Made by a program: the position numbers and the translations under genes
Source of the DNA: Clytia hemisphaerica
Taxonomy: Eukaryota > Cnidaria > Hydrozoa > Leptothecata > Clytiidae
Direction of reading: 5' to 3'
Length of the DNA stretch: 64,000 bases
Assembly (NCBI GenBank): GCA_902728285.1
Contig: CACVBU010001153.1
Span: forward strand, 248,001 to 312,000
Part shown: positions 1 to 64,000 of the stretch, piece after piece
How the letters are laid out: each line of letters opens with the position of its first letter
Numbering within the stretch: position 1 is the stretch's first letter
Notes under the pieces: generated by a model
The model's database searches: none
What the model was told of the DNA's origin: nothing
Seen by the model: the letters and a program-made list of their open reading frames with translations, nothing else

Positions 1-46
1 GTTGTTCTTAAGTTGTTCTCAAGTTGTTCTTAATGTTCTGTATATA
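1..46 (-). repeat. fragment of the AAGAAC MITE family
   Basis: Three reiterations of TTGTTCTTAA-like sequence match the interior of the AAGAAC family described at 20751-21009. No terminus is visible, so this is a truncated or window-cut copy. Confidence 0.35.
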
Positions 47-320
47 TGATTCTGAAAAAGTCTTCTTTTTAGTTTTTGGATATGATACTGTTTCTACAAT
101 TTTATCGCTATCTGCGGCCAAACCTGGTCAAGCAACAAAGTTAGTTAAACGCTTGGTAAGCCGGTAAGTTTACGAGACCATTGATTGTGTAATTTCAATT
201 TTCCAAATCTGCGTTAATCCACCAATCTCGTCCACTTTATTTCAAGATGTTTGTCTGGAAAACAAAAAGAAGATAATTTGTAAGACATTAATTTATAATT
301 ATTTATCATTTTATTAATCA

Positions 321-492
321 CAGTCAACTCTCTAATTCGAACTTCTATTATTCGAATCTTCCTATAATTCGAACTTGTTTCCAGCCCCCGTCAAGGAAAA
401 ACCCTCTTAAAATACTTTCTATTATTCGAATCTCTCTGTAATTCGAATAAATAAGATTCTCCGTTCGAGTTCGAATTAGCGAGAGTCAACTG
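321..492. mobile_element. MITE with TTCGAA-rich inverted ends (pogo/mariner-like)
   Basis: The left end CAGTCAACTCTCTAATTCGAA-like and the reverse complement of the right end (CAGTTGACTCTCGCTAATTC) are inverted copies. The interior reiterates ATTCGAA, and the flanks are TA-rich. Ends of this type are common in pogo/Tc1-mariner non-autonomous elements, but no transposase is present. Related fragments occur at 6160-6224, 7143-7215, 18425-18994 and 27110-27180. Confidence 0.6.
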
Positions 493-612
493 TAATTACG
501 TTTATGGGACGTTTATTTCACTGAAAATAGCCATCCTGTATGTGATGAAACTTTGAGTATGAAATTAACTTAAGTCGTTTTCTTTACTCAAACTAGACTG
601 TTGGATAAATAA

Positions 613-800
613 TAGCGAGTTTATATATTTGCGCTTTTGAGGACGGTAAAGTGACTGAAGCGATTTGGAAAAACCCACACTTCTGACCCGCAAAATCGAG
701 GACGGTAAAAGTGCTGATTTGCCGTCGTCCTCAGTTGGTCATGTTAAATTAGAACCTTACCATGTTCGTCGCTGAAAAAAACACATACATAAACTCAGTA
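613..800. repeat. dispersed GAGTTTATGTAT-ended element, copy 1
   Basis: About 190 bp bounded by GCGAGTTTATATATTTG on the left and the inverted CATACATAAACTC on the right, with internal GAGGACGGTAA. It matches 29102-29292 along most of its length and 1000-1127 and 7460-7681 at the ends, so it is a small non-autonomous TIR family. Confidence 0.55.
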
Positions 801-999
801 CTACTCCAAAATATCCCGGAGAAATCCGGAGCTTAGATTTCATTTGTAAAACTTTCTAACACTTAATATTCTTTTTCAGTTCCTATCAGTACTTAAATCT
901 AAGATGTTATTTTCTTTGCTCTCTAGAGCCTGTTGTTTTGAATATATCTCAGATATCCATGTCAAATTCTGCCACCAATACCTCATTTCTGGATAGTAC

Positions 1000-1127
1000 C
1001 GAGTTTATGTGTATGACTGGATTCTGATTGACTGAGGACGACTGTAAATGCGATTTTACGGGTCAAAACTGCGAGTTATTCCAAATCACTTTATTGTCCT
1101 CAAAAGTAAAAATAAATAAACTCGCTA
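1000..1127. repeat. dispersed GAGTTTATGTAT-ended element, copy 2
   Basis: Starts GAGTTTATGTGTATG and ends with the inverted AAATAAATAAACTCGC. It shares GAGGACGACTGTAA with the copy at 7460-7681. Confidence 0.45.
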
Positions 1128-1299
1128 GTCAAACTTCAAAAATACTCAGTACACCCCCTTAACAGTACACAGTCCCGGTGGAACCATATGGCCAGAATAT
1201 CGTCCCCCGTGCAAAATTATAGTCCAATTTCTGTCCGCAACGAATATAATCGAATAAAGAAATCCTGCAAAATATGCACTGCGAAATATTGTACCACTG

Positions 1300-1440
1300 A
1301 ATTTCTGTCTTGAAAACAACGGTATTTAAATCCACAGCCATAAAAAAACATGGTAATATCTATCCCCATCAATTCCGTTATTTCTATCCCCACTGACTGA
1401 AAGAATCCTACCGGAGCTGTGAGAAGGGAGTGTCATTAGT
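1300..1440. repeat. half copy of the CTTCTCACAG MITE
   Basis: Contains CATGGTAATATCTATCCCCA and GCTGTGAGAAGGGAGTGT, matching the right half of the complete inverted element at 24759-24902. The left terminus is missing. Confidence 0.4.
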
Positions 1441-2605
1441 AGCTGGTTTAACCAAAAATTTTGTACTTTGTACACATATCTGACCAAGAAAAATATAAAT
1501 TTAAAATGCCCCTTGAAAAGCCACGTCACTATATTATCACTAAAAACCTTTCAAGGATAGAAATAATATCAATTCTCTAGTGATATTTTTTGTTTAGACC
1601 TATTAGCTTTTAAATGAAAAAAAATAGATCTCAAAAAAGGAAGAAAGAAAATAAGGAAGAAGAAAAAAGAAAAAGAAGACTGCGTTCTTTGGAAAATTAG
1701 AGTTCTATTAAAACCGATACTTTTTTAAATGCGCGTTAATTAGGATATAGCTGAGAGGGTTCTTTTAAATAAACTTTTCACAAATGCATTTTTTTTATAA
1801 GAACAGAGAGTAAAATAACAGTTTGTAGGTTAAACTTTTCAATAAATTTGAAGCCCCAAACTTCGATCTGAGGTTAGCAAATGAAACCTTTTTTTAATGG
1901 AGTAAAGTCTAAAGATTTCTTAACGATTTTCGCGCAGATCCATTAGACCTTGCTTTTAACCTAGCCTAGTTAACTACACCCGTATTCACAAGGCTAGGAT
2001 AAACGGCTAATGGCAATATAGCGCTTTTTGCGCTTTAAAGTTTTTTTTATATTTACGGATTTCAAGTCTGCCTTGGAATACTTGGTCACAACTTACCATC
2101 AGATGTATCCTAGTGAAAACTAGCTTAGACGTTCGTGTGAAAAGCAGGTAGGTAGTAAAACTTTCAGAAATAGCTTTAATTTCTAATTTCAACAGCTTAT
2201 AGTGCCCTAGCCTTTTTATGATAATGCCCTATAAAGTCACGTAAAGTCTTTAAAAGACAAACTATACATATTTCTTAAAGTTTATATGCGATTGTACTGA
2301 ACATGGAAAAATGTTCTTCGTCTCATCATAGAAAAATTAATGTCTCAAGACTAAAAAAGGTAATTTTTTTTCATAAAATACTGGCGTACCGGTCAAAGAT
2401 ATTCCAACGAGCATCAGAAAACTGGGTTTTTTTCGACAAATATCGGAATACCTTATCAGGGAAAAAAATGTCGGGGGAAAGTGTCAAAAATTTTGAGATG
2501 GTGAAATGAGGGACGAAAATGCCTCTAGATGACGAAATTTTTCCCCGACGAAAAAAAACCCGACTAAATAAAGCTCCTACATTTTTTTACTTGTCAATGC
2601 CCAAT
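1441..2605. other. no gene or defined element recognised
   Basis: AT-rich sequence with poly-purine runs near 1620-1680. Open frames are short, lack splice context and match no family I recognise. Confidence 0.5.
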
Positions 2606-2722
2606 AGAGGTTTTTTTACGTAATTTCCGCCATTATGGAAGCAAACATTCGAATCTGTAGAGGAAATCCCTTACGCAAATCGAACGTTTGCCTCCATAAT
2701 GGCGGATATGAAAAACCTCTCT
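2606..2722. mobile_element. small TIR element (MITE)
   Basis: Left arm AGAGGTTTTTTTACGTAATT continuing into TCCGCCATTATGGA is mirrored by the right arm, which reads AGAGAGGTTTTTCATATCCG and CCATTATGGAGGC on the other strand. Arms are about 48 bp and the loop is very short, so the transcript would form a long hairpin. Confidence 0.6.
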
Positions 2723-2937
2723 GATGTTTCTATTGTTCTTATAGAAAAAGGAGTAAGGTCTAAATTATCATGTTTGAGGGGGTTAGTAGACTATATCATG
2801 ATGGAGATAATTTTTTGAACAATAAATGAAAACTTTGGTTAACATTATGATAAATATATGAAAAATGAAGAAGAAATAAAATGAAGTGAAAAAATGTCTT
2901 TCATCATAGGTAATAATGAAACTGTCCCTTCCCCCGT

Positions 2938-3170
2938 ACATCTTTTTTTTATAAGAACAAACTATATAAAAACATAAGGCTTCGATGGCCAAAATGTTAA
3001 GAACAAGTTCAGAACATTTATAAGCCTTAATGGACAAAAGACAAAACACCCAATTCCTTAAGAAGTTGCACAAAAGAACATATTTAAACTTAAAACTCAT
3101 AAAGCTTTTTTATAAGAACAAACTATTTAAGAACGTAAGGCTTCGAGGGTCAAAATGTTAAGAACTACGA
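2938..3170 (+). mobile_element. AAGAAC MITE, one near-complete copy plus a second head
   Basis: 2938-3106 has the family head (TTTTTATAAGAACAAACTAT), CTTCGATGGCCAAAATGTTA, and the AACACCCAATTCCTTA core. A second head restarts at 3107 and breaks off near 3170, giving a short tandem arrangement. Confidence 0.6.
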
Positions 3171-3270
3171 CACGGTTTCTTTAGAGAAATGCTTTTTTCT
3201 AGCGTGGTGAAAATTGAACACACCGGAAGGATGAACTGCGCTTCAAATTCTTTTCGATTTCAAAGGACAT

Positions 3271-3628
3271 ACACACTTTTATAAGAACAACTTAGATAAG
3301 AACATAAGGCTTCAATGACCAAAATAATAAGAGCAAGCTAAGAACATTTTAAGGCTTAATGGACCCTAAAACACCCAGTTTCTTAGGAAGTTGCACAAAA
3401 GAACACATTTAAATTTAAAATTCATAAAGCTTTTTTGTAAGACCAACTTAGATAAGAACACAAGGCTTCAATGACCAAAATACTAAGAGCAAGCTAAGAA
3501 CATTTTTAAGCCTGCAACTGTCCATCCCTAAACAGCCAATTTCTTAGGAAGTTGCACAAAAATACTCACAAAATAGTGAAATTAAAGACATTTAAGAACA
3601 TATTTAAACTTAAAAGTCATAAAGCTAG
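3271..3628 (+). mobile_element. two tandem AAGAAC MITE copies
   Basis: Two heads (near 3277 and 3433) lie in direct orientation about 156 bp apart. Both carry AAGGCTTCAATGACCAAAAT and the CAATTTCTTAGGAAGTTGCA core. The second extends further into the family body. Confidence 0.6.
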
Positions 3629-4570
3629 GTGGGTAACCTTGAGGGTGGGTGATTAATGTTTAAAGTGACGTAAAATCAGTCAACACATCACTTGCAACCA
3701 ATCAACTGATAGGTCCGTCATGTAATGTCAGAAGACGTCGAATTTATGCATATCATGAATGAATTGTTTTATAACGATTTTAGAACATATTTTCAACATT
3801 CAACTCGTTGGTGATACAAGTACCAAAAAAGCTGACATACAGCGTTGTTTGAACGTTAAAGACGCCATATGGACGTTGCTAAGACGTTCTGTATAGCTGT
3901 GAAAAAAGCCCGAAGGGGGGCACTCAAAGTATTTTGGCACTCAAAAAATCCTGCAACAATGTAACATTGAGCAAACAAAAAGTATCCCAAAGCGAGATAT
4001 TTCCATCATAAGGAAACACTTTACAGGTCTCTTAGCTAATTCTACGAAACTGTTTATCATGTATTGAAATCTCTTGTCGAGAGGAGTAATTTATTCTTCC
4101 TTTAAAACAAAGGTTAAGACCCCAAGAGAAATCAAAACAATGTACAGAGCGTTATCAGCGTAGAAAAAAAACCATTTTCACAACAAGATAATAACATTCT
4201 GTCTGAAGTAGTTCTGTTGAAGTTAAAGCGAAGTGAACTCTAAAGTTTGAAAGAAAGAAAATGATATTTCAAAAAAAAAAAGAAAGGTGTTAGGTAAAAT
4301 ATAGAGAAAGCTTAAAGACTCAACACAAAATATTTAAGTCGATCTTTATATCTAATGAGTATTGTGTATAGGTTTTTAAGACAAAGAACTTATAAGATTT
4401 GCTGACGCTAACATTACTTAAGCGACGTATCAAGCCCTACTTAGCTTTACGCGTGAACTAAAGCAAGAAAGAAAAGCTTGGTAATAAGCTTTGTTAAGGG
4501 GGTGTTTTTTTTTCTCTTGAATTTTTTAAGCACTTAGACATAATATGCCTCGTATTGTATACAGTCGACT
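3629..4570. other. intergenic; one degenerate AACGTTG repeat, otherwise nothing recognised
   Basis: 3835-3905 contains CAGCGTTGTTTGAACGTTAA and GACGTTCTGTATAGC, reminiscent of the palindromic AACGTTG element at 23963-24060 but decayed. No coding potential seen. Confidence 0.4.
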
Positions 4571-4832
4571 TGTTCTTTTTAAGAGAACCAGTAAAATTGT
4601 TCTTATTTTTTTGGCATTTTGAGACTCAAATTGTTCTTATCCTGTTCTTATTTATAGGGTGTAATTTTGAGATATTTTAGGCTCTTTACCCAATTTTTAC
4701 AACTTTGACCCATAAAATTGCTTGAAATTGAGTAATTTCAGGCTCAGCATTGTTTTTGATATATTTTTATTTTTTGGCAATTTTTGAGTCTCATTTTTCT
4801 TATAAAAGTGTTCTTATAAAAAAGTGTAGCTG
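4571..4832 (-). mobile_element. AAGAAC MITE subfamily 2 (GAGGCTC type)
   Basis: Reverse complement of the element at 13137-13410. Both carry AAGAACAATTTGAGGCTC and GAGCCTGAAATTAC-like internal motifs and end in CACTTTTTTATAAGAAC. Confidence 0.6.
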
Positions 4833-5577
4833 GGTTCTCTTTTTCCAAATGTCTCTACAACTATGATAAGAAATCTAAAAGTATTCTTATGCATCTTAAA
4901 GAACTACTTTTTCATAAATAATTCTCCGTGAGTAACCTTTGCCTCGCTTTCGAAATAATACTATGACAACCTGTGACAACCTTTATTCAACCTAAAATAT
5001 CTCAATTTTACACTAGAAATAAAAAACAGGGCAAGAACTATTTCACGTTCGAAATACAAAGAAAATAAGAACAGCCTAGGGGTACTTTCACCTTCACAGG
5101 GAAACAAAAACCATAACTTAGCGAGTGAATTTCAGACAACGGCCCAAAATCACGAAGTATCAAAAATCAACTCCATCAAAGTCTCATAAATTCTCGTATT
5201 TTGGACAACAGTTTGAAAATCTCTTACAGAGTCAATTTTCGAACTTTGGCTCGAAAACATACCCGTCACCTAGCAAACCTAGTACCCCGGATCCATTTCA
5301 GTAATCGACTCCCTCACAGGGTCATAAACTCTAGTGGGTATACCCCCGGATCCATTTCATACCACCCCACTCTACACAACAACAAAAAACGAGGAACAAT
5401 TTGAATAACACGAAAATAAACCTATCATGGTGATACAGTAGAAATTTTCTAGTTCCCCTTTTTTTCAGCAGACCAAAGAATGAAAAAATAGTATATAAAA
5501 ATAATATGAAAATCATTGAAAATGAGCTGTTTCATTCCTCGGATTTTTTGGGTCCAAAAACCAGTATTTTCAATCCA
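4833..5577. other. intergenic; nothing recognised
   Basis: 5340-5380 contains GGATCCATTTCATACCACCC next to a similar GGATCCATTTCAGTAATC at 5289. No supported gene. Confidence 0.4.
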
Positions 5578-5812
5578 CGCTTTTCTCATAAGAACATCCA
5601 ACATTTTTGAAGCTTTCGGAGATTACTAAATTTTGAGTTTTAAGCCTTAAAATGTTCTCAAAATGTTCTTATCTTTAGCATGTTGTGAATACTTCGTACA
5701 ATTTCCTAAGAAATTGGGTGTTTTTAGATTCTGCAAACTCTTAAAATGTTCTCGACTTATTTTTAATATTTTGGCTATCTATATAGTTTGTTCTTATAAA
5801 AAACGTATACAC
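5578..5812 (-). mobile_element. AAGAAC MITE, complete copy
   Basis: Begins CTCATAAGAACATCCAACAT and ends TTGTTCTTATAAAAAACGTA, i.e. the family in reverse. It contains CTAAGAAATTGGGTGTTTTT, the inverse of the conserved core. Confidence 0.65.
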
Positions 5813-6159
5813 AGCAAACAAAATACAAATGGGGTGAAAAGAAAATAGCACTGAGGCACAGAGGGGTTATTGTAAAGAAATATTCTCGTAGGTGTTTTAA
5901 GGCCACAAAAGCAAATGTGAGATATTATAAATTAATTACCAAAAGGTTACTCAAGGGAGTGGACTCGTCTAGACTTTTAACTTCCAAGGACCCCTAAGAG
6001 GAATAAACTTATTATTACATGTATGTAAAATGTTGATTTTTGAGATTCGTATCTGAGGATCAAGAAGGGATAGTTATTAATTCGATCAAACATTTTCTTC
6101 GATAGAAAGATTCGGATCACGGGAAGTATTTCATACTACTTTCCAGCTGAGGGGACCGA

Positions 6160-6224
6160 TGTTTTAGTTCGAATTATAGAAAGATTCGAATTATAGAGGT
6201 TCGAATTAGAGAGAGTTTACTGTA
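6160..6224. repeat. right end of the TTCGAA MITE
   Basis: Reiterated TTCGAATTATAGA followed by TTCGAATTAGAGAGAGTTTA matches the termini of the element at 321-492. The opposite end is not clear. Confidence 0.45.
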
Positions 6225-6305
6225 TCAAAGTCACAGGAAAGACTCTCGTCAACTCAACTATTGCCCTTCACAATTCATATTACGGATGCTCTAAAACAGC
6301 TACAT

Positions 6306-6516
6306 GCACGTTTTTTATAAAAACAACCTATACAAGAACATAAGCCTTCGATAGCCAAAATGTTAAGAACAAGCTAAGAACAATTTAAAACTTTGCAGAA
6401 TCTAAAACAACAATTTCTTAGAAAAAGGAATACTCATATTAGAATATGTTAAGAACATTTTTAAGCTTTAAAACATCCGGGAGCTTCAAATATTTTTGGA
6501 TGTTCTTATAAAGCAA
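6306..6516 (+). mobile_element. AAGAAC MITE, complete copy
   Basis: Head CACGTTTTTTATAAAAACAA and tail TTTTGGATGTTCTTATAAAG are both present, with CTTCGATAGCCAAAATGTTA between. Confidence 0.65.
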
Positions 6517-6737
6517 CTGGAAATAAAACACGCAACAACTGGAGGTCGTCAAGAACATTTGAATGTCAATCAAAAGAGGATATGAAGTCGAAATCTGACA
6601 TTGAGAAGACCTATTATACTACTGCTTAAACATGATCTGATTTTTTCACACTAAAAACATTTATTGATACACGCGAGAGAGAAATATCTACCAACCATTC
6701 AGGTCAGAAAAATTGTAGTTTACTTTACAGAGGAAAA

Positions 6738-6918
6738 CTGATAAGAATATAAGGCTTTGATGGCCAAAATGTTAGGAACAAGTCAAGAACATTATAACGC
6801 TTTGTGGACTATGAAGCGCCCGAATTCTTAGGAAATATTAGCAAGATGGTGAGATTAAGAACATTTTAAGAACATTTTTTTAAGCTGAAACTCCAAAAAG
6901 TTAAGAACATGAGAGGCT
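6738..6918 (+). mobile_element. AAGAAC MITE, copy lacking its head terminus
   Basis: Carries GGCTTTGATGGCCAAAATGT, the CCGAATTCTTAGGAAAT core and CTCCAAAAAGTTAAGAACAT. The outer 20 bp are missing or changed. Confidence 0.55.
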
Positions 6919-6974
6919 TGACAAAGATTGGAAATTCAAAAAACTTGTACTTACAAAAGAAGGCTCGTAACGAT

Positions 6975-7084
6975 ACACGTTTTTCATACAAGAACATCCA
7001 AAATTTTTGAGGCCTTCGGATTTTCTTAACTTCTTGAGTTTTAAGCCTAAGAATGTTCTTAATATGTTCTCATTTTCAACATTG
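6975..7084 (-). mobile_element. AAGAAC MITE, partial copy
   Basis: ACACGTTTTTCATACAAGAA followed by CATCCAAAATTTTTGAGGCC and TTTTAAGCCTAAGAATGTTC. It stops after about 110 bp. Confidence 0.55.
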
Positions 7085-7459
7085 TGATTAACTTGAAGAT
7101 AAAACAAAACAACTCTCATTTGAAGAAATTGGCGTACTACTATGTACTCGATACTCTCCCTTATTCGATGAAAATCCAATTCCCATTGAAAATCGAATTA
7201 AAAAGCGTCAACTGTATTACCTCAATGAATCCAAAAACGTCATTAAAACTTAGTCCAAACCAAAATGAAATTACAAGAATAAAGTAATAGTACAATGGTA
7301 GTCATGGTTCGCTAAAAAAAACCCTCTAAAGTCAGTTAAAGCATACAGTTGCAGTTAACAAATTGAAAACTTTGTAAGTAAAACAGATCAAGCATAAATC
7401 GACATGTAAATAGACCTTTATTAAGAACATATAAAGCAGGGGTTTTAAAAGTACAGTAC

Positions 7460-7681
7460 CGAGTTTATGTATCGGGGGATATCGAGGACGACTGTAAGTG
7501 AAATCGATACAAAACAAAGTCGATAGTTGATGTACGGCTTTATATCGCCTTTGCTTGACCTAAACAGACGACGGTATTTTGGTGTTTTTACCGTCGTCGA
7601 GCAAAGTGGACGGTGATTTTGGAGACATGTCAATTTTGCTTTGTACCGTCTCCCTCGATTTATCTCGAATATATAAACTTG
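7460..7681. repeat. dispersed GAGTTTATGTAT-ended element, copy 3
   Basis: Left end CCGAGTTTATGTATC and right end CGAATATATAAACTTG are inverted. The interior has GAGGACGACTGTAAGTG and two facing ACCGTCGTC blocks. Confidence 0.45.
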
Positions 7682-7879
7682 ATAGTAATAGAAACTTGAG
7701 CTTCCATTGAATCAATATTTGGGAAGTGAGATATTTTGAAGCTGTTAAGCAAACACAGACGCGAAACATTGATACAATGTAACTTTTTGATAGCATGATA
7801 TTGAGATACAATATTATATCATGGTTACAATGAAAATCGTTATCGAACGAACTACTTCTACTGATCTCTAAGTCTAAAC

Positions 7880-8121
7880 TACACGTTTTTTTTTATAAGC
7901 CTGAGCCTGGAGTTCCTATTATTTTTACAGAGAATTTCAGCCTCAAAGTTCCTTATCGAGTTCCTTATTTACATAGCTGCTAAGTTTGGATTTGCAAAAA
8001 TTGGATTCCTTAAAACAGGTTTTCTTATTCTCAGCCTGAGCAGTTCCTTAACAATTCCTTATTTTTTGGACCATTTTCAGCCTCGAGTTCCTTATAAACG
8101 TTCCTTAAAAAAAAACGTGTA
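7880..8121. mobile_element. MITE subfamily 3 (TTCCTTA type)
   Basis: Ends ACACGTTTTTTTTATAAG and TTAAAAAAAAACGTGTAC are inverted and shared with the AAGAAC family, but the reiterated internal motif is GTTCCTTA instead of GTTCTTA. CTCAGCCTGAGCAGTTCCTT is also in the copy at 9890-10136. Confidence 0.6.
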
Positions 8122-8170
8122 CTTGACTGGATCTGGCTACCGTATAGGAATCCTGTTCAGATCTAGAGCT

Positions 8171-8285
8171 GACTAGTCCGCCATCTTGTTTTCAACTCTG
8201 GTCGTAAACAGCACGATTTGAATGTTTTGAAATTCGAACGTTCGAAAATCTAAGCTAATATAGAAAGCAAGATGGGAGACTAGTC
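8171..8285. mobile_element. small TIR element (MITE)
   Basis: GACTAGTCCGCCATCTTGTT at the left is mirrored by GACTAGTCTCCCATCTTGCT on the opposite strand at the right. About 115 bp with 23 bp arms. Confidence 0.65.
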
Positions 8286-9095
8286 TACATACTTCAAAAC
8301 TGGACCCACTTCCACGGGATATCTGTGGGCAGTTAGTCTCTCCAGTGTTTAAAAGAATATGATATCTGTGACCAACACCCACAGCAACCCCCGAGCCAAA
8401 CCAAGGTCCTCGAGGTGTTACTAAACTTCAGCCCCTTTCAATTCAACGTTCAAAATGCTTCCTGCGACACTGCATTTTCGATAAATCAAACATCACGCTC
8501 ATCAAAAAATTGCGCTATGTCCTAAGAAAAACGGCTGAAGACGGAAAATCTCGGGAAAGTCAGTAAGTTGAAAAAGATTAAAAGAAGCCATTGTATTGGC
8601 GTTAAAAGTTGACACAGAAATGGCTTCTTTGTGGGTACCACTTACAAAAAAACTCATATCACGAAAGATGGCGGATATAGCTTTAGCCAGGGATATATAA
8701 ATGTCAGGGGTTTGCAGGCAGAAGATCGACTGTCAAAATTAAAGCTAACATCTGCATTTTACCATCCACATCCACGTATCCATAAATACATGACGCTCAT
8801 TTGCTCTACAACCAGAATTGAAAACCATAAAAAAAAAATGTTTTCCCCATGAAGAAAAAAGAAGAGAAATCGAGAAAATTCAAAATATTACACAGTAACG
8901 GTGTAAAAAAAATGGAAGAAGAAAAAGATGAATAAAAAAATAGGAGATATCAACTATAAAATTATGATGAAAAAACCACTTGAATTAGAATAAAAATGAT
9001 TCACTTTTTTATACAGTACAGTGATATCACTCACAAGATTTTCTCGAAAAAAATAACTGCTATTCCTGCCCCCTCTTCGTTTTAGTGTTCTAAAG
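8286..9095. other. intergenic; nothing recognised
   Basis: Purine-rich stretch at 8850-8960. An open frame at 8631-8852 (73 codons) has no recognisable domain or splice context. Confidence 0.4.
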
Positions 9096-9327
9096 TACAC
9101 GTTCTATTATAAGAATATCCAAAGTTTTTCGATGTTCTTAACTTTTTGAGTTTTAAGCCTAAATGTATTCATTTTCACCAATTTGTGAGTATTTTTTGTG
9201 TATTTTCCTAAAAAATCAGCTGTTTTAGAGTGCGCGAAGTCTTGAAATGTTCTTAACTTGTTCTTAACATTTTTGCCATTGAACCCCTATGTTCTCATAT
9301 AGTTTATTCTTATCAAAAAACGTGTAA
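9096..9327 (-). mobile_element. AAGAAC MITE, complete copy
   Basis: Begins GTACACGTTCTATTATAAGA and ends TTCTTATCAAAAAACGTGTA. It includes TTTTTGAGTTTTAAGCCTAA and the inverted core. Confidence 0.65.
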
Positions 9328-9547
9328 TTTTGAGAGATTTCAATACATCTCAGAAATAGAAAATGGCTGGGCACTTTGGGTCTAAAGAAAATTAAATACC
9401 ACTTCCAAACTAAAGAAAGTAAAAACACCAAACTGACTCCATAATGTAGCCAAAATGTAAATACAGTCTTTAAAAAATGATCCAAAGGAGATCATTGCAG
9501 AGACCCTGCAAGGAGGGTAGCGCGCTTAAACAGGCCCCCCCCAGCGG

Positions 9548-9722
9548 TTTGCGTGAAAGCGTGAATGGGCTTTTTCACTTGCGTGAATGCGTGAAAATCA
9601 TTAAAAAGCTGCGTGAATGCGTGAATTGGAAAACTTTGCGTGAGTAGAAATTGCGTGAATTGCGAAAAAACATTGCGTGAATGCGTGAATTTGGAAAATG
9701 AATTTGTGTGATTGCGTGAATT
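9548..9722. repeat. irregular GCGTGAAT repeat cluster
   Basis: The octamer GCGTGAAT, or one-base variants, occurs about a dozen times in 175 bp, often as the pair TGCGTGAATGCGTGAA, with variable AT-rich spacers. Minus-strand translation gives a spurious HAFTQ repeat. Confidence 0.6.
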
Positions 9723-9889
9723 GAAGGTCCGCTGAGATAGAACACTTAAACTAACATAACATTTGTTGAATTGTAAATGTGATCCAATGATTTTGGGCGG
9801 AATATCTAGAATCCCACTTCGCAAAATTTATTTCTCAAAGGATTGCTGTTTATGTATTAGAAATTTCAAACTAGAAGGGTTTCTTCTAC

Positions 9890-10136
9890 ATACACGTTTT
9901 TTTTAATAAGGAACCTTAACTTGGCTCCGAGCCAAGAGACGTTTATTGAACGTTGTTTCGTCAACATCTTTGTGTTTAGGCTTTGTAAATGTGTGCAAAT
10001 TCAAGTTTAACTCTCTGTGACTTGACTTGTTTTGTTATTCTCAGCCTGAGCAGTTCCTTAACAATTCCTAGTTTTTCGGACCATTTTGAGCCTCAAGTTC
10101 CTTATAAACGTGTTCCTAAATAAAAAAAACGTGTAC
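9890..10136. mobile_element. MITE subfamily 3 (TTCCTTA type), second copy
   Basis: TACACGTTTTTTTTAATAAG and AATAAAAAAAACGTGTAC bound it. The right half matches 7880-8121 (TATTCTCAGCCTGAGCAGTT); the left half is divergent. Confidence 0.55.
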
Positions 10137-10373
10137 AAAAAAGTTACAAACAAGTAAACCAAAACAAGTAAAATCTCTTTAACATCTCTTTTTTAATAAA
10201 ATGCAAAGTATTGTAAAAAAGTTAACCATCTTTCCTGAAAGTCCAACAGTGATGAGAAGATGTGTTACCTTCAATGACACCCTTTTGTATCACCCTATAT
10301 CAAAATAATATCTTATCAGCAAACTTTCCTGATGATCTGTGGTGTGAATTATTACACCTTTTGTCATTCAAAA

Positions 10374-10636
10374 TACACCTTTTTCTTATAAGAACATCCA
10401 ACATTTTCAAAGCCTACGGATGCTTTTAACTTTTTGAGTTTTAAGCCTAAAAATGTTCTTAACATGTTCTATTTTTCGCCGTTTTTTGAGTATTTTTGTC
10501 CTTTTTCCTAAGGAAATGGGTGTTTTAGAGTCAACGAAGCCTTTATATGTTTCTAACTTGTTCTTAATATTTTGGCAATCGAAGCATTGTATATTTTTTT
10601 CTTATATAGTTTGTTCTTATACACAAAAACGTGTAC
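10374..10636 (-). mobile_element. AAGAAC MITE, complete copy
   Basis: TTCTTATAAGAACATCCAAC at one end and GTTCTTATACACAAAAACGT at the other, with CCTAAGGAAATGGGTGTTTT inside. Confidence 0.65.
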
Positions 10637-11393
10637 ACGCCATAACAAATCTCATCAAATAATTTCATAAAACCGCCAATTCTAAAGGGGTTTGAGAGAT
10701 TAAAGAGATTATAAGAGTAGTTATAATAATTGATAATTATTTTGAAAATCATTAAAATGTAATTAAACTTTATTGGATCCTAATTAAAAGGGCTTACAAA
10801 TTCTTGAGAAAAGTCACTTGATCTTTGTGTAAGGAGGTAGTTTAGAAATCTGTAAATATGTATAATATCAAATCTCCAAATCTCAATTAAATTATGTTTG
10901 GTTGATAAAACACGAGAAGAAAACCCAACTTTTTTAAACCCACGAATTTATAATTTGTCTAGGTGTTTAACTTGGAAGGATACTAGGAAGAATACATGTT
11001 TTTTCTTTTATAAGCATAACGCTTATAAGCATATCATGAATTCCATGAGAAAATTAACATCTAGGTCAAAATTTCAAATTCAGAAATAACATAAGTTTTC
11101 ATTTTCTCTTGAATATACATATGTTGAAGTGTGAGAATCCAGAAAATCTTTCTTTAAAGTCCATTTTTCACGCTTCTGTGCTGGGGTGAAAGCTTTAATA
11201 CAAAAAAATACAAAATTGCTTGAAAAAACCAAGAACTTTGCCAGAAACTTTTTTCATCCAAATATGATTGTATCAGTACACAAATCTGTGATAGAGTACT
11301 GACAACCATTATAGAAAACATATCAATAATCAAAATCTGCTTTGCTTAACTCTGATTTGTTTTTTTTCTGGCTGTTATGCATGCCTACCCGAC
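10637..11393. other. intergenic; nothing recognised
   Basis: AT-rich, no repeat arms or supported coding frame seen. Confidence 0.4.
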
Positions 11394-12644
11394 TGTCCGT
11401 TAGTCACACTGATAAAAAGAAAAGTTCCAATGAAAGCCAAGGGAAGCTGCATGTTTCTTTTATGTTTGTCTTAAAAACAGAAGTACTATGACCATAAAAT
11501 AAGTGCAAAATTTTATCCCTAAAGGTTGAGTGGGTAGCTCACAAGAGGCTCATCAAGAAGTGTCCGTTAGTCACGAAAATCATCCTACCTGAGATGAAAT
11601 TTTCATAAGATCACTTTTTCAAAATGGTTGGTTTCTAACACCTTATTGCAAACAAATTGACGCTAAACTTACCAAAAATGAAGTATTTTTCCACTAAAAG
11701 TTGTTTTCTGTTAGTAAACATGGCAATTGTCCGTTAGTCACGAAATAGATTTAAAATTCAGAGTTCGGAGAATATAATAGACGGCACTCGCTTAAAAAAC
11801 CATGTATTTTGTTCTTATTAAAGCTATTTTGACTATATTTACCCATTTCACCCATAGATATATGTTAAATAGTCAATCCTTTCTTTGTGTGTGCATTTTA
11901 CATTTTCGTGACTAACGGACTAGTTGTCATAATAGGGAGAATAATCCTTTTCCAAAGTAAATAAATTAAATACCCTTACCCAATTTGTCTGTCTTTGTCC
12001 TGGTTCAACAAAGAAACAATGCATTGCAAAAAAAACCCATAAAAACTCAACAGATCTTTATATTTCAAAATTTTCAAATTTTCAGGATCTATGAACTTGA
12101 CAGGAATGGTACCACACAGAGAAAAATGAGAATTCTTCTATTCTTTTAGGCTTTTGTCATTCTATTGATATAACATTTCACCCATAAAGCACCAAATATA
12201 GGAATAGTTGGATTGCCTTGTCAGAATCATTAAAAAACCGTTTTGTCCGTTAGTCACGTTTTTAAATGTCCGTTAGTCACAGCGTTTTTTGCCCAATTTT
12301 TGTCATATTTTCTTACTTTGACAATTTTTTTTCAAAATTAATTTTGAAACATAAAATTCAACCTTTCCTCTAGTGAATTTAAGCAAAAAACCCAACCTGT
12401 AGCTTTAGGAACAGCACTTTACAGCTGTTTGTAAAAGTGTCCCATTTTAGATGTTAATTTTTGTGTCCGTTAGTCACGGGCCTATTAATTGCAATTTCTG
12501 ACCAAGTGAAAGTCAAGAGAAAAAGTTTTATATGGTTCTTGAAACTTTGACCCCCACTGATAGTTACCACACCAAAAGAAGTTTTATTCCTATTTTCAAG
12601 CTTGACTTCTAGCCTGCTAAACAGTGGAAATGTCCGTTAGTCAC
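11394..12644. repeat. array of the 14-mer TGTCCGTTAGTCAC, partly at 167 bp spacing
   Basis: Seven plus-strand copies start at 11394, 11561, 11728, 12244, 12267, 12464 and 12631. One inverted copy lies at 11908-11920. The intervals 11394-11561, 11561-11728 and 12464-12631 are each exactly 167 bp. The DNA between motifs is not visibly repetitive, so either only the 14-mer is conserved in an otherwise eroded satellite, or these are regularly placed protein-binding sites such as transposon subterminal repeats. The function is unknown. Confidence 0.75.
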
Positions 12645-12649
12645 ATATG

Positions 12650-12965
12650 GAATTCATGATATGAAGGCTCAGATTTGCTACGCAATTCCTACGCATAACA
12701 TAAGCATATAAGTCAGCCTGGAATATTTTTCATGTGGTCATTTTTAAAGGTTTGGTAGAGGTCAAGTAAAAATAGACATTCCACGGTTAGCTACATTCCA
12801 CTGCTCCCAAAATCTGAACAAATTTTTACAAAATTTCTGAAATTTCACTAAAAAATTGGCTTGGGGTGAATCATAAGCATGATTCATAAGCATATAATAA
12901 GCATAAGCTATGCCTGCATGCTTTAAGAACTTAAGCATACACGAGCCTGACCAAGGGGCATACAC
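12650..12965. repeat. CATAAGCAT-rich stretch
   Basis: CATAAGCATATAA occurs at 12698 and again at 12890, with further ATAAGCAT copies at 12873-12910, in a roughly symmetric arrangement. It could be the ends of a decayed TIR element. Low certainty. Confidence 0.3.
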
Positions 12966-12998
12966 TTGCTTATTAAAAAAAACATGTAATAAAGGTCT

Positions 12999-13136
12999 AC
13001 CTTTTTTTATAAGAACAAACTATATAAGAACAAGGGTTCAATGACCAAAATATAAAGAACAAGTTAAGAGCATTGGAAGGCTTTGCCGACTCTAAAACAC
13101 CCGATTTATTAGGAGATTGCACAAAAATACTCACAA
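12999..13136 (+). mobile_element. AAGAAC MITE, left part (split by the next element)
   Basis: Head CTTTTTTTATAAGAACAAAC through the core GATTTATTAGGAGATTGCAC. The family body stops at 13136 and resumes at 13411. Confidence 0.6.
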
Positions 13137-13410
13137 CACACTTTTTTATACAAGAACAATTTTATAAGAACAATGAGGCTCAAAATCGCCAAAAATAAGA
13201 ACAATTTAAGAACAATACTGAGCCTGGAATTACTTAGTTTCTAGCAATTTAGGGGTCAATTCAATCAATCATAAAATTAAGCCTAAAACACCTCAATTCC
13301 CCCCTATGAATAAGAACAAAATAAGAACAATTTGAGGCTCAAAGTGACAAAAAAAATAAAAATATCCGAGCCTCAGCAAAAATTTACTGGTTCTTATAAA
13401 AAAGAGTGTA
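13137..13410 (+). mobile_element. AAGAAC MITE subfamily 2, nested insertion
   Basis: Bounded by CACACTTTTTTATACAAG and CTTATAAAAAAGAGTGTA. It interrupts a subfamily 1 copy precisely between ACTCACAA and ATAAGAACATG, showing that subfamily 2 moved after subfamily 1. Confidence 0.6.
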
Positions 13411-13525
13411 TGGTAAATAAGAACATGATAAGAATATTTTCAGGCTTAAAACTTTGAAGAACGCCTGAAAAAGTTAAAAACATACGAAAGCTTAAAAATT
13501 GCTGCAAATAAGAACATTTTAAGCC
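13411..13525 (+). mobile_element. AAGAAC MITE, right part
   Basis: AATAAGAACATGATAAGAAT to AAAGCTTAAAAATTGC continues the copy begun at 12999. Confidence 0.5.
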
Positions 13526-13562
13526 CTATTTTGGATTTCTTGTAAAAAGAAGTAATGTATTA

Positions 13563-13716
13563 CTGTACAAGTACAAACTATAGAAAGACATAATGCTCCG
13601 ATGGCTAAAAAGTTGAGAACAAGTTAAGAACATTTTAAGGTTAAACAGACAATTTCTTAGGATATTGCACAAAAATGGTGAAAATAAGAACATTTTTAAG
13701 CACCCGTAAAAAAAAG
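13563..13716 (+). mobile_element. AAGAAC MITE, partial copy
   Basis: Contains CCGATGGCTAAAAAGTTGAG, CAATTTCTTAGGATATTGCA and TGGTGAAAATAAGAACAT. Tail missing. Confidence 0.5.
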
Positions 13717-13918
13717 TACAGTATCATAGAAATATAAAATTAAAAAATTTGAGAGAAAATTAACACCTTTTGATGGAATGGGTGTACAAAATAGAAAATG
13801 TCGGATTGTAGATAGCTTTGAAACAAATTAGAATCAATTTAACAAAAAGATCCAAGAAGAATGAATATGAAATTTTTATTATTATGAAGAACACATTCAT
13901 CTACTTATACTGTTAGTC

Positions 13919-14132
13919 TGTACACATTTTCTATTAGAAACCTCCAAATCTTTGGTTATTCTTAGCTTTTTCAGTTTTAAGCCTAAAAATGTTCTTAACA
14001 TCATGTTCTTATTTTCAGCATTTGTTGAGTATTTTTGTCTATTTTCTTAAGAAATTGAGTGTTATAGGGTCTACAAAGCCTTTAGAAGGTTCTTAACTTG
14101 TTCTTAATAATGTGGCCATCAAAGCCTCGTGT
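13919..14132 (-). mobile_element. AAGAAC MITE, first part, split by a 3.3 kb element
   Basis: Starts GTACACATTTTCTATTAG and runs to CATCAAAGCCTCGTGT at 14132. The rest (TTTAGATGGTTTGTTCTTAC to ACGTGTA) resumes at 17460 and ends at 17493. Confidence 0.65.
14125..14132. repeat. target-site duplication, left
   Basis: CCTCGTGT here versus ACTCGTGT at 17452-17459: seven of eight bases match. This is the expected duplication flanking the 14133-17451 element. Confidence 0.6.
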
Positions 14133-15162
14133 ATGGTGGCCGAGGTGAGACATAAGGTTTTTTTTTAAAAAAACTTACAATTCAAGAAAAAAAATGAAAA
14201 CAAAACAAAAAATGCAATAAAACTAAAAAAAATAAAATAAAATAGAAACAAAAACAAAACAAAAAAAAAATAAATGATTTTTTTTTTCTAAAAAAAATCA
14301 AAAGCGAAAAAAATATTTTTAAAAAACCTTCACGTAGCCGACATGAGACATAACAAATAAAATCACCAAAGATGGAGTGCAAAGCACGACTTTTTATACA
14401 GTTTTATAACATAAAACACCCTCCTGCAAGTGAGCTTGGAATCATGGCCGAGGTGAGCCATAGACAGTGGGAAATTCCCTATATTGATGGCGCGTGTCGA
14501 ACAGCAAACACGATGGGTAAAAACAAAAGACTGATGTGATATAATTTGACTCGTTGTTGAAAACATACTTGCAGCATAGTTTTTGCATGAAGTCAATTTT
14601 TAAACTTTGAACGCTTCTCTTTTTAGACCATGGCCAGGTACCTCAAAACGTTTCACTTTTAAACGTTTTCACGATTTTATGGTCAAAATTTGATTGAAAA
14701 CAGGGAATTTCCCCACAATCTGCATAATTTATGCAAAATTATAGCACTTTTTTACCACAAAAACGCCCATAACTTTTGATCTAGAAAAGTTGAGACTTTG
14801 ATATAAGACATTTTTTTGCTCAATTTGAAGAGCTCTATCACGTGGTATAGGTCTTTTTTGATTTTGAAGACCCCACCCCAAATCATGAATTTTCAGGGCT
14901 TACAATTTTGCCTAAAAACGCAAAAAATCGCAAATTACGTAAAAACTGCGGGTTTTCAAGCTTGGTAACATTCAGATTTGGAATCAGCACCCTCAAACCC
15001 CCTCAAATTGAGTAAGAAACATGTCAAAAGTTGGTCACAGACATTTTGAATTTTTTCTTTATTTTTGAAACAATAACAATCCACTGGCCCAGGCCTATTT
15101 TATTTGATGCTCTTGTGAAGTAGATAACGCTGATAGTCTTTTTCGTATAAAATTCGTAAAAC

Positions 15163-15223
15163 ATGGCAAATCGTGAGAGATATCACCAATATGAGCTCCA
15201 GATGAAGAAGAAGCGTCAGTCAG
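15163..15223 (+). CDS. possible first exon of a small basic protein inside the 3.3 kb element
   Basis: ATG at 15163 opens MANRERYHQYELQMKKKRQS, then CAG followed by GTATTT at 15224 is an acceptable donor, leaving phase 1. The acceptor GGAGGCAG at 16702-16709 would restore frame into the exon 16710-16876. The intron would contain the nested Harbinger-like element, which implies the gene predates that insertion. No known domain recognised. It could be a captured host exon or chance. Confidence 0.3.
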
Positions 15224-15292
15224 GTATTTCAAACTTATTCTTTAGGACCTTGCTCATTTCAAGGAGGTTTACCAAAATCTTCCTGTTATTTA

Positions 15293-16537
15293 GGGAGTGG
15301 TCAGAAAGTATCTACTAGGGGGGAGTGGAGGATATTTTGAAAAATCCCAAAATACTTTCGCACCCCCTCCCCTAGCCTGGAAAAAAATTTCGAACCCCCC
15401 CCCTCATAAGGCCCAATATTTTTTCGCACCCCCCCCCCCCCCCACTAGAAAAATTTTTACGCAAAAAAAGAATTCATACAGATGCGGTACAAAGAGTATT
15501 ATTTGTTTGTATGACAGTTTTTATGTCAAAATTAGGTAAGGGAGATAGTTTAGCCCTGTAAAGTTGAGTATAGTCCTTTAGGAGATCTACCATTTTGATT
15601 GACGTTTACACCACGGGATTTTTTCCGTCGATTTCCATGGTTACGACGGAATTTCTCTGAAGTAAACAAAAGAAAAAAACCCGTGGTGTAAACGTCAATC
15701 AAAATGGTAGATCTCCTATAGGAATAGTCCAGGGTTAAAATAAGAATCAACGAGTTATTTTTTCTCTGAGTTTCCCAAAGTTTTGGGAGAAAATTACGGC
15801 TTATTTTCCTGATACATAATCTCCCTACATTACAGAGGCATTACTCAATTACTCAAAATATCCTGAGGGGCCACCATGGTTGGCCCCGAAGGGAGAACAT
15901 TTTGAAGATCAGGTACTCGAGACCCTAAAATACAAGCTATTCTGTTGTTAAAAGGAGTCTGAAAAATAAAATTCTCTGAGTTTGAAATTTCCCTATAAAC
16001 CTATATTTTCAGGTTTTCCAGGGTCTGTCAAAGCTCTGTGTATATAATTTATAAGATATTAGTAGAGACTAAGGAGGCACAACCATGGTTTGCGCCGACG
16101 GGAGAAAATGTCGATGTTTTTCACCACCATTTTAGCTAAAAGACACTTTGTTTTGACAAATTTCTTTCTAAAAAGTACTTTTTCAAACCACTCTGATGAG
16201 CTGTGGAAGCCACTAATCTACTTCCCTCATTTAGCTCAATGCTACAAACCAAAAGGGCAAGGCGATGATGCCCAAATAATGTTAGTATGACATGTACATA
16301 TATCAAATAAAATAAATTCTGAGTTGTCGGCCGTCAAGCCGAAAAATTTTTGAAATCTTGAAACGTAAAACTATGAAATTAGACCTCCTACATTTTCTCT
16401 TGAGTTGCCCAAAAGATTTGGAACCCCCCCCTAAACCCTCAAAAAAAATTCGAAACCCCCCCCTAAACCCTCGAAAAAGTTTTGGAACCCCCCCTAGAAT
16501 CCTCCACCCCCCTAGTAGATACTTTCTGCCCACTCCC
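15293..16537. mobile_element. Harbinger-like TIR element nested in the 3.3 kb element
   Basis: The left end GGGAGTGGTCAGAAAGTATC and the reverse complement of the right end, GGGAGTGGGCAGAAAGTATC, continue in common through TACTAGGGGGG. TTA flanks both sides (15290-15292 and 16538-16540). A 3 bp TTA duplication and GG-starting ends are typical of PIF/Harbinger elements. C-rich repeats (AACCCCCCCCTAAACCCTC) lie near the right end. No transposase is recognised, so it appears non-autonomous. Confidence 0.65.
15581..15716. mobile_element. palindromic MITE nested in the Harbinger-like element
   Basis: 37 bp perfect inverted arms, starting GGAGATCTACCATTTTGATT and ending in CACCACGGG, are separated by about 60 bp. 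TA lies immediately outside both ends, suggesting a TA target duplication (mariner-like). Confidence 0.75.
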
Positions 16538-16709
16538 TTAATAGGTATAATAGAATACTACACTGGGATGGTGATCAGTGGGGTAGATCTTTATAGTAAC
16601 GATAACTAATGTTTACTCATTTCTTATATTGTACATTTTATTGGCTTTATTGTCATTCTCGAAATGCCTCTATTAAGAATATGTATTTCCTCTTTTCGGT
16701 AGGAGGCAG

Positions 16710-16876
16710 CGAGGCAGCCAGCGAAACCAAAGAACGCTAACAATATAGCAAAGAAGGAAATCACGGTGCAAAGGTTAAAAGCAAAGCCGAAGGAATCAAC
16801 GATGAAATACCAACCAAAAGGGCCAAGAGAATTCGTTCCTTACGATTTCCCTGAATACACTAATTGCAAACATTAA
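16710..16876 (+). CDS. possible second exon of the small basic protein
   Basis: From the acceptor at 16709 the frame reads RQPAKPKNANNIAKKEITVQ, then Lys-rich sequence, and ends PREFVPYDFPEYTNCKH before TAA at 16874. Joined to 15163-15223 it gives about 75 residues, strongly basic. The alternative acceptors at 16702 and 16705 would give an early stop. Unidentified. Confidence 0.3.
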
Positions 16877-17451
16877 AGAGGCGTGTCAGCGCCACTTTAA
16901 AGAAACACGACCTTGCGACGTTTTGGTCGATAAAGGCCCTTCTGCCCACCGAATGGACCAACAGAATATATTCTTGGGATATTAATTCTTCAATTTTAAA
17001 CTTTAAAGCTTCGTTATTCTTCCATGTTTCATTTCGGATACGAGCAGCCATCTTTTTCACGTTGTCACTGAACACTTATCTCTCTCTCTTAATAAACTCA
17101 GCATTATCGACAACGAACATTTGCAATAACAAAAGGCCTTTCAACGTTTCATGTTCACATTGAGTATAATAAAGATTATCTGGAAATTCCCATTTATAGT
17201 AATTCGTGCACGCGATAGTTGCATTAGGGGAAATCCCCTTATGTCTCATCTAGGCCAAGCGAAATATTTTTTTCAATTTTCACTTCTTTTCGTTTCTTTT
17301 TTACTTCATCTTTTTTATTTTTTTTTTTATTTATTTATCATTTTTTTTCATCAAGAATTTTTATTTTTTTATTATTTCTTGTTTCAATTTTTTTTTTAAT
17401 TTTTTTTAATTTTTATGTAAAAAAAACCTTATGTCTCACCTCGGCCACCAT

Positions 17452-17459
17452 ACTCGTGT
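17452..17459. repeat. target-site duplication, right
   Basis: ACTCGTGT, partner of 14125-14132. Confidence 0.6.
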
Positions 17460-17493
17460 TTTAGATGGTTTGTTCTTACAAAAAAAACGTGTA
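17460..17493 (-). mobile_element. AAGAAC MITE, second part of the split copy
   Basis: GTTTGTTCTTACAAAAAAAA then CGTGTA is the family terminus, completing the copy that begins at 13919. Confidence 0.6.
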
Positions 17494-17723
17494 TCCCAAA
17501 AAAAAAGGCGGAAGCCAGAAAAAGGGATTGGAATCTATAGTCCAGGAAATAAAACTTTACCTACTACAACAGAACCAAACAAAAAAACACAACGCTAAAA
17601 GCTAACGAATGGCCGAAATGTCCCTCCAAAATATTCAAATCATATTACACTCAGAATTATCTCTAGTCTAAATCGGAGATCTCTACATCCAGGTCTACAA
17701 GGGGTTCTACCCTTGTCGACTGT

Positions 17724-17950
17724 CAGGGGGGGGTGTGCCGCTGAAGTTCGAAATATAGACCCTACGTGGGACCCGTGACTCTGAATAGGACTAAAACTCG
17801 CAAATTTTCTCAAAATCTTCTACTTTTTTCTCATAATCTCCCAAAAACGTACCCTACATGGGACTAATTTTCTATTTTTGTGTTTTTGCAACCCTACGTG
17901 GGACTGGGAGGTGGAAAAGGTACCCTGACCAGCGGCACATCCCCGTATCC
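17724..17950. mobile_element. TIR element with reiterated ACCCTACGTGGGAC
   Basis: CAGGGGGGGGTGTGCCGCTG at the left is mirrored by GGGGATGTGCCGCTGGTCAG on the opposite strand at the right. Near-palindromic ACCCTACGTGGGAC occurs near 17760 and 17891, with ACCCTACATGGGAC near 17849. About 225 bp. Confidence 0.55.
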
Positions 17951-18446
17951 TTTTTACCCAAGTACCCTCCCCCTAGGGCCTCTACAAAACCGTAAATATC
18001 TATAATGAGCACGAATCTGTTAGTGGATACCAACAGCCTAATCAGGTGTCTGAAGATAGATACCATATTCAAAATATCACGAAAAACATATTTGGTTCAT
18101 ATCTGTTGCAGTATAAATTTAACCAATTAAAGTTTGTAACTAAATGATTTTCACTCACTCCTTTTTATATTTTCGCCTGAAAAAAATTATAAGACGAAAA
18201 ATGACAGCAAAGTAACAATTGCAACAATAGATAAAGCTTGACATTGCTATGACAACGTAGCCGGACAAACATTTATGAAAAGTTAAAACGTATAATTATT
18301 TGAAATCTCTTGTGTACCCATTCAACTACATTTGAACAAATATTATAATGATTAAAAAGTTTGTTGTTTTCATTCTTAAATTTCTTATAAGAATATTCAT
18401 TTATTCATCATTTTGTATTCATATTGAACTCTCAATAATTCGAGCT

Positions 18447-18626
18447 AATAGACCATATCGGAGTTTTTGATTTTTCTAAAACAGTGATGCGTTGTGGAAT
18501 TGTTTCGGGGGTATCACAATAAAATCCCCTCGAGGAATTCATAAGAGATTTCTATTGTAATACTCCCGAAACAATTCCACAATGCATCGCTTTTTTGGAA
18601 AATCAAAAACTCCGATATGGTCTATT
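18447..18626. mobile_element. palindromic MITE, 180 bp
   Basis: AATAGACCATATCGGAGTTT begins both strands. Arms of about 75 bp include GTGGAATTGTTTCGGG, with few mismatches. It would form a long hairpin. Confidence 0.75.
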
Positions 18627-18741
18627 CCTCTTCCAAGCTCTTCTTCGAGCTTTTATTATTCGAATTTTTCGATAATTTGAACGAACTAAATTACAATTTC
18701 CCGACCGGGTGGAACTCTTATCAAATACTTTTTATAATAAC

Positions 18742-18935
18742 ACCTTTTTGACCGTAGCCAATTGTCGCGCGGGTATTTTTTTTGTCCGTTTTACCACCCT
18801 AAAACCGCCCCAGTCTTTTTTTCGCACTTAAAGACAATAGAGAAAAGTGTTAAAAAAGGATTGGATCGAGTTTAGGGTGGTGAATTAAATAATAAAGTAA
18901 CACGCACCTGACCGCGCGACTACAGTCGAAAAGGT
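18742..18935. mobile_element. TIR element nested in the TTCGAA MITE
   Basis: Left ACCTTTTTGACCGTAG and right (reverse) ACCTTTTCGACTGTAG, each followed by a TCGCGCGG block and, further in, CACCCTAAA. Arms are imperfect. Confidence 0.55.
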
Positions 18936-19020
18936 ATATTCAAACCTCTGTTATTCGAACAAACCAGACTTCCCGTCGAATTAGCGAGAGTGCAACACCA
19001 AAATGTAAAGTTTAGGCTAG

Positions 19021-19305
19021 ATGATACATAGTATTCCAAAAAAACTGATTATATTGAAATTACAAGCTACAAACTGGCTGAAAATAAATTGTCAGTTAGA
19101 TAAGCATGTTCGTTGGCTAGCCATTTTCAGAAATGGAAGATTTCATCTCTCTATCAAATTATCGACCTCACTTTTGCTTCAAATGTCTTCCAATAGTAAA
19201 CCAATTGACGCAGAATTTTACATAGATTCCAAAAAAGTAGCAAAAAAGCAAGCTAAAGTTTCTGTATCTAAAGTATGGCCCTTTGAAGTACTGCCCGTAT
19301 TTTGA
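19021..19305 (+). CDS. unidentified 94-codon open frame
   Basis: ATG at 19021 to TGA at 19303. The C-terminal part (AEFYIDSKKVAKKQAKVS) faintly resembles the strand-strand-helix of double-stranded-RNA-binding domains, but the length and remaining residues do not support a confident call. No splice context or paralogue in the window. It may be an exon fragment or chance. Confidence 0.2.
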   Translation: MIHSIPKKLIILKLQATNWLKINCQLDKHVRWLAIFRNGRFHLSIKLSTSLLLQMSSNSKPIDAEFYIDSKKVAKKQAKVSVSKVWPFEVLPVF

Positions 19306-19788
19306 CCTCACGACTACGAGTATACTCGTAGTTGGCAGCGAACTTGTTAAAGTGAGAAAAACAGTGTGTAAAATAACATAGAAGATAAGTTCTTATAAGT
19401 AAAGGATTTTTTGGTCATGTACGAATTTATAACTTAAGCCTGTTACGTCACTTTCATTTAAAACCTAGGAAGGTATTTTTACAATTCAAACGAAAAACCA
19501 TATGACTGTACTGATTGTCCAATTGTGTCCGAATTTCTGTCCAGATTTTTTCTAACTGTATTTCGGACAGAGAATTTAGGCCGTTACTGTGAAATTGGAC
19601 TTGAATGTAACACTGTTCCCATCAGCTTGAAATTTATGAACAGAATTCTGTAAACATATAAACCCTACCATGATGAAAACTTGGCTATAAGATTCTTCCC
19701 CGTGAGAAACATGTCGTGAAATTTCAATTCCTTCGCAAAGTGGTTTTGAGTTAAAATTTTGGATCTTTAGCTGTAAACAACAGAATTT

Positions 19789-19977
19789 GCGTTTTTTATA
19801 CAAGAACAAAGAATATAAGAGCGTAAAAGGCTTCCAGACACAAAAACTTAAAGACATTCTAAGAACTTTTTAAAGCTTTGCTTGCAGACTCTAAAACACT
19901 CGATTTCTTAGAATATTAGACTAAAAGAACTCAAAAATGGTGAAATTGAAAAGAACATCTGGCTTAGCAAAAGTTGT
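19789..19977 (+). mobile_element. AAGAAC MITE, partial and divergent copy
   Basis: GCGTTTTTTATACAAGAACA, a divergent body, then CGATTTCTTAGAATATT and TGGTGAAATTGAAAAGAACA. Confidence 0.5.
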
Positions 19978-20094
19978 AAGTTCATAGCATTGAAACTCTT
20001 TTGATTCAAGACTGGATAAAGAAATTTTGACGAAAATCAATGATAAAAGACTGCTGCTGAAATACCGTACTTACCTATACAAAAGTTCTCTTAA

Positions 20095-20425
20095 CCCTTT
20101 AAGTGCGACGGCCCTTTTTTTCTAAGTTTTTCAAGAAAATCGCTAGTTCAAACTTTAAAGGCTTTGTATCTCCGGACCTAGACAGCGCGGACCTGACTGA
20201 ATGACGGAAAGGTGCCCAGTGGTAAAACTTCAAATCAATTCGCTAGAGGACAGTAAAACAGGACCAAATTAGGAGGTTGACCACTCGTTGAGCAAAAATG
20301 ATCAAAAAACGGTCAAAATCTCTTGATTAACTTTTCGCTTAAAATCTCGCTAGAAAGACTCACTTTTGAATTTTTTTTTGTTGACCATGAAGCACAATCC
20401 AATGCACTTAAAGCATCCTCCTTCT
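20095..20425. repeat. dispersed repeat D, copy 1
   Basis: Matches 25130-25560 in the same orientation: TTTTTTTCTAAGTTTTTC, ATCGCTAGTTCAAACTT, AAACGGTCAAAATCT and TAAAATCTCGCTAGAAAGAC are shared in order. No ends identified; no coding frame. Confidence 0.6.
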
Positions 20426-20750
20426 TGGTATCCCCCCCCTAACCTTTAAAAATGCCTATTCCCCAAGGATTTTGGACAAAAATAGCTAACTATGGTGAAA
20501 TAATAGAAAGCGAAATAATAAACTTCTTTCTTCTTTTTGACTCATCTACTAGTCTAGACTAAACAGAAGACCAAATTGCATAACCTAATAGCGCCAAAAT
20601 CTATATATTCGGACAGTGCTACTGTACAGCCACTTCTTCATCTTGGCAAGTTTGATTGTGAAGGGGGCTTTTGGATTGTTAGTTGAGTAAGGTATTTCTA
20701 CTTAGTGGAAAACGCTGATTTGATCTTTAAAATGATGAAATGAAAACTAG

Positions 20751-21009
20751 TATACGTTTTTTTAATAAAAACAAACTATATAAGAACATAAGGCTTCGAT
20801 GGCCAAAATATTAAGAACAAGTTAAGAACATTTTAAAGCTTTGAGGACTCTAAGACACCCAATTTCTTAGGAAAGTGGAAAAAAATTCCCAAAAAATGGC
20901 GAAAATAAGAACATGTTAAGAACATTTTGAGGCTTAAATCTCAAAAAGTTAAGAACATCCCAAAGGGTTCAAAAATTTTGGATGTTCTTAGAAAAACTAG
21001 TATATGTAC
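20751..21009 (+). mobile_element. AAGAAC MITE, reference full-length copy
   Basis: The best preserved copy. The head TATACGTTTTTTTAATAAAA is followed by AACAAACTATATAAGAACAT, CTTCGATGGCCAAAATATTA, the core CCAATTTCTTAGGAAAGTGG, a stretch with AATAAGAACATGTTAAGAAC, and the tail AAAATTTTGGATGTTCTTAG. AAGAAC or AAGAACA occurs about eight times. The two ends are weak inverted repeats of each other, typical of a non-autonomous DNA transposon. Confidence 0.7.
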
Positions 21010-21301
21010 AAATAGTTCTAAGCGATTGAGGCAAAGTCACTCAAATTGCAAATTGCAAGAAAAGAAAGTATTGAATCTACTCATAAGCCCCAGCGGTCAC
21101 CGTAATTGCCCGATAGAGCCTTTTTTCCCATGTGATCACATGTGATTGGAGCCTCATCATAAGTTGAGAGTCAAAATACAGCATTAATTCGTAAATGTAA
21201 AATTTCTACAAGGTTTAGGAATTTTAGATCCCATCAGATCCCACAGAAAAAATGTTTCAAAAAATAGAGCCAACCACGAGCCAACTACATAAACTAGTAT
21301 A

Positions 21302-21538
21302 GTACCGTGAAGTCGGATAACTTGCATCAGTGGAGGGAAACATGCATAGCCCTCAAATGCATAACCTGTCTGGTCATTAAAATACAAAGTTAAATCAAAA
21401 CAAAAATGGTAGAGTAGATCTGCGAGCGGAGCTGCGTAGTTCATTTATTTTGATATTTTGCTGTTTTGATTGGTCAGTCATTTGATGGCTATGCAAGTTT
21501 CCCTCTCCACTGATGCAAGTTACCCGACTTTACGGTAC
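21302..21538. mobile_element. TIR element with long inverted arms
   Basis: GTACCGTGAAGTCGGATAAC at the left and GTACCGTAAAGTCGGGTAAC on the other strand at the right. The similarity continues through TTGCATCAGTGGAG and TGCATAGCC, giving arms of about 60 bp in a 237 bp element. Confidence 0.75.
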
Positions 21539-21992
21539 ATCGCTGTTTGAACCACTTCTACTAAGTGGAAAAAGCTGACTTGATCAAGCTGATGAATTTA
21601 AAAAAATATTCTAATGTCCACCCACAAGCCAGCAACACTGTACCAAACATCAGAAAAATCAAAACAAAAATCTTCAAGACTCTACATACATAGATATTCT
21701 CTACCGCCAGTTTTTTTTTCTTAATGGGTTCGTGATTTCTCATTTTGTTCAAGGTCTGTTATATCTATATTTTTTTGAATGGATATTAAACTATCAATTT
21801 CACTAAACGAACTACGAAAAAAAGGGTGATATGATATATTGTATCTGCCTTTTGTTTTGGTTTTGTCGTGAGATAATTATTATGACAAAATGATATAATA
21901 CAAAAAAAGTCCCTCATGAGGATTGCAGTCTGACAAAATATCAAAATAAAGTTTTTTTTAAGCATATCTATTTGACCTGTCTGACTCAAAAT

Positions 21993-22175
21993 ATACACGT
22001 TTTTTAAAAGAACAAACTATATAAGAATATACTTAAGGCTTCGATGGCCAAAATACTAAGAACAAGCTAAGAACATTTTAAAGCTTTGCGGACTCGAAAA
22101 CACCCGATTTCTTAGGAAAATGGACAAAATTACTCAGAAAACGGTGAAAATAAGAACATGTTAAGAACAAGAAGG
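21993..22175 (+). mobile_element. AAGAAC MITE, copy lacking its tail
   Basis: ATACACGTTTTTTAAAAGAA, CTTCGATGGCCAAAATACTA and the core CGATTTCTTAGGAAAATGG are present. It breaks after GTTAAGAACAAGAAGG. Confidence 0.6.
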
Positions 22176-22409
22176 TTTGAGTTCGCCCACTAACAAGCCT
22201 ACTAACGTACATAGTGACATTCTAGGGCTGGTATTCTTAGCATTGCGACTGCAGTCGGAGGCGACCCGATATCTCATCTTTGATATTTATCAATACGGAG
22301 GTAGGAGAGGGCACCACTCTTTCTCTCTGGATTGCTCTACTTCCTTATTCTTCTATTTGCTTAGCGTCAAACCGTGAGGCATCAAGTACCATTTTTGAAC
22401 TAAGAACGA

Positions 22410-22491
22410 AGTCTCTCGTTGGCCCAATCGAGGATTGAACACACGAACTTCCGCGTCAAAGCAGTAGCACTTTGCACTACAGTTCGATACA
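22410..22491 (-). repeat. tRNA-like sequence, probably a SINE fragment
   Basis: On the minus strand AACTGTAGTGCAAAGTGCTA resembles an A-box region, and TTCGTGTGTTCAATCCTC a B-box. The intervening CTGCTTTGACGCGGAAG sits where an anticodon arm would be, but the stems pair poorly. It is not a clean tRNA; it lies between two facing AAGAAC MITE fragments. Confidence 0.4.
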
Positions 22492-22496
22492 AATTA

Positions 22497-22713
22497 GTAT
22501 TCTTACAAAAAAAAAGTAGAAGCCTTGAAGCCTTCGAATGCTCTTAACTTTTTGGGTTTTAAGCCCGAAAATGTTCTTAATTTTGCCATTTTGTGAGCAT
22601 TTTTGTCCATATTATCCTAAAAAATCGGATGTTTTAAAGTCCGCAAAGTATTTTTTAGTATTTTGACTATTGAAGCCTTGTGTTCTTATATAGTGGTTTT
22701 TCTTATATAGAAA
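22497..22713 (-). mobile_element. AAGAAC MITE, divergent copy
   Basis: CTTAACTTTTTGGGTTTTAA, the inverted core CCTAAAAAATCGGATGTTTT and the terminus CTTATATAGAAACGTG. Confidence 0.55.
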
Positions 22714-23382
22714 CGTGAAGAGATGATATCTCAACAGACAATAGGGGTAATCTGAATACTAATTAAGTAATCAAACTTCTTTATTGACATTCTTATCACA
22801 AGTTTCGAGATTTCCCATTTGATTTTCGAAAGTAATCACTTAAAAGAAAAAGTTGTTGTTTGAATTTATAGTTCAACGACGCTTTCTTTCAAACGCCCCA
22901 CCCACCACTCCCCGGTTGCGACGGGACTTGCGTTAAGATTATCTAGCTCCGAGAATAGAGCTTTCAAAATAAGTTCTTCGCAAGTTGACACAGGATTTTG
23001 GCGAGTTGATTGTGCGCCTTTTCAACCGAAAGTATATCAGGTACATTGTTTGGGTTATATTTGAGCCTCTGTGCACTCTTGCCAAGGTTTATCGCCAGAG
23101 ACAGAAAATGGATTTACACAGCAAATTAGAGCATATTCTTGAAATTTTGGTAAATCATGTAGAATTTTGAGACGGGAAACCCTCTTTATATACTTCACTG
23201 AGACAGAAATTCGTCGGAGACAGAAGGCTTTTTAATATTGTTTTAATGAGATTGAAATAACGGATGAGAGGTTTTCTTATAATAAAAGAGAAAAAGAGAG
23301 CGGCTCTCACGAGTAAAGTATTTGTTTGAGCAGGCCAAAACATGAAGAATGAATTAAAAAATATCAATATCAAATACCGTGC
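22714..23382. other. intergenic; nothing recognised
   Basis: No repeat arms. The open frame at 22985-23170 (61 codons) is unsupported. Confidence 0.4.
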
Positions 23383-23429
23383 TCTGATTGGTTAAAAGAA
23401 AGCGCGTAAAACTGAATAGCCAATCAGAG
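23383..23429. promoter_or_regulatory. paired facing CCAAT boxes
   Basis: CTCTGATTGGTT at 23383-23394 and its inverse AGCCAATCAGAG at 23418-23429 are 23 bp apart. CCAAT/ATTGG with CAG-side flanks fits NF-Y sites, but the symmetry could equally mark transposon ends. No gene start is evident next to it. Confidence 0.3.
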
Positions 23430-23962
23430 GCGGTGGCCAGTTTTGTTCGCGCTTTTTTGTAGACGTGCCTTACTGCAAGGCGCCTGGATTCTAAACACAA
23501 TTCATCAGATGATTAGAACATGCCTGGTTTTGCCTGTTTGTACGATGATGTGTATTTGAATCGAGTTACGCGCTTTTTACGCTGATAATCTTAGAGTACT
23601 ATCCGTATCTCTTGAAAGGCTATGAAGTCCATTAACTTTCCCATAACCTGACATCAGATCGTGATTGTTTTCTGCCCACCACGCTAAAGAGATGGGTGAA
23701 TCAAAACAATCTGACGAATATGCAATCTCGAATCCGTGAGGACCGCGCTCGTCTAATAGTATTAGGAATGACAACAAAGTTTCGTGATTGTGTTTAAGAA
23801 TAGGGCGCCGTATCAGGAGAATTTAGTTTTTGACTTTCCGGCGCACAACGAGGATCTTGTTGTGGAATTTTCCGCGGAAGGTCTATTTTCCTCGGATGAT
23901 AATTTTCAAGGGCCTTCAGAGGTTTACCGTGCCCGTAAGAAAAATATGACCAGCTGTTATCA

Positions 23963-24060
23963 CCCAGCTGGCACACAACGTTGTTTCAACGTTTATTTAA
24001 CGTTCACAACGCCCATATAATGTTAAATGAACGTTGAAACAACGTTGTGTGCCAGCTGGG
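23963..24060. mobile_element. palindromic AACGTTG MITE, 98 bp
   Basis: CCCAGCTGGCACACAACGTT begins both strands and the arms extend to about 43 bp (GTTTCAACGTT and so on) around a 14 bp loop. Nearly a perfect hairpin. Confidence 0.75.
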
Positions 24061-24259
24061 CAGATTAGTTACCCTCCCAAGGCTTTGCAGGCGCCGAATT
24101 AGAAATAAATGGATGAATACTTTAATAATTGGTCATTTGAAGTAATAAAAATGACGCGTTCTATAGAAAAAGTAACAAAATTGTTTTATTACTGGTTAAC
24201 GATCAACCAAATCAAATAAGAGCTTATAATAATTTAATCTCATCCCCAACCATGATGAG

Positions 24260-24402
24260 TACACGTATTTTTATAAGAAGAAACTTTATAAGAACATAAG
24301 GAATCGATGCCCAGTTAAGAACATACTCAACAGGGTTGCAACTTGATAAATTAAGAACACCCGAAGGCTTCAAAAAAATTTAAACGGTCTTATAAAAAAC
24401 GC
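24260..24402 (+). mobile_element. AAGAAC MITE, internally deleted copy
   Basis: GTACACGTATTTTTATAAGA at the head and GGTCTTATAAAAAACGC at the tail with only about 100 bp between, so it is a short deletion derivative. Confidence 0.6.
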
Positions 24403-24758
24403 AGTATCTGAATTAAGATTAAACAACGAATCATCCTTGACTACTTACGATCATACCGATTAAAGTTTTTTAAACATTAAATTTTCAAACCCTTGAACTG
24501 TGGAACGACAGAAATTTATCAAACCACCTGAAAAAAACAAGTCAGATAGTTTGCCAATATTTATAAAAAATTCGAGAGTAAAAACATCAAACACCAAAAA
24601 ATCAACGATTGCAACATCAATTTAAAAGAGGTATAATCAGGTTGGCTAAATATTGGGTTGGCCTAAACAAAACAACTTTTCAATCAATGAAAATATCTCT
24701 CGCTACAAATAGTATCTAAAAAGAATTACGTTTTCAAAAACTGTGAAATGGTTACGGT

Positions 24759-24902
24759 CCCCTTCTCACAGACCCACTGAGACTCCTTCCCACTGGAATC
24801 CCCAGCCATAAAAATATGGGAATATCTATCCGCATCAACTTTTGATCTGTTATTTTTTACCCCCACTGGCTGATTAAATCCCACCGGGTCTGTGAGAAGG
24901 GG
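24759..24902. mobile_element. CTTCTCACAG TIR MITE
   Basis: CCCCTTCTCACAGACCC starts both strands (24759-24775 and the inverse at 24886-24902). The interior CTATCCGCATCAACTTTT is shared with 1300-1440. Confidence 0.7.
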
Positions 24903-25129
24903 ATGTATAGTCAGTTCAAAATAATCCTAATTTTTCTAATTATCACCTCTACAATTCAAAACTTTCTCTAATTCGAACTTGATCTCCGTAGCTGTAAAGA
25001 CTTACATAATATTCTGTAAAAGATATTCATCGTCCCTTGCATCAATAGCGATATGTATGGCACTTTTCCTGCGGTGGAGACTGTTAGTTTCTGATTTGTC
25101 TAGATCCTGATTGACTGAGGACGATGGTG

Positions 25130-25560
25130 AATCGACGGTTTTAACCCTCATTTTTTTCTAAGTTTTTTAAAGAAAATCACTAGTTCAAACTTCAAAGGCT
25201 CTAGAATCTCCAGATCTAGAAGGAGTTAGAAGCTCGTTTATAGTTCGTTGAATAGCTTAGAGTCTCTTCTTTCTTTTAGGCACCTTCGGCGCCGCCCGGT
25301 TTAGAAAGGGCGGGGTGGGCGGTGGTAAAGGGGGGTAGGTCCTCGCTTGAGGACAGAATCAAGTAAAGCAGGGCCAATTTTGGAGGTCCTTGGATCACAC
25401 GTTGACCAAAAATGGTCAAAAAACGGTCAAAATCTTAAAAAAGTGGATTTTTGTCAAATTTTTTGCATTTTTTGACTTTTTGGAGCTTAAAATCTCGCTG
25501 GAAAGACTCACTTTTTTTTCCTTTTTTTTTGCTTGACCATGAAGCCCAATCCAATTCCTA
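25130..25560. repeat. dispersed repeat D, copy 2
   Basis: Second copy of the 20095-20425 repeat, with an extra block at 25245-25330 (GGCACCTTCGGCGCCGCCCG) that is locally GC-rich. Confidence 0.6.
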
Positions 25561-26820
25561 CGAGTTAGACTAAAAATGACGATTTCTAACTCAAACTGGA
25601 CATAAGTTGTTTTTACTTTTAGTAAGAATTACAACGAAAGAACCGTACCCTGAGTATCAGAGGTTAAGTTTTCAAAGAAAATAGTAACCTCTGAAGACAA
25701 ATAATAGAAATTTTATCGCGCATGTGTCAATCTAATCACTGTAGAAAAAATCAAAGATGAAGAGCAAATATTACCATATTAATGTCTAGCAGACTGTATC
25801 AGTATGCAGTTTAATATTTACGAATTCCCCAGAAACCTCCAAGTGTAGTTGAAATGAGTTCATTTCGAAAGAAATCTTTTACATGATCCCCAAATGTATA
25901 AAAGTAATTACTAAACTTTTAATTATGGAAATGTCACTTTAATTGAATCGAAATAATAGACAGACTTTATGTTATGATTCTCTATCACTGACTCTTTTTA
26001 CAAAGCATTGATGACTTTTTGTAAGTTGTGTTTTCAACGACGGGAATAAAAATATCGACTATGACGCTCATCCAAGATCTTGGATGGTCGTCATGGTTAC
26101 TTTTGTTTTCGCTGATTGCGCGATGAATAGAATCTCGATTCGTCGGCATAGCGTAAATATATGATTTTGAGCTGTGCTTTTCACGGTAAAAGAACCGTCT
26201 AAGAACCCATTTTCAGTAATTTCAATTTGTGATATCTCAACTTTGGAAAATAATTAGACAAGAACACTTGGAGGTTTTACTCAGGACCGTAGAAGGTTAC
26301 TTCAGTCCAAATATATCTCAAACCGTCCGATTATCCCTTTAAAGATCTCAAGCCTTCTACTCATCCCCTCCCGAAAAGAGTTTCTTAAAGGAAGTATATA
26401 TTTAGAGATCTGTGATTGAAACAAAAGATCTCTTAGTGTCAGAGAAATGGTCTCTCATAGTAGGATCGTTATTTCCAAGCGGCTTCAAGATTCTTGACTT
26501 CCTTTTTCTTTTTGTATTAGAGCACTGTGACTTTAAATCGTGGTTTATGCAAAAATCGGGGAGAAAGTTAACAGATAAATCTCAACCTTACCTAAATAAC
26601 TGCTCATGAATTTTCCAACTGCGGATCGGTCGTGTTCTGTATCTTCGTTCATTCGTCTTTGCCCAATGTCTGTCATCTGCTTCCATCCTTAAAGGCTCAT
26701 TTGTAGAAAGGTTTGTACGTATACGTAAAACAAACATTTACGTGGAAACGCACGTTTTGGGATGACGTTTTGCAAGTAGTGGCAAATTTAAGAAATTTAA
26801 GCTAGAGCTAAAATTGTATG
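25561..26820. other. intergenic; nothing recognised
   Basis: No arms, tandem repeats or supported exons. An open frame at 26412-26609 has no recognisable content. Confidence 0.4.
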
Positions 26821-26822
26821 AA

Positions 26823-26990
26823 TTAACACATTACTGGCAAAACCGGAATGTTTCCGTAGAAAATATTACGTATCATGGTTGATTGGACATTATGTTTTTT
26901 GTTATCTGTTTTCGATAGTGGCAGCCTTGGTGGTGTTAATGGTCTCTCTTGGACACGATGTCTGATGTTCTTGATTCCATGGGCAGCTCT
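26823..26990 (-). CDS. possible terminal coding exon, gene unidentified
   Basis: On the minus strand TATTTTACAG is a good acceptor. It is followed by 55 codons beginning RAAHGIKNIRHRVQERPLTP and a proline-rich stretch, ending ILP-like PVLPVMC before TAA. The sequence looks protein-like, but no family is recognised. A 22 bp micro-exon with strong sites lies upstream at 28177-28198, although their phases do not join simply. Could be the last exon of a gene whose other exons were not found. Confidence 0.3.
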   Translation of the reverse strand, partial: RAAHGIKNIRHRVQERPLTPPRLPLSKTDNKKHNVQSTMIRNIFYGNIPVLPVMC

Positions 26991-27111
26991 CTGTAAAATA
27001 AAATTTGAATACTCAGACTGTCAACCTTTTTCGGCGATTTGTTAGTTAAAACACCGGAACTACCGGAAACATGTGACTATCAGTATTAATTATATTTGGC
27101 GCTTTCAAAGT

Positions 27112-27180
27112 CGTATTTCAATGGGTGAGATTGGATTTTCATCGAATAATGAAGGATATCGAATAATAGAACGTCATTTA
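27112..27180. repeat. fragment of the TTCGAA MITE family
   Basis: GGATTTTCATCGAATAATGA and ATCGAATAATAGAACG are inverse to the fragment at 7143-7215. Confidence 0.35.
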
Positions 27181-27654
27181 AGAGAATTTCTTGTTGACGG
27201 TGACTTTCAATTTCATAAGGATTTTCGGCCAAAAATATCCTGCAACCAAATTAAAGGGGCAAAAAATCTTTTTCGGCATTCCACCAAATTAAATGTCCAC
27301 CAAATTCTTTTTATTTAAGGGATAGTAATAGTAGTAGAATATGTTAATGCATCTTACCTTTTTTGTGCATCTTGCTCCACAAGCCAGTCAATAAAAAATC
27401 ACATTTTTGATAAGCAAATCACCAGTCACAAGAAGTTTACTTTTCCCTATCATTTAACCGAAGAAATGAACTACAACGGCGATATTTATAAACGAAAGAA
27501 GAACTTGAAGCGACAAGAAGGCCCAGCGACAAAGCGATTGATTACTTTAAGAGCAGAAACCTTCACGAGGTTGCAAAATCGCAAAATTTCGCCAATTAAA
27601 CTTTCCTCAATTTTACTCTTGGGATGAATTCACATAGTTTCAGAACCAAAAGCA

Positions 27655-27850
27655 AGGGGGTGTTAAAAGTATGACTTTCCTAAGGGGGGACTTTTTACCT
27701 AAGGGGGGTCTTCTTAGATAAAGGGGGATCTTCCTTGAATTATGACTCTTGTACAATCGTTTCATTTATACTGATTTTCTAAGGGGGGTGTGAAATTTCA
27801 AATGAATTTCCTATAAGGGGGGGTTCCTCTTACCGAAGTGGGGGGTCTTG
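27655..27850. repeat. cluster of G-runs (AAGGGGGG reiterations)
   Basis: CTAAGGGGGGACTTTTTACC, CTAAGGGGGGTCTTCTTAG and four to five similar blocks occur within 200 bp on the plus strand. This may be an eroded minisatellite or G-rich transposon end. Confidence 0.4.
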
Positions 27851-28176
27851 ACCCCTCTAGAAACTACGATTCAGCGGATATAACGAATTTTAGAATGTTA
27901 TTGCATTTTGCAGGCAAAAAGCGATAAAAATGCACAAAAACTGAAAACTGAGTATAAAATAGCAACAAAAGTCTACTTTTCGCGCGGAAAAAAACTTTCT
28001 TCTAAATTATTCTTTTAATATTAATTTGAAATCGACAGCACTCGGCCACACCCCTCCCATAACCAGAAGATGTGAAGATATTATGACCGAATAACAACAA
28101 GAAGCCAAAGCGGCATGAAGCCCAATGGCATGGCAATAGTCGAATGTTTGTTAGCCATGCGTTTTTCCAAACTTAC

Positions 28177-28198
28177 TTGAATTGATAATGGGCTCCTT
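28177..28198 (-). CDS. possible 22 bp micro-exon
   Basis: TGTCTGTTTTTGCAG is a consensus acceptor and CAA followed by GTAAGTTTGG a consensus donor, bracketing AAGGAGCCCATTATCAATTC plus two bases. Both sites are strong, but no partner exons are certain. Confidence 0.25.
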
Positions 28199-28336
28199 CT
28201 GCAAAAACAGACATAAACGACCACAGACAGCGACATGGTAAAATGAAGGGCCTGATAATGGGCAAAAAAGTGTCCAACTAGCATACGAACAGAGGTCTAC
28301 AGTCGTTTACAATCTCACCAGGATAGACCATGGAAT

Positions 28337-28576
28337 ATGCAAAGTACTGGAAGAATAGAGAGAACCAAAGAACTATTTCTGAATATTTGTGGACTTTACA
28401 TAAAATATTTCTTTAGAAAAAGCATAGTTATGGCATTCAAAAGAGTCACGAGAAAAATAAAAAGGGATACCTTTGCGGTGATTAACCAGAGATTTCAAAA
28501 CAATCAAATGAAGTCATTCTTCTCTTTAACCAAAGTTGCTGAAAATTCCATATTTGATACTCCATCTGAATCATAA
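28337..28576 (+). CDS. unidentified 79-codon open frame
   Basis: ATG at 28337, stop TAA at 28574. Lys/Arg-rich middle (FKRVTRKIKRDTFAVINQRF). No family recognised and no splice or repeat support. Confidence 0.15.
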   Translation: MQSTGRIERTKELFLNICGLYIKYFFRKSIVMAFKRVTRKIKRDTFAVINQRFQNNQMKSFFSLTKVAENSIFDTPSES

Positions 28577-29101
28577 TCACCGGATTCCTTGCATCTTCCG
28601 AGTCTTTTGTATGATATTTAGTTTAGCTAGATTGTTATTTTTCTGCTGTAAGAAAACAAAATAAACAAAATCATATAATTAAAGTATTTTTGATATGCGT
28701 AAGTCATTTTTATGACGGAAACATCCTAAAAAAGCTGGGAATATTTTAAAAACGAGGTAAGTGTTACTCGTGACTTTATTAATGAAAAGGTCTGTGCTGA
28801 TAACATTTTAGGGAGACTTGTAAGATTTTAAAATGGTACAGGACTTCGGAAATGATAAGGAACGTAGCCGGAACAGACAGAAGAAATGTAAAAAAACTTA
28901 TTATAGTCAAAAGTACGATTTTGAATAATATCTAAGATATCATATAAAATATAATTGGTTTATAGTAGTCATAAAATAAACAAAAACATTAAAAAAAGAT
29001 AAAAACCAAAATTTAGAAAAAAATCGAGGCTGGTCAAAAAGCAAAGACTTCGGTACGCATAAAGTATTCAAAATGGAAACTCGGAAACGTCCTTAACCTA
29101 A

Positions 29102-29292
29102 CAGCGAGCTTATGTATTTGCACTTTTGAGGGCGGTACAGTGATTGAAGCGATTTGGGAAAACCCGCAGTTCCGACTGGCAAAACCGAGGACGGTAAAGT
29201 GCTGTTTTACTGTCGTCTTCAGCTGGCTAGAATCTAATCAAGTTAGAACCTTACCGTCCCCGTCGCAGAAAAACACATACATTTAAACTCGT
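29102..29292. repeat. dispersed GAGTTTATGTAT-ended element, copy 4
   Basis: Matches 613-800 closely: GAAGCGATTTGGGAAAACCC, GAGGACGGTAAAGTGCTG and GTTAGAACCTTACCG are shared in order. Confidence 0.6.
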
Positions 29293-29459
29293 TTAATAGA
29301 TGCCGAATGACTGTAAACACTTTATCGAAAAAAAGGCTATTTGTATCATTTTGGTCATTCAGGGTTATCAGAAAAAAGTCGTTTTATCATGGTTTGACGA
29401 TGATACAACAACAAAAAATTCTTGTCTCATAATAGGCATATTATGCACAAAAAGTACAG

Positions 29460-29657
29460 TTATATAATTATCAGAAGAAAGACTATTTTTCTATCCAAGG
29501 TAGAGGTAGACACAGCTCTAACTTGTGACCAAGAAACCAATTCCCAGTGACTAATTCCTCTCACACTTTTTATCCATATATCTCTTCTGGATAAAAGTTT
29601 CATACGTTGTAATTTATCACTATCAGAAGAATCATTATTTTCTCCAAGAGAAAGCAC
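29460..29657 (-). CDS. unidentified open frame just downstream of PELP1
   Basis: 65 codons with an acidic start (ENNDSSDSDKLQRMKLLSRR) then HWELVSWSQVRAVSTST. The codon pattern looks protein-like, but no domain, acceptor or donor is convincing. Could be PELP1 3' flank. Confidence 0.15.
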   Translation of the reverse strand: MLSLGENNDSSDSDKLQRMKLLSRRDIWIKSVRGISHWELVSWSQVRAVSTSTLDRKIVFLLIII

Positions 29658-29893
29658 TAGGTAGGTGACATGACTTTAGCAAACCAACAAAGTTATGAGT
29701 GGTGCTTAAATAATATTGTTATCACAATGACTGATACATGTCTCACTTTTATCCCATGTTGATATAGTTGTGGAGGGATGTATGTGTAAGCTGTGTCATT
29801 CCAGTATCATAGATTCCATTCTCCATAAAGTCCTCAACCAACATTTAAAAAAAGATTTTCTTAGCATAATATTTCAGTTCTGTATAACGCATT

Positions 29894-30574
29894 TCATTCT
29901 TCACAAAAAGTACTAATAATATTCTCAAATTCCTCATCCACATCGACAGTTTTCGAGGCTACTTTTGAGCGTTTCGAGGCTGGTTCATTTTCTTCATCAC
30001 TGCTGTCCAAAACAACGACATCGTTGATGGGAGGTTGTTGGTGAGTATTTCCATTAACAGAGAGACTTGGTGACTCAGATAGGATATGGTTCGCTGTATC
30101 AGAGATATGCACTGCTTGACGCTGATGGTCATATATCTCTGATGTCAGGATTGTGTTTTTACGTCTCGGCGAACGTAGAGATTGATGTTGTTGTGGACTT
30201 GAAACATTTTGTTGGCGACTCTCCGTCGTTCTTGTTGGTGTGACACCTTGAGTATTGCTCCTTCTAGGAGAAGCTGAAGGTTGTCTGGTGGGTGTGCGCC
30301 TTGATTGTGGGAGCTCTTTGGTATGACCATTTGGGGTAGTAGGTGTAGTTGAGCCTGAGTTTCTTCTTCGCGGTGACGTTAATAGCGGTATTCGCGAGGA
30401 AGGGTGGATTGGCTCAGGATGGATGTTCACATCTGTGTTGACGGAAATAGATCCATTGGCTGGTGGTGTTTGGCAGGATTTGGCAGATGTGTTGAACGGT
30501 GCAGTTGTCATGTTGTTCTGTGGGGGTAAATCTGTTTGCGAAGACTGGGTCCAAACGTCCATTGTGTTTGTTTG
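29894..30574 (-). CDS. PELP1: PELP1 last exon (C-terminal tail)
   Basis: Acceptor CTTTCAG, then CAAACAAACACAATGGACG in phase 0. The tail is low-complexity Ser/Pro/Thr/Arg with repeated SPRR and TP motifs, then the acidic SUMO-interacting-like motif and a short final helix EFENIISTFCEE, comparable with the conserved C-terminal segment of other PELP1 proteins. Confidence 0.8.
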   Translation of the reverse strand, partial: QTNTMDVWTQSSQTDLPPQNNMTTAPFNTSAKSCQTPPANGSISVNTDVNIHPEPIHPSSRIPLLTSPRRRNSGSTTPTTPNGHTKELPQSRRTPTRQPSASPRRSNTQGVTPTRTTESRQQNVSSPQQHQSLRSPRRKNTILTSEIYDHQRQAVHISDTANHILSESPSLSVNGNTHQQPPINDVVVLDSSDEENEPASKRSKVASKTVDVDEEFENIISTFCEE

Positions 30575-33500
30575 CTGAAAGATTAATCACAGAAAAAGAT
30601 ATCATAAATCAATTATGTAAAGGTCAGCAGCTTTGTATCTTCTTCAGAGAATTAAAGGTTTTATTTTTACATAAGTGTTCCCGTTTCATATCAGACACAT
30701 ATTTCATATCAGGACAGTGTCTTCCTTTTGCTATATCATGCTGATATAAACAAAAAATGCGTTTCTTTTCCTCTTTCTGACCAATCTTGCTCCACATCCG
30801 TGTCAATTTAATGTGAAAAAGTTTCTAAATAAAAATTGATGAATAAGCAAACGATATCACTCTTATTTAAAAACAAAACCTTTAATCATAAAATGATGAA
30901 GCAAAATATTGGCCATTTGAGTCAAATGTCTACAGGAAGATCAAAATCAAGCGAAATAACATCATGATTAATGAATTTCAGAATCACAGAAGCATCTTAT
31001 TCTCAATCTAAAAGACTTTTCATTAAGGTTTATAATCAATTTGTGAGAGAAATCGTGTGTAGCCAAAGCATTAAGGGGATAAAGAATATCACTTTGAAAT
31101 CAATACCTTATTTTGTAATGATTGCTCATCAATATCCATAGCTTTTCCATTGTTGTTATTGTCATCTATATTCCCAAAAGACACCATCTTTGGTGTTCCT
31201 CTCAGCTCTGGTGTGGATGAATGGAGAACTTGATCATAATTCAAGAGGACTTGTTGACAGTATGATTTAATTTCCGAACATTGGCTTCCTATGAAAGCAT
31301 TCATCCTGAAGATTGAAAGTATGATTGATGTTGGAATCTGTACCATGTTATGGTGAAGATGCAATAAAGATGATAGGGTCTCCAGGTAGTTCAGTTTGAT
31401 CTTATCGGTATACTGTCCAATCTGGTGGAAGGGATTCTCAGACAACTTGGAGTGAATGATGAGAAGTGCTGATATGATTTTCTGCATCATGTCTGATGAT
31501 AAGGTATGTCCAGCTTCGGTGACGACCATTGATAGTGTTCTGTATGCAGATTCTGTATTCTTAATACTGCGTGTTGAAACTCCTATCTGTTGGTTGTTTG
31601 AAGAGATTTGATCGATGTCTCTACTGAACGCTTTCGCTTGCTGGTTCTTTTTCTTCTTTTTCGTGTGTTGTGTTTCTTGCTTCAATTTTGGAGCATTATT
31701 CATTTCAAGTTTAATGTCATTTAGCACACAATCCAAAATATCCGCAAAACTTGTACAATTTGTAAAGGATAGGAAACAGTGTCTGATACAGTGTTGAAAC
31801 GTTTCATAACATTGGCTTTTGTATTTAAAACCAGGATGTGATAATACTCGTAGAATACTTTTGCTTATTAAATCAGTGTAGGGTGCAAAACATAGCGAAA
31901 ACTGTTTACAGCATGTCCCAAAACAAGTCATCAAGTTTGAAAGTAAACCATCCAATGTTATGCTGACTGTGGACTTCTCAATTTGAAGATCAGACCGTTT
32001 TTCGAAATCGATATCCAGTAGATTTATCACTTCACAAAACGTATGGACGATAATAGAAAGTGGAATGTGAACAACAAAAGAAGTGGATCTTTTGAGTAAC
32101 CCATTTAGCATTTGCAATAATTTCTCGATCCTCAAAAGACATAACAAACCAGAATTTATTACAGATCCCTCATATTTAGGGAAAGGTAAAACAAAAATTT
32201 CATCCATTTTATTTGTTTGGTTCTCATTATTTGCGTTCATAAGATCCGTACTGAAAACACATATGGATTTCAACAGTTTTGTAACATACTCTTGCCAGTT
32301 TTCTTTATGTTTGAAGTGTTTCTCACCGCCTGAGCCTATCTGAGGGAGCAAACTGAATGCATGTGAAGCAGTAATTGAAATTTGATTATCAATAGAAGGG
32401 ATGAAACTTAGAAGAAGGTTTTCAATCTTTTTACGTTGTCGCCCACATGTCCCGGAGTATAACTTCATGCATGTTGTCAATAGGTGCAGTGTATTGACAT
32501 GCGGTGGTAGAGATGGACCTGAAAGTACAAAATGTAGTATTAAAGACTGTCTAAATATAATCTGCATCACAGACGAAAAGCAAATTAATTTCTCTTGCGA
32601 TTCAATATGAATATGCATGCCTCTGGGCAACATCTACACTAGAAGTGAATGAAAGCTCAAATTTGCTTTCTTTTTTGCTATTTTTCATGAAAATATCCAA
32701 AATTACGATGTGTTGAAAATGACAGAATTCACAAAAACCTATATCTCAGGGGGTTCTTGAGAGTATTAAATAATTAAATGTGTGTGAGAATCTTTGGGAT
32801 TATAGTAGTGACAATTAGCACAGAGATCAGGGGGGGGTCAGTACTAAAATGTAAGACATACATGAGTACTAAAAGGATTTTCGCTAATTTTTGACATACC
32901 CCCACCTATTTTTCGAAAATGTTATTTTAGTACACATGTACTAAAATTATTTTGAGCAATTTAACATAGATAACACCCATTTTTTGCCCTTTTACGGCTT
33001 TAAATTTACCAAAATGGGGTCATTGTTACAAACCTAGTCGAATTTAGTGCATCAATCTGCAAAATAATATAATTTTATTACTAAACTGTGCTGAACTGTA
33101 CATAAAAATATTTTTAAAAAATATTTAAAAAATTGGAAAAATTCTGAAAGATTTCTGAAGATTTTTTCGAAAATTCCTGAAAAAAAAATCAAATTTTTTC
33201 CAAAATTGTTAAAAAAATGCTCCATTTTGGCTGATTTTAGAACAAAATACTAAGATTTTTTTAAGGGACCACCCTTTTTGGTATTTTAGTACACATGGTA
33301 CTAAAATTATTTTTGAGCTTTTTTGCAGTACCACCACGTCACTAAATGTCATGATGTCTGAGATTTTAGTACCGACCCCCCCCCTGCAGAGATCAAGGAA
33401 CTATAATATATTACCTGTTAACAACTGCAGTAAAGGTTCCAATCCTTTCGTTGAAAACTCACGAGAAATCTTCTCAGCCAGAACAGACTTAGTCACGATT

Positions 33501-33718
33501 CCATTTAAGTTTTCCAAGCATAATCCAACAAGACTTTCTGATGGAATTGAATTCAGAAGCTTTAAAGTGAACTTGAACCAAAGAAGAGCATGTTCTTCGT
33601 AAACTTCCAAATCACAGAATTTCAGTGTTGAGCATAGTAAAGACATCGACATCCAATCATTTTGATGGTTGCTGGTTAACAAATCCTTCAGACAAGTGAG
33701 TACTTCCTCTGATGATTG
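29894..33718 (-). CDS. PELP1: PELP1/RIX1-family protein, three joined exons
   Basis: Exons 33415-33718, 31107-32518 and 29894-30574 join in phase (1, then 0) to 798 codons ending in TGA. PELP1 is the scaffold of the PELP1-TEX10-WDR18 (yeast Rix1-Ipi) complex, acting in the nucleolus in late 60S ribosomal subunit maturation, and in vertebrates also a nuclear-receptor coregulator. Seen here: a helical RIX1-type N-terminal half. It includes LTTCMKLYSGTCGRQRKK (residues 116-132) and LPQIGSGGEKHFKHKENW (159-176), which align with the conserved Cys-Gly/Lys and LP-x-LG...W blocks of animal PELP1. Six LxxLL motifs occur (LKDLL, LLQLL, LLCLL, LNGLL, LDGLL, LSSLL). A Lys-rich patch KKKKK lies at the end of the helical part. 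The 226-residue C-terminal tail is Ser/Pro/Thr-rich. It ends with VVVLDSSDEE (758-767, SUMO-interacting type) and KRSK. The long Glu-rich tract of vertebrate PELP1 is absent. The extreme N-terminus is missing from these exons. Confidence 0.85.
29990..30019 (-). other. SUMO-interacting-type motif in PELP1
   Basis: Codes for VVVLDSSDEE: a hydrophobic quartet followed by serines and acids. Vertebrate PELP1 has a similar hydrophobic-then-SSDEEE element, and PELP1 function is regulated by SUMO and SENP3. Binding here is inferred. Confidence 0.5.
31107..32518 (-). CDS. PELP1: PELP1 large central exon
   Basis: 470 codons plus two bases. Acceptor TACTTTCAG at 32519-32527; donor AATAAG then GTATTG at 31106. 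Its first codon completes the Gly split with the previous exon (TG|GPSLPPHVN). The exon holds most of the RIX1/PELP1 helical repeat and the KKKKK patch near 31650. Confidence 0.85.
32830..33386. mobile_element. TIR element inside the PELP1 intron
   Basis: CAGGGGGGGGTCAGTACTAA at the left and CAGGGGGGGGGTCGGTACTA on the other strand at the right. CAGAGATCA occurs immediately outside on both sides (32821-32829 and 33387-33395), so a 7-9 bp duplication can be called depending on where the element begins. Inside, TTTTAGTACACATG and its inverse TACTAAAATTATTTT are repeated at both ends. The length of the duplication suggests hAT or MULE. Confidence 0.7.
33415..33718 (-). CDS. PELP1: PELP1 N-terminal-half exon
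   Basis: Acceptor CTCTTTTTTTCAG with exon start CAATCATCAG in phase 0; donor TTAACAG then GTAATA. Encodes CLKDLLTSN through LEPLLQLLTG, matching the RIX1 helical region where animal PELP1 reads about a W-x-x-L-x-LL segment. The acceptor lies only about 12 bp from a long (AATC)n tract. Confidence 0.8.
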
Positions 33719-33730
33719 CTGAAAAAAAGA

Positions 33731-33749
33731 GAAATCATTCAATCAATCG

Positions 33750-33813
<64 letters not shown>

Positions 33814-33866
33814 GTCAATCAATCAATCAGTCAATCAGTCAATCAATCAATCAATCAATCAATCAG

Positions 33867-33929
<63 letters not shown>

Positions 33930-33999
33930 GTCAATCAACCAATCAGTCAATCAGTCAATCAGGCAATCAGTCAATCAATCAATCAATCAATCAATCAAT
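33731..33999. repeat. (AATC)n tetranucleotide microsatellite, about 270 bp
   Basis: Nearly uninterrupted TCAATCAATCAATC with scattered A-to-G and other single changes (TCAGTCAA, TCGATC, AACC). It lies in the PELP1 intron directly upstream of the polypyrimidine tract of exon 33415-33718, so the pre-mRNA has (GATT)n next to the acceptor. Confidence 0.9.
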
Positions 34000-34604
34000 A
34001 TTCTTTGCTGACTAAAAAGATAACGTGAAGTTCGATTTGTTACCGTAAGGCAACATTCGGTGTCTAAAACATTTTTACACAAATCACTGAATGTCTCTGC
34101 AGTGGAGCGTAGCTACGGCGCTCTAAATTTAAGGCCTGGCAAATGTGAATTGACGTCAAAATCCAAGGAGCCTTGTTTTTGAAGTCGCTACATTGTTGCA
34201 TAAAGGGAAGAGTAGAAAAAAGAAAATCTCATAAGACAATAATTCAAAGTAGAAAAACGCTTTTCAAGAGCTTTTATTAATTTTAAAGGTAATTCATTTT
34301 TCATTTTTCATCAAGGCTTATTGACGTAAATATTTCGAACTGTCAATAAACTTTAACCTGCATCAAACCTTTTCAAATGTTACTTAAGTATCAAAAAGCG
34401 TGTTCATCAAAAAAAACATTAATAAAGTTCCTTCAATTTCAAAACCTTATACTAGACTCTTTTGAAGAGTGAGGCGTTTCAGATTGACATAAATTATTTA
34501 GGAAAATGTTTGCGAGTGTCAAGGCATTGCGTGATATTGTGTTGAAGGCGTACGTATACAAAACTGACTGAAGGATGTCAACTTGTACATACTGAAACAT
34601 AATG

Positions 34605-35152
34605 TATGAGGCAAATTGTTTCGCTTACACTTTTGCCACTTTTGCCCTTGTTCCCACTTCTGCCACCATCACGTTGAAGCATTTTTAAAAAATGAGAAAA
34701 GTGGCTCCTTCAGCTAACTTGTGTCAGGCAATGTGTAAAAACGAGACCACGTTCCTTCTAATACGGGCCCGAAACAGTGGTCCTTCTAGGTAAAATTCCG
34801 ACGGCAACAGAGCCTTATTGTAGGTCTTTATATTACATTTTCAATTGGTACAACATAAATTATGCCTTCTGCCATCTTTGAATAATTTCAAATTTATGCA
34901 TTCGAAAGCTGCCATTTTGTTTAACACTTTTCACACAAACTGCGCGAAATAAAAAAAATTTGTTTTTTGCTTGGTGGAGATTGAGAATTTACCACTTTTA
35001 ACACAAAGGACACAAACGATCATTTGGAATTAGGTGGCAAAAAATGTGAGCACTTTTGCCACTTTTAGACATATTTTGTAGAAACAATTTTGAACCTGGT
35101 GGCACTTGGGGCAAAGATGTGAAAAATAGCAGCGAAACAATTTGCCTCTATG
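34605..35152. mobile_element. TIR element in the PELP1 upstream region
   Basis: TATGAGGCAAATTGTTTCGC on the left and CATAGAGGCAAATTGTTTCG on the other strand at the right. Both sides continue into TTTTGCC/CTTTGCC blocks, and the interior reiterates TTGCCACTTTTG. About 548 bp, non-coding. Confidence 0.6.
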
Positions 35153-35479
35153 AAAACATCACCCATTGACAAGTGTAGTCCATTGGGATTTTTAATTTAT
35201 TTTTTAATTTCTTTTTTAATTTCTTTTTTTAACTTCTTAACTGATGTAGTGATAATGGTCCAGGTCGTGTTATTTTCAATTTAGAGTTTTTTAAAGCTAA
35301 AAGTTGTTGATGTCGAGATAATCCACGAATCCTGTACCGATTTTGATAAATAATAATCCAAAGATTGCTGAATTAAAAATGTTTCATACCTCAGCCTAGC
35401 AGAATGTTAAATTTTGTTTTCCCGCAAAACAAACTGATTCATCCACTTTTCAAAGTACTTACTTACCTTGCCCACTATC

Positions 35480-35640
35480 CTTATGTAAGAAATCAAAACA
35501 CACAAGGTCCAAAAAACCCTTTTTAGGCAGTTTTTGGCCCAAATTTGCCCAAAAAAAGCTTTTTTCAAAAATTGGGTTCCGTCACTTTTTGGGTACTTTA
35601 CTATTGTTTTCCCCCCAAACTTGTGAGGGAAAAATAGCCA
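35480..35640 (-). repeat. lone copy of the 470 bp-family repeat unit
   Basis: Inverse of the unit arrayed at 44.7-46.9 kb: GGCAAATTTGGGCCAAAAAC and TTTTTTGGACCTTGTG are recognisable. Confidence 0.5.
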
Positions 35641-36210
35641 CGTGTTGTCCTCACAAACTTTCCTAGCGTAATATATTTTCGGGATGTCATAATGTTATTG
35701 TTCTCTTTTCAGAATATTACTGATGGCACTTCAATGGCTTACTCTTTGACAATAAATTGTGCAGCGTAAACAACAATTAGATAAGACTCGACGAATGAAA
35801 GTTCATATATAAGGCCGCTTAATAACACTTGTAATTTCTTTATTTTTCTGATATATTTTGTTATTTCATTTTAAAAGAAGAAATTTAATATAGAAAATAA
35901 GGTTTTATAATATTATTTTTGAATTTGATATTTTCAATGTCTATTTTAGCAAAAGTTTGTAAGGAGAGTAAGTTTGAGGTAAGAATAAAACTGCCTTTGT
36001 TTTGAACGCCTGCCCGCCCGCCTCTTTAAAGATGGGGGTTAGACATGAAAACAAAGAACTAAGTAGAATTGACTTGTTTGATTTCTAAATAAAATGTAAA
36101 ATATTCTTACACTGTAATTAAAAATTACTTTCAACAAATAGATTGATAAGTTATAATTCTTTATATAAAGCAAAAATAAACTTGAGTGAAAAAGAAAATC
36201 TTCATTCATT

Positions 36211-36330
36211 GACCCCAGATTTTTTTCACATAATTTTTCCACGGGAAATCAAAAGTAATTCCATTTGACTTGTTATGTTGAAGAGTTTGATTGTTGGGAA
36301 AATGCAAGAATAAGGGTTTTTTTTTTTGAA
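36211..36330. repeat. repeat shared with 43610-43720
   Basis: CATTGACCCCAGATTTTTTT, ACGGGAAATCAAAAGTAATT, CTTGTTATGTTGAAGAG and TTGGGAAAATGCAAGAATAA match the 43.6 kb fold-back interior in the same order. It joins the transposase remnant on its right. Confidence 0.55.
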
Positions 36331-36498
36331 AGAAAAAATAACTTTTTTGCTTTTCTGTGGATCCTTGTCTCAGTTTGCCAAATCCCTTTTCCAGGGGGTT
36401 GCTGTAAAATTTGCCAAGCATCACAAATTTATGTGAAAGTGAATTCAGGAGTTTCTTTGCTAGCTCCACGAGTTCATTTAATGTATGGTGAAGTCTGA
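36330..36498 (-). pseudogene. P-element/THAP-type transposase C-terminal remnant
   Basis: The minus-strand frame reads LNELVELAKKLLNSLSHKF then VMLGKFYSNPLEKGFGKLRQ. The pattern LGKF-x(3)-PLE-x-xFG-x-x-RQ is characteristic of the conserved block near the C-terminus of P-element-like and THAP9-like transposases. It is a short piece with no DDE core and runs into low-complexity sequence. Confidence 0.5.
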
Positions 36499-36593
36499 TG
36501 AATTGATCACTGCTTCTAAAGTGTTATTTGTGATGGATGTTCTTACCAAGGCAGACAGAATTGAATTTCAAGTTTACCATAAGATCCACTAAC

Positions 36594-36900
36594 AGGGTGG
36601 CCAGCGATTTCGGGAATCCAATTTCCAGTATAATCAAGTACATTTTCACACATTTTTTCCATTTTTCAAGTATATTTTCAAAATTTTCAAGTATCTTGGA
36701 CTAAGAAAAATAAGTATATTCAAGTACATACTACTAAAATCGACTCGAAGTAAAAGGATATTCACAAACAATATAAAGAAAAAGGGTGGTGAGTTATCCC
36801 GCTTGACCCCAATCCAGGATTTGACCTCCGCGGCATCATGAATGATAAGATCAAGTATATTCCAGTACTAGATCAAGTATTTCCAGTACAATGTAAAAAT
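36594..36900. mobile_element. probable hAT-type end with CAAGTAT subterminal repeats
   Basis: CAGGGTGGCCAGCGATTTCG is a typical hAT-like terminus. Six to seven copies of TCAAGTAT or TCAAGTAC, several followed by TTCCAGTA, lie downstream on the same strand. The opposite end was not found. Confidence 0.45.
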
Positions 36901-37458
36901 CGACAAGATGACTGAGATGAGGTAGTGAACCGACTTACAGAGAAAGCTGTGCTTGAAAATTGCAAAAAATCCAGATAAACTGACTGACTGACTGACTGAC
37001 TAACAAACACAATGGAGAATGGAAGTTATGTCAGTTGCTGAACAATTAAACGATACTAAACTACAGGAGCTATTCATAGATTTATCTTTTCCTAAAAGTT
37101 CTCTGTGGATGTCTTTGGAAATTTTAAATCTATGTAAACACGTAAATGGTTGGGATATATTTTCGGACATGTATTAAAATTGCTCAAGTACTGTATTTGT
37201 TATATATATACTTCATTTTAATAAAACCGTTCTTCAATATAATTGTATTTTAGATATTATAGAAACAAGCAGGAAATCTATATTCACATTGCACTTCAAA
37301 CATGCTAAGTAGAATTCAGATCCATTTTCGACCATTTCCTAATTTAGCCAGTTTAAAGGGGAATTAACGTTTCAAAATTGTCAACAAATAAATTACAGAT
37401 TCAAATAGAGCTCATTGAGACACGGGTCATCAATGGATAGTATTCATGTCTTTATTTA

Positions 37459-37690
37459 AAGGTGTTGTGGTATAGTGGTCATTGACCTTGGTTACTGCAC
37501 AGGCGACTGAGGTTCGATTCCCACTCGCAGCGGTTCACTTGGCAAGTGAATGAACCTTCGCCCGGGTCAACCCATGCCATGTGAGGGGAATTGGGTAGTC
37601 AGTCCAAGGTGCTGACGGGGCGCTCATTGAAAGCGTCTATAGTTGCGAAAATAGGCCTCAAAGCCTCCTGCAACTCAAACAAGTAGAAAA
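37459..37690 (+). repeat. tRNA-derived SINE
   Basis: GGTGTTGTGGTATAGTGGTC (37461-37480) is an A-box-bearing tRNA 5' half and GAGGTTCGATTCCCACTCGC contains a canonical B box (GGTTCGATTCC, 37511-37521). A unique body follows (GTCAGTCCAAGGTGCTGACG, CAAAGCCTCCTGCAACTC) and an A-rich tail at 37685. The tRNA part most resembles the Glu/Asp/Gly class. Pol III type-2 promoter inferred. Confidence 0.7.
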
Positions 37691-38329
37691 AAATTTTCAT
37701 TCCTAGAACTTTTGCAAAAAAAGAAAAAATAGAAAAGTTGTATTTTCTACTGCTCTATTCACATACTGAATTTGAAAGATCTACTATGTGGCATTTTTTT
37801 TGCAAACTTCAAAAAACTGATTTTTGTCCGGCCTTTGCGGACTTTGGCTTAAGTGCTTGAGTGCAGCATAGGGTACAAAGTCCAAACATGCGTTTCCCCG
37901 TAACTTTTGTGTGAAGAGTTAGGTCTACACTGTTTGGCAGTGTAGCTGGAACCTCAATATTCCAGGATTAGAAAAAGCTATACCTGTTATCTTTTTTCTT
38001 TAAAGAATCAACAAGCCATCAACATCGATAAATTATACACATTTCCTCAGAAACGTTTAAAATTATCTGCCATTATGACTTTCTTGAAAGCCATTCCGAA
38101 ATTAACCAATCGGGTTATGTATCAGAATTCCTATGGGAATTCTTTTCCGAGATTTGTAAAATAGCTAAGTCGGCAAAAAACTTTTCCTGGGGGTTTGAGG
38201 AAAAAACAGAACTGCTATCATTTGTTTTTTATTTAACCATATATTTAAATTTGCGCTCAAAAATACTTAAATAAATAAGTTAATAATATTCAATATACTA
38301 TTTGTATCTCTTAGAAAATAAACACTTAC
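37691..38329. other. PELP1 upstream or intron 1 sequence, nothing recognised
   Basis: AT-rich with no arms or good exon signals. Confidence 0.4.
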
Positions 38330-38404
38330 AGAACGACATAGTTTATCATTTGGAATACCCCCGTATTTGGACCATTCTATCGTGGGTGCAAAATAGGGCG
38401 GAAA
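38330..38404 (-). CDS. weak candidate PELP1 exon
   Basis: A 75 bp stretch, phase 0 at both sides, between acceptor CTACTTAG and donor TCT then GTAAGTG, reading FPPYFAPTIEWSKYGGIPND and KLCRS. It would bridge the candidate first exon and exon 33415-33718 in frame. The acceptor lacks a good pyrimidine tract, and the peptide has no clear similarity to PELP1. Confidence 0.2.
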
Positions 38405-39183
38405 CTAAGTAGCACCCTCAGTGCAAGATTACCGCCTCGTCTTTATTCCCCCGCGCGAGAATACAAGCTAATCATTTTTTTCTCAAGCGCTCAAGGGAAA
38501 AGGAAAGTGATCAATATTCTTTGAAGGAAAAACGTCAGAAACAAACCCAAAGACCAAAAGATGTATTTTGTTGTTGACAATCGATCCTGTGAAGATGAAA
38601 AAATTTCTGCTATGTGTTTTTTTCGGAACGCTAAAAAACTCTAATTTCAATCTTTCCTTTAGGTAAAGAGGTTGCGAGATTTGGGTAAGCGAGGCAAAAA
38701 TCGCTAAAAAGCTGGTAAAATCGTAATCCTCAAAAATTGAAGTTCCAGCCTCACTGTTTGGGAAAACCCACCTATTCCCAAGTCTGGCAACAACATTTCA
38801 CAAAGCTTGTGATCTAGAGATGAGACATGTAGACCACTGGTTTGAGCGTACCTGAGTCAGCTTTAACACGCCATGGACACCGCTGAGTTTAGCGCTATTT
38901 TCAATTTCATACAGCCGAAAAAATCTGACCATCTGGCAACAAATGTTTTCTCATTTTCTTTGAAAGCAATTGCACCTGTCTTTTTATCATCCAATTGTTC
39001 CGAATATTTTTCAGACATCAACTGTCAGCCAGGGCTTATATACAACAGTGTTTAAACGTTTGAAAAAGTTTTGTTAGTTTTTGTTACGAACAAATTCTGG
39101 AATGGCAGTTTAAAAAACACTGGGAATTCTGCCAAAATTATTTTTAAAAATTCAAAAGTGAAAGCATATGATTTGCATCTTAC

Positions 39184-39243
39184 CTTTCCAAGTGTTTTTG
39201 CTTCAGCCTCCAAAAATCTAATGAACCCATAAGCCTGTTCCAT
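39184..39243 (-). CDS. PELP1: candidate first coding exon of PELP1
   Basis: ATG then 20 codons, MEQAYGFIRFLEAEAKTLGK, ending AAG at a strong donor GTAAGATG (phase 0). It is the only good first-exon candidate upstream of the gene on this strand, and its phase agrees with the exon at 33718. Known PELP1 N-termini are poorly conserved, so assignment rests on position, phase and donor quality. Confidence 0.45.
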
Positions 39244-39260
39244 TTTTAAATTTTTCTGGT

Positions 39261-39290
39261 TCAAAAATCACAGAAAATTCTTGCCGCCAT
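39261..39290 (-). CDS. upstream ORF in the candidate PELP1 leader
   Basis: ATGGCGGCAAG starts a nine-codon frame (MAARIFCDF) that stops 17 bases before the main ATG. ATGGCGG is a strong initiation context, so it could reduce translation of the main frame. Inferred from sequence only. Confidence 0.35.
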   Translation of the reverse strand: MAARIFCDF

Positions 39291-39303
39291 CTTTGAGCCA
39301 AAC

Positions 39304-39309
39304 CACGTG
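39304..39309. promoter_or_regulatory. CACGTG E-box upstream of candidate PELP1 start
   Basis: Canonical E-box about 60 bp upstream of the candidate ATG, next to the locally GC-rich stretch GAGCGCGTTCGCTGCGCTGC. MYC/MAX- and USF-class factors bind CACGTG and often control ribosome-biogenesis genes. Confidence 0.35.
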
Positions 39310-40030
39310 CATCTGTTTACTTTTCACTGAGCGCGTTCGCTGCGCTGCTTAGTGAATTTTTAACTCGGGAATTTTTGCTTCCTTCAGCTTTCCGATCGAG
39401 TTGTCAAAATTTATGATTCTCAAAATCAGGCGGCGCCGCCCACTTCATCGACCGCCTGAAGGCGGTTTTTTACCGTCGTGTTTTTGTTTTACGGAGTCTG
39501 GAGGTTGAAAGTTGAAATCGAAAGTGAAATCGTGCAGCTTAAGTTACCATCTTTAATTTTCATTTTTGGTGGCTGAATATTAGGGAGATAACCACGCAAA
39601 TATCTAAGAGATATCCCGCGTGTGCGGTGGCCCAGAAAGGTATGGGTTGATGGTACGGTGGCTTAGAAAGTTCAGCGTTCTAGCTAGGATGCAAGCGTTT
39701 TGATTTCAGAGGTAGTCTTTGTTTTTAGATGTACTTCTTGGAGTAATTTTGAATTATAACTTCTCTCGGTCCTCTGCAATTATTTTCGACATTGTTAGTT
39801 ATTGCATTTTACATGTGTTGTTTTTCATTTTTTATGAAGTATCATACATGATTTGTGATAGATGTTGTTCTGTTGACTGCTGAAAAAAGTGTTAATTGCT
39901 CTGCAAAACAGCGGTCGCACCAGTTTGCTCTGAAGCAAACTTAGCCTGGATATCCAGGCTGTAAATTATTTCACAGTCTAGTTTTAGATATTTTATGTTC
40001 TGATTTACAGCCTGGTCTCCCTAGAGCGAT

Positions 40031-41901
40031 TTGCATTCTCATATGAGAATGCAGTCCGCTTGCTTGCGCTCACTTCGAAAATCTAATCCAAGAACATACT
40101 GGAAAAATATCAAAATGAATAGTAACCCAACACAAAAACTTTTCACCATTAAAGGGAAAACTTCCACATCAGAGATTACCTCCGAGTTTCATGACCACTT
40201 TAAAAGTCTTTTAAACGAACCAAGGACACCAGGCATCAATAATAAAGAAACCAAAACCCATCTAATACAGCTGTTAAGTCACCTTCAAAACACTTCTTCG
40301 CAAGACTTCTACATATCTGAATGCGAGGTTGAAAAAGCAATTAACACGTTATCAAAGGACAAAACGCGTGATCCGTTTCACTTGAAATCTGAGCACTTTA
40401 TTCACGCCCTTGACAGCATTTCATTGCAATACATTACCAACCTTATCAATAAAATTTTCCAATCACAGGAACTACCCAGAAGTCTGTGTACATCCTTGAT
40501 TATACCCCTAGTGAAATCACACAAGAAATCGTTAAATGACCCGAATAACTACCGTGGGATATCTATCATTCCCATTCTCACAAAGATTATCGAAATCATC
40601 ATTCTGCAAAAGTGTCCTACGATCAAGGATCACGATACATCACAATTTGGATTCGCTTCCGGATCCTCATCAATTCATGCGGAAATACTTATACAGGACA
40701 CGATTAAACACTACAACAAGAATGGATCATCGGTATACTTATGCAGCCTTGACGCGGAGAAGGCATTTGACTGTTGTAATTGGGGGAAACTATTTGAAAA
40801 ATTATGCTCAAGAGTTGACATTCCACCCACAGTGCTTAAGGTATTAATTCAACTCTACCTCAACAGCGAATCTTCAGTTTTGTACAGAGATCACAGATCA
40901 GATCCTTTTAAACTTAGCCAGGGAGTTAAACAAGGCTCTCTTCTTTCGCCATACCTGTACAACTATTACACAGATGGATTACTGAAAAGTGTTAAATCTC
41001 TCGAAATTGGAACTTTTCTGGGCAACATCAACACCTCCATGATCGTGTATGCTGATGACATCATTCTCATTAGTCCAACTTTAAAATCGCTTCAAGCATT
41101 GGTAGATGAATGCGTAGAATACGGACAAGCACACGGTCTTAAATTCAACCACCGAAAAACCCAATTCTGTACATCAGGGAATTATCAGATCATGTCCCCA
41201 CATCTTGAATTGTACGGACAAAAAGTCTATCCAAAAAGAAAACTCTCGAACATCTTGGATTCAAGTGGGAAACAAAAAACAGTCTGCTCCAACTTAAAGC
41301 TCACAAGGACACACGACTAGCAGAGATGTGGGCAGTCACGTCATCACTGATTTCAGCTGGCGTAAGGAACACTCATCCAAACATCATCACAAACCTATTC
41401 CAGACGATTGTAGTACCCAAATTATTGTACGGTATGGAAATTTTAGATCTTACAGCTTCTGATAAAATCCAACTGGAAGCCCAGGCACGTTCTAGCCTCA
41501 AGTCTCTACTTGGAGTGTCAAAACACAGTCGCAACTTGATGAATAAAATTTGCAGAATTCCAGACATAGAGTCAATCATTCGAAAACGTCAGATATTGCT
41601 CATAAATCAACTTTTGAAGAATCATACATTACGACAACATCTCCTGTATATCGCATCGCTGAACTCAGAACAAAGATCGTTTTCCATTTTGAACACTTTT
41701 TTCCAGCAGTACATTTTAAACGACTTAGACATAACAAATGGTCTGCTCGGAAACATCACTACGTACTCAACCATCAGTCCTGTGGAAGTTGAGGAACCTG
41801 AAATATCTCAATGTAAACTTTATTTACAGAACTGGCACATTCTAGAACACAGAGCAGCCTTTAAATCACTGCTTGAGGCAAAAATCCAAAGGAATGTCTG
41901 A
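40031..41901 (+). pseudogene. non-LTR retrotransposon reverse transcriptase, truncated and frameshifted
   Basis: The plus strand encodes a LINE-type reverse transcriptase in two frames: 40031-41320 and 41326-41901. Palm motifs are clear: LDAEKAFDCCNW (catalytic Asp codon at 40751), SQGVKQGSLLSPYLYN, and YADD at 41048-41059. The order NNYRGIS, QFGFASGSS, LDAEKAFD, YADD, and a C-terminal thumb/connection region matches CR1/jockey-like elements. The endonuclease domain is missing, so the copy is 5' truncated. A single-base shift near 41240-41262 moves the C-terminal part into another frame, so it cannot make a full enzyme. The class within non-LTR elements is not resolved. Confidence 0.85.
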
Positions 41902-42467
41902 TCTCCTTTCTATATTTTAGTAAATAATGATTATAAGATGTTTTCTATAGATTACTTTAGATATCAAAATTTCTTGTAAGCCTCTTTAATCCTATTTTCA
42001 CTAAAATTACGTGCCTAAACTAGTTATCCCTCCAGTGCCATTTTGTCAACTTTGCAACTCTTTGATTTTCATCAACCTTGATTTGTTTACGTCCCTATAT
42101 TATTCTCTTATGCTTCCATCTAGGTCCGCTTACAATTTTTTTATTTTTTTTCTTTTTTTCGAAGGGGATTCCCCTGATATCCACATCCGCTCAGTGATTT
42201 TCCTATAGGGCGTTGTGGCGTCTCTGGGTTTTACGAGGGAGAGACCACTCTTTCCATCCGGATAGGCCCCGCTTGTTTAAGATTGGTCCCTCTTTCCGAT
42301 ACACACTGTCGCACACAACACCCATATGTATATATATAAAAAAGAAAGAAAGAAAAATGTATAACCTGTTAACATTGTAAACAAAACAGAGATATTTTAT
42401 ATTTTATATTTTATTATACCAAGTATTTTGGTGATTAAAGAGATTTGAAAAAAAAAAGAAAAAACTT
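41902..42467 (+). repeat. LINE 3' untranslated region and A-rich tail
   Basis: Follows the reverse-transcriptase frame. Contains TATTTTATATTTTATATTTT at about 42393 and ends GAAAAAAAAAAGAAAAAAC near 42467, consistent with a 3' tail. Confidence 0.55.
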
Positions 42468-43460
42468 CGCTAAAACCGTAAGGACCAATCTACACGGTGT
42501 TGAGCAATTCTAAAGCAAAAATAGGATAGTCCTCCAGTTGCTAGTGAAGATAGGGCTTTCTGTTACATGAAAACATGAAAAAGAAGAAAACAGAGGCAAG
42601 TTCATTTTCCAAGAAAACATGGTTGGTCATGATAATGCATGCAAACTTTTTTATGGACTTTGGTGTAATCTTTGGATGTTTTAAATAGTTTTAGATCTTG
42701 TAAGACTGCTTTTTATTAATTTCTGTTTTGCTGCCCTGGGTTGGCTAGGAAACATGGGTTTTCACTTTCATTCTCTAGGGAGACCAAGCTCTATAATTTA
42801 AGAACTTTGTATGTTGAGGTAAATTTTGTTTTTTCTTAAATTTTGAGCTTGGATATCCAGGCTAAAGCAAACTGTGACCTAGTTAATACCCCCGGATTAA
42901 TATCGGGGTGTTTCTGTATAAGTACCAGCAAGAAATCCCACGTGGGCTTATCAAAGATGGTGGAAAAGTTCCAGACCATCCAGAGCTGAGCTGTCCAGAC
43001 AGAGAGAAATTTTAAGGTATGTATTTTTTAAATTTGAAACCTCTAACTGTGAACTTTCTTCTAGTTTGGAGATATAATAGACATGTGGATTGCAATTGTG
43101 GGACCCGTCGTCTAATTTTATTAACTGATTTATACTATCCTTGGCTTGATCGCTAAAATCGATATTCAAAATTAATTTTTTATCTCAATGAGCGATATAT
43201 TGACGATTATAGCCACGTATCTAATATAGAAAATATGTTTGAATTTTCTATTAATTCGATTATATTCAACTAGATGGTTCCTGTGGTCGCAAACGCCGGT
43301 TTAGCTTGCGCATCCAAAAGCCCTTACCAGACGTTACTAATTATATAAAATCGATTATTGATAAAAATCGATAGCTAATTGATAATTAAGCGATTTTTTA
43401 AATATTGATTAAAAACAATTAATAATCCATAAATAATCGACGCCTAAAAAATTGAGTTTC

Positions 43461-43889
43461 GATTATATCCAGACGATCGAACTAGTCAAACCAAATCGAA
43501 CGCAATCGACCAATTGAAATTTGATTGTCAAACGCAATGGAATCTCAATCGAATATTACCGCAATTTTCAGATTCGATTGATATTCGATTGTGTTCGATC
43601 GTTGATTCATTGACCCTCGGATTGTTCATCGCATAATTTCTACGGGAAATTGAAAGTAATTTCATTCTGCTTGTGATGTTTGAGAGCTTGGATGTTGGGA
43701 AGCTGCAAGAATAAAGCCAGACTCAATCTCAATCGAACGGAATCGATGATCGAACCAGTCGAACAACAAACAATCAAACCAATCGAATATTACCCAGAAT
43801 TTTGACGTTCGATTGAGATTCGATTGCGTTCGACAATCGAATTTCAATTGGTCGATTGCGTTCGATTTGAGATTGTCTGGTTATATCGA
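43461..43889. mobile_element. fold-back element with TCGATT-rich arms, 430 bp
   Basis: Arms of roughly 110 bp. The left (AATCGAACGCAATCGACCAA, then TTGAAATTTGATTGTC) and right (reverse) sequences agree with few mismatches. The loop contains the 36.2 kb-type repeat at 43610-43720. The arms consist largely of TCGATT/AATCGA reiterations. Confidence 0.65.
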
Positions 43890-44639
43890 TCAGACAGTAT
43901 AGACTTAAACTTGTCCAGGCTTAGTTAATCGACGGTTTGTGTAATTTACGATGCGCGATCCAACGATTCACGATGCACGATGCACGATCCATGCATATAT
44001 TATGTTAATTATTCTATTTATGCATTTACAGGTTTTAGTAATCACATATTTCAATTCCTTCTTTTGTATTCCTGGAAAACCAATGTAAAGTATGCGTGTA
44101 TATATTTTAACCTGAACAATCAAATCAAATCAGAACATGAACTTTTTTGCCCATGCTTTGAATTTAATATCTTGTAACCTTTTTGCTTTCTTTATTTAAA
44201 AAAAAACGTTTCTCCGATTAAACCAACCAAATGCATTGGATTGAGACAGGGTTATAAACAAAAATTTACAATGTTGTGGTAAAGTAGGGAAGGCGTTTTT
44301 TAATGAAGAGCGCGTGTCTAAACTCACCTTTTTTGAAAAAGATCAAATGAATTAACTTGATCATCAAACAAAGAAAAATATCAAATAAATAAAAGCACCA
44401 GTTATTGCAATTCAGTTGGTGAAATGCTTTTATAAGAACATGCCAAAAGTAATAATGTAGCCAATGATTCCTTATTTACCTTATTCACTGTTCTTAAAAA
44501 ATAATGAACATACAAAAATGAGTTTGTGTTTTAATAAATTTTTTGCGCCAAAACTTTTTTCTTTCAGTTTTTTTCTACACAGAAGATATAAGTTATTTTA
44601 ATCATTCTGATTATGATACATAAATTATTTCCGCTTCTT

Positions 44640-44760
44640 TTTGGACCTACCCCGGTGGAGGTCCTATAAATTAACCTTTGTCCGTCCGTCTGTCCGTCCG
44701 TTAGTTACCAGCTTTTCTCATGATTGGCTCATTAGTTTTTTCTGATTTTTTGCACAATGA
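44640..44760 (+). repeat. GGAGGTCCTATAAATTA repeat head
   Basis: TGGACCTACCCCGGTGGAGG, TCCTATAAATTAACC, reiterated GTCCGTCCGTCT, then ACCAGCTTTTCTCATGATTG. The same head is at 54655-54730, with part near 49600. Confidence 0.55.
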
Positions 44761-45937
44761 TGCAAAAATGGCAATACCCAAAATGTGACGGAGCCCGATT
44801 TTCGAAAAAAAAATTTTTGGGGCAAATTTGGGCCAAAAAACGGCTAAAAAACGGGTTTTTTGGACTTTGTGAAAAATTGGATCATTAATTTTTCTGATTT
44901 TTTGCACGAAAGTAGGGTACCATCATAGGTATAAGAAGAAAAAAAATTTTGTTGGCTCAAAAAACGCATGTTTATCTATAAGAATCACTATTAATAAGCA
45001 TACATCAATGTTCTTAGTCAAATTACTCAATTTTTTCATGAGATAGATGTTTTTTCTGCTCATGAAGGCTTACTTTTGAAGAATATGTGTGTTTAGACAG
45101 GAAATTTGGGTTGCTTGGCGTGTTTTCATAGAAAAACTGGCCAAATTCAATATTTTTTTATAAGCACATTATCAATTACTTAGGTATTGGATTTTCTCGA
45201 GATTGGCTCTTTCATTCTTTATGATTTTTTACACAAAGATGCAAAACTATAAACCCTTAAATGTGACAGAACCCGATTTTCGAAAAAAAATGTTTTTGGG
45301 CAAATTTGGGCCAAAAAACGGCTAAAAAACGGTTTTTTTGGACTTTGTGAAAAATTGGATCGTTAATTTTTTCTAATTTTTTGCATAAATAAAGGGTACA
45401 ATCATAGGTAAAAGATGGCTTAAGCAGATTTTTGCAAAAAAAATTTGTTGGCTCAAAAAACGCATTTTATCTAGAAGAATCACTATTAATAAGAATACAT
45501 CAATGTTCTCAGTCAAATCACTCAATTTTTTTATGAGATAGATGTTTTTTTTCTCACGAGTGTTTAGACAGGAAATTTTGGTTGTTTGGCGTGTTTTTAT
45601 AGAAAAACTGGCCAAATTCGATATTTTTTATAAGCACATTATCAATTGCTTAGGTATTAGATTGATTGGCTCTTTCATTTTTTACGATTTTTTGCAGAAA
45701 GATGCATAACTATAAATCCTCAAATGTGACGGAGCCCGATTTTTGGAGAAAAAATTTGGGTAAATTTCAGCTAAAAAAACGGCCATAAAAGGGTTTTTTG
45801 GACTTAGTGAAATATTGGACCATTGTTTTTTTCTGATTTTTTGTATGAAAGTAGATAAAAGATGGCTCAAGCAGACTTTTGTAAAAAATGAATTTTTCAG
45901 CTCAAAAAAAGCATCTTGATCAACAAGAATCACTATT

Positions 45938-46780
45938 CTCAACTTCAGTTGAGCTAGAGTAGAATCTGAGAATGCCTGTCTGTGTCTCTGTCTGTCACCA
46001 AAACTTTGGGGCAGGCTGGAGACTTTAAAAATGGTCCGATTTGGCTGAAATTTTGCACACTTGATCTTTGGGTGAATCCCTGGGGGTGATTTTTTCATTT
46101 TTTCAAAATTTTGGATTTTTGGGGCCTGGGATGAGTTTTTTGCCAAAACGAGGCTAAAACTTTGGGGCAGGCTGGAGACTTCAAAAATTGACCGATTTCG
46201 CTGAAATTTTGCACACTTGATCCTTGGGTGAATATGTGGGGGTGTTTTTTTCATTTTTCCAAAATTTTGATTTTTGGGGCCTGGGCACGATTTTTTCGCC
46301 AAAACGAGGCTAAAGCTTTGGGGCAGGCTGGAGATTTCAAAAATTGTCCAATTTCGCTTAAATTTTGCACACTTGATCCTTGGGTGAATATCTGGGGTTT
46401 TTTTTTCATTTTTCCAAAATTTTGATTTTTGGGGCCTGGGTACAAGTTTTTTTGCCAAAACGAGGCCAAAACTTTGGGGCAGGCTGGAGACGTCAAAAAT
46501 TGTCCGATTTCGCTGAATTTTTGCACACTTGATCCTTGGGTGAATATCTGGGGGTGTTTTTTTCATTTTTCCAAAATTTTGATTTTTGGGGCCTGGGCAC
46601 GAGTTTTTTTGCCAAAACGAGGCTAAAACTTTGGGGCAGGCTGGAGACGTCAAAAATTGTCCGATTTCGCTGAAATTTTGCACACTTGATCCTTGGGTAA
46701 CTCCCTGGATTTTACAATTGGGCCTACAAGTAGCTTTGAAAATACTGAAGTTGAGCCAGTGCGGTTAGCACGTTCGACAG
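45938..46780. mobile_element. insertion carrying a 156 bp minisatellite
   Basis: CTCAACTTCAGTTGAGC at the left and the inverse of CAACTTCAGTATTTTC near 46756 are short inverted ends. Between them AAACTTTGGGGCAGGCTGGA recurs at 46001, 46157, 46312, 46469 and 46626. It is inserted into a unit of the 470 bp repeat. Confidence 0.7.
46001..46715. repeat. 156 bp tandem repeat, about 4.6 copies
   Basis: Periods are 156, 155, 157 and 157 bp. Because 156 is 52 codons, the minus strand stays open for over 300 codons as an imperfect 52-residue repeat (blocks such as VSSLPQSFGLVLAKK and HPRIKCAKFQRN). I read this as a consequence of the period, not as evidence of a protein. Confidence 0.8.
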
Positions 46781-47193
46781 TTAATAAACATACTCAATGT
46801 TCTTAGCCAAATTACTCAATTTTTTGGAGATGTTTTTTTGCTCACGAAGTCTTGAATTTGAAAGAACAAGAGCATGAAATTTTGGTTTCTAAACGTTTTT
46901 TTTATAAGAAACAAACGACTAATTTTAATAGATCGTCACTATTTGTGTTCTGAATGATTGTTTAATGGTCACGTCACGTAGATATCAATTATAAACGTGT
47001 TAAATGCATAATCCAGGTAGGTCCATCAAAGTATCACTTGTTTTAATTTTTTTTTCGTTATTGTTATAGGATGTTTGTAGCTAGCATTATGAAAACTTAT
47101 TCGTGCATAATTAGAATAATTAACATAATATATGCATGGATTGTGCATCCCGCATCGTGAATCGTTGGATCGCGCATCGTAAATTACACAAAC

Positions 47194-47300
47194 CGGTTAA
47201 TCGATATAATCAATAATCTTGAGTAATCGATAAATAATCGATAAGTAATCGATATATTAGATATCTATTAACCGATAGAATCGATAGGTAATCGATATCC
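47194..47300. repeat. TAATCGATA-rich tract
   Basis: Six to seven TAATCGATA or ATCGATA repeats. A weaker counterpart is at 43350-43440, outside the other arm of the 3.3 kb element, so both may belong to one older outer element. Confidence 0.45.
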
Positions 47301-47437
47301 CCCACATCAGTGTCAATTCAATGTAAAAAAAACTTAATATGGTATTAGAAATAAAAAACTATCAGAATATAATTTTAGATATTTTAAATCTTTTGGTCAC
47401 AGGGTCATGTTCTGAAAAATTACCATTTTCATTTCAG

Positions 47438-47599
47438 ACCCACATAAAAATTGTCAGCAAGAAAGACAGTATTTACAGATCTACCGGAGATGACCAACAA
47501 TTCTTTAGATGTACCGCTGAAACAGCAGGCTCATCAAACCATTTGGTCCAGGAGAAGTTTCCAAACAAGAATGTGCAGCTTGTCTTTTACCTTTCACAC
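47438..47599 (+). CDS. exon of a chitin-binding-like extracellular protein (weak)
   Basis: Acceptor CATTTCAG and donor CAC then GTAAGTGAC enclose 54 codons, starting THIKIVSKKDSIYRSTGDDQ and QFFRCTAE. The spacing 'YxxxxDxQxFxxC' resembles the middle of CBM14 (peritrophin-A) modules, but several of the usual six cysteines are absent. Downstream, another frame (47645-47755) is Thr/Pro-rich (KPTTITPEPTLTQNPTDN), like linkers between such modules, but phases do not join cleanly. Possibly a decayed gene. Confidence 0.35.
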
Positions 47600-48264
47600 G
47601 TAAGTGACCTTGTGACCTTAAATATTCCCGACGACCGCTTCAGAATCATTCCGGAACCCTAAGCCAACAACAATCACCCCTGAGCCAACATTGACACAGA
47701 ACCCTACCGATAACAATGACTCAAGAACCGGCCACAACTACGACAAAAATCTCATGTAAGCTTTTTAAAATATTACATAACACCATGAACATATAAACGA
47801 TTGGACTTCTCTTATATTGTCTCTTTGAAGCGAGCTTCGTTGCCGTCTGTATTTCAAAATTGGTATAAAAAATCCAACAATATTCCGTCACAATTTTATT
47901 TCTTTGAATTAGGTAGAAAGATAAATACGTAAAAGAATTTGTAGAGCTTGAACATTACTCGTAATTCACAAGAGAATTATTCTAAATTTTTTTTATAAGT
48001 GGCCAATGTATTTTATCAACATTTTTCAATGCTGAAATGCAGAATTTAAACTGCGTGTGTACTTTTTAATCACTTTTGTCAGTCCTATCATTTTTTTGAA
48101 AAAGAATAGTATGCCAAAGTTAAGAGCCTGTGTCATATGAATATCATAGTTTAAACCCCATACTCTTGAGTCAAAATTTGGAAATATTAGTCAGACTTTG
48201 CACAAGCTGAAATGATTTTGCCTTTGTCATTTTTTTTGTTATGATATAGATAAAAGACTTGAGA

Positions 48265-48665
48265 AAAATAGAACTAAAGTCTGTCCAGATATAATTGGCA
48301 GTGGAAACAAGAATGCCTGTAACTTTTGATAGTCAAATATAATTATGGAAATTTTTTTTGCTTGTTTTAGAGAATGAAAAGCGCTATATTTGAATGTATT
48401 TTTGGTTGAAAAATTCGCGATTTTTAGCGGTTAAATTTGCGATTGTAAAAATTGAGCTTTTTTTCTACGTGTGCTATAACGTTCATTTTTACACCAGTGG
48501 TAGTTCAACCTTAGGTTAAGAAGTTTATTAAATTTCAAGGCGAACAGAAAAGTCCTTCGGAAGATATGAGACCCGAAATACCCCTTGGTAGCACTTTTCT
48601 TTGAAATATCAAATCTCCAACTTATTACTAAAAACGGGGGTTATGTTATCTTTTTTGAACAGTGC
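48265..48665 (+). repeat. single arm of the 1 kb fold-back element
   Basis: AAAGTCTGTCCAGATATAAT through GAACAGTGCAATTAAACG matches one arm plus inner sequence of the element at 57548-58561. The other arm is absent, so this is a deletion derivative or solo arm. Confidence 0.7.
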
Positions 48666-48948
48666 AATTAAACGGTTATAAGATTTGATTTTAATAATAC
48701 AACCACTGACTTTATAAACCCTGGACGATTGGAAATTTTGAAATGGCTACTGGCAAAGAAGTATTTGTAGTGTTAAAGATTTGCCTAATGACACTGTGCT
48801 GCATTGCTAGTGTACAAGCAAAACAGATCTAACCAGGGGGAACTAATTTCATAGAAACTCCGTTCAAAACATTTTTCTTGATCGTTATTGAGAAACTGCC
48901 TCCATGGTCTATATGAAGCTCAATGAATTCAAAGATATATCTTTTCAG

Positions 48949-49113
48949 GTCCTGACGACTTATCTGGTGACAAAGAAGACAGTCGATATGCTCATCCCGC
49001 TGATAATAAACAATTCATAACTTGTACAAACAAAATCAGAGTTGGGTTATGTTTAAGTTATCCAGTTACACTTGTCTTATCAATGAATGTGGACTTGGTA
49101 GTTGAAGGAACAA
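48949..49113 (+). CDS. CBM14-like chitin-binding exon (phase 1-1)
   Basis: Acceptor TATCTTTTCAG and donor ACAA then GTAAGTATT. Reads PDDLSGDKEDSRYAHPADNK and QFITCTNKIRVGLCLSYPVT. 'RYAHPADNKQFITC' closely follows the CBM14 pattern 'G-x-Y-x-HP-x-D-x-x-x-F-x-x-C' and a second Cys follows, but the last cysteines are missing. A 165 bp exon symmetric in phase 1 is typical of shuffled extracellular modules. Together with 47438-47599 it suggests a secreted or mucin-like chitin-binding protein, possibly a pseudogene. Confidence 0.45.
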
Positions 49114-49589
49114 GTAAGTATTTAGTTATATTAAATTAATTAAAGAATATTTAATAATGAAATTTACCGAAACATTAAGAATACATTAGAAATATCACCA
49201 TTAAAGAATTAGGCAACCAAACTTAAGACTGTCCTTTTTAGAGCATTTTCAAAATTTCCGTGAAACCCATGAAAATATGATGATTTTCTGAAGACCCATG
49301 AACTATGAATTTTGCACTCTTGAAACCCTTAGAATTTAGAAACCTCAAAGGTATTTTTTCTTTAAGAACTTTTTTAATGCAAAATTTTATCCCACTTTGT
49401 GGTAATAAATATAAAAAGAGCCTAAAAGTCAAATGAATAAATTGAAGCTATAAAGAAGTCTAGAGTAACTCGATCGTTCTAGACAGTGGCGTGGTGTTAG
49501 GAGAAGGGTCAGGGTTGCACAGGCCCCCAGTAGAGCTACTTCAAGAGGGACGCCAAAATATTAAAATGATTTAAACCCAATTTATACAG

Positions 49590-49830
49590 CTCTCAAAGTC
49601 TGTTACCAACTTTTCTCGGGATTAGCTCATTAGTTCTTTCTGATTTTTGCGCTCAGTGATGGGAAATGGTGGTTCCCAAAAACTGACAGTCTGATTTTCG
49701 AGGAAAAAAATTTTTGGGGCAAAGTTTGACAAAAAAGTGCCTAAAAATAGGGGTTTTTGGACATAAAATTGAATCAGTAAATTTTTCTCTTTTTTGCATG
49801 AAAAAATCTTAAGCTGTACATTTTTTGATA
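49590..49830. repeat. degenerate copy of the 470 bp-family unit
   Basis: CTGTTACCAACTTTTCTCGG, CTGATTTTCGAGGAAAAAAA and TTTTTGGGGCAAAG follow the order in the 44.7 kb units. Confidence 0.55.
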
Positions 49831-50143
49831 GTGTACACAATTAATTTTGTATCAAAATTATTACATTTTCACACATTTGCAACCTTTATTTCTTGCGTCC
49901 ATTATCCAAGAAAAGAACAAAAAATGTGAAAATCAATCTACTTTGACTTTCTCAAATCTCTTTTCTAGATTCTGACTTAAACTATGTTTCGTTAATGGAA
50001 TTTGTTATATGCCCGTAGATGTTCATCAGGAAACCTTGGACAATGAGTAAGTGTCTGCGTGTACTTATGTTTTCATTTTTAGAATAAATCCAGGACAAAA
50101 CCAAAATTGGTTATACACAAATCAAATTCTGAATATTGAAAAA

Positions 50144-50554
50144 TTAGTTCCCTTTGGTCGGAGGAAATGGTTCTAGGGCTACCTCAAAAAAATAATCATT
50201 TATACCAACTTTCTTATCCGATAATATCTTTGGATTGCAGCCAATAGTCTTTGGATTGCAGTCAATAGTCTTTGAATTGCAGTCAATCGTCTTTGAATTG
50301 CAGTCAATCGTCTTTGAATGAAAATCGAATTCAAAAGAGTCTAGGGACTCGAGGGTTTTCAGATCATCCGCTCCGCTATCTATGTCTTTATGACTCTCTC
50401 TTAGTACAATGTCCTGTCTCAGTTTTATATTAAATCCAGACTTTTTATTTGTCTCTGTTAGGTAATGCATACATTTCCCATTGATGGTTCGAAATTTTAA
50501 AAATGTGGACAAATAATTGATGGGATTGACATGATGAAATTGATTTAATGTCAA
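50144..50554 (-). CDS. unidentified open frame with heptapeptide repeats
   Basis: Up to 136 codons. A Leu/Asn-rich first part (FLKFRTINGKCMHYLTETNK), an acidic stretch (KDIDSGADDLKTLESLDSFE), then four heptapeptides of the form SKTIDCN coded by a 21 bp tandem repeat at 50228-50320, ending FFEVALEPFPPTKGN. A possible acceptor (CCAACCAG) sits at the 5' side. No family recognised. Confidence 0.25.
   Translation of the reverse strand: MTLNQFHHVNPINYLSTFLKFRTINGKCMHYLTETNKKSGFNIKLRQDIVLRESHKDIDSGADDLKTLESLDSFEFDFHSKTIDCNSKTIDCNSKTIDCNPKTIGCNPKILSDKKVGINDYFFEVALEPFPPTKGN
50228..50320. repeat. 21 bp tandem repeat, about four copies
   Basis: Units of TCTTTGGATTGCAGTCAATAG and close variants with single substitutions. 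Confidence 0.7.
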
Positions 50555-51985
50555 GAGAACCTGGTTGGGTAACTATATTTCTAACTTGTACAATTTTTTT
50601 TGCAAAGTTCATCCAACGTTCACGGCGTGTATTTTATGCTAGATGAGGACTAAAGTTTGCTACTGTATCCTGATTTTGCTCATGTTTATTATGCATGTGA
50701 GTCTTTCTGAAAGTTATGTCTGTACCTATGAAGTTATCTCTGTACCTACAGCTGATTAATTCTAACATTAGGAAAACATTTCCTTTGTGAGCCACTCCAC
50801 CACTAAATTTAGATTTCTTCGGAATAAAAGGATATTCACTTTTCAATAAAAAGGGGACGTTTTAAGAAACTGGCCTTGAACATCCTCTTCACAAATGGGG
50901 GTTCGCAAACTTCTAATTGGGTACACTAATACTGGAAATGACCAACCTACAAAATGACACACTTAATGCGATACAATCGATTTGAGCATAACCGAGAAAA
51001 ACATGGTTTTATTTAATAAAAATGATAAAAATAGAAAATGGTTTTACAGTTTTGAAATCCTTCATAAAAAGTACCATTTGAAATCCGTCAGGGAACAAGA
51101 TCGGCCAAAAATATGCTGATCTCTCCAGACAGGCAATAAAAGCGTTCTTTTGAGTTCACAAATGCTGAGGTATTTTGAGTAAAGCTAGAGGACATGGCAA
51201 ATTGTTTTTCTTACTCCAGTCTCCTGTGATTAAACTTTCAGTTCCTGAACAGTAAAATTGTTAGTTAATCTTTGAAGTTTAGTGTTATTGTTATCTAAGA
51301 AACGATCTAATGGTCCAAAATAAACCTTAATCAATATCTCGAAATTTTGAAATGACGCGATATAAATTGAATAATCAGTTGACCTATTCTCTGAGTCTTT
51401 CACATGTATTAACGAATCTGCCATTTCATTCTCCTCCTCTCGAGGGATCTGTTCTGAAAACTTTTTTCCCTTTCAATGCTAAATAAAAGTTGGCGAACGA
51501 AAGTTGATGTAAATCGTATTTTGAACTTCCTATAGTTGATATTATTAGAGGATTTTGACTGTCTATGTTGATTGTAAAACTGTTCCTCCTCTCAGCAAAT
51601 GAGAAAAATTTTGAAGAATGACTTAATCGCTAATAGGTCTTTGAGAGTAATTCTAATGATGAAAAACTGCCTGCACAAATCTCCTTATTAGTCTTTCGCA
51701 GATGAATCTGAAATGTCCGTAAATTCACTTTTGTATATGCTGTGTTATGTTGTGTTAGATAAGGTCGTGGTTTTGCCTCGTGATGTCATGCTAGATCCCT
51801 CTATTTAACATTTTGGTGCAGGGTATCAACGATAAATGAACTGTTATGTAAGATAATTGCTTAACACCTGTTAATTCTTGAGATGAAGCGGTTTCTATTC
51901 TTTGTAGAAGACTGGTAAGTTTATGTTTCTGTACTTCACCTTTGCATCAATCACTATACTTAGCCATGAATCCTCTTGCCTGGGA
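50555..51985. other. no gene assigned
   Basis: A minus-strand open frame at 51230-51424 (contains YFGPLDRFLDNNNTKLQRL) looks mildly protein-like and lies downstream of the hAT remnant, but I cannot place it. No repeats seen. Confidence 0.3.
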
Positions 51986-51989
51986 TTAG

Positions 51990-52404
51990 ACTCAGATTTC
52001 TCGACATTTTAAGAACCAAACCGCTGATGAATCCCTCATCGAAAGCGTTCATGATGCAATCGATAGAATCATTGTAGAATTTTGTAGAAATATGATCTTT
52101 CGGGGACTCCGGTTCAGCCTTTCCGCACCCATAGTACCAGATGGTACTCCTGAATAGATTTGGGTGCTCTTCTCTGTCTGGGTAATTTATGTGTATCTAT
52201 GTCCAACTTCTGTGCTTTCAAATTTACTTCATCATAAAACAATTCAAATAACTTGTCAGTTCTTAACTTTTTAATGGTCGCAAGAGTTTTATTTGCTGTG
52301 CGCTTTGCCGTGTAGTAAAGCAATAATTTATCGTTATGAAGTAGTATCAAAGTTTCTAATCGCAAGCCAAAGAAATATTCAAATGTGTGCATTTCGGCTT
52401 GCAC
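51990..52404 (-). pseudogene. hAT-like transposase remnant (TTF zinc-finger/DUF4371 type)
   Basis: The minus-strand frame 52404-52114 has KTLATIKKLRTDKLFELFYD, then KLPRQRRAPKSIQEYH. A following segment in another frame reads FYNDSIDCIMNAFDEGF. The pattern 'LPR-x-R-x-PK... then x-Y-x-x-x-ID-x-I-x-x-x-x-F' is a hallmark of hAT-derived ZMYM/TTF-type transposase-like proteins. Frame breaks, and the missing zinc finger and catalytic core, show it is dead. Confidence 0.5.
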
Positions 52405-53469
52405 ACATCCGACTCGAGCCTTTGTCTCTCTGTTCTTGTACTCCGAGGTCTAGCGAATGGGGGTAGAAATGAATGGAAAGTATCTATGACTTCAGAGTAT
52501 GGGTAAAGAAATAACATCTTAAAGGTCAACCAGTATTTTGAGGCCCTAGACGAATCAGCATTTATAAAATCGAAAATTCTGAATAGGTGTAACAGCAAAA
52601 AAATCTTGGAATTCCAATCCTATCAGCCTGACTTTAATAGTTTAGAACAAAAAACTTTAACATTATATGTAAAAAATGTCGCTGAATCAGTTAAACTGCA
52701 AATTCAGTCAATATTTTTGCAAAAAATAGCAGAAAAATACCTTTATTAAAGCATAATATTTTCAGTTTCAGAATTAAGCTTCAGTTGAGAGATTGGTTTA
52801 ACTACTTCAAGAAGTTGTAAAATCAAAATTGTCAGGATTAATTTTTGCGGTTTTGACGAAAAACCGCGATAAACGCTAAAATTAAAACCCGCAAAAATTA
52901 GTTCCAACGAGGTAAACAATTCTACCAGAATGTGATTTTTTCTTCATCTTTCATTTTCATGATCTTTTTTTTAAGAAAACGTGAACTTTATTAAGAAAGT
53001 GTTCCACTCAAAAATGACTTTCAACAATTACAAAAGAGCATTTTAGTTCAATTTCGATTAAGAGTTCAGGCTTTTTTGTTTCAAATGCTTAAATTAAAAT
53101 GGTAAATTATAATGCTTGAAAACTTCCTTTCTCAAAAACATTCAAACCAAAATATCCTCTGTTGTTGTAAGAACAAAACCTTTTCGATATTCCGATTTTA
53201 AACATACCAAAATGAATTTTAGAAATTTGAAATAAATAAATAGCATTGAAAAATCAAACTCAAAATTGAAAAGGAACTTAGGACACAAAAAATAAATGAA
53301 TTGAAAATTAACTAATCCTAACTATTTTTGAAAGATTTATAAGTACGATCCCAAACAAGTGAGCAAACAAGACTTATAGGCCAGCAATAATTCGATTAGC
53401 TGCGCTTTCAGCCCACTGCTTCTCAAATGTATTCTTCTGAGCTCTCCTTCACCTCCACCATCTTTATCA

Positions 53470-53742
53470 TTAAAATCTCTTCTCCCTTTTACTTTCTTCG
53501 TGTTCCTCCTCCTCCATCTCGCTCTCTCTCCAGTAGGTCAGCAACCTTTCAATGATGACCAACTTAAGCCCAGTCATCGGTAGATTCCTTCTTCGCAGCT
53601 CTTCCCTCAACTCCACCACTTTCATTTCTTTGATCCGTCCCTTGGTCAAGGGTAAGTGCCTATCATTGGCCAGACTTTCGTGAGTCTTCGTTCTTTTTCC
53701 AATATGACGAGCCTTTCCTTGAACTATTTTTCTCTTCTCATT
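53470..53742 (-). CDS. SAP-domain reading frame, paralogue 1
   Basis: 90 codons. A basic lead-in (GKARHIGKRTKTHESLANDR and HLPLTKGRIKE) is followed by the SAP motif MKVVELREELRRRNLPMTGL and KLVIIERLLTYW, then an acidic tail EMEEEEHEESKREKRF. SAP motifs are two-helix DNA-binding modules (after SAF-A/B, Acinus, PIAS), usually nuclear. The frame is separated from the Glu/Gly repeat upstream by one TAA (53743-53745), which is at the same place in paralogue 2. Confidence 0.55.
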   Translation of the reverse strand, partial: NEKRKIVQGKARHIGKRTKTHESLANDRHLPLTKGRIKEMKVVELREELRRRNLPMTGLKLVIIERLLTYWRESEMEEEEHEESKREKRF

Positions 53743-53745
53743 TTA

Positions 53746-53884
53746 TAACCATCTTGGGCGGCCCCTTGTGGGAAGAGCTATAGCTGGTAACACCTCCTCT
53801 CCTGCTCCTACCGGTTCTTCTCCGATCTCCTCTCCTGCTCCTACAGGTTCTTCTCCAACCTCCTCTCCTGCTTCTTCTGCTTTG
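53746..53884 (-). CDS. Glu/Gly repeat exon of paralogue 1
   Basis: Acceptor TTATTTTCATAG at 53885. In the frame shared with the SAP ORF it reads GEEPVGAGEEIGEEPVGAGE, then EVLPAIALPTRGRPRWL. In the frame that would follow from the exon at 54004-54060 (phase 0) it reads as an arginine-rich sequence (QSRRSRRGGWRRTCRSRRGD) ending at a nearby TGA. Which frame, if either, is used is unclear. Confidence 0.35.
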
Positions 53885-54003
53885 CTATGAAAATAAATAT
53901 GGTTGTCAATATTCTTTACATTTCTCAATTCAATTAAAGTTAAAATTACACTGCTTTATAAATGATTCACTGACGATGTAGTACTTAAAGTAAGAATACT
54001 AAC

Positions 54004-54060
54004 CTGCTCACTGTTGACCTCAGCTTCTGCCTCCTCGAGGATTTGGGCAAGGTTTTCACC
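54004..54060 (-). CDS. short internal exon GENLAQILEEAEAEVNSEQ
   Basis: 57 bp, phase 0 at both sides: acceptor CGGTTTAG, donor GTTAGTATT. The 19-residue peptide is a short acidic amphipathic segment. The MASN-type exons 3-8 kb upstream on the same strand end in phase 0 at GTAAGT and could splice to it. A decayed copy (LEEAELE then a stop) lies at 56530-56580. Confidence 0.45.
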
Positions 54061-54654
54061 CTAAACCGAAACAAAATTCTTGATGATTATTGATCTTACG
54101 TGATGTGATAATTGATCTTAAGTGATGTGATAATGTAATGATTTTTTTAGTTGCCAAAAATTCTACTAATTCTGTCCACAACAAGCAAGCACCCTTTTAT
54201 TTGTTTTAACTAAAACTCCTTAGCATATATCTTAAAGGGGTTATCAGATGGTTACCAAGATTGAGATACTTCACTACTGAACCTACAGAGAATAGAAGAC
54301 TTCATTTTTCCTTACCCAAAATTTTAATCGTTTTTCTTAAACTGTGACTCAATTTCTTGGGTTTTAAAAGATCTCAGAAAGTAGTCTTTTTTATGGATTT
54401 CGCATCACGCTTTCTGGTTTGTTATTGTAATCCAAGTTGGCTTCCAGACTCACAAAATTCCGAGAGATTTTCCCTTTCGTTTATTTGTTTAAGCGGAGGA
54501 GCATTGTGGAAGTTTGCTATTCTGGATACTCGTATTGTCGCTGCCCAAACGGTTTCGAAAAAAACTTTTCTGTCAGTGGGTTTAATGTGTTAAGTTTAGC
54601 AAAGCATTTGTAAATTATTTCTTTGAATGGGTAACACTTTTATACTTTATTTCA

Positions 54655-54995
54655 TTTTTGGACCTACCTGGAGGTCCTATAAATTAGCCTGTGTTCGTCC
54701 GTCTGTTCATCTGTTACCAACTTTTCTCAGGATTGAATCATAGGAGTTTTGTGATTTTCGGTACAAAGGTGCAAAATGGTGATTAGAAAAATGTGATGGA
54801 GGCCCATTTTCGAAAGAAAAAATTGAGCTAATTAGGGCCTTAAAATGCCCAAAAATAGGGTTTTTTGGACTTTGTTAAAAATTTGTTCCTTAGTTTTCCT
54901 ATTTTTTTTGTACAAAGACTTAGAATTACAGTTTGCTAAATATGATTAGTCTCATTTTTCGAAAGAATTTTGGACTGTTAAAAATCTGTTCATTA
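54655..54995 (+). repeat. GGAGGTCCTATAAATTA repeat, second copy
   Basis: GGACCTACCTGGAGGTCCTA, TTAGCCTGTGTTCGTCCGTC and TACCAACTTTTCTCAGGATT match the head at 44640. A 470 bp-family-like body follows with GGGTTTTTTGGACTTTG. Confidence 0.6.
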
Positions 54996-55138
54996 GTTTT
55001 TCCTATTTTTTTGTTTCTACATTGCCTTCATTAAACTTTGATTTAAACTTTGAACCATGGACACGGTTGAGACTTACTTTTTGTAATTTGAAAAAATATC
55101 AAACAAAAAATAATAAGAATTAAATTAAACGGACGTAC

Positions 55139-55337
55139 CACTGGGCCCGGAGCCACCACTATCATTATCATTATCATCATAATAATCTTTTTTCTTCCTC
55201 TTACTGTCTTCATGTTCCTCCTCCTCCATCTCGTTCTCTATCCAGTAGGTCAGCAACCTTTCGATGATGACCAACTCAAGCCCAGTCATCGGTAGGTTCC
55301 TTCTACGCAGCTCTTCCCTCAACTCCACCACTTTCAT
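55139..55337 (-). CDS. SAP-domain exon, paralogue 2
   Basis: MKVVELREELRRRNLPMTGL then ELVIIERLLTYWIENEMEEE and an acidic/basic tail ending NDSGGSGPSG at a donor GTACGT. Nearly identical to paralogue 1 through the SAP motif. A short duplication just upstream (GGGACGGCAAGGGATGG) shifts the preceding basic segment out of frame. A third fragment of its 3' end is at 63095-63230. Confidence 0.55.
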
Positions 55338-55464
55338 TTCTTTGATCCATCCCTTGCCGTCCCTTGGTCAAGGGTAAGTGCCTATCATTGGCCGGACTTT
55401 TGTGGGTCTTCGTTCTTTTTCCAATTTGACGAGCCTTTCCTTGACCTCTTTTTCTCTTCTCGTT

Positions 55465-55848
55465 TTAAATCTGTCTTGGGCGGCCCCTTGTGGGAAGAGC
55501 TATAGCTGGTAACACCTCCTCTCCTACTCCAACCGGTTCCTTTTCCGCCTCCTCTCCTGCTCCTACCGGTTCTTCTCCGACCTGCTCTCCTGCTCCTACC
55601 GGTTCCTTTTCCGCCTCCTCTCCTGCTCCAACCGGTTCCTTTTCCGCCTCCTCTCCTGCTCCAACCGGTTCTTCTTCCGCCTCCTCTCCTGCTCCAACCG
55701 GTTCTTCTTCCGCCTCCTCTCCTGCTCCTACTGCTTCTTCCGCCTCCTCTCTTGCTCCTACTGCTTCTCCTGCTCCTTCTCTCCTGTTCTTACTGCTTCT
55801 TCTGCTCCTTCTGCTCCTTGAAACTATGAAAATAAATATGGTTTTCAA
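55465..55848 (-). CDS. Glu/Gly repeat frame of paralogue 2
   Basis: 127 codons of imperfect 11-12-residue repeats of the form EEPVGAGEEAEK, ending LPAIALPTRGRPRQI before a TAA matching the one in paralogue 1. An upstream acceptor (TTATTTTCATAG) is conserved between the copies. Both strands are open across the repeat: plus-strand SSPAPTGS and minus-strand acidic. Confidence 0.35.
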   Translation of the reverse strand: MKTIFIFIVSRSRRSRRSSKNRREGAGEAVGAREEAEEAVGAGEEAEEEPVGAGEEAEEEPVGAGEEAEKEPVGAGEEAEKEPVGAGEQVGEEPVGAGEEAEKEPVGVGEEVLPAIALPTRGRPRQI

Positions 55849-56745
55849 TATTCTTTACATTTTTCATTTTAATCAAAGTCAAAATTACACTGCTTTATAA
55901 ATGTCTTAACAGAGGATTCCCCGTTCCGTATTGAGAAGTCTAGGAGTCGTCTCACTGGAATTGTGTAAGCGTAGGTTTAGACTGCGGTCAGCTTGCGAGA
56001 CAGTAACACGTAATTTTTCGAACTAGTGCATTAATCCATGGGGAACAAGGCCAGCGCACTTTTACATCATCCACAATGGATTGTTGAATGGATTCCTAGC
56101 AAAGTCACTAACTTATGTGACTTAAAACAGACCTATTTTACAGACTATATCAAATTAACTTATAATTTCAAAGTCAACGTCACCAACCTATAAAATAATG
56201 AGAAAAATCTAAAGTTAAAAAACAGGGAGTTTGATTGAAAAGTTTACTTATAATAAACAACAAAGAAGGACTTCTAATTTTTACTAAAATAGGCGAATCG
56301 GGTACATGTTTGCTTTTAAAAGCAATAGTTTCCTTCCCAAGTAGTTTGTATAAGAGCTTTTTTTTTGTAATTCCAAGGGGTATTTGTTATAAAAGAAAAT
56401 AAATCAAAAAATTTAAAAGGAAAATCAAAACTAGCGGACAAAGGTTTTGTTTGTGAGCACTATGTAGGGAAAGAGTCCTTATATTTGAAAGCAAATTTTT
56501 GTAAAAAATCCATTTAGCAAATCACTGACCTGCTATTCCAATTCCGCCTCCTCGAGGATTGCGGCTTGGTTTTCAGGCAGGAATAAAATAAGGTTATAAG
56601 TCTGTTTAACAAGATTTTCACCACAAATTATTCCACTATTTATTACTTTTCCAATTCTTTGAGATTAAAGCAACCTATAGACAAGTTACGAGGGAAAAAG
56701 GATGCATTTTTATCAGCATTTTAATTAATTTAAAGAAAAACTTAC

Positions 56746-56844
56746 ATTTGATGTGGAACGGAAGTCGACCGGAACGGGAAAAGTCCGTTTAACAAAACTT
56801 TTATCGCAAATTATTCCACTAATTCCACGATTGAAGCAACCCAT
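56746..56844 (-). CDS. candidate alternative first exon, MGCFNRG type (block B)
   Basis: ATG at 56844, 33 codons (MGCFNRGISGIICDKSFVKR, TFPVPVDFRSTSN), then donor GTAAGTTTTT, phase 0. Unlike the MASN units it is hydrophobic/basic with two Cys. One substitution (R to P) separates it from the block A copy, and no frame damage is present. Confidence 0.4.
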
Positions 56845-57166
56845 AGTCATGTTACGAGGGAAAAAGGATGCCTACTTATTAGCATTTTAATTTTTGGACT
56901 AAAAAACCAATTTTGTGAAATGAGTTTTGTTTATTTTAAATAATGTGTAGCTTTTCAGATAGCGAAAATTTAATTTTTCGTCGGAATAAAATTGTCTAAG
57001 TCAAGACAAGGAAATCGGTTACATCGGTAAAAACTCTTTCACTTTGCATGTGTTTGGGCTAATAAAAACACACTTGTTTGCTGTTAAATTAGCTCGCCTC
57101 GACCACCATAGACAAGAAAGTAAAATCTTAAGACAAAATCATTATGGTGTCCTGTTGTTCACTCAC

Positions 57167-57253
57167 CATTTGTTCGAGTTGTCTCCTTTGTTGAGCGTTT
57201 ATTTGTTTTTTGCTGCCTTTTGGAGTCCTGGTGTCATGGTGTTCACTCGCCAT
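57167..57253 (-). CDS. candidate alternative first exon, MASEHHDT type (block B)
   Basis: 29 codons, MASEHHDTRTPKGSKKQINA then QQRRQLEQM, phase 0 at donor GTGAGTGAAC. Intact and identical in protein to the block A copy at 60415-60501. Confidence 0.45.
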
Positions 57254-57280
57254 GTCAATTTAAGGAAAGAAGTTACTTAC

Positions 57281-57340
57281 TCTCAATTGGTTAATGGGAT
57301 CTTGTTCATTTGTAACATTTGTAATATTGTTGCTTGCAAT
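57281..57340 (-). pseudogene. MASNNITN unit, start codon lost (block B)
   Basis: Same length and donor (AGA then GTAAGT) as its relatives, but the expected ATG is ATT (57338-57340). Block A retains ATG but is split by a palindromic element. Confidence 0.5.
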
Positions 57341-57495
57341 TGTAATAAAATGATAAATTGATAAATTTTTAAGCTAAAACTTTGAAGGGAAAAAAAAGAT
57401 GTTACTTCTTGTTCCTCGTTATAATAACAACTAATCTTTTCTGCGACTTTACAGTGTCACCTGCTTGCTCAATTTAAGGAAAGAAGTTACTTACC

Positions 57496-57543
57496 TTTTA
57501 GTTGGCAGATAATATCGTTTTCGTTTTCCATATTGCTTGCCAT
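57496..57543 (-). pseudogene. MASNMENEND unit, frameshifted (block B)
   Basis: A C is missing next to the ATG compared with block A (GCTTGCATTT versus GCTTGCCATTT), shifting the frame. The donor GGTAAGTAAC is retained. Confidence 0.5.
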
Positions 57544-57547
57544 TTTA

Positions 57548-58561
57548 AAGTCTGTCCAGATATAATTGGCAGTGGAAACAAGAATGCCTGTAACTTTTGA
57601 TAGTCAAATATAATTATGGAAATTTTTTTTGTTTTTTTTAGAGAATCAAAAGCGCTATATTTGAATGTATTTTTGGTTAAAAAATTCGCGATTTTAAGCG
57701 GTTAAATTTGCGATTGCAAAAATTGAGCTTTTTTTCTACTTATGCTATAACGTTCATTTTTACACCAGCGGTAGTTCAACCTTAGGTTAAGAAGTTTGTT
57801 AAATTTTAAGGCAAACAGAAAAGTCCTTCGGAAGATATGGGACCCGAAATACCCCTTGGTAGCACTTTTCTGTGAAATATCAAATCTCCAACTTATTACT
57901 TAAAACGGGGGTAGTGATATGATTGATAAAACAGTTTTTCGATCATAACACATTTTACGACATCGTTAATGACCTCATAGCCAAACTGTGTTTAGTGTTT
58001 TGGGAATTAGCAAAGTTCTTTAGACTTAAAAATAACAAAGGCAATATAAGTTCATGCTTATCTTTTCAATAAAAACAATTATACTGTGATTTCACTTCGT
58101 TTCGAAATAATAAATGATACCAATAGCAATAATACCAATGCACCAACACTTAACATTTTCCAACTTTTAATTGCACTGTTCAAAAAAGATAACATAACCC
58201 CCGTTATTAGTAATAAGTTGGAGATTTGATATTTCACAGAAAAGTGCTACCAAAGGGTATTTCGGGTCCCATATCTTCCGGAGGACTTTTCAGTTTGCCT
58301 TGAAATTTAACAAACTTCTTAACCTAAGGTTGAACTACCACTGGCGTAAAAATGAACGTTATAGCATAAGTAGAAAAAAAGCTCAATTTTTGCAATCGCA
58401 AATTTAACCGCTAAAAATCGCGAATTTTTCAACAAAAAATACATTGAAATATAGCGCTCTTGAATCTCTAAAAAAAACAAAAAAAAATTCCGTAATTATA
58501 TTTGACTGTCAAAAGTTACAGGCATTCTTGTTTCCACTGCCAATTATATCTGGACAGACTT
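57548..58561. mobile_element. 1.0 kb fold-back transposon with TA duplication
   Basis: Arms 57548-57915 and about 58175-58561 are inverted copies beginning AAGTCTGTCCAGATATAATT. TA flanks both sides (57546-57547 and 58562-58563). Block A at 61830-61845 (GCCATTTTAGATCAATTT) is the uninterrupted site, which proves the insertion and the 2 bp duplication. No coding frame; Tc1/mariner-type target choice. Confidence 0.85.
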
Positions 58562-58699
58562 TAGATCAATTTATTTAAGATGACACTTTGAAGGGAAAAA
58601 AAGATGTTACTTCTTGTTCCTCGTTATAATAACAACCAATCTTTTCTGCGACTTTACAGCGTCACCTACTAGGTCAATTCAATGAAAGAAGTTACTTAC

Positions 58700-58759
58700 T
58701 ATCAATTGATTGATAGTTTCTTGTTCTTCTGTATCATAGGTATAGTTGTTTGAAGCCAT
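58700..58759 (-). CDS. candidate alternative first exon, MASNNYTYD type (block B)
   Basis: 20 codons MASNNYTYDTEEQETINQLI with donor GTAAGTAAC in phase 0. Differs from block A at the last codon (ATA for AGA). Confidence 0.45.
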
Positions 58760-59134
58760 TTTTTAGATACAACCCAATACCAACCAAAAAATCGCAAAAA
58801 TGATCAATCTTCTTCAAAATTTCAATATTTCCATGAAAACTCGTATCCATCTTCTGCTATATACGTAGTCGCTTAATCAACCCAAAATTGGAATTTAGAT
58901 CCAAGCCAACTCGTTATCGTCGGATGACCAAAACCATCCCCACTTGATTTTTCGACTAAGGACCAATAGAATTCTTAGTCTCACGGGGATTTCGATAGAA
59001 AATTTAATCCCCACTGTCGGAAAAAAGTTTCACCGGGGCTGTGCGGGGCTATTCCTCGTTATAATAACAATGAATCTTTTCTGCGACTTTACAGCGTCAC
59101 CTACTTGCTCAATTTAATGAAAGAAGTTACTTAC

Positions 59135-59230
59135 CCTTAACTGGTGGATAACTTCTTCATTTTGTTCAACATTGTTGATAATTTCATTTGGATCATATGT
59201 GTAGTTTGTTTCAACATTGTTGCTAGCCAT
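59135..59230 (-). CDS. candidate alternative first exon, MASNNVETNYTYD type (block B)
   Basis: 32 codons starting MASNNVETNYTYDPNEIINN and ending EVIHQLR at donor GTAAGTAACTTC, phase 0. Identical to the block A copy. Confidence 0.5.
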
Positions 59231-59384
59231 TGTAATTAAAATGTTAAGATAATATTCTGAAGAGAAGAAAAAGATGAAATATAATATCAGAAAATGCACA
59301 TTTGACGGAAGCATATTTTTTGGCCTTTTAGCTTCACAAAGTAAGTTCTAGACCCAGTAGCTCCGTGACGTGATCATTACTTAC

Positions 59385-59452
59385 TCGTAATTGATTGATA
59401 GTTTCAATTTCTTCTGGATTTCTTCTGGATCGTAAGGATAGTTCGAAGCCAT
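59385..59452 (-). pseudogene. MASNYPYD unit 1, frame broken by an 11 bp repeat
   Basis: Starts MASNYPYDPEE. An 11 bp duplication (CCAGAAGAAAT) shifts the frame before the INQLR end. Donor GTAAGTAATG intact. Confidence 0.5.
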
Positions 59453-59608
59453 TTTCAACTCGATTTTTAAGATAACACTTAGAAGAGAAGAAAAAGATGA
59501 AATATAATATCAGAAAATGCACATTTTGACGGGAGCATATTTTTTGGCCTTTTAGCTTCACAAAGTAAGTTCTAGACCCAGTAGCTCCGTGACGTGATCA
59601 TTACTTAC

Positions 59609-59684
59609 TCGTAATTGATTGATAGTTTCAATTTCTTCTGGATTTCTGGATTTCTTCTGGATCGTAAGGATAGTTCGAAGCCAT
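59609..59684 (-). pseudogene. MASNYPYD unit 2, frame broken by a 19 bp repeat
   Basis: Same start as unit 1, with a longer internal duplication giving an in-frame stop. The roughly 230 bp repeat containing each unit is itself tandem (59270-59480 and 59480-59700). Confidence 0.5.
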
Positions 59685-59997
59685 TTTCAACTCGATTTTT
59701 AAGATAACACTTTGAAGAGAAGAAAAAGATGGAATATAATATCAGAAAATGCACATTTGACGGAAGCATATTTTTTGGCCTTTTAGCTTCACAAAGTAAG
59801 TTCTAGACCCAGTAGCTCCGTGAAGTGATCTGAGATTAAAGATTTTAAGTCAGTTTAACAAAAAAACTTTTATCACAAATTATTCCACTCATTATTATTT
59901 TTCCAATTCTTTGAGATTAAAGCAACCCATAGACAACTTACGAGGGAAAAAGGATGCATTTTTATCAGCATTTTAATTAATTTAAAGAAAAACTTAC

Positions 59998-60096
59998 ATT
60001 TGATGTGGAAGGGAAGTCGACCGGGACGGGAAAAGTCCGTTTAACAAAACTTTTATCACAAATTATTCCACTAATTCCACGATTGAAGCAACCCAT
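59998..60096 (-). CDS. candidate alternative first exon, MGCFNRG type (block A)
   Basis: 33 codons with donor GTAAGTTTTT. Only the residue near the end (FPSTSN versus FRSTSN) differs from the block B copy. Confidence 0.4.
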
Positions 60097-60414
60097 AGTC
60101 ATGTTACGAGGGAAAAAGGATGCATACTTATTAGCATTTTAATTTTTGGACTAAACCAAATTTTTGAAATGAGTTTTGTTTATTTTAAATAATGTGTAGC
60201 TTTTCAGATAGCGAAAATTTAATTTTTCGTCGGAATAAAATTGTCTAAGTCAAGACAAGGAAATCGGTTACATCGGTAAAAACTCTTTCACTTTGCATGT
60301 GTTTGGGCTAATAAAAACACTTGTTTGCTGTTAAATTGGCTCGCCTCGACCACCATAGACAAGAAAGTAAAATCTTAAGACAAAATCATTTATGGTGTCC
60401 TGTTGTTCACTCAC

Positions 60415-60501
60415 CATTTGTTCAAGTTGTCTCCTTTGTTGAGCGTTTATTTGTTTTTTGCTGCCTTTTGGAGTCCTGGTGTCATGGTGTTCACTCGCCA
60501 T
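60415..60501 (-). CDS. candidate alternative first exon, MASEHHDT type (block A)
   Basis: 29 codons, identical protein to 57167-57253, donor GTGAGTGAAC, phase 0. Confidence 0.45.
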
Positions 60502-60538
60502 GTCAATTTAAGGAAAGAAATTACTTACTCTCAATTGG

Positions 60539-60560
60539 TTAATGTTATCTTGTTCATTTA
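60539..60560 (-). pseudogene. MASNNITN unit, 3' part cut off by the palindromic element (block A)
   Basis: Ends in NINQLR at GTAAGTAA. The ATG half is at 61620-61635 on the other side of the 60561-61619 insertion. Confidence 0.55.
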
Positions 60561-61619
60561 GACCAGCGGCCGAGGTAGTGAATTGTGTCACTTCGTAGGG
60601 CACCCCTTAGATCAGGGCAAATTTTTGATATTATTCTCCTAATAGGGTGTAGAATTGATAAAAAAATTTGCCCTTCGAATCTCCTGCAGTTTTCGAGTGA
60701 ATCGATTTTTAGTTAATCGATAGAACTTATCAAGGGTCCCCCCTTTACTAACGGTTTTTTCGAAGTCTGAAAATCAAATATATGAGGCTGCCAACGGATT
60801 CAGCGTGAAAAGTAGATAAAGAAAATGGGGTTATTTGTTAAGTTTCGACCACCTGATGCCGAAAAATGGCATTCTTAAGGCGAAAAATCGACGTTTTTGG
60901 CGTTTTCCGATGACGTCAGCATTTTTCTAGGAGCATTTTCAGAAAAAATCATTTCCACAGCTGGATAGCCCTGAATTAGTAGTATCTGAAAATGGTATGG
61001 TTTGTTAACTTTCGATGTTCCGATCATGGGATATTTCATTTTTAAGGTGGGTAAAGATGCTGAAAAACCTGGAAAAACTGCTGACTCAGCTAAAAATATC
61101 GATAATTTTCAATATTTAAACTAAAATATCTCGAGATCTAGGCATCAAAACTTGACAAACCATACCATTTTCGGATACTACTAATTCAGGGCTATCCAGC
61201 TGTGGAAATGATTTTTTCTGAAAATGCTCGTAGAAAAATGCTGACGTCATCGGAAAACGCCAAAAACGTCGATTTTTCGCCTTAAGAATGCCATTTCTCG
61301 GCACCAGGTGGTCAAAACTTAACAAATAACCCCATTTTCTTTATCTACTTCTCACGCTGAATCCGTTGGCAGCCTCAGATATTTGATTTTCAGACTTCGA
61401 AAAAACCGTTACTAAAGGGGGGACCCTTGATAAGTTTTATCGATTAACTAAAAATCGATTCACTCGAAAACTGCAGGAGATTCGAAGGGCAAATTTTTTT
61501 TATCAATTCTTCACCCTATTAGGAGAATAATATCAAAAATTTGCCCTGATCTAAGGGGTGCCCTACGAAAACCATTTTTAAGGCCTTTTTTGAATCTCGG
61601 ACGCTGGTCTAATTTGTAA
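60561..61619. mobile_element. 1.06 kb near-palindromic element with TA duplication
   Basis: GACCAGCG starts both strands. Arms of about 430-460 bp match closely, for example AGGGCACCCCTTAGATCAGG, TGCAGTTTTCGAGTGAATCG and TTTCCACAGCTGGATAGCCC, around a centre near 61080. TA lies on both sides (60559-60560 and 61620-61621). Block B shows the uninterrupted unit at 57281-57340. No transposase; non-autonomous fold-back. Confidence 0.85.
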
Positions 61620-61781
61620 TATTGTTGCTTGCCATTGTAATAAAATGATAAATTGATAAATTTTTAAGCTAAAACTTTGAAGGGAAAAAAAGATGTTACT
61701 TCTTAAAATAATAACAACTAATCTTTTATGCGACTTTACAGCGTCACCTACTTGGTCAATTTAAGGAAAGAAGTTACTTAC

Positions 61782-61830
61782 CTCTTAGTTGGTAGATAAT
61801 ATCGTTTTCGTTTTCCATATTGCTTGCCAT
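61782..61830 (-). CDS. candidate alternative first exon, MASNMENEND type (block A)
   Basis: MASNMENENDIIYQLR plus one base at donor GTAAGTAACTTC, so phase 1 rather than 0. It could not join the same downstream exon as the others without a frame change. Confidence 0.35.
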
Positions 61831-61974
61831 TTTAGATCAATTTATTTAATAAGATGACACTTTGAAGGGAAAAAAAAGATGTTACTTCTTGTTCCTCGTT
61901 ATAATAACAACCAATCTTTTCTGCGACTTTACAGCGTCACCTACTTGGTCAATTTAATGAAAGAAGTTACTTAC

Positions 61975-62034
61975 TCTTAATTGATTGATAGTTTCTTGTT
62001 CTTCTGTATCATAGGTATAGTTGTTTGAAGCCAT
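61975..62034 (-). CDS. candidate alternative first exon, MASNNYTYD type (block A)
   Basis: 20 codons MASNNYTYDTEEQETINQLR, donor GTAAGTAACTTC, phase 0. Confidence 0.5.
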
Positions 62035-62409
62035 TTTTTAGATACAACCCAATACCAACCAAAAAATCGCAAAAATGATCAATCTTCTTCAAAATTTCAA
62101 TATTTCCATGAAAACTCGTATCCATCTTCTGCTATATACGTAGTCGCTTAATCAACCCAAAATTGGAATTTAGATCCAAGCCAACTCGTTATCGTCGGAT
62201 GACCAAAACCATCCCCACTTGATTTTTCGACTAAGGACCAATAGAATTCTTAGTCTCACGGGGATTTCGATAGAAAATTTAATCCCCACTGTCGGAAAAA
62301 AGTTTCACCGGGGCTGTGCGGGGCTATTCCTCGTTATAATAACAATGAATCTTTTCTGCGACTTTACAGCGTCACCTACTTGCTCAATTTAATGAAAGAA
62401 GTTACTTAC

Positions 62410-62505
62410 CCTTAACTGGTGGATAACTTCTTCATTTTGTTCAACATTGTTGATAATTTCATTTGGATCATATGTGTAGTTTGTTTCAACATTGTTGCTA
62501 GCCAT
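62410..62505 (-). CDS. candidate alternative first exon, MASNNVETNYTYD type (block A)
   Basis: 32 codons ending EVIHQLR at GTAAGTAACTTC, phase 0; identical to 59135-59230. As in the other units, the donor is followed by a conserved intron start including GTGACGCTGTAAAGTCGCAG. Confidence 0.5.
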
Positions 62506-62665
62506 TGTAATTAAAATGTTAAGATAATATTCTGAAGAGAAGAAAAAGATGAAATATAATATCAGAAAATGCACATTTGACGGAAGCACATTTTTTGGCC
62601 TTTTAGCTTCACAAAGTAAGTTCTAGACCCAGTAGCTCCGTGACGTGATCCAAGATTAAAGGTAA

Positions 62666-63094
62666 ATGAATATAAAAACACAGTAGTGTACGACGTTTCG
62701 ACGGTTGTCTTTATCAAGTTTATCAAGATTAAAGGTATATATCTTACAAAAACAATTTCAGAGCTTTTAGGAGCTATAAAGAATGAGATATTCCAAATTC
62801 CCATTTAGTTGCTGAAGATGGAAAAAATGGAATGTTCCATCCAAAACAAGCTCAAAGTTCTAATTTTAAAAATCAATTTGTGGTAGACTAGATGGAAATA
62901 GGTTGTCGCAAAAGATTTTTGAGAGAATCTCTCTCAGTTATGATGTTAAAATTTCTTTCATGTGAAAATATTCTAAAAGATCTCATTTTTTTCCATCTCC
63001 ATTGTCATCTTCATTTTCCAATTTTCATCAAATAACTTTATTTATTAAAAGTATTCCACTTACAAATGTCTTTCCAATAATATAAAATTTATTA
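62666..63094. other. nothing recognised
   Basis: AT-rich sequence upstream of block A on the minus strand, possibly promoter or another intron. No motif is convincing. Confidence 0.35.
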
Positions 63095-63230
63095 TGAAGT
63101 AAAAGCAACCCATGGACACGGATGAGACTTTCTTTTTGTAATTTGAAAAAATATCAAACAAAAAATAATAAGAATTAAATTAAACGGATATACCACTGGG
63201 CCCGGGGCCACCACCACCATCATGATACTT
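63095..63230 (-). repeat. 3' fragment of a third SAP paralogue
   Basis: ACCACTGGGCCCGGGGCCAC, and downstream AAATATCAAACAAAAAATAA, match 55070-55160 closely, including the exon end before GTATATCC. The SAP motif itself is not present within reach. Confidence 0.55.
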
Positions 63231-64000
63231 CAAAATAAACTGCATTGGAATAATTTTGATAGAAATTCAATTAAAATGCAATTTTGTGCTCGCTGAGAAT
63301 ATATTTTTGGGTATTTCCGCACAAAAACTTTCGAAATAGAGTTTGAAAATGAAAATATAAACGAAGAAGAAAAAAGTAGTTTTAGATAGAATTGTTTTGT
63401 AATTATCATTTTCTTATTGGTGAAATTTAGATCCTACAACATTATCGCACTGTGATAGATTTTTGAAAGATAACTACTCTCTAGAAAGTTATGACCTTAT
63501 AAAAAAGACTTTCTTTGATGTTGGTGATGTTTTTGTAACTTTAAGCTGTATTTTACGCTTAAATCGTTATTTGTAGATTTTTTTTCACAGTGATATAATG
63601 CCCTTGAATTGGGTATTCAGCGATTAAAAAATCTTAAATAAACAATTCTACCAGATGGTGATTTTTTCTCAAACCCCCTGCTTTTGAAAGCCAAATTACT
63701 ACTTCCAGAACAAACCTTATTTCAGTTTTCATTTGATCTCTCTCCGTCTATTTCTTCCATTGCACTGAAAATAAAGGAAACCCATAGAATCATTGTTGTC
63801 CTTTGCCAATTCAATCCATATAAAAAGTCACTGACCACCTTGCCCCCACTGTAGATTAGTTTATAAAATAACTTTTCTCCTCTTCATCTTTCGTTACTCA
63901 TCAAACGTTACTGTCCGTAACTTCTTTGCACAAATTACTTTATTTAGAACAAAACTGATTTTTCTTTATACTCCTGTTCATCGTTATACATATCGTGGAG
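63231..64000. other. nothing recognised to the window end
   Basis: AT-rich with no arms, exon signals or repeats that I can support. Confidence 0.4.

Follow-up and report, generated by a model that had tools for sequence, protein, structure and literature searches.

What are the short, repeated minus-strand units that lie between positions 56,746 and 62,505 of a 64,000-nucleotide stretch of the Clytia hemisphaerica genome (the window), and do they serve as interchangeable N-termini? A preliminary description had proposed a cluster of alternative first exons, each running from an ATG to a GTAAGT-type donor, and the coordinates, strand and layout that it gave are present in the sequence. We count 14 unit-like sites rather than its 13 (Table 1), and accept as first exons only the 10 of MASN type, which fall into five types of two copies each (VET, NYT, MEN, NIT and YPYD), leaving aside two MASE and two MGCF sites. 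Its figure of at least seven undamaged units requires counting MASE and MGCF, since only 4 of the 10 MASN units (VET1, VET2, NYT1 and NYT2, all phase 0) are undamaged. The intron starts are conserved as had been reported: GTGACGCTGTAAAGTCGCAG has 6 sites at no more than 3 mismatches versus none in 100 shuffles, and GTAAGTAACTTCTTTC has 12 such sites, 8 of them inside the array, where 1.39 would be expected. VET and YPYD have an upstream block of about 120 nt in common.

Table 1. Exons, unit-like sites and foldback elements of the window
Feature	Position	Strand	Remarks
SAP exon, further copy, 3' end	63110..63241	-	upstream of array
First exon VET1	62410..62505	-	undamaged; MASNNVETNYTYDPNEIINNVEQNEEVIHQLR
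First exon NYT1	61975..62034	-	undamaged
First exon MEN1	61782..61830	-	donor one base out of phase
First exon NIT1, 5' half	61612..61635	-	interrupted by foldback element
Foldback element within NIT1	60560..61611	.	ends uncertain by 1-2 bases
First exon NIT1, 3' half and donor	60529..60559	-	
MASE1	60415..60501	-	first-exon status unsupported; starts 27 nt past NIT1 exon end
MGCF1	59998..60096	-	rejected: chance frame in non-coding repeat
First exon YPYD1	59609..59684	-	frameshifted via short tandem duplications
First exon YPYD2	59385..59452	-	frameshifted via one short tandem duplication
First exon VET2	59135..59230	-	undamaged; identical to VET1
First exon NYT2	58700..58759	-	open; final codon altered
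Foldback element directly upstream of MEN2	57546..58563	.	
First exon MEN2	57495..57543	-	out-of-phase donor
First exon NIT2	57281..57340	-	without start codon
MASE2	57167..57253	-	first-exon status unsupported
MGCF2	56746..56844	-	rejected
Exon 2 (A), remnant	56532..56575	-	limits approximate; without acceptor AG; in-frame stop
SAP exon A	55125..55823	-	pseudogene: frameshifts, in-frame stop
Exon 2 (B)	54004..54060	-	intact, phase 0-0; GENLAQILEEAEAEVNSEQ
SAP exon B	53470..53884	-	pseudogene: SAP frame not entered in phase, in-frame stop

All loci compared with the window come from its own genome (417 Mb), and three of them, C796:881.3-894.7k, C304:55.0-73.7k and C869:702.9-725.2k, carry an intact gene of three exons, in phase 0 throughout. 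A MAS... first exon is followed by a 16-codon exon and then by an exon with an AT-hook-like motif and a SAP domain (E 4e-9 to 4e-8, 33.2-36.3 bits; Pfam cut-off 23.9). This gene model identifies the ten units of MASN type as genuine first coding exons, which would be spliced to an exon of the 54004-54060 type and then to one of the SAP type; the phase 0 of the units and their match to exon 54004-54060, both noted in the preliminary description, are borne out. The first intron of the intact genes spans 12-21 kb, and one first exon was found per gene, for the middles of these long introns among the genome matches listed. The family is predicted to encode small, probably nuclear proteins, with a short acidic N-terminus (MAS...I[NH]QLR), a linker exon of 16-19 residues, and a SAP exon in which acidic repeats and an RGRP motif that resembles an AT-hook accompany the SAP DNA-binding domain. 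That domain is similar in sequence to those of MKL1 (PDB 2kvu, E=1.8e-5) and THO1 (PDB 1h1j, E=0.0076), while the short three-exon gene, the acidic repeats and the AT-hook-like motif distinguish the family from both.

The window has the same exon order of first exon, linker and SAP exon, in damaged form. Its SAP domains score 38.2 and 27.7 bits against the same cut-off (E=1.1e-9 in SAP exon B), but of the constant exons downstream of the array only exon 2B is intact, exon 2A and the two SAP exons all being broken. No intact SAP exon was found downstream of any of the three arrays of units, which are those of the window, C356 and C796:839-841k. The C356 array continues to the contig end, and past the C796:839-841k array the matches listed contain no same-strand SAP copy until the broken ones of the window, about 536 kb on. 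Since both neighboring SAP exons are pseudogenes, a working variable-first-exon cluster is unlikely here.

MASE, which had been described as a unit beginning MASEHHDT, is unsupported in that role: among the loci compared it is confined to the two window blocks, and, by eye, its apparent donor is itself a direct repeat of the MASE start. Its onward frame bore a faint resemblance to the start of a glutathione transferase, but a search of the PDB gave a single weak, unrelated row (E 0.55). MGCF was rejected as a first exon because the MGCFNRG frame, in a non-coding repeat, is lost in the second tandem copies of the window, in C356 and in C796:839k (aligned letters, by eye). When this repeat was compared with SAP-gene surroundings, the pairing at 63.1 kb was matched by 1 of 200 shuffles, while the remaining 14 of the 15 comparisons were matched by at least 9 of 200, so the link between the two is weak.

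The comparison of exons with their flanks gave a new observation, that divergence is concentrated in the exons. Between unlike types in the window, the upstream flanks are 94-98% alike and the first 70 intron bases 93-96% (86-95% across the first 95), versus 60-68% for the exons by codon alignment, a value that depends on the alignment, as aligning the nucleotides freely, with many gaps, puts exon identity at 77-87%. With fixed exon ends, exon and intron differ at P<0.05 in only 2 of 6 type pairs; an exon-end test on the six type pairs without NIT gave P of 0.029 or less, with ends that had been picked for being conserved. The VET1 slot differs from its C356 counterpart at 26 of 497 flank positions (5%) and 26 of 78 exon positions (33%; Fisher 1.7e-11; gaps excluded from a peptide-guided exon alignment), and silent positions are also raised, with 10 of 51 different in codons for identical residues (P=8e-4). 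VET1 and the VSY unit of C356 show no difference in 60 intron positions. MEQ upstream flanks are different at 23 of 142 positions.

Across 12 unit types from five loci, pS is 0.63 and pN 0.27 (66 overlapping pairs), and the ungapped pair NYT1/NIT2 has 7 amino-acid changes where 12.1 would be expected (P=0.0006); the VAS pair has 0 silent and 3 replacement codons. Exon hypermutation is disfavored relative to exchange, since exons of the same type in matching slots differ at just 5 of 51 and 3 of 54 positions. The presence of old exon types in similar flanks is suggestive of cassette exchange, whether through unequal crossing-over or through gene conversion, although the likeness of the flanks could also reflect constraint on the promoter and 5' intron. 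Introns cluster weakly by locus, with a mean of 5.3 differences within loci (12 pairs) versus 7.8 between loci (54 pairs), for 12 of 18 units, the six whose introns were short, shifted or different having been left out beforehand. The intact genes at C796:881k and C304 are recent duplicates that bear different first exons, and thus different N-termini. Local matches show differences in their first-exon surroundings as well, and in the 3' tails of their SAP exons, so the swap would involve more than the exon. The C356 and C304 segments may be paralogues or divergent haplotypes; a PELP1-like gene, used as a check on this, gave one match, C356:1-3000 and C796:833.6-836.6k are 92% alike along the whole of the former (dispersed repeat included), and for the repeat-rich C356:60-61.5k none of the matches listed (40 of 473 candidates scored) lies near C796:893k.

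Taken together, we think it probable that the array is a decaying first-exon relic of the three-exon SAP gene family, made by cassette multiplication and conversion. The first coding exon would have been copied in tandem to give the MASN units, multiplied by unequal crossing-over within a cassette that also takes in about 150 nt of upstream sequence and 60-90 nt of intron. Gene conversion would homogenize the flanks of the cassette while the exons retain old, distinct types. The window array would then have doubled as a block and been struck by two foldback elements, one with arms at 60592-61045 and 61115-61569, the other with an arm sequence that recurs at 48.27-48.67 kb. Lying before SAP exons that are already pseudogenes, it would be mainly a remnant of N-terminal exon turnover, presumably with no present function. 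Counter to this, VET1, VET2, NYT1, NYT2 and exon 2B remain open.

A rival reading is that these open exons are still in use. VET and NYT, each with its own promoter, might be spliced to 54004-54060 and onward to the exon that follows; the phase-0 frame of copy B would then add a basic, RG-rich tail to the resulting short proteins. Exon 2B is intact, the phases agree, phase 0 into copy B is open over 48 codons, and the common VET/YPYD upstream block contains a TATA-like stretch (by eye). However, this frame of copy B is not the SAP frame, whereas the three intact genes use the acidic/SAP frame, and the one first exon found in each speaks against a working cluster; furthermore, most of the changes that the units have undergone after duplication of the block are replacements or losses (by eye). 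We therefore regard a working cluster as quite improbable. It is also unlikely that the units are the remains of separate, whole tandem genes stripped of their later exons. SAP remnants do flank the array on both sides (63.1 kb and 55-53 kb), and tandem SAP copies are known at C790 and C796:858-861k, but the spaces between units yielded no exon 2, SAP exon or SAP 3' end; units stand as close as about 190-230 nt (NYT-MEN and YPYD-YPYD-VET; other neighbors are at least 435 nt apart). With a first intron of 12-21 kb in the intact genes, each leftover copy would need a near-identical deletion. A transposon origin of the units is largely refuted, and we give it very little credence. Positions 62063-62170, upstream of NYT1, form a dispersed repeat, with at least 25 of 54 rows lying wholly there (40 of 51 candidates scored), and foldback elements lie within the array; the preliminary description had named copies genome-wide with the same flanks as the mark of a transposon, and among the matches listed the NYT upstream stretch is the only part that is so dispersed. 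The VET promoter and exon cassette, in contrast, occurs in at least 13 and at least 14 places, in family clusters except for one weak place on C305, and the MAS peptide belongs to three intact genes of host type.

The Dscam genes of Chelicerata reportedly contain tandem 5' cassettes, and the window array is like them in being an invertebrate series of this kind, for an unrelated protein. UGT1 and the clustered protocadherins likewise have tandem first exons in the same orientation with common downstream exons, and pseudogene units mixed with intact ones; UGT1 is reported to evolve by birth and death, and protocadherins to undergo frequent gene conversion (PMC1885805). The ten MASN units match such clusters in being tandem, on one strand, in one phase and each with a donor, with 4 of the 10 undamaged and in phase 0. 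The first exons of UGT1 and the protocadherins encode whole domains, unlike the 16-32 codons here, and conversion in protocadherins acts on the exons, whereas in this array it is the flanks that are uniform. The array further differs from both in that each intact gene yielded one first exon, the constant exons of the window are broken, and its units are putative alternative starts.

The array can now be tied to a definable gene family in which a short exon holds concentrated divergence. A more far-reaching idea, which we consider doubtful, is that old first-exon types of a nuclear SAP/AT-hook protein persist in the genome as a pool and are swapped between loci as cassettes with homogenized flanks. 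The arrays, even those that lack intact SAP exons, would serve as donors, and the types would be maintained by diversifying or balancing selection. Otherwise similar genes would then receive different N-termini, as in MHC- or antigen-type systems. MHC exon 2 and the exons of ASSET-type toxins reportedly show a similar concentration of divergence in exons with similar flanks; here, the exon is the N-terminal one of a DNA-binding-type protein, and the variants were compared within one genome. Should the exon types be under maintaining selection, a chromatin-type protein would have a diversity system, which is unexpected for proteins of this kind; if they are not, the family would be a clear example of birth and death among first exons, accompanied by exchange between loci.

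Searches of the window with Rfam (gathering scores) and ARAGORN (bacterial code) gave no hits, and among viral contigs there was no relative of the SAP segment, nor did the intron motif match any of them exactly. A 65-base match to phage DNA was observed (E 6e-3).

Judged by sequence, the MASN-type units (candidate first coding exons on the minus strand, with an ATG...GTAAGT layout) belong to a gene with a MAS... first exon, a linker exon and a SAP exon that is seen at three intact loci elsewhere in the genome (417 Mb in 951 contigs searched). The predicted proteins start with MASNNVETIDTIKKLI on contig C796, which also carries the window (at 248001-312000), MASNKQNEKESINQIR on C304 and MASGSNSPSEDIHQLR on C869, and after this N-terminus all three continue with PENP.PILEEAE.... 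Every exon join is in phase 0 with GT and AG present, and the last exon combines KRGRPRR and an acidic stretch with a SAP domain (Pfam E 4e-9 to 4e-8). Among the SAP exons of these genes and a fourth copy on C472, pN/pS is 0.44 to 0.61 in six pairs. One unit was found at each intact gene, the middle of the introns being covered through the matches listed in genome searches, and an array is therefore not required for an intact gene.

Coordinates of the intact three-exon genes and of two features of the window
Feature	Location	Strand	Remark
Intact gene, three exons	C796:881271-881318 / 893400-893447 / 894158-894694		
Intact gene, three exons	C304:55022-55069 / 72330-72377 / 73089-73667		
Intact gene, three exons	C869:702948-702995 / 723784-723831 / 724697-725152		
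PELP1/RIX1-like gene	window, 29.9-33.7 kb	minus	RIX1 match only below Pfam cut-off
LINE-type reverse transcriptase	window, 40.0-41.9 kb		

The window exon at 54004-54060 is the linker exon of this gene, and units would join there in phase 0, which bears out the phase match proposed in the preliminary description. The linker exon has another copy in the window, which is dead; SAP exons A and B each contain an in-frame stop and have lost the frame. Thirteen minus-strand units in two blocks had been described, at least seven of them undamaged. The two-block array stands, but it comprises 14 unit-like sites from 62.5 to 56.7 kb (10 MASN-type, 2 MASE and 2 MGCF), and among the MASN-type only 4 of 10 are undamaged. 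Their order by type is VET NYT MEN NIT MASE MGCF YPYD YPYD, then VET NYT MEN NIT MASE MGCF, and the blocks are 92-99% identical in the three longest matches. The donor is out of phase in both MEN copies, the first NIT copy (NIT1) has a foldback insertion, NIT2 has lost its start and both YPYD copies are frameshifted. The donor and intron motifs occur far above chance, in keeping with the conserved intron starts noted earlier. MGCF, which sits in a repeat and whose frame is not kept in other copies, was rejected as a unit, and MASE, present among the loci compared in the window blocks only, is not supported as one.

The conserved parts of the units are the initial MASN and the I[NH]QLR that precedes the donor. 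The ungapped 60-nt alignment of NYT1 with NIT2 has 19 differences, 11 at third positions, and 7 amino-acid changes versus 12.1 expected (P=0.0006); for 66 overlapping pairs among 12 unit types of five loci, pS is 0.63 and pN 0.27. Unit changes since the block duplication are, judged by eye, mostly replacement or loss, which points to relaxed constraint on the window units since then.

Comparison of unlike unit types in the window gives 94-98% identity for the upstream flanks and 93-96% for the first 70 intron bases (86-95% over the first 95). For the exons the figure is 60-68% by codon alignment and 77-87% by free nucleotide alignment with many gaps, so the exon contrast is alignment-dependent. 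The divergent stretch runs from around a TTC within the upstream pyrimidine tract to the donor; fixed exon ends versus intron gave P<0.05 in 2 of 6 type pairs. At the VET1 slot, a unit position matched between the window and the array on C356, the shared flanks differ at 26 of 497 positions (21 gap columns aside) and the exon, aligned over 78 positions, at 26 (Fisher 1.7e-11). Codons for identical residues differ there at 10 of 51 positions (P=8e-4), and this raised silent divergence suggests that the exon lineages are older than their flanks. The first 60 intron bases are identical between VET1 and VSY, and between NYT1 and VYY, the latter of each pair being a C356 type. C796:881-894k and C304 are 93-96% alike over long stretches, and between exon 2 and a point far inside the SAP exon they show 0-3 differences per 100 bases. 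Yet they carry first exons of unlike type in non-alignable surroundings, and the SAP exon tails differ too. When exons of one type are compared between corresponding slots of C356 and C796:839k, the counts of differing positions are 5 of 51 and 3 of 54, and flank differences range between 2 of 149 and 23 of 142. Cassette exchange with uniform flanks appears to fit better than fast mutation, and constraint on the flanks is a possible alternative reading of their likeness.

Under cassette exchange, a cassette would comprise about 150 nt upstream, the exon and 60-90 nt of intron. Because their flanks are alike, cassettes may recombine with one another, and first exons would thereby be duplicated, deleted and swapped. 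A gene keeping one good unit would remain intact with a changeable N-terminus, and arrays ahead of dead SAP exons would decay, the window probably being such a case. The layout resembles variable-first-exon loci, as first described, but one feature that defines such loci, intact constant exons, is lacking in the window. One paper ascribes birth-and-death to UGT1 and frequent gene conversion to protocadherins (PMC1885805). Among the open-access papers searched we found none uniting alternative first exons, a SAP domain and tandem arrangement, and a wider look also gave nothing relevant among the matches listed.

By motif scan, the array at C356:6-12k has 5 units, 4 with start and phase intact, and a further YPYD-like place near 11.9k lies outside this count; the contig ends 6 kb downstream of the array. 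In the array at C796:839-841k the scan finds 4 units, of which 2 are intact, and at least two others have altered donors; downstream on the same strand, no SAP match is among those listed before the window's broken copies about 536 kb on. A dispersed repeat (dozens of copies, 90-95% alike) lies within the 92% match between these array loci (L009:1009-2367, a C356 segment, and C796:833.6-836.6k), and their split therefore seems younger than its insertion. SAP-segment matches number 38 among those listed, many clustered. Nine lie in tandem on one strand at C790:61815-76539, with a damaged first-exon unit upstream at 57.2 kb. Eight of those listed lie at C515:254278-269500, spaced by about 2.15 kb, and look like a satellite having captured part of the SAP gene.

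The window DNA is AT-rich, and its gene at 29.9-33.7 kb we take to be PELP1-like by name. A 156-nt tandem repeat (46000-46698, 4.5 copies) lies inside a 360-codon open stretch of the minus strand. Foldback elements with long inverted arms occupy 48266-48672, 57546-58563 and 60560-61611, two of them within the array; for one of these two, the arm sequence recurs at 48.3 kb. Upstream of NYT1, 62063-62170 is part of a dispersed repeat present on many contigs. Just ahead of the SAP domain, 53473-53742 (minus) weakly matches the SKN-1 DNA-binding domain arm (PDB 1skn, E=0.017), and at 55388-55854 (minus) overlapping open frames, an acidic and an RG-rich one, run through the 33-nt repeats of SAP exon A.
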